From an uncultured Shinella sp. (lineage in GTDB: Bacteria > Pseudomonadota > Alphaproteobacteria > Rhizobiales > Rhizobiaceae), in NCBI GenBank assembly GCA_946481465.1, contig CAMLOC010000180.1, positions 1-7,092 of the forward strand: a stretch of 7,092 nucleotides of DNA. The letters are read 5' to 3'. Made by a program: the position numbers and the translations under genes. This document shows, one piece after another, positions 1 through 7,092 of this stretch. Each line of letters begins with the position of its first letter. Position 1 is the stretch's first letter. Below the pieces are notes generated by a model. The model had not been told where the DNA came from and made no database searches. It worked only from the letters and a program-made list of their open reading frames with translations.

Positions 1-953
1 TCCTCGATGAGGTTCATCGCCTGCCAAACCTTTTCCAGAACTTACGCGGCCTAATCGATCGCGGGCGACGCAAGGGGCTGCGCACCGGACGCTTCTTGCT
101 GCTCGGATCGGCATCGATAGACCTCCTGAAACAGACAGGCGAAAGCCTTGCAGGCCGGATTGCCTATACTGAACTGGGACCTATCGACGCGCTGGAGGCA
201 TCGGCCGCAGATCTCGACAAATTATGGATCCGCGGCGGCTTCCCGGACAGCCTTCTCGCTAAGAATGATCGCACAAGCCTACGGTGGCGGGCCGACTTCA
301 TCCGCACTTATCTGGAGCGCGATATCCCAATGATGGGACCGCGCATTGCGGCAGAGACGCTACGCCGCTTCTGGACGATGCTAGCACACCATCAATCAGG
401 ACTTCTCAACGCAGCCGACTTCGCCCGATCACTTGGCGTCGACAGCAAGACGGTTGCCTCCTATCTCGACCTCTTAGTGGATCTCCTGCTCGTACGGCGC
501 CTTGAACCCTGGCATAGCAATGCCGGCAAGCGGCTCGTGAAATCGCCACGGATTTACGTTCGCGATTCCGGCCTCGTCCATACGCTCCTCGGTCTCGAAA
601 CGCTTGACGACGTGCTCGGTCACCCGGTCAGCGGCGCCAGTTGGGAAGGCTTCGCGATCGAGACGGTGCATTCCGTTCTACCGGAAGGCAGTCACGCGAA
701 TTTCTACCGAAGCTCGGCCGGCGCCGAAATCGACTTGGTCATCACCCTGCCCGGCGGGCCGAAGTGGGCCATCGAGGTGAAAAGAAGCCTGAGCCCGAAG
801 GTCGAACGCGGCTTCCATCACGCTTGCGAGGATCTTAAGCCGGAGCGGCGGATCGTCGTTTATCCGGGCGCTGATGCCTTTCCCCTTACCGGCGGGATTG
901 AGGTGCTGCCGCTGCGCCAGCTCGGCAAGGAGCTTCTGGAACGAACTCGATGA
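1..953 (+). CDS. AAA_14/DUF4143 family ATP-binding protein, 5' end missing
   Basis: The reading frame is open from base 3, so the gene starts upstream of the window; 316 residues are visible. They begin inside the Walker B region (LDEVHRLPN) and continue into a sensor-1-like strand (FLLLGSAS, about 31-38), so the P-loop lies outside. DUF4143 hallmarks follow: WIRGGFPDSLL, FIRTYLERDIP, a winged-helix-like stretch (about 136-167), KSPRIYVRDSGL and GASWEGFAIE. The end has a PD-(D/E)XK-like pattern, GAEIDLV then AIEVKRS (E242, D244, E258, K260). Members of this widespread family are usually cytoplasmic ATPases of unproven role, common in accessory DNA. The TTG at 96 is not the true start, because conserved Walker B sequence precedes it in frame. 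The family call is firm; the function is unknown. Confidence 0.88.
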   Translation, partial: LDEVHRLPNLFQNLRGLIDRGRRKGLRTGRFLLLGSASIDLLKQTGESLAGRIAYTELGPIDALEASAADLDKLWIRGGFPDSLLAKNDRTSLRWRADFIRTYLERDIPMMGPRIAAETLRRFWTMLAHHQSGLLNAADFARSLGVDSKTVASYLDLLVDLLLVRRLEPWHSNAGKRLVKSPRIYVRDSGLVHTLLGLETLDDVLGHPVSGASWEGFAIETVHSVLPEGSHANFYRSSAGAEIDLVITLPGGPKWAIEVKRSLSPKVERGFHHACEDLKPERRIVVYPGADAFPLTGGIEVLPLRQLGKELLERTR

Positions 954-957
954 ACCT

Positions 958-1140
958 TGACTGTCGGTGTCACGGTTGGCTCAGGCACTTGCATCCGGCC
1001 ATCGAGATGGGGCCGAGGACGGTTCTCCTTCGGGGTGGCCGGGTTCAGCTAGGCGTCAAAAACTTCGGGATTGAGGATGATCGGCATCCGGTCGTGTTGG
1101 CGATCAACGGCTCGATACCTTCCAGCCACAGCGCCGAAAA
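958..1140 (-). pseudogene. Decayed remnant of an SRAP (YedK/HMCES-like) gene
   Basis: On the minus strand, pieces of the SOS-response-associated peptidase family can be read in family order but not in one frame. From about 1140 a frame gives FSALWLEG and then EPLIA. A shifted frame gives HDRMPIILNPEVFDA, a close match to the family's HDRMPVIL signature. An in-frame TAG stands where the family has Trp (AWL). Beyond it the frame reads LNPATPKE, RPHLDGRMQV and then VTPTVKV, matching the usual LDPAT, LRP and PVS..VN..V segments. SRAP proteins crosslink to abasic sites in single-stranded DNA through an N-terminal Cys2. Here that Cys, the N-terminal half and the frame are lost, so it cannot be functional. 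Assignment is by eye; exact ends are uncertain. Confidence 0.6.
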
Positions 1141-1151
1141 ACAGCGCTAGG

Positions 1152-1181
1152 CGGGAACCTTCCCAGAGGGGCGGCATCCAA
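1152..1181 (+). promoter_or_regulatory. ECF-type promoter P1 of the sigma factor gene
   Basis: A -35-like CGGGAACCT (GGAAC at 1154-1158) is followed after 15 bases by GCATCCAA (1174-1181). The same two blocks at identical spacing recur at 1883-1912. GGAAC is the classic -35 core for alphaproteobacterial ECF sigma factors. A start of transcription near 1188 would leave a leader of about 14 bases holding the AGGAG ribosome site at 1191-1195. This implies autoregulation of the sigma gene. Confidence 0.75.
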
Positions 1182-1201
1182 CGGGGCGAAAGGAGCATCT
1201 C

Positions 1202-1882
1202 ATGCCCGCTTTGCAGACCCTCCCTGCCCCCAATGACGAGGCGAACCTTGTGCGCCGCGCCGCCGCGGGCGACGCTGCCGCCGTCCGCGCGATCATCAGG
1301 ACCCACAACCAGCGCCTCTACCGCCTCGTGCGTGCCGTCATAAGCAGCAATGCCGATGCCGAAGACGTGTTGCAGGAGGCCTATCTCAGCGCCTTTGCCC
1401 GGCTCGATACCTTTCAGGGCGAGGCCTCGCTCTCGACCTGGCTGTCGCGCATCGCGCTCAATGCCGCCCTTATGCGGCTTCGCGCGCAGAAGCGTATGAA
1501 GCGGGCCGCCCCTGGACTGACCACCGCCGAGGCCCAGATCATCCCATTCCCGCTTTCCTCTCTCACCGCCGACCCGGAGCGCGCCATGGCGCAGCGACAA
1601 CTTCTTCATCTTGTCGAGGAGGCGACCGACGCGCTTCCCGAAACCTTCCGCCTCGTCTTCGTCGCCCGCGTTATCGAGGGACTGAGCGTGGAGGAGACGG
1701 CGTCCCTGCTCGACCTGCCGGCGGCGACCGTGAAGACCCGCCTGCACCGAGCGCGGAAGCTTATTCGGCGCCAGCTGGAGGCCCAGATCGGCCCCGTGCT
1801 GATCGATGCCTTCCCCTTTGCCGGCGCGCGCTGCGAGCGGCTCACTGAAGCGGTCGTCGCCAAACTTGGGCTGGAAAAGTGA
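1202..1882 (+). CDS. ECF-family RNA polymerase sigma factor with C-terminal extension
   Basis: This 226-residue protein directs RNA polymerase to a small set of promoters. Region 2 spans about 30-100 and includes the core-binding DAEDVLQEAYLSAFARLDTF and the promoter-melting STWLSRIALNAA. A linker (101-130) leads to region 4 (about 135-193) with ALPETFRLVFVARVIEGLS and the helix-turn-helix LSVEETASLLDLP/ATVKTRLHRARK. An extra 33 residues (194-226, ending GARCERLTEAVVAKLGLEK) follow and contain the only cysteine, C211. Similar tails occur in an ECF group that I recall as ECF26, an assignment made from memory. The ATG has AGGAG six bases upstream. No anti-sigma gene flanks it: upstream is the SRAP remnant and downstream the DUF4142 gene. 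The family is certain; the signal it answers to is not known. Confidence 0.95.
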   Translation: MPALQTLPAPNDEANLVRRAAAGDAAAVRAIIRTHNQRLYRLVRAVISSNADAEDVLQEAYLSAFARLDTFQGEASLSTWLSRIALNAALMRLRAQKRMKRAAPGLTTAEAQIIPFPLSSLTADPERAMAQRQLLHLVEEATDALPETFRLVFVARVIEGLSVEETASLLDLPAATVKTRLHRARKLIRRQLEAQIGPVLIDAFPFAGARCERLTEAVVAKLGLEK

Positions 1883-1912
1883 CGGGAACCTCCTTCATGG
1901 GCCGGCATCCAA
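1883..1912 (+). promoter_or_regulatory. ECF-type promoter P2 of the DUF4142-cupredoxin operon
   Basis: CGGGAACCT (GGAAC at 1885-1889), a 15-base gap and GCATCCAA (1905-1912) repeat the P1 elements exactly. P2 starts at the first base after the sigma factor's TGA. Across 38 aligned bases P1 and P2 differ mainly in the middle of the spacer, the pattern expected if both -35 and -10 are read by one sigma factor. Transcription would start near 1919, giving a leader of about 37 bases. Confidence 0.75.
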
Positions 1913-1928
1913 TAGGGCGTCAACAACA

Positions 1929-1943
1929 GGCGCCGCCGGCGCC
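1929..1943 (+). promoter_or_regulatory. GC hairpin in the leader, touching the ribosome binding site
   Basis: GGCGCC-GCC-GGCGCC can fold into a six-pair stem with a three-base loop; it also reads as a 15-base odd palindrome. It lies between the predicted P2 start and the AAGGAGA Shine-Dalgarno (1944-1950), with no gap before the latter. It could limit ribosome access or protect the 5' end of the mRNA. The palindrome is seen; any role is inferred. Confidence 0.4.
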
Positions 1944-1955
1944 AAGGAGAACCCG

Positions 1956-2477
1956 ATGAAGAAGCTTTTTGCCGCGGTAAGCACCGCCTGCCTCATGCTC
2001 ACCGCCCCACTGGCCATCGCCGCCGATGCACCGAGCGATCCGCAGATCGCTCATATCGCCTACAGCGCCGGCGTGATCGATGTGGAGGTCGCCAAGCTCG
2101 CGCTTTCGAAAACCAAGAATGCCGACGTGAAGGCCTTCGCGCAGTCGATGCAGAAGGACCACGAGGCCGTCAACGAGATGGCGCTTGCGCTCGTCAAGAA
2201 ACTCAAAGTGACGCCGGAGGACAACGCCACCAGCCAGGCTCTCGCCAAGGCGGCGGAGGAAAAGCGTGCCGAACTCGCTAAGCTCGACGGTCCGGCCTTC
2301 GACAAGGCCTATATCGACAACGAGGTTGCCTATCACAAGCAGGTCAATGGCGCGCTCGAGACCCTGCTCATCCCCTCGGCGCAGAACGCCGAGCTGAAGA
2401 GCCTCCTGGAAACCGGCCTGAAACTCTTTCAGGGTCATGAGCAGCACGCCGAACATGTCGCTGCAGGTCTGAAATGA
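1956..2477 (+). CDS. Exported DUF4142 ferritin-like protein
   Basis: A 173-residue protein with a Sec-type signal peptide: KK at 2-3, a hydrophobic core and an AIA/AA cleavage site around 22-23, so the mature protein should be periplasmic. The rest is helical and charged and fits DUF4142, a four-helix ferritin-like family. Its Glu and His residues fall where a helical bundle could place them for metal: H33, E44, H69-E70 (QSMQKDHE), E123 and H127, and H161/H164/H167 near the end. The start is the ATG with AAGGAGA five bases upstream; the open frame runs back to 1806 but would overlap the sigma gene and destroy the signal peptide. It is first in the P2 operon and overlaps the cupredoxin gene by four bases. 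DUF4142 has no firmly established reaction; metal binding is inferred. Confidence 0.9.
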   Translation: MKKLFAAVSTACLMLTAPLAIAADAPSDPQIAHIAYSAGVIDVEVAKLALSKTKNADVKAFAQSMQKDHEAVNEMALALVKKLKVTPEDNATSQALAKAAEEKRAELAKLDGPAFDKAYIDNEVAYHKQVNGALETLLIPSAQNAELKSLLETGLKLFQGHEQHAEHVAAGLK

Positions 2478-2806
2478 CGAAGGACCGGCTCAACAGGCGG
2501 CAGGTGCTGATTGCCGGCATGGCGATCTTGGCCAGCACCACGCGTGCCCGCGCGCACAACGGGACGATCCACGTGAAGATCGAAGCGCTCGTCTTCGAGC
2601 CCCCCGATATCGAGGCGAAGGTGGGCGAGACGATCGAGTGGACGAACGGCGATCCATTTGCTCACACAGCCACCGTGAAAGGAGGCTGGGAAGTGACGAT
2701 CCCGCCTGGCCAGAAGGCGACCCATCTCGTAACCGCCGACGATGATGTGGAATACTATTGCCGCTTTCACCCCAACATGAAGGGGCGGATTGTTATCCGG
2801 CATTGA
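2474..2806 (+). CDS. Tat-exported cupredoxin (amicyanin/plastocyanin-like)
   Basis: A 110-residue blue-copper-type protein. The N-terminus has a twin-arginine signal (NRRQVLIAG, residues 7-15) and a likely ARA/H cleavage at 27/28; Tat export fits a protein folded around its cofactor before transport. The mature part has the cupredoxin pattern FEPPDIEAKVGETIEWTNGD, then FAHTA, then YYCRFHPNMKG. All four type 1 copper ligands are present: H64, C96, H99 and M102, with the C-x2-H-x2-M spacing of amicyanin. If cleaved after A27 the mature chain would start with His28. Its ATG overlaps the preceding TGA (ATGA), so translation is probably coupled. A periplasmic electron-transfer or copper-handling role alongside the DUF4142 protein is likely; its partners are unknown. 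Confidence 0.92.
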   Translation: MTKDRLNRRQVLIAGMAILASTTRARAHNGTIHVKIEALVFEPPDIEAKVGETIEWTNGDPFAHTATVKGGWEVTIPPGQKATHLVTADDDVEYYCRFHPNMKGRIVIRH

Positions 2807-2813
2807 ATGAATT

Positions 2814-2855
2814 GCGCGGCCGGGTGGGAGCACTCTGCCGCGCTATAAGCCACCC
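2814..2855. terminator. Possible terminator hairpins between convergent operons
   Basis: GCGCGGC (2814-2820) pairs with GCCGCGC (2837-2843) across 16 bases. A competing pairing is GGGTGG (2822-2827) with CCACCC (2850-2855). The two stems interlock, so only one can form at a time. The position, eight bases after the cupredoxin stop and between convergent genes, suits a transcription end. There is no T-run, so intrinsic termination is doubtful. Confidence 0.3.
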
Positions 2856-2891
2856 TGAGTGCGATGGGAATCGAACCAGCGGCACGTAGAT

Positions 2892-2905
2892 TGACGCTAG
2901 CGTCA
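2892..2905. repeat. 14-bp perfect palindrome at the PIN toxin stop codon
   Basis: TGACGCTAGCGTCA is its own reverse complement. Its last three bases on the plus strand are the complement of the toxin's TGA stop. As RNA it could only form a five-pair stem with a CTAG loop. It may be a protein-binding site or a small 3'-end hairpin. The palindrome is certain; its role is unknown. Confidence 0.5.
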
Positions 2906-3322
2906 TTGAGCCCAAGGATTAATCACCCTCAACCCGGCAGCCTCAAACGGGCTTATGTCGCGGGTTGCGACCACCAAGTCGTTAGCTGCTGCTGTCGCTG
3001 CTATATAGCCATCAGAAGTACCGATCGCCCTCCCCGACACTCGGGCGCGCACCATCAGTTCCGAGTAGAATTGCGAACTTGCTAGATTGAATGACAGGAT
3101 GCGCCCGGAAAAATGCGGCAGCACCTCACCCTCAAGGCGATCGCGAAGGATAGTTCGTCGCTTTCCCAGCGGCATAGCAGCAATCCCGAAGCGAAGTTCA
3201 GCAACTGTGATTGCGGAAATGAACAGTGTCTCTATGGTTTGGGCATCTAGCCAGGCGACCACTTGCTCATCGGGAGCCGGTTTCCACGGTTCGGAGATTA
3301 CGTTGGTGTCAAGCAAGATCAT
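2903..3322 (-). CDS. PIN-domain toxin, VapC/FitB-like
   Basis: A 139-residue PIN-domain protein, a full-length member of the VapC/FitB ribonuclease toxin family. The acidic metal-binding residues are all present: D5 (LLDTNVIS), E42 (VAELRFG), D104 (TSDGYIAATA) and D122 (ATRDISPF). These proteins cleave RNA with Mg2+ or Mn2+ and are held inactive by their partner antitoxin. The ATG overlaps the antitoxin stop codon by four bases (ATGA), so the two are translationally coupled with the antitoxin first. LDTNVISE and the late VATRD-x2-PF motif place it near FitB. Its RNA target cannot be told from the sequence. It faces the cupredoxin gene tail to tail. Confidence 0.93.
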   Translation of the reverse strand: MILLDTNVISEPWKPAPDEQVVAWLDAQTIETLFISAITVAELRFGIAAMPLGKRRTILRDRLEGEVLPHFSGRILSFNLASSQFYSELMVRARVSGRAIGTSDGYIAATAAANDLVVATRDISPFEAAGLRVINPWAQ

Positions 3323-3573
3323 TCGAAGGTCATCGGTTCGGCTGGGGCGTCATCGCGATCTTTCTGCAGGGCTTCGACGTCGGCATTGGAAAGCTCGGCG
3401 TCGCGGCCAATAGCCGCCAGCAACGAGCCCAGCTTCAAGCGTTCAGATGGGCGAACAGCGGCTTCGAGGATGTCACGGATCTCAGCCTCGGTGCTACGGC
3501 CGTGATGTGCCGCTCGCACGCGCAGAGCACGATGTGTTTCGTCAGAAATATTTCGAATGGTTACCGCTGGCAT
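3319..3573 (-). CDS. Ribbon-helix-helix antitoxin, FitA-like
   Basis: An 84-residue antitoxin. The N-terminal part (about 3-42) is a ribbon-helix-helix DNA-binding domain: strand VTIRNIS, helix DETHRALRVRAAHHG, turn and helix RSTEAEIRDILEAAV. The remaining part is acidic (SNADVEALQKDRDD) and should be the segment that lies across the PIN toxin's active site. The pairing with a FitB-like PIN toxin, gene order and ATGA overlap all fit a type II module. Such antitoxins repress their own operon as a complex with the toxin, and suitable palindromes lie at and upstream of the start codon. The ATG is preceded by a weak AGGCGG ribosome site. Confidence 0.9.
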   Translation of the reverse strand: MPAVTIRNISDETHRALRVRAAHHGRSTEAEIRDILEAAVRPSERLKLGSLLAAIGRDAELSNADVEALQKDRDDAPAEPMTFE

Positions 3574-3637
3574 TGATGCCGCCTATTAAAAAATGATGGC
3601 ATTGATATCAATATACGTATGATGATGGAACTTTCAA
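3569..3637 (-). promoter_or_regulatory. Promoter and operators of the FitAB-like operon
   Basis: Read on the minus strand, TTGAAA (3637-3632), a 16-base gap and TATATT (3615-3610) form a good sigma-70-like promoter aimed at the antitoxin. A perfect 12-bp palindrome, ATTGATATCAAT (3601-3612), overlaps the -10. A second dyad, GGCAT-tg-ATGCC (3569-3580), covers the antitoxin start codon. The two share the direct repeat GGCATTGAT, at 3569-3577 and 3598-3606, 29 bp apart. ATGATGG also occurs twice (3593-3599, 3622-3628). This is the arrangement expected of an operator bound by antitoxin dimers. Confidence 0.6.
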
Positions 3638-3925
3638 GTGGGTCGACGTCGCCCTTGCTTGGTGATGACTGATTATCAGCGCTCGTCCCGCGGAGATCGG
3701 CAACAGACGGTGCCCGGTCACTCGGAGGGTAACCGTCATAAGATATCTGCTTCATCGCGAGCCCAAGCTTGTGTGCCGGTCGTAACATTCGTCGCGGAGA
3801 TTGAAAGTAAACACGCCCGCAGCGATAACCAGCCAGAAGATCACAGGCTAACCCTCCGTGTCAGATTGAAAGGTATAGGAGGATCGGAATTTGCGTTATC
3901 GTTCGTTCCGGTCTTTATAGAGGGA
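3638..3925. other. Region between the TA promoter and the recombinase, no recognisable gene
   Basis: The frame of the recombinase is open back to 3638 and a short minus-strand frame exists at 3561-3788, but neither resembles a known family and neither has a convincing ribosome site. A sigma-70-like pair lies just before the recombinase: TTGCGT (3891-3896), 17 bases, TTTATA (3914-3919). It would start transcription almost at the ATG. I see no inverted-repeat ends or duplicated att-like core. Confidence 0.4.
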
Positions 3926-5038
3926 ATGACGCGAATCAACAGCGAAGCCACTGAGAACCAACCTTCGGAACATTCGGCGACGCCGCACGGTACGCCGGTG
4001 GACGACGGCAAGTCGGCCGCCCTCGTTGCCGCATCCGCCCCGCCGCCCCTGCCGGCCCACCTGCAGGATCTCACGGATCGGGCGCGCGGGTATGTCGAGG
4101 CGGCGAGTTCCGCCAACACGCGGAAAGCCTATGCCTCCGACTGGAAGCATTTTTCCGCCTGGTGCCGGCGCCAGAACCTGCCAACCCTTCCGCCGGATCC
4201 CGAGGTCGTTGGCCTCTATATCACCGCCTGCGCCTCCGGCACGGCCGAACGCGGCGGCAAGCCGAACACCGTCTCCACGATCGAGCGCCGCCTAGCGGCG
4301 ATCGGCTGGAACTGCGCGCAGCGCGGCACGAAGCTTGACCGCAAGGACCGCGCCATCGCCACCGTCATGGCCGGCATCCGCAACCGGCATGCCGCCCCGC
4401 CGCGCCAGAAGGAAGCCCTGCTGCCCGAAGACCTCATCGCCATGCTGGAAACGCTCGACCGCGGCTCGCTGCGGGGCCTGCGCGACCGGGCCATGTTGCT
4501 CATCGGCTTTGCCGGGGGCCTGCGCCGCTCGGAGATCACCGGCCTCGACCTTGGCCGTGACCAGAGCGAGGATGGGCGCGGCTGGATCGAGATCTTCGAC
4601 AAGGGCGCCCTGGTGACGCTCCGCGGCAAGACCGGCTGGCGCGAGGTGGAGATCGGGCGCGGGTCGTCGGATGCCACCTGCCCCGTCACGGCGCTCGAGA
4701 CCTGGATCCGCTTTGCGAAGATCGCCCGCGGCCCGCTGTTTCGCCGCGTCACCGGTCAGGGCAAGGATGTCGGGCCGGACCGGCTCAACGACCAGGAAGT
4801 GGCGCGCCTCGTCAAGAAGGCGGCACTGGCTGCGGGCGTGCGCGGCGACCTGTCGGAAGCCGAGCGGGCGCAAAGATTCGCCGGTCACTCGCTGCGCGCC
4901 GGCCTTGCCTCCTCGGCGGAAGTCGACGAGCGCCATGTGCAGAAGCAGCTCGGCCACGCCTCGGCCGAAATGACCCGCCGCTACCAGCGGCGCCGCGATC
5001 GCTTCCGCGTCAACCTCACCAAGGCCGCGGGGCTCTGA
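3926..5038 (+). CDS. Tyrosine recombinase / site-specific integrase
   Basis: A 370-residue recombinase that cuts and rejoins DNA through a phosphotyrosine. After a Pro/Ala-rich N-terminal stretch (1-45), a SAM-like core-binding domain runs about 46-155 (SANTRKAYASDWKHFSAWC). The catalytic domain is about 165-366 and has the whole active site: R200 (GGLRRSEI), K235 (RGKTGWREVEI), H321 and R324 (HSLR), H344 (LGHAS) and nucleophile Y353 (TRRYQRR). The ATG at 3926 is preferred because upstream sequence has no family similarity, though AGAGG sits only two bases before it. The gene stands alone: no excisionase, transposase or phage gene is next to it, so its substrate is unclear. It may move an island or act as a resolvase-like element. 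High GC separates it from the AT-richer TA genes. Confidence 0.93.
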   Translation: MTRINSEATENQPSEHSATPHGTPVDDGKSAALVAASAPPPLPAHLQDLTDRARGYVEAASSANTRKAYASDWKHFSAWCRRQNLPTLPPDPEVVGLYITACASGTAERGGKPNTVSTIERRLAAIGWNCAQRGTKLDRKDRAIATVMAGIRNRHAAPPRQKEALLPEDLIAMLETLDRGSLRGLRDRAMLLIGFAGGLRRSEITGLDLGRDQSEDGRGWIEIFDKGALVTLRGKTGWREVEIGRGSSDATCPVTALETWIRFAKIARGPLFRRVTGQGKDVGPDRLNDQEVARLVKKAALAAGVRGDLSEAERAQRFAGHSLRAGLASSAEVDERHVQKQLGHASAEMTRRYQRRRDRFRVNLTKAAGL

Positions 5039-5256
5039 ACTGCGGGGGGACGTCGTGATCAAACCCGCGGCGATGCTTGCTTGTCAATGTCGAAGCAGCC
5101 GTGGCCCTGAAGCGGTCTCCGCTGAACTTTGGTGACTTTCATGTCGTATCCCGGACCGCCGAATAGTGGCTTGCTCATCGATACGAATATCACTGCGCAA
5201 TTTTCCCCCGGCCAGCGCTGAAAGAGCAAAACTCAAGCCTTGATACTGATTTTGCG
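5039..5256. other. Region between recombinase and hicB, no firm gene
   Basis: The only candidate is a 39-codon minus-strand frame, 5178 to 5059, beginning MSKPLFGGPGYDMKV and ending QASPRV. Its composition looks protein-like but there is no Shine-Dalgarno and I recognise no family. CCGCGG occurs at 5025-5030 and 5065-5070 and could pair across the recombinase stop, but it has no T-run. I see no clear terminator. Confidence 0.3.
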
Positions 5257-5613
5257 TCAGCTTGCCAGCCTGGATTCAGCGAAGTTGGCCGCCTCCTCAA
5301 GAGCCTCTTCGGCCCACTGGTTGAGGCTTTTACCGGAAAGTTCAGCGGCGATGGCGGCCTTACGGTGAACAGCAGGGTCGACACGGAACATCATCTTGCC
5401 CGAATATGGCTTCTGGGGTTCCTTGCCAACCTTGGCGCAAGTTTCGAGATAGTCGTCGACTGCCTTATGAAAGGCGTCTTTCAGACTGGCGACGGAGTCC
5501 GAATGAAAGCCGACAACATCGTTGATGCCGGCGATACGCCCGAAGAAGATTTCGTCCTCGCTGTCAAATTCAATTCGAGCGCTGTAGCCGTTGTAATTCA
5601 TAACGTTGGTCAT
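5257..5613 (-). CDS. hicB: HicB-family antitoxin
   Basis: A 118-residue antitoxin with both expected HicB parts. The N-terminal domain (about 1-60: MNYNGYSARIEFDSEDEIFFGRI, then a helix with SLKDAFHKAVDDYLETC) has the partly degraded RNase H-like fold that binds the toxin. The C-terminal ribbon-helix-helix (about 72-112: GKMMFRVDPAVHRKAAIAAE, then SGKSLNQWAEEAL) binds the operator. Its ATG overlaps the hicA stop codon by four bases, so toxin comes first and antitoxin second, the usual HicAB order. It likely represses the operon at the ATGCTAGCA sites upstream of hicA. Confidence 0.93.
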   Translation of the reverse strand: MTNVMNYNGYSARIEFDSEDEIFFGRIAGINDVVGFHSDSVASLKDAFHKAVDDYLETCAKVGKEPQKPYSGKMMFRVDPAVHRKAAIAAELSGKSLNQWAEEALEEAANFAESRLAS

Positions 5614-5864
5614 GGAGTTGCTCCTATTAAGTTAAGGAATTCGCCTGCGTCCTTAACCTGGTAGCGTTTGGCTTCCTTTTCCGGGTGAGGACGGTGAAAG
5701 CTGGCTACGTTCTCACCTTTGACAAAACGGACGCGGGAGCCGCTGCCTTCAACGACTTCGCAGCCAGCAGCAACGAGAAGGCTTTCAATGTCGGCCCACT
5801 CAAGGGCGCCCGAAACAGGGTTCTTGAATACGGCTGCCAACGTCTTCTTTTGCTTGCTGTTCAT
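5610..5864 (-). CDS. hicA: HicA-family mRNA interferase toxin
   Basis: An 84-residue toxin from the ATG at 5864. It has the small double-stranded-RNA-binding-like fold of HicA: WADIESLLVAAGCEVVEGSGSRVRFV, then FHRPHP (56-61) and KDAGEFLNLIG. HicA toxins degrade mRNA in translating cells. The GSGS motif (40-43) is followed by Arg44 where E. coli-type HicA proteins have the active-site His after G-S; here the nearest His residues are 57 and 60. This fits a known-looking subfamily with GSRVRF and FHRPHP rather than a damaged gene. A TTG at 5891 could add nine residues, but it would place the promoter -10 inside the gene. No clear ribosome site precedes either start. The gene is coupled to hicB by ATGA. 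Confidence 0.88.
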   Translation of the reverse strand: MNSKQKKTLAAVFKNPVSGALEWADIESLLVAAGCEVVEGSGSRVRFVKGENVASFHRPHPEKEAKRYQVKDAGEFLNLIGATP

Positions 5865-5915
5865 GCTAGCAACATAGGGCGCACTGATCAAATCTGCAAG
5901 CGCTTTATGCTAGCA
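5863..5915 (-). promoter_or_regulatory. hicAB promoter with paired HicB operator-like sites
   Basis: On the minus strand TTGCAG (5899-5894), 17 bases and TATGTT (5876-5871) form a sigma-70-like promoter. ATGCTAGCA occurs at 5863-5871, across the hicA ATG and the edge of the -10, and again at 5907-5915 just upstream of the -35, 44 bp apart (about four helical turns). The second copy is a perfect 10-bp palindrome, ATGCTAGCAT (5907-5916). Bound together they would bracket the promoter. The predicted transcript would be almost leaderless. Confidence 0.55.
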
Positions 5916-5985
5916 TTTACAGTATGTATGCCTTGCTTTTATGAGATAAGAAACTTACAAAAGGTCATATGTGACCATTTTGGAG
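5916..5985 (+). promoter_or_regulatory. phd-vapC promoter and inverted-repeat operator
   Basis: TTTACA (5916-5921), 17 bases and TTATGA (5939-5944) form a plausible promoter; TTGCTT (5933-5938), 17 bases and TACAAA (5956-5961) is an alternative. GGTCA-tatg-TGACC (5963-5976) is a near-perfect 14-bp dyad downstream of either -10, well placed for autorepression by the Phd-type antitoxin. GGAG at 5982-5985 is the ribosome site. Confidence 0.45.
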
Positions 5986-5992
5986 TGTGGCT

Positions 5993-6259
5993 GTGTCAAC
6001 GATTAGCCTCAAGGATGCCAAGGCTGGTTTTTCGCATATCGTGGATCAAGCCGCCGCTGGAGATTTCGTCACGATTACCCGGCATGGTCGCGCCGCTGCT
6101 GTCCTTGTCTCTGTACGGGCGGCAGAAGCAGCAAAGAGAGCGCTTGCCAAAGGGCGGCCTAGCCTCGTCCAGTATCTGAAGACCTTTCCCGCTGATGTGG
6201 ATTTCGACGGCGATGTTTTCGCGAGGAACCCGACTCCATCGCGTGAGGTGGATTTGTGA
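5993..6259 (+). CDS. Phd/YefM-family antitoxin
   Basis: An 88-residue antitoxin with the Phd/YefM DNA-binding fold: STISLKDAKAGFSHIVDQAAAGDFVTITRHGRAAAVLVSV (residues 2-41), then an extended toxin-binding tail ending FARNPTPSREVDL. Two GTG codons are possible, at 5987 and 5993. GGAG at 5982-5985 is one base from the first and seven from the second, so 5993 is the better start. The stop overlaps the toxin's GTG by four bases. It probably represses its own operon through the GGTCA/TGACC dyad. It is divergent from hicAB. Confidence 0.9.
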   Translation: MSTISLKDAKAGFSHIVDQAAAGDFVTITRHGRAAAVLVSVRAAEAAKRALAKGRPSLVQYLKTFPADVDFDGDVFARNPTPSREVDL

Positions 6260-6702
6260 GTGGCTTCTTGCTCGATACCAACGTCATTTCGATGTTGTCG
6301 CCGTCAAAGGCGACGGCCACGGCTGATTTTATAGCGTGGCTGGAAGAGCAAGAGCGGCTTAACGCGATCTATCTATCCGCTGTCACGATCCACGAAATTG
6401 AGAAGGGTGTGAGGCTGCTGGAAGCAAAAGGTGCGACGGCCAAGGCGGCAGGGATCGAGATATTTTTGCGGGGGCTCATTGTCGGATACGATGACCGGAT
6501 TCTTCCGGTTGACGCCGAGGTCGCACGGGAAGGCGGAAAACTGGAAGCGAAGGCGATGTCTGCCGGTTATAATCCCGGTGCGGCAGACGCCATGATCGCA
6601 GGGACCGCCAGCGCTCATGGTCTAACGGTCATCACGGCGAACCTGAAACATTTTCAGCCATTCGGAATCAACGTGACATCGCCGGATCAACTGGCGCCCT
6701 AA
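6256..6702 (+). CDS. vapC: PIN-domain toxin, VapC family
   Basis: A 148-residue PIN-domain ribonuclease toxin starting at a GTG that overlaps the antitoxin stop (GTGA). Active-site residues are present: D7 (LLDTNVIS), E47 (TIHEIEKGV) and D111 (GAADAMIAGTA), with N129 in the ITANLKHF motif where some VapC proteins have Asp. The ending HFQPFGINVTSPDQL is typical of VapC partners of Phd-type antitoxins. It is only distantly like the other PIN toxin at 2903-3322, so the two modules look like separate acquisitions, not a duplication. The RNA target is not predictable from sequence. Confidence 0.93.
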   Translation: MSGFLLDTNVISMLSPSKATATADFIAWLEEQERLNAIYLSAVTIHEIEKGVRLLEAKGATAKAAGIEIFLRGLIVGYDDRILPVDAEVAREGGKLEAKAMSAGYNPGAADAMIAGTASAHGLTVITANLKHFQPFGINVTSPDQLAP

Positions 6703-6796
6703 GTACGCGATCGAGCTGAGAGAAAACAGGAAGCCACCAAAAAGAAATTCGTTTCGCCTTTGGCATGAGTATCGGAAACGAGCAGAGAGGGCGCAC

Positions 6797-7092
6797 ATGC
6801 TCAAAGCCATCCTATCCGTGACTCTGCTTCTGGCGATGACCGGTGGCTTGTCGGCGCCCGCTCATGCAGACGAGCCTATTGACGTTGTCGCGGGCATCTA
6901 TGCCAAATACCCCTGGAAGGATTTGCCGCCGGGCGGTCATGGGGCATGGTATGTGGAGACCGCGGCGGCCTGGGAGAATGGCGCATCGGACGCTGGAATG
7001 ACGTTCCTTGTGGGGCCAATCATTCAAGTGGAGAAGGTCGTCACCGAGCTTGTGGTTTCCGGTGACTATGAAGCCAGGGTACGTGCGGCTCT
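6797..7092 (+). CDS. Exported protein of unknown function, 3' end missing
   Basis: An open frame runs from this ATG past the window edge; 98 residues are visible. AGAGAGG (6784-6790) lies six bases before the ATG, a good ribosome site. A Sec-type signal peptide is clear: Lys3, a hydrophobic core ILSVTLLLAM and cleavage after AHA at 24, before DEPID. The mature part begins with an acidic start and the motif GIYAKYPWKDLPPGG, followed by mixed strand-like sequence. I do not recognise the family; the pattern (signal peptide, then a periplasmic domain binding or sensing something) is only a guess. It is 94 bases after vapC in the same direction and probably has its own promoter. Confidence 0.75.
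   Translation, partial: MLKAILSVTLLLAMTGGLSAPAHADEPIDVVAGIYAKYPWKDLPPGGHGAWYVETAAAWENGASDAGMTFLVGPIIQVEKVVTELVVSGDYEARVRAA

Follow-up and report, generated by a model that had tools for sequence, protein, structure and literature searches.

The ECF29 group of sigma factors reportedly dates from an earlier (2009) classification. The closest described counterpart of the locus analysed here is the S. meliloti unit rpoE8–SMb20593–amcY, the last gene of which encodes an amicyanin and the sigma factor of which, RpoE8, has been assigned to ECF29 (Lang et al. 2018, PMC6180224). The RpoE8 consensus given there is −35 GGGAAC / −10 GCATCCAA; a start with this motif was mapped upstream of rpoE8 by 5′-RACE, and a second copy was pointed out between rpoE8 and SMb20593. 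The available part of the same paper reports no transcript start for SMb20593, no candidate anti-sigma factor for rpoE8, and no target induced when RpoE8 was overexpressed 126-fold.

In the available part of a 2022 ECF review (PMC8999054), ECF29 is listed in the table of ECFs without an anti-sigma factor under the block ‘Others’. This block comprises 15 groups, equal to the number of groups with unstudied regulatory extensions given in the text, and the placement of ECF29 in the extension class rests on that table. The review also covers CorE (ECF238, former ECF44), a copper-dependent ECF that, like ECF29, has no anti-sigma factor and in which cysteines of a C-terminal extension act in sensing. 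ECF29 likewise has a C-terminal extension with a cysteine, although CorE-like sigmas carry a cysteine-rich domain and a CXC linker motif (PMC8999054), compared to one conserved tail cysteine in the sigma factor described below. A further alphaproteobacterial ECF system driving a blue copper protein is ECF26, i.e., RpoE1/RpoE4 (sulfite response, pseudoazurin); according to the part of the source available, these are paired with anti-sigma factors and have the motif GGAATA / GT rather than GGAAC / GCATCCAA (PMC3511301).

The cassette and its S. meliloti counterpart

The window, by which we mean the whole stretch analysed (7,092 nucleotides of contig CAMLOC010000180.1 from an uncultured Shinella sp.), contains a sigma factor gene followed by genes encoding a DUF4142 protein and a cupredoxin (Table 1), all three of which were found intact and with the Pfam domains expected from the initial annotation. 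The two bipartite promoters it had described before the sigma gene and before the DUF4142–cupredoxin pair are both present, with the same 15-base gap from GGAAC to GCATCCAA. A search with GGAACCT-N12..16-GCATCCAA returned exactly two matches in the window, both N13, and none in 200 dinucleotide shuffles of it. The −35 GGGAAC / −10 GCATCCAA combination typical of ECF29 lies 5′ of the sigma gene, and P2 starts 2 bases past the sigma stop codon. Given the overlap of the DUF4142 and cupredoxin reading frames at ATGA, these two genes are probably carried on one transcript.

Table 1. Features of the 7,092-nucleotide window.
Feature	Position	Strand	Remarks
DUF4143 ATPase	3-953	+	Pfam; cut by window start
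P1, ECF29-type promoter, GGAACCT-N13-GCATCCAA	1154-1181	+	5′ of sigma gene
ECF29-type sigma factor, 226 aa	1202-1882	+	Pfam sigma r2/r4, NCBIfam PRK11922
P2, second promoter copy, GGAACCT-N13-GCATCCAA	1885-1912	+	5′ of DUF4142 gene
DUF4142 protein, probably exported	1956-2477	+	Pfam; helical-bundle model
Cupredoxin, single-domain, amicyanin-like, probably exported	2474-2806	+	Pfam Cupredoxin_1 1.4e-9
FitA-like/PIN pair	2903-3573	-	Pfam
Tyrosine integrase	3926-5038	+	Pfam
HicB-like	5257-5613	-	Pfam
Phd/PIN pair	5987-6702	+	Pfam

The initial annotation could not match this cassette to a named system, which proved wrong, as the RpoE8 (ECF29) unit of S. meliloti agrees with it in gene order, motif, and spacing. 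At the rpoE8 place on pSymB of S. meliloti 1021, we noted relatives of the sigma factor (55% identity), the DUF4142 protein (75% over 154 residues), and the cupredoxin (48% over 79 residues), together with two sites spaced as P1 and P2 are in the window. The 1021 pSymB record carries no annotation; an annotated S. meliloti record names the three genes RNA polymerase sigma factor, DUF4142, and cupredoxin. The window shows the arrangement seen at rpoE8, with the sigma gene followed by DUF4142 and blue copper genes, and the two units also share a P2 right behind the sigma stop codon and an FPFAG.RC tail. Since the S. meliloti place encodes relatives of all three proteins under equally spaced sites, the window unit is, as judged from sequence, the ECF29/RpoE8 cassette already in print (PMC6180224, as far as available). 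Unlike the S. meliloti unit, the window cassette sits beside toxin–antitoxin and integrase genes, in a mobile, toxin–antitoxin-rich stretch. Among the plasmid DNA matches listed, 14 of the best 15 come from Shinella. No RNA family reached its gathering score in the window.

Neither the open reading frames nor the Pfam matches flanking the cassette in the window include an anti-sigma gene beside the sigma gene. An ECF26 (sulfite-response) identity for the sigma factor was ruled out by this and by the promoter motif.

The cupredoxin had been claimed to be a complete type 1 copper protein, and its ligands H64, C96, H99, and M102 are all present and invariant in 15/15 aligned cupredoxins (the window protein and 14 relatives). 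Amicyanin is its top sequence match in the PDB and shares its C-x2-H-x2-M loop; the protein scored 33 bits against the NCBIfam amicyanin equivalog, with a cut-off of 110.2.

Regarding the DUF4142 protein, the term ‘ferritin-like’ stands as a statement on fold, given that structure comparison of its helical-bundle model showed resemblance to DUF305/CopM and wider ferritin-like bundles, but inspection of 25 aligned sequences revealed no conserved ExxH motif of the diiron ferritin-like type. Invariant in this alignment are D42, M65, D68, H69, E123, H127, H161, and H164. CopM was the sole PDB profile match, and a weak one (E 0.18), while the Pfam DUF305 score fell below gathering (25.8 bits versus 27) despite the similar fold. 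Identity to CopM/DUF305 is about 14%. Metal binding is a candidate property of the window protein, and the DUF305/CopM and Dps/bacterioferritin rows of the fold comparison lie only about 1–2 Z apart, a gap so small that the fold does not decide the metal.

Conservation of the cassette and distribution of its motif

The sigma search of genomes gave 492 confirmed loci, and the best 80 of these were examined. The ECF29-type tail was present in the 16 closest, and in 15 of these 16 (among the best 80 of 492) the DUF4142 and cupredoxin genes lie on the same strand as the sigma gene, retained down to 39% sigma identity, which bears out the expectation that the three genes stay together across genomes. 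One of these loci (L005) has folE and a Rieske-FAD oxidoreductase gene between the sigma and DUF4142 genes; the exception, an acidobacterial MAG (L013), showed neither a DUF4142 nor a cupredoxin gene. Within the fetched flanks of the remaining 64/80 loci, neither gene was seen. Strict promoter sites occurred at 12/16 of the closest loci, and a weight-matrix scan, run without a shuffled control, placed P1-like and P2-like sites in 15/15 cassettes; those of two gammaproteobacterial MAGs (L014, L016) have low scores, read GCATCTAA, and exceed the others in length by one base. A plasmid labelled Roseateles sp. XES5 (L112), in a record marked unverified, carries P1 and a sigma gene whose product is 83% identical to that in the window; downstream of this gene, the annotation lists neither a DUF4142 nor a cupredoxin gene.

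The gene neighbourhoods bear on a reading in which the cassette serves low-oxygen metabolism or denitrification, where NO or nitrite would be the signal and the cupredoxin would feed either a copper nitrite reductase or a cbb3 oxidase. A Shinella zoogloeoides plasmid has the cassette between ccoNOQP and Fnr-nirK-nnrS, and half of the annotated plasmid regions viewed (4/8; L112, L113, L114, and L115) contain genes annotated as truncated haemoglobin, both in line with this reading; the cassette neighbours nevertheless differ in S. meliloti, S. medicae, and Phyllobacterium (L358). We compared 16 marker proteins at 20 sigma loci (15 from the genome scan and 5 plasmid regions) and 64 control loci. 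Plasmid regions L111–L114 supplied 15 of the 16 markers and so contain them by construction; L115 had four. Among the 15 genome-scan cassette loci, with flanks of at most about 5 kb, any marker was found only at L005, compared to 1/64 controls (L065, FdxA). We thus rejected denitrification as the general meaning of the cassette and regard it as quite improbable as its role.

The motif also tracks the sigma factor across genomes. Across the wider family (297 genomes), the exact pattern GGAACNTTN13CATCCAA, which would miss the window's own P2, gave 64 sites in 50 genomes, compared to 2 for a reversed control pattern. An ECF29 sigma was detected in 63/297 genomes (E up to 1e-36), and a site was present in 47 of these 63 as opposed to 3 of the 234 without one (Fisher p 4e-37, with no correction for relatedness), where absence means not detected at E 1e-36 with the best 9 first-look candidates scored per genome; the other 16 sigma genomes had no site of the exact pattern. 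Motif identity, cassette conservation, and this co-occurrence support the claim of an autoregulated sigma factor with a direct target pair, which also fits the published 5′-RACE start at the S. meliloti equivalent of P1.

Directly downstream of 60 of the 64 exact-pattern sites lies a sigma gene, a DUF4142 gene, or one of a few other named genes. The 63 classified sites divide into DUF4142 (24), window-type sigma (13), second-type sigma (1), a ~140-aa protein (16), PCuAC (2), Rieske-FAD reductase (2), cytochrome c (1), and none of these (4), and the 64th, in G010, is 5′ of a sigma gene. Of the four sites with none of the named genes, three come from the three genomes in which a site but no sigma was detected. 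Because these very sites served to define the Rieske, cytochrome, and 140-aa classes, only the DUF4142 and window-type sigma classes (37/63) form an independent check. The spacing GGAAC-N16-CATCCAA also occurs upstream of FolE genes in L119 (assigned by Pfam), L127, and L253 (by eye), and of additional Rieske-FAD genes in L239, L242, and L253 (by eye). The description of the regulon as ‘self-contained’ holds for the four closest genomes searched (G001, G002, G003, and G010), where sites with the cassette spacing lie solely in the cassette, but not for the ECF29 group as a whole, in which more genes carry the motif. In G002, there is one extra site with a spacing shorter than that in the cassette.

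The ~140-aa protein, one of 16 of which was scanned and had no Pfam match, belongs to a second architecture comprising this exported protein, a longer cupredoxin, and an ECF29-type sigma. The longer cupredoxin follows the 140-aa protein in L121, L154, and L157 (Pfam Copper-bind for L154), and was not resolved by the longest-ORF view in L146 and L152. An ECF29-type sigma gene is next on the same strand in L121, L146, L152, and L157, with an FPFDG.RC tail in L146, L152, and L157 (cut off in L121), while it lies on the opposite strand in L154 and L155, indicating that the layout varies. The motif thereby brings together a blue copper protein and an ECF29 sigma in a further arrangement besides the cassette. 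Neither it, nor conservation of the tail cysteine, nor the PCuAC sites were found in the literature searched; the main 2021 ECF reclassification lay outside this search, so the tail cysteine and the second architecture may be described there.

Motif copies at a copper operon in Mesorhizobium

A looser pattern, GGAACNTN14CATCCAA, was present in 125/146 Mesorhizobium genomes (2 matches for the reversed control). In L083 and L091, a motif copy lies between a DUF2946-like gene and genes encoding PCuAC, DUF1775 (YcnI), and CopC, with Pfam assignments of PCuAC, CopC, and the DUF2946-like protein (just below cut-off) taken from L083 and that of DUF1775 from L091. PCuAC was found in 146/146 genomes and an ECF29 sigma in 117/146, with the best 20 first-look candidates scored per genome in the sigma search, so that absence again means not detected at E 1e-36.

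Using a weight matrix derived from 34 cassette sites, we scored the roughly 500 bases 5′ of PCuAC in 139 genomes, leaving seven unscored (G343, G349, G351, G357, G371, G373, and G422). The 99th percentile of base shuffles was exceeded in 91/111 genomes with the sigma versus 14/28 others (p 0.001, relatedness not corrected); with 18 bits as the threshold, the counts were 67/111 versus 9/28 (p 0.01). The −35 core of the PCuAC sites is 94% conserved, the −10 core 98%, the spacer 79%, and the flanks 55–57%, figures that are biased since the sites were chosen by the matrix. These results are suggestive of a PCuAC–YcnI–CopC operon under the ECF29 motif.

It is also quite possible, although we lean against it, that these sites serve another sigma factor whose promoter is similar and that the copper operon lies outside the ECF29 regulon. 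Among the 14 scored genomes that keep a PCuAC site without a detected sigma, six have the exact GGAAC / CATCCAA core, and sites with and without the sigma look much the same. Conversely, the site is decayed (e.g., GGAATTTTTCGCGGGCGAATTCGTTCAA) in G319, G337, G339, G390, G391, G393, G443, and G445, five of which (G337, G339, G390, G393, and G445) carry a strongly matching window-type sigma and the other three a weaker match. Both observations count against a simple reading of the PCuAC link; membership of the operon in the ECF29 regulon is favoured by the greater frequency of sites where the sigma is present and by a GGAAC / CATCCAA core identical to that of the cassette promoters.

We also noted a near-constant motif copy, GGAACCTCTCGGTCAGCCACGCATCCAA, which recurs with close forms in several Mesorhizobium genomes; the surroundings in L235 and L237 share 81% identity over 1.9 kb, and neither shows a clear downstream gene or a tRNA. 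These copies, also present without a detected sigma in G338 and G341, were left out as regulon members.

The sigma factor tail and a model of control

The window sigma scored 294 bits against NCBIfam PRK11922 (cut-off 204) and, as in other ECF29 members, extends past region 4 (about residues 196–226), where it contains the sequence FPFAGARC. The corresponding motif, [FY]-x-F-x-G-x-R-C, was found past region 4 in 120/120 of the nearest sigma homologues listed and in 73/75 ECF29-like sigma stretches from the loci, the exceptions (L142, L177) being out of frame, compared to 0/59 more distant ECF stretches. The protein contains a single cysteine in 102/120 of the nearest homologues listed and in 50/73 of the tail-bearing locus stretches. 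In the AlphaFold model, the tail is uncertain (pLDDT <50 for residues 202–214), too much so to tell where the cysteine docks.

Given the lack of an adjacent anti-sigma gene, sigma activity is probably gated by its own C-terminal F-x-F-x-G-x-R-C tail. We consider it likely that the sigma drives itself and the DUF4142–cupredoxin pair, is gated by this tail, and has a periplasmic copper or redox output. RNA polymerase with the ECF29 sigma would start at P1, its own gene, giving positive feedback, and the same holoenzyme would start at P2, coupling DUF4142 and cupredoxin production to it. The tail would restrain the sigma, with its cysteine as a candidate metal or redox switch, and a copper or redox cue acting on this residue would release it; in the periplasm, the products would bind copper and transfer electrons. 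This model builds on the observed genes, dual motif, linkage, conservation, and co-occurrence with the sigma. We infer that P1 and P2 are used in the window organism, that the two target proteins are exported, that the tail gates the sigma, and that the signal is copper or redox. As the output combines a CopM/DUF305-like helical bundle with a blue copper electron carrier, a likely role is periplasmic copper handling or electron transfer, and a copper/redox meaning of the cassette is plausible.

The published overexpression of RpoE8, in which no target was induced at 126-fold (PMC6180224, available part), counts against the model, as do the missing transcript start for SMb20593 and the low confidence of the tail in the AlphaFold model. 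The null result is evidence against control by dose alone and would suit a sigma factor in need of activation, and tail gating could explain it; it may also mean that P2 is unused in S. meliloti. It argues for an extra activating step and hence against the alternative that the ECF29 sigma is controlled by its own transcription via another regulator, with the tail only structural. This alternative draws on described cases of transcriptionally controlled ECFs (PMC8999054, available part) and on a tabulated PhaR/AniA binding site 5′ of rpoE8 that is rated ‘Efficient’ and listed for rpoE8 and acyP (S. meliloti pSymB 1605799-1605819; PMC12542648, available part). Given that the tail motif is also kept in all in-frame ECF29 sigmas examined, we find it unlikely. 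The PhaR site suggests additional transcriptional control of rpoE8 and hints at a link between the polyhydroxybutyrate state and the sigma factor.

More tentatively, and with rather more doubt than confidence, we propose that ECF29 is an anti-sigma-free, cysteine-gated copper sigma, in which one tail cysteine would sense copper or thiol redox state and turn on a modular periplasmic regulon of blue copper proteins in two operon architectures, the CopM-like bundle, a Rieske-FAD reductase, GTP cyclohydrolase, and, in Mesorhizobium, PCuAC–YcnI–CopC. While the cassette itself is known, the wider regulon is a testable extension, and the tail cysteine together with the wider motif-defined gene set offers a testable proposal for both the signal (copper or redox) and the output.

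Some ECF29 sigma genes look broken, with an internal stop or loss of frame (G077:C5, G442:C11, L142, and L177), and, going by these, the system may be decaying in places.
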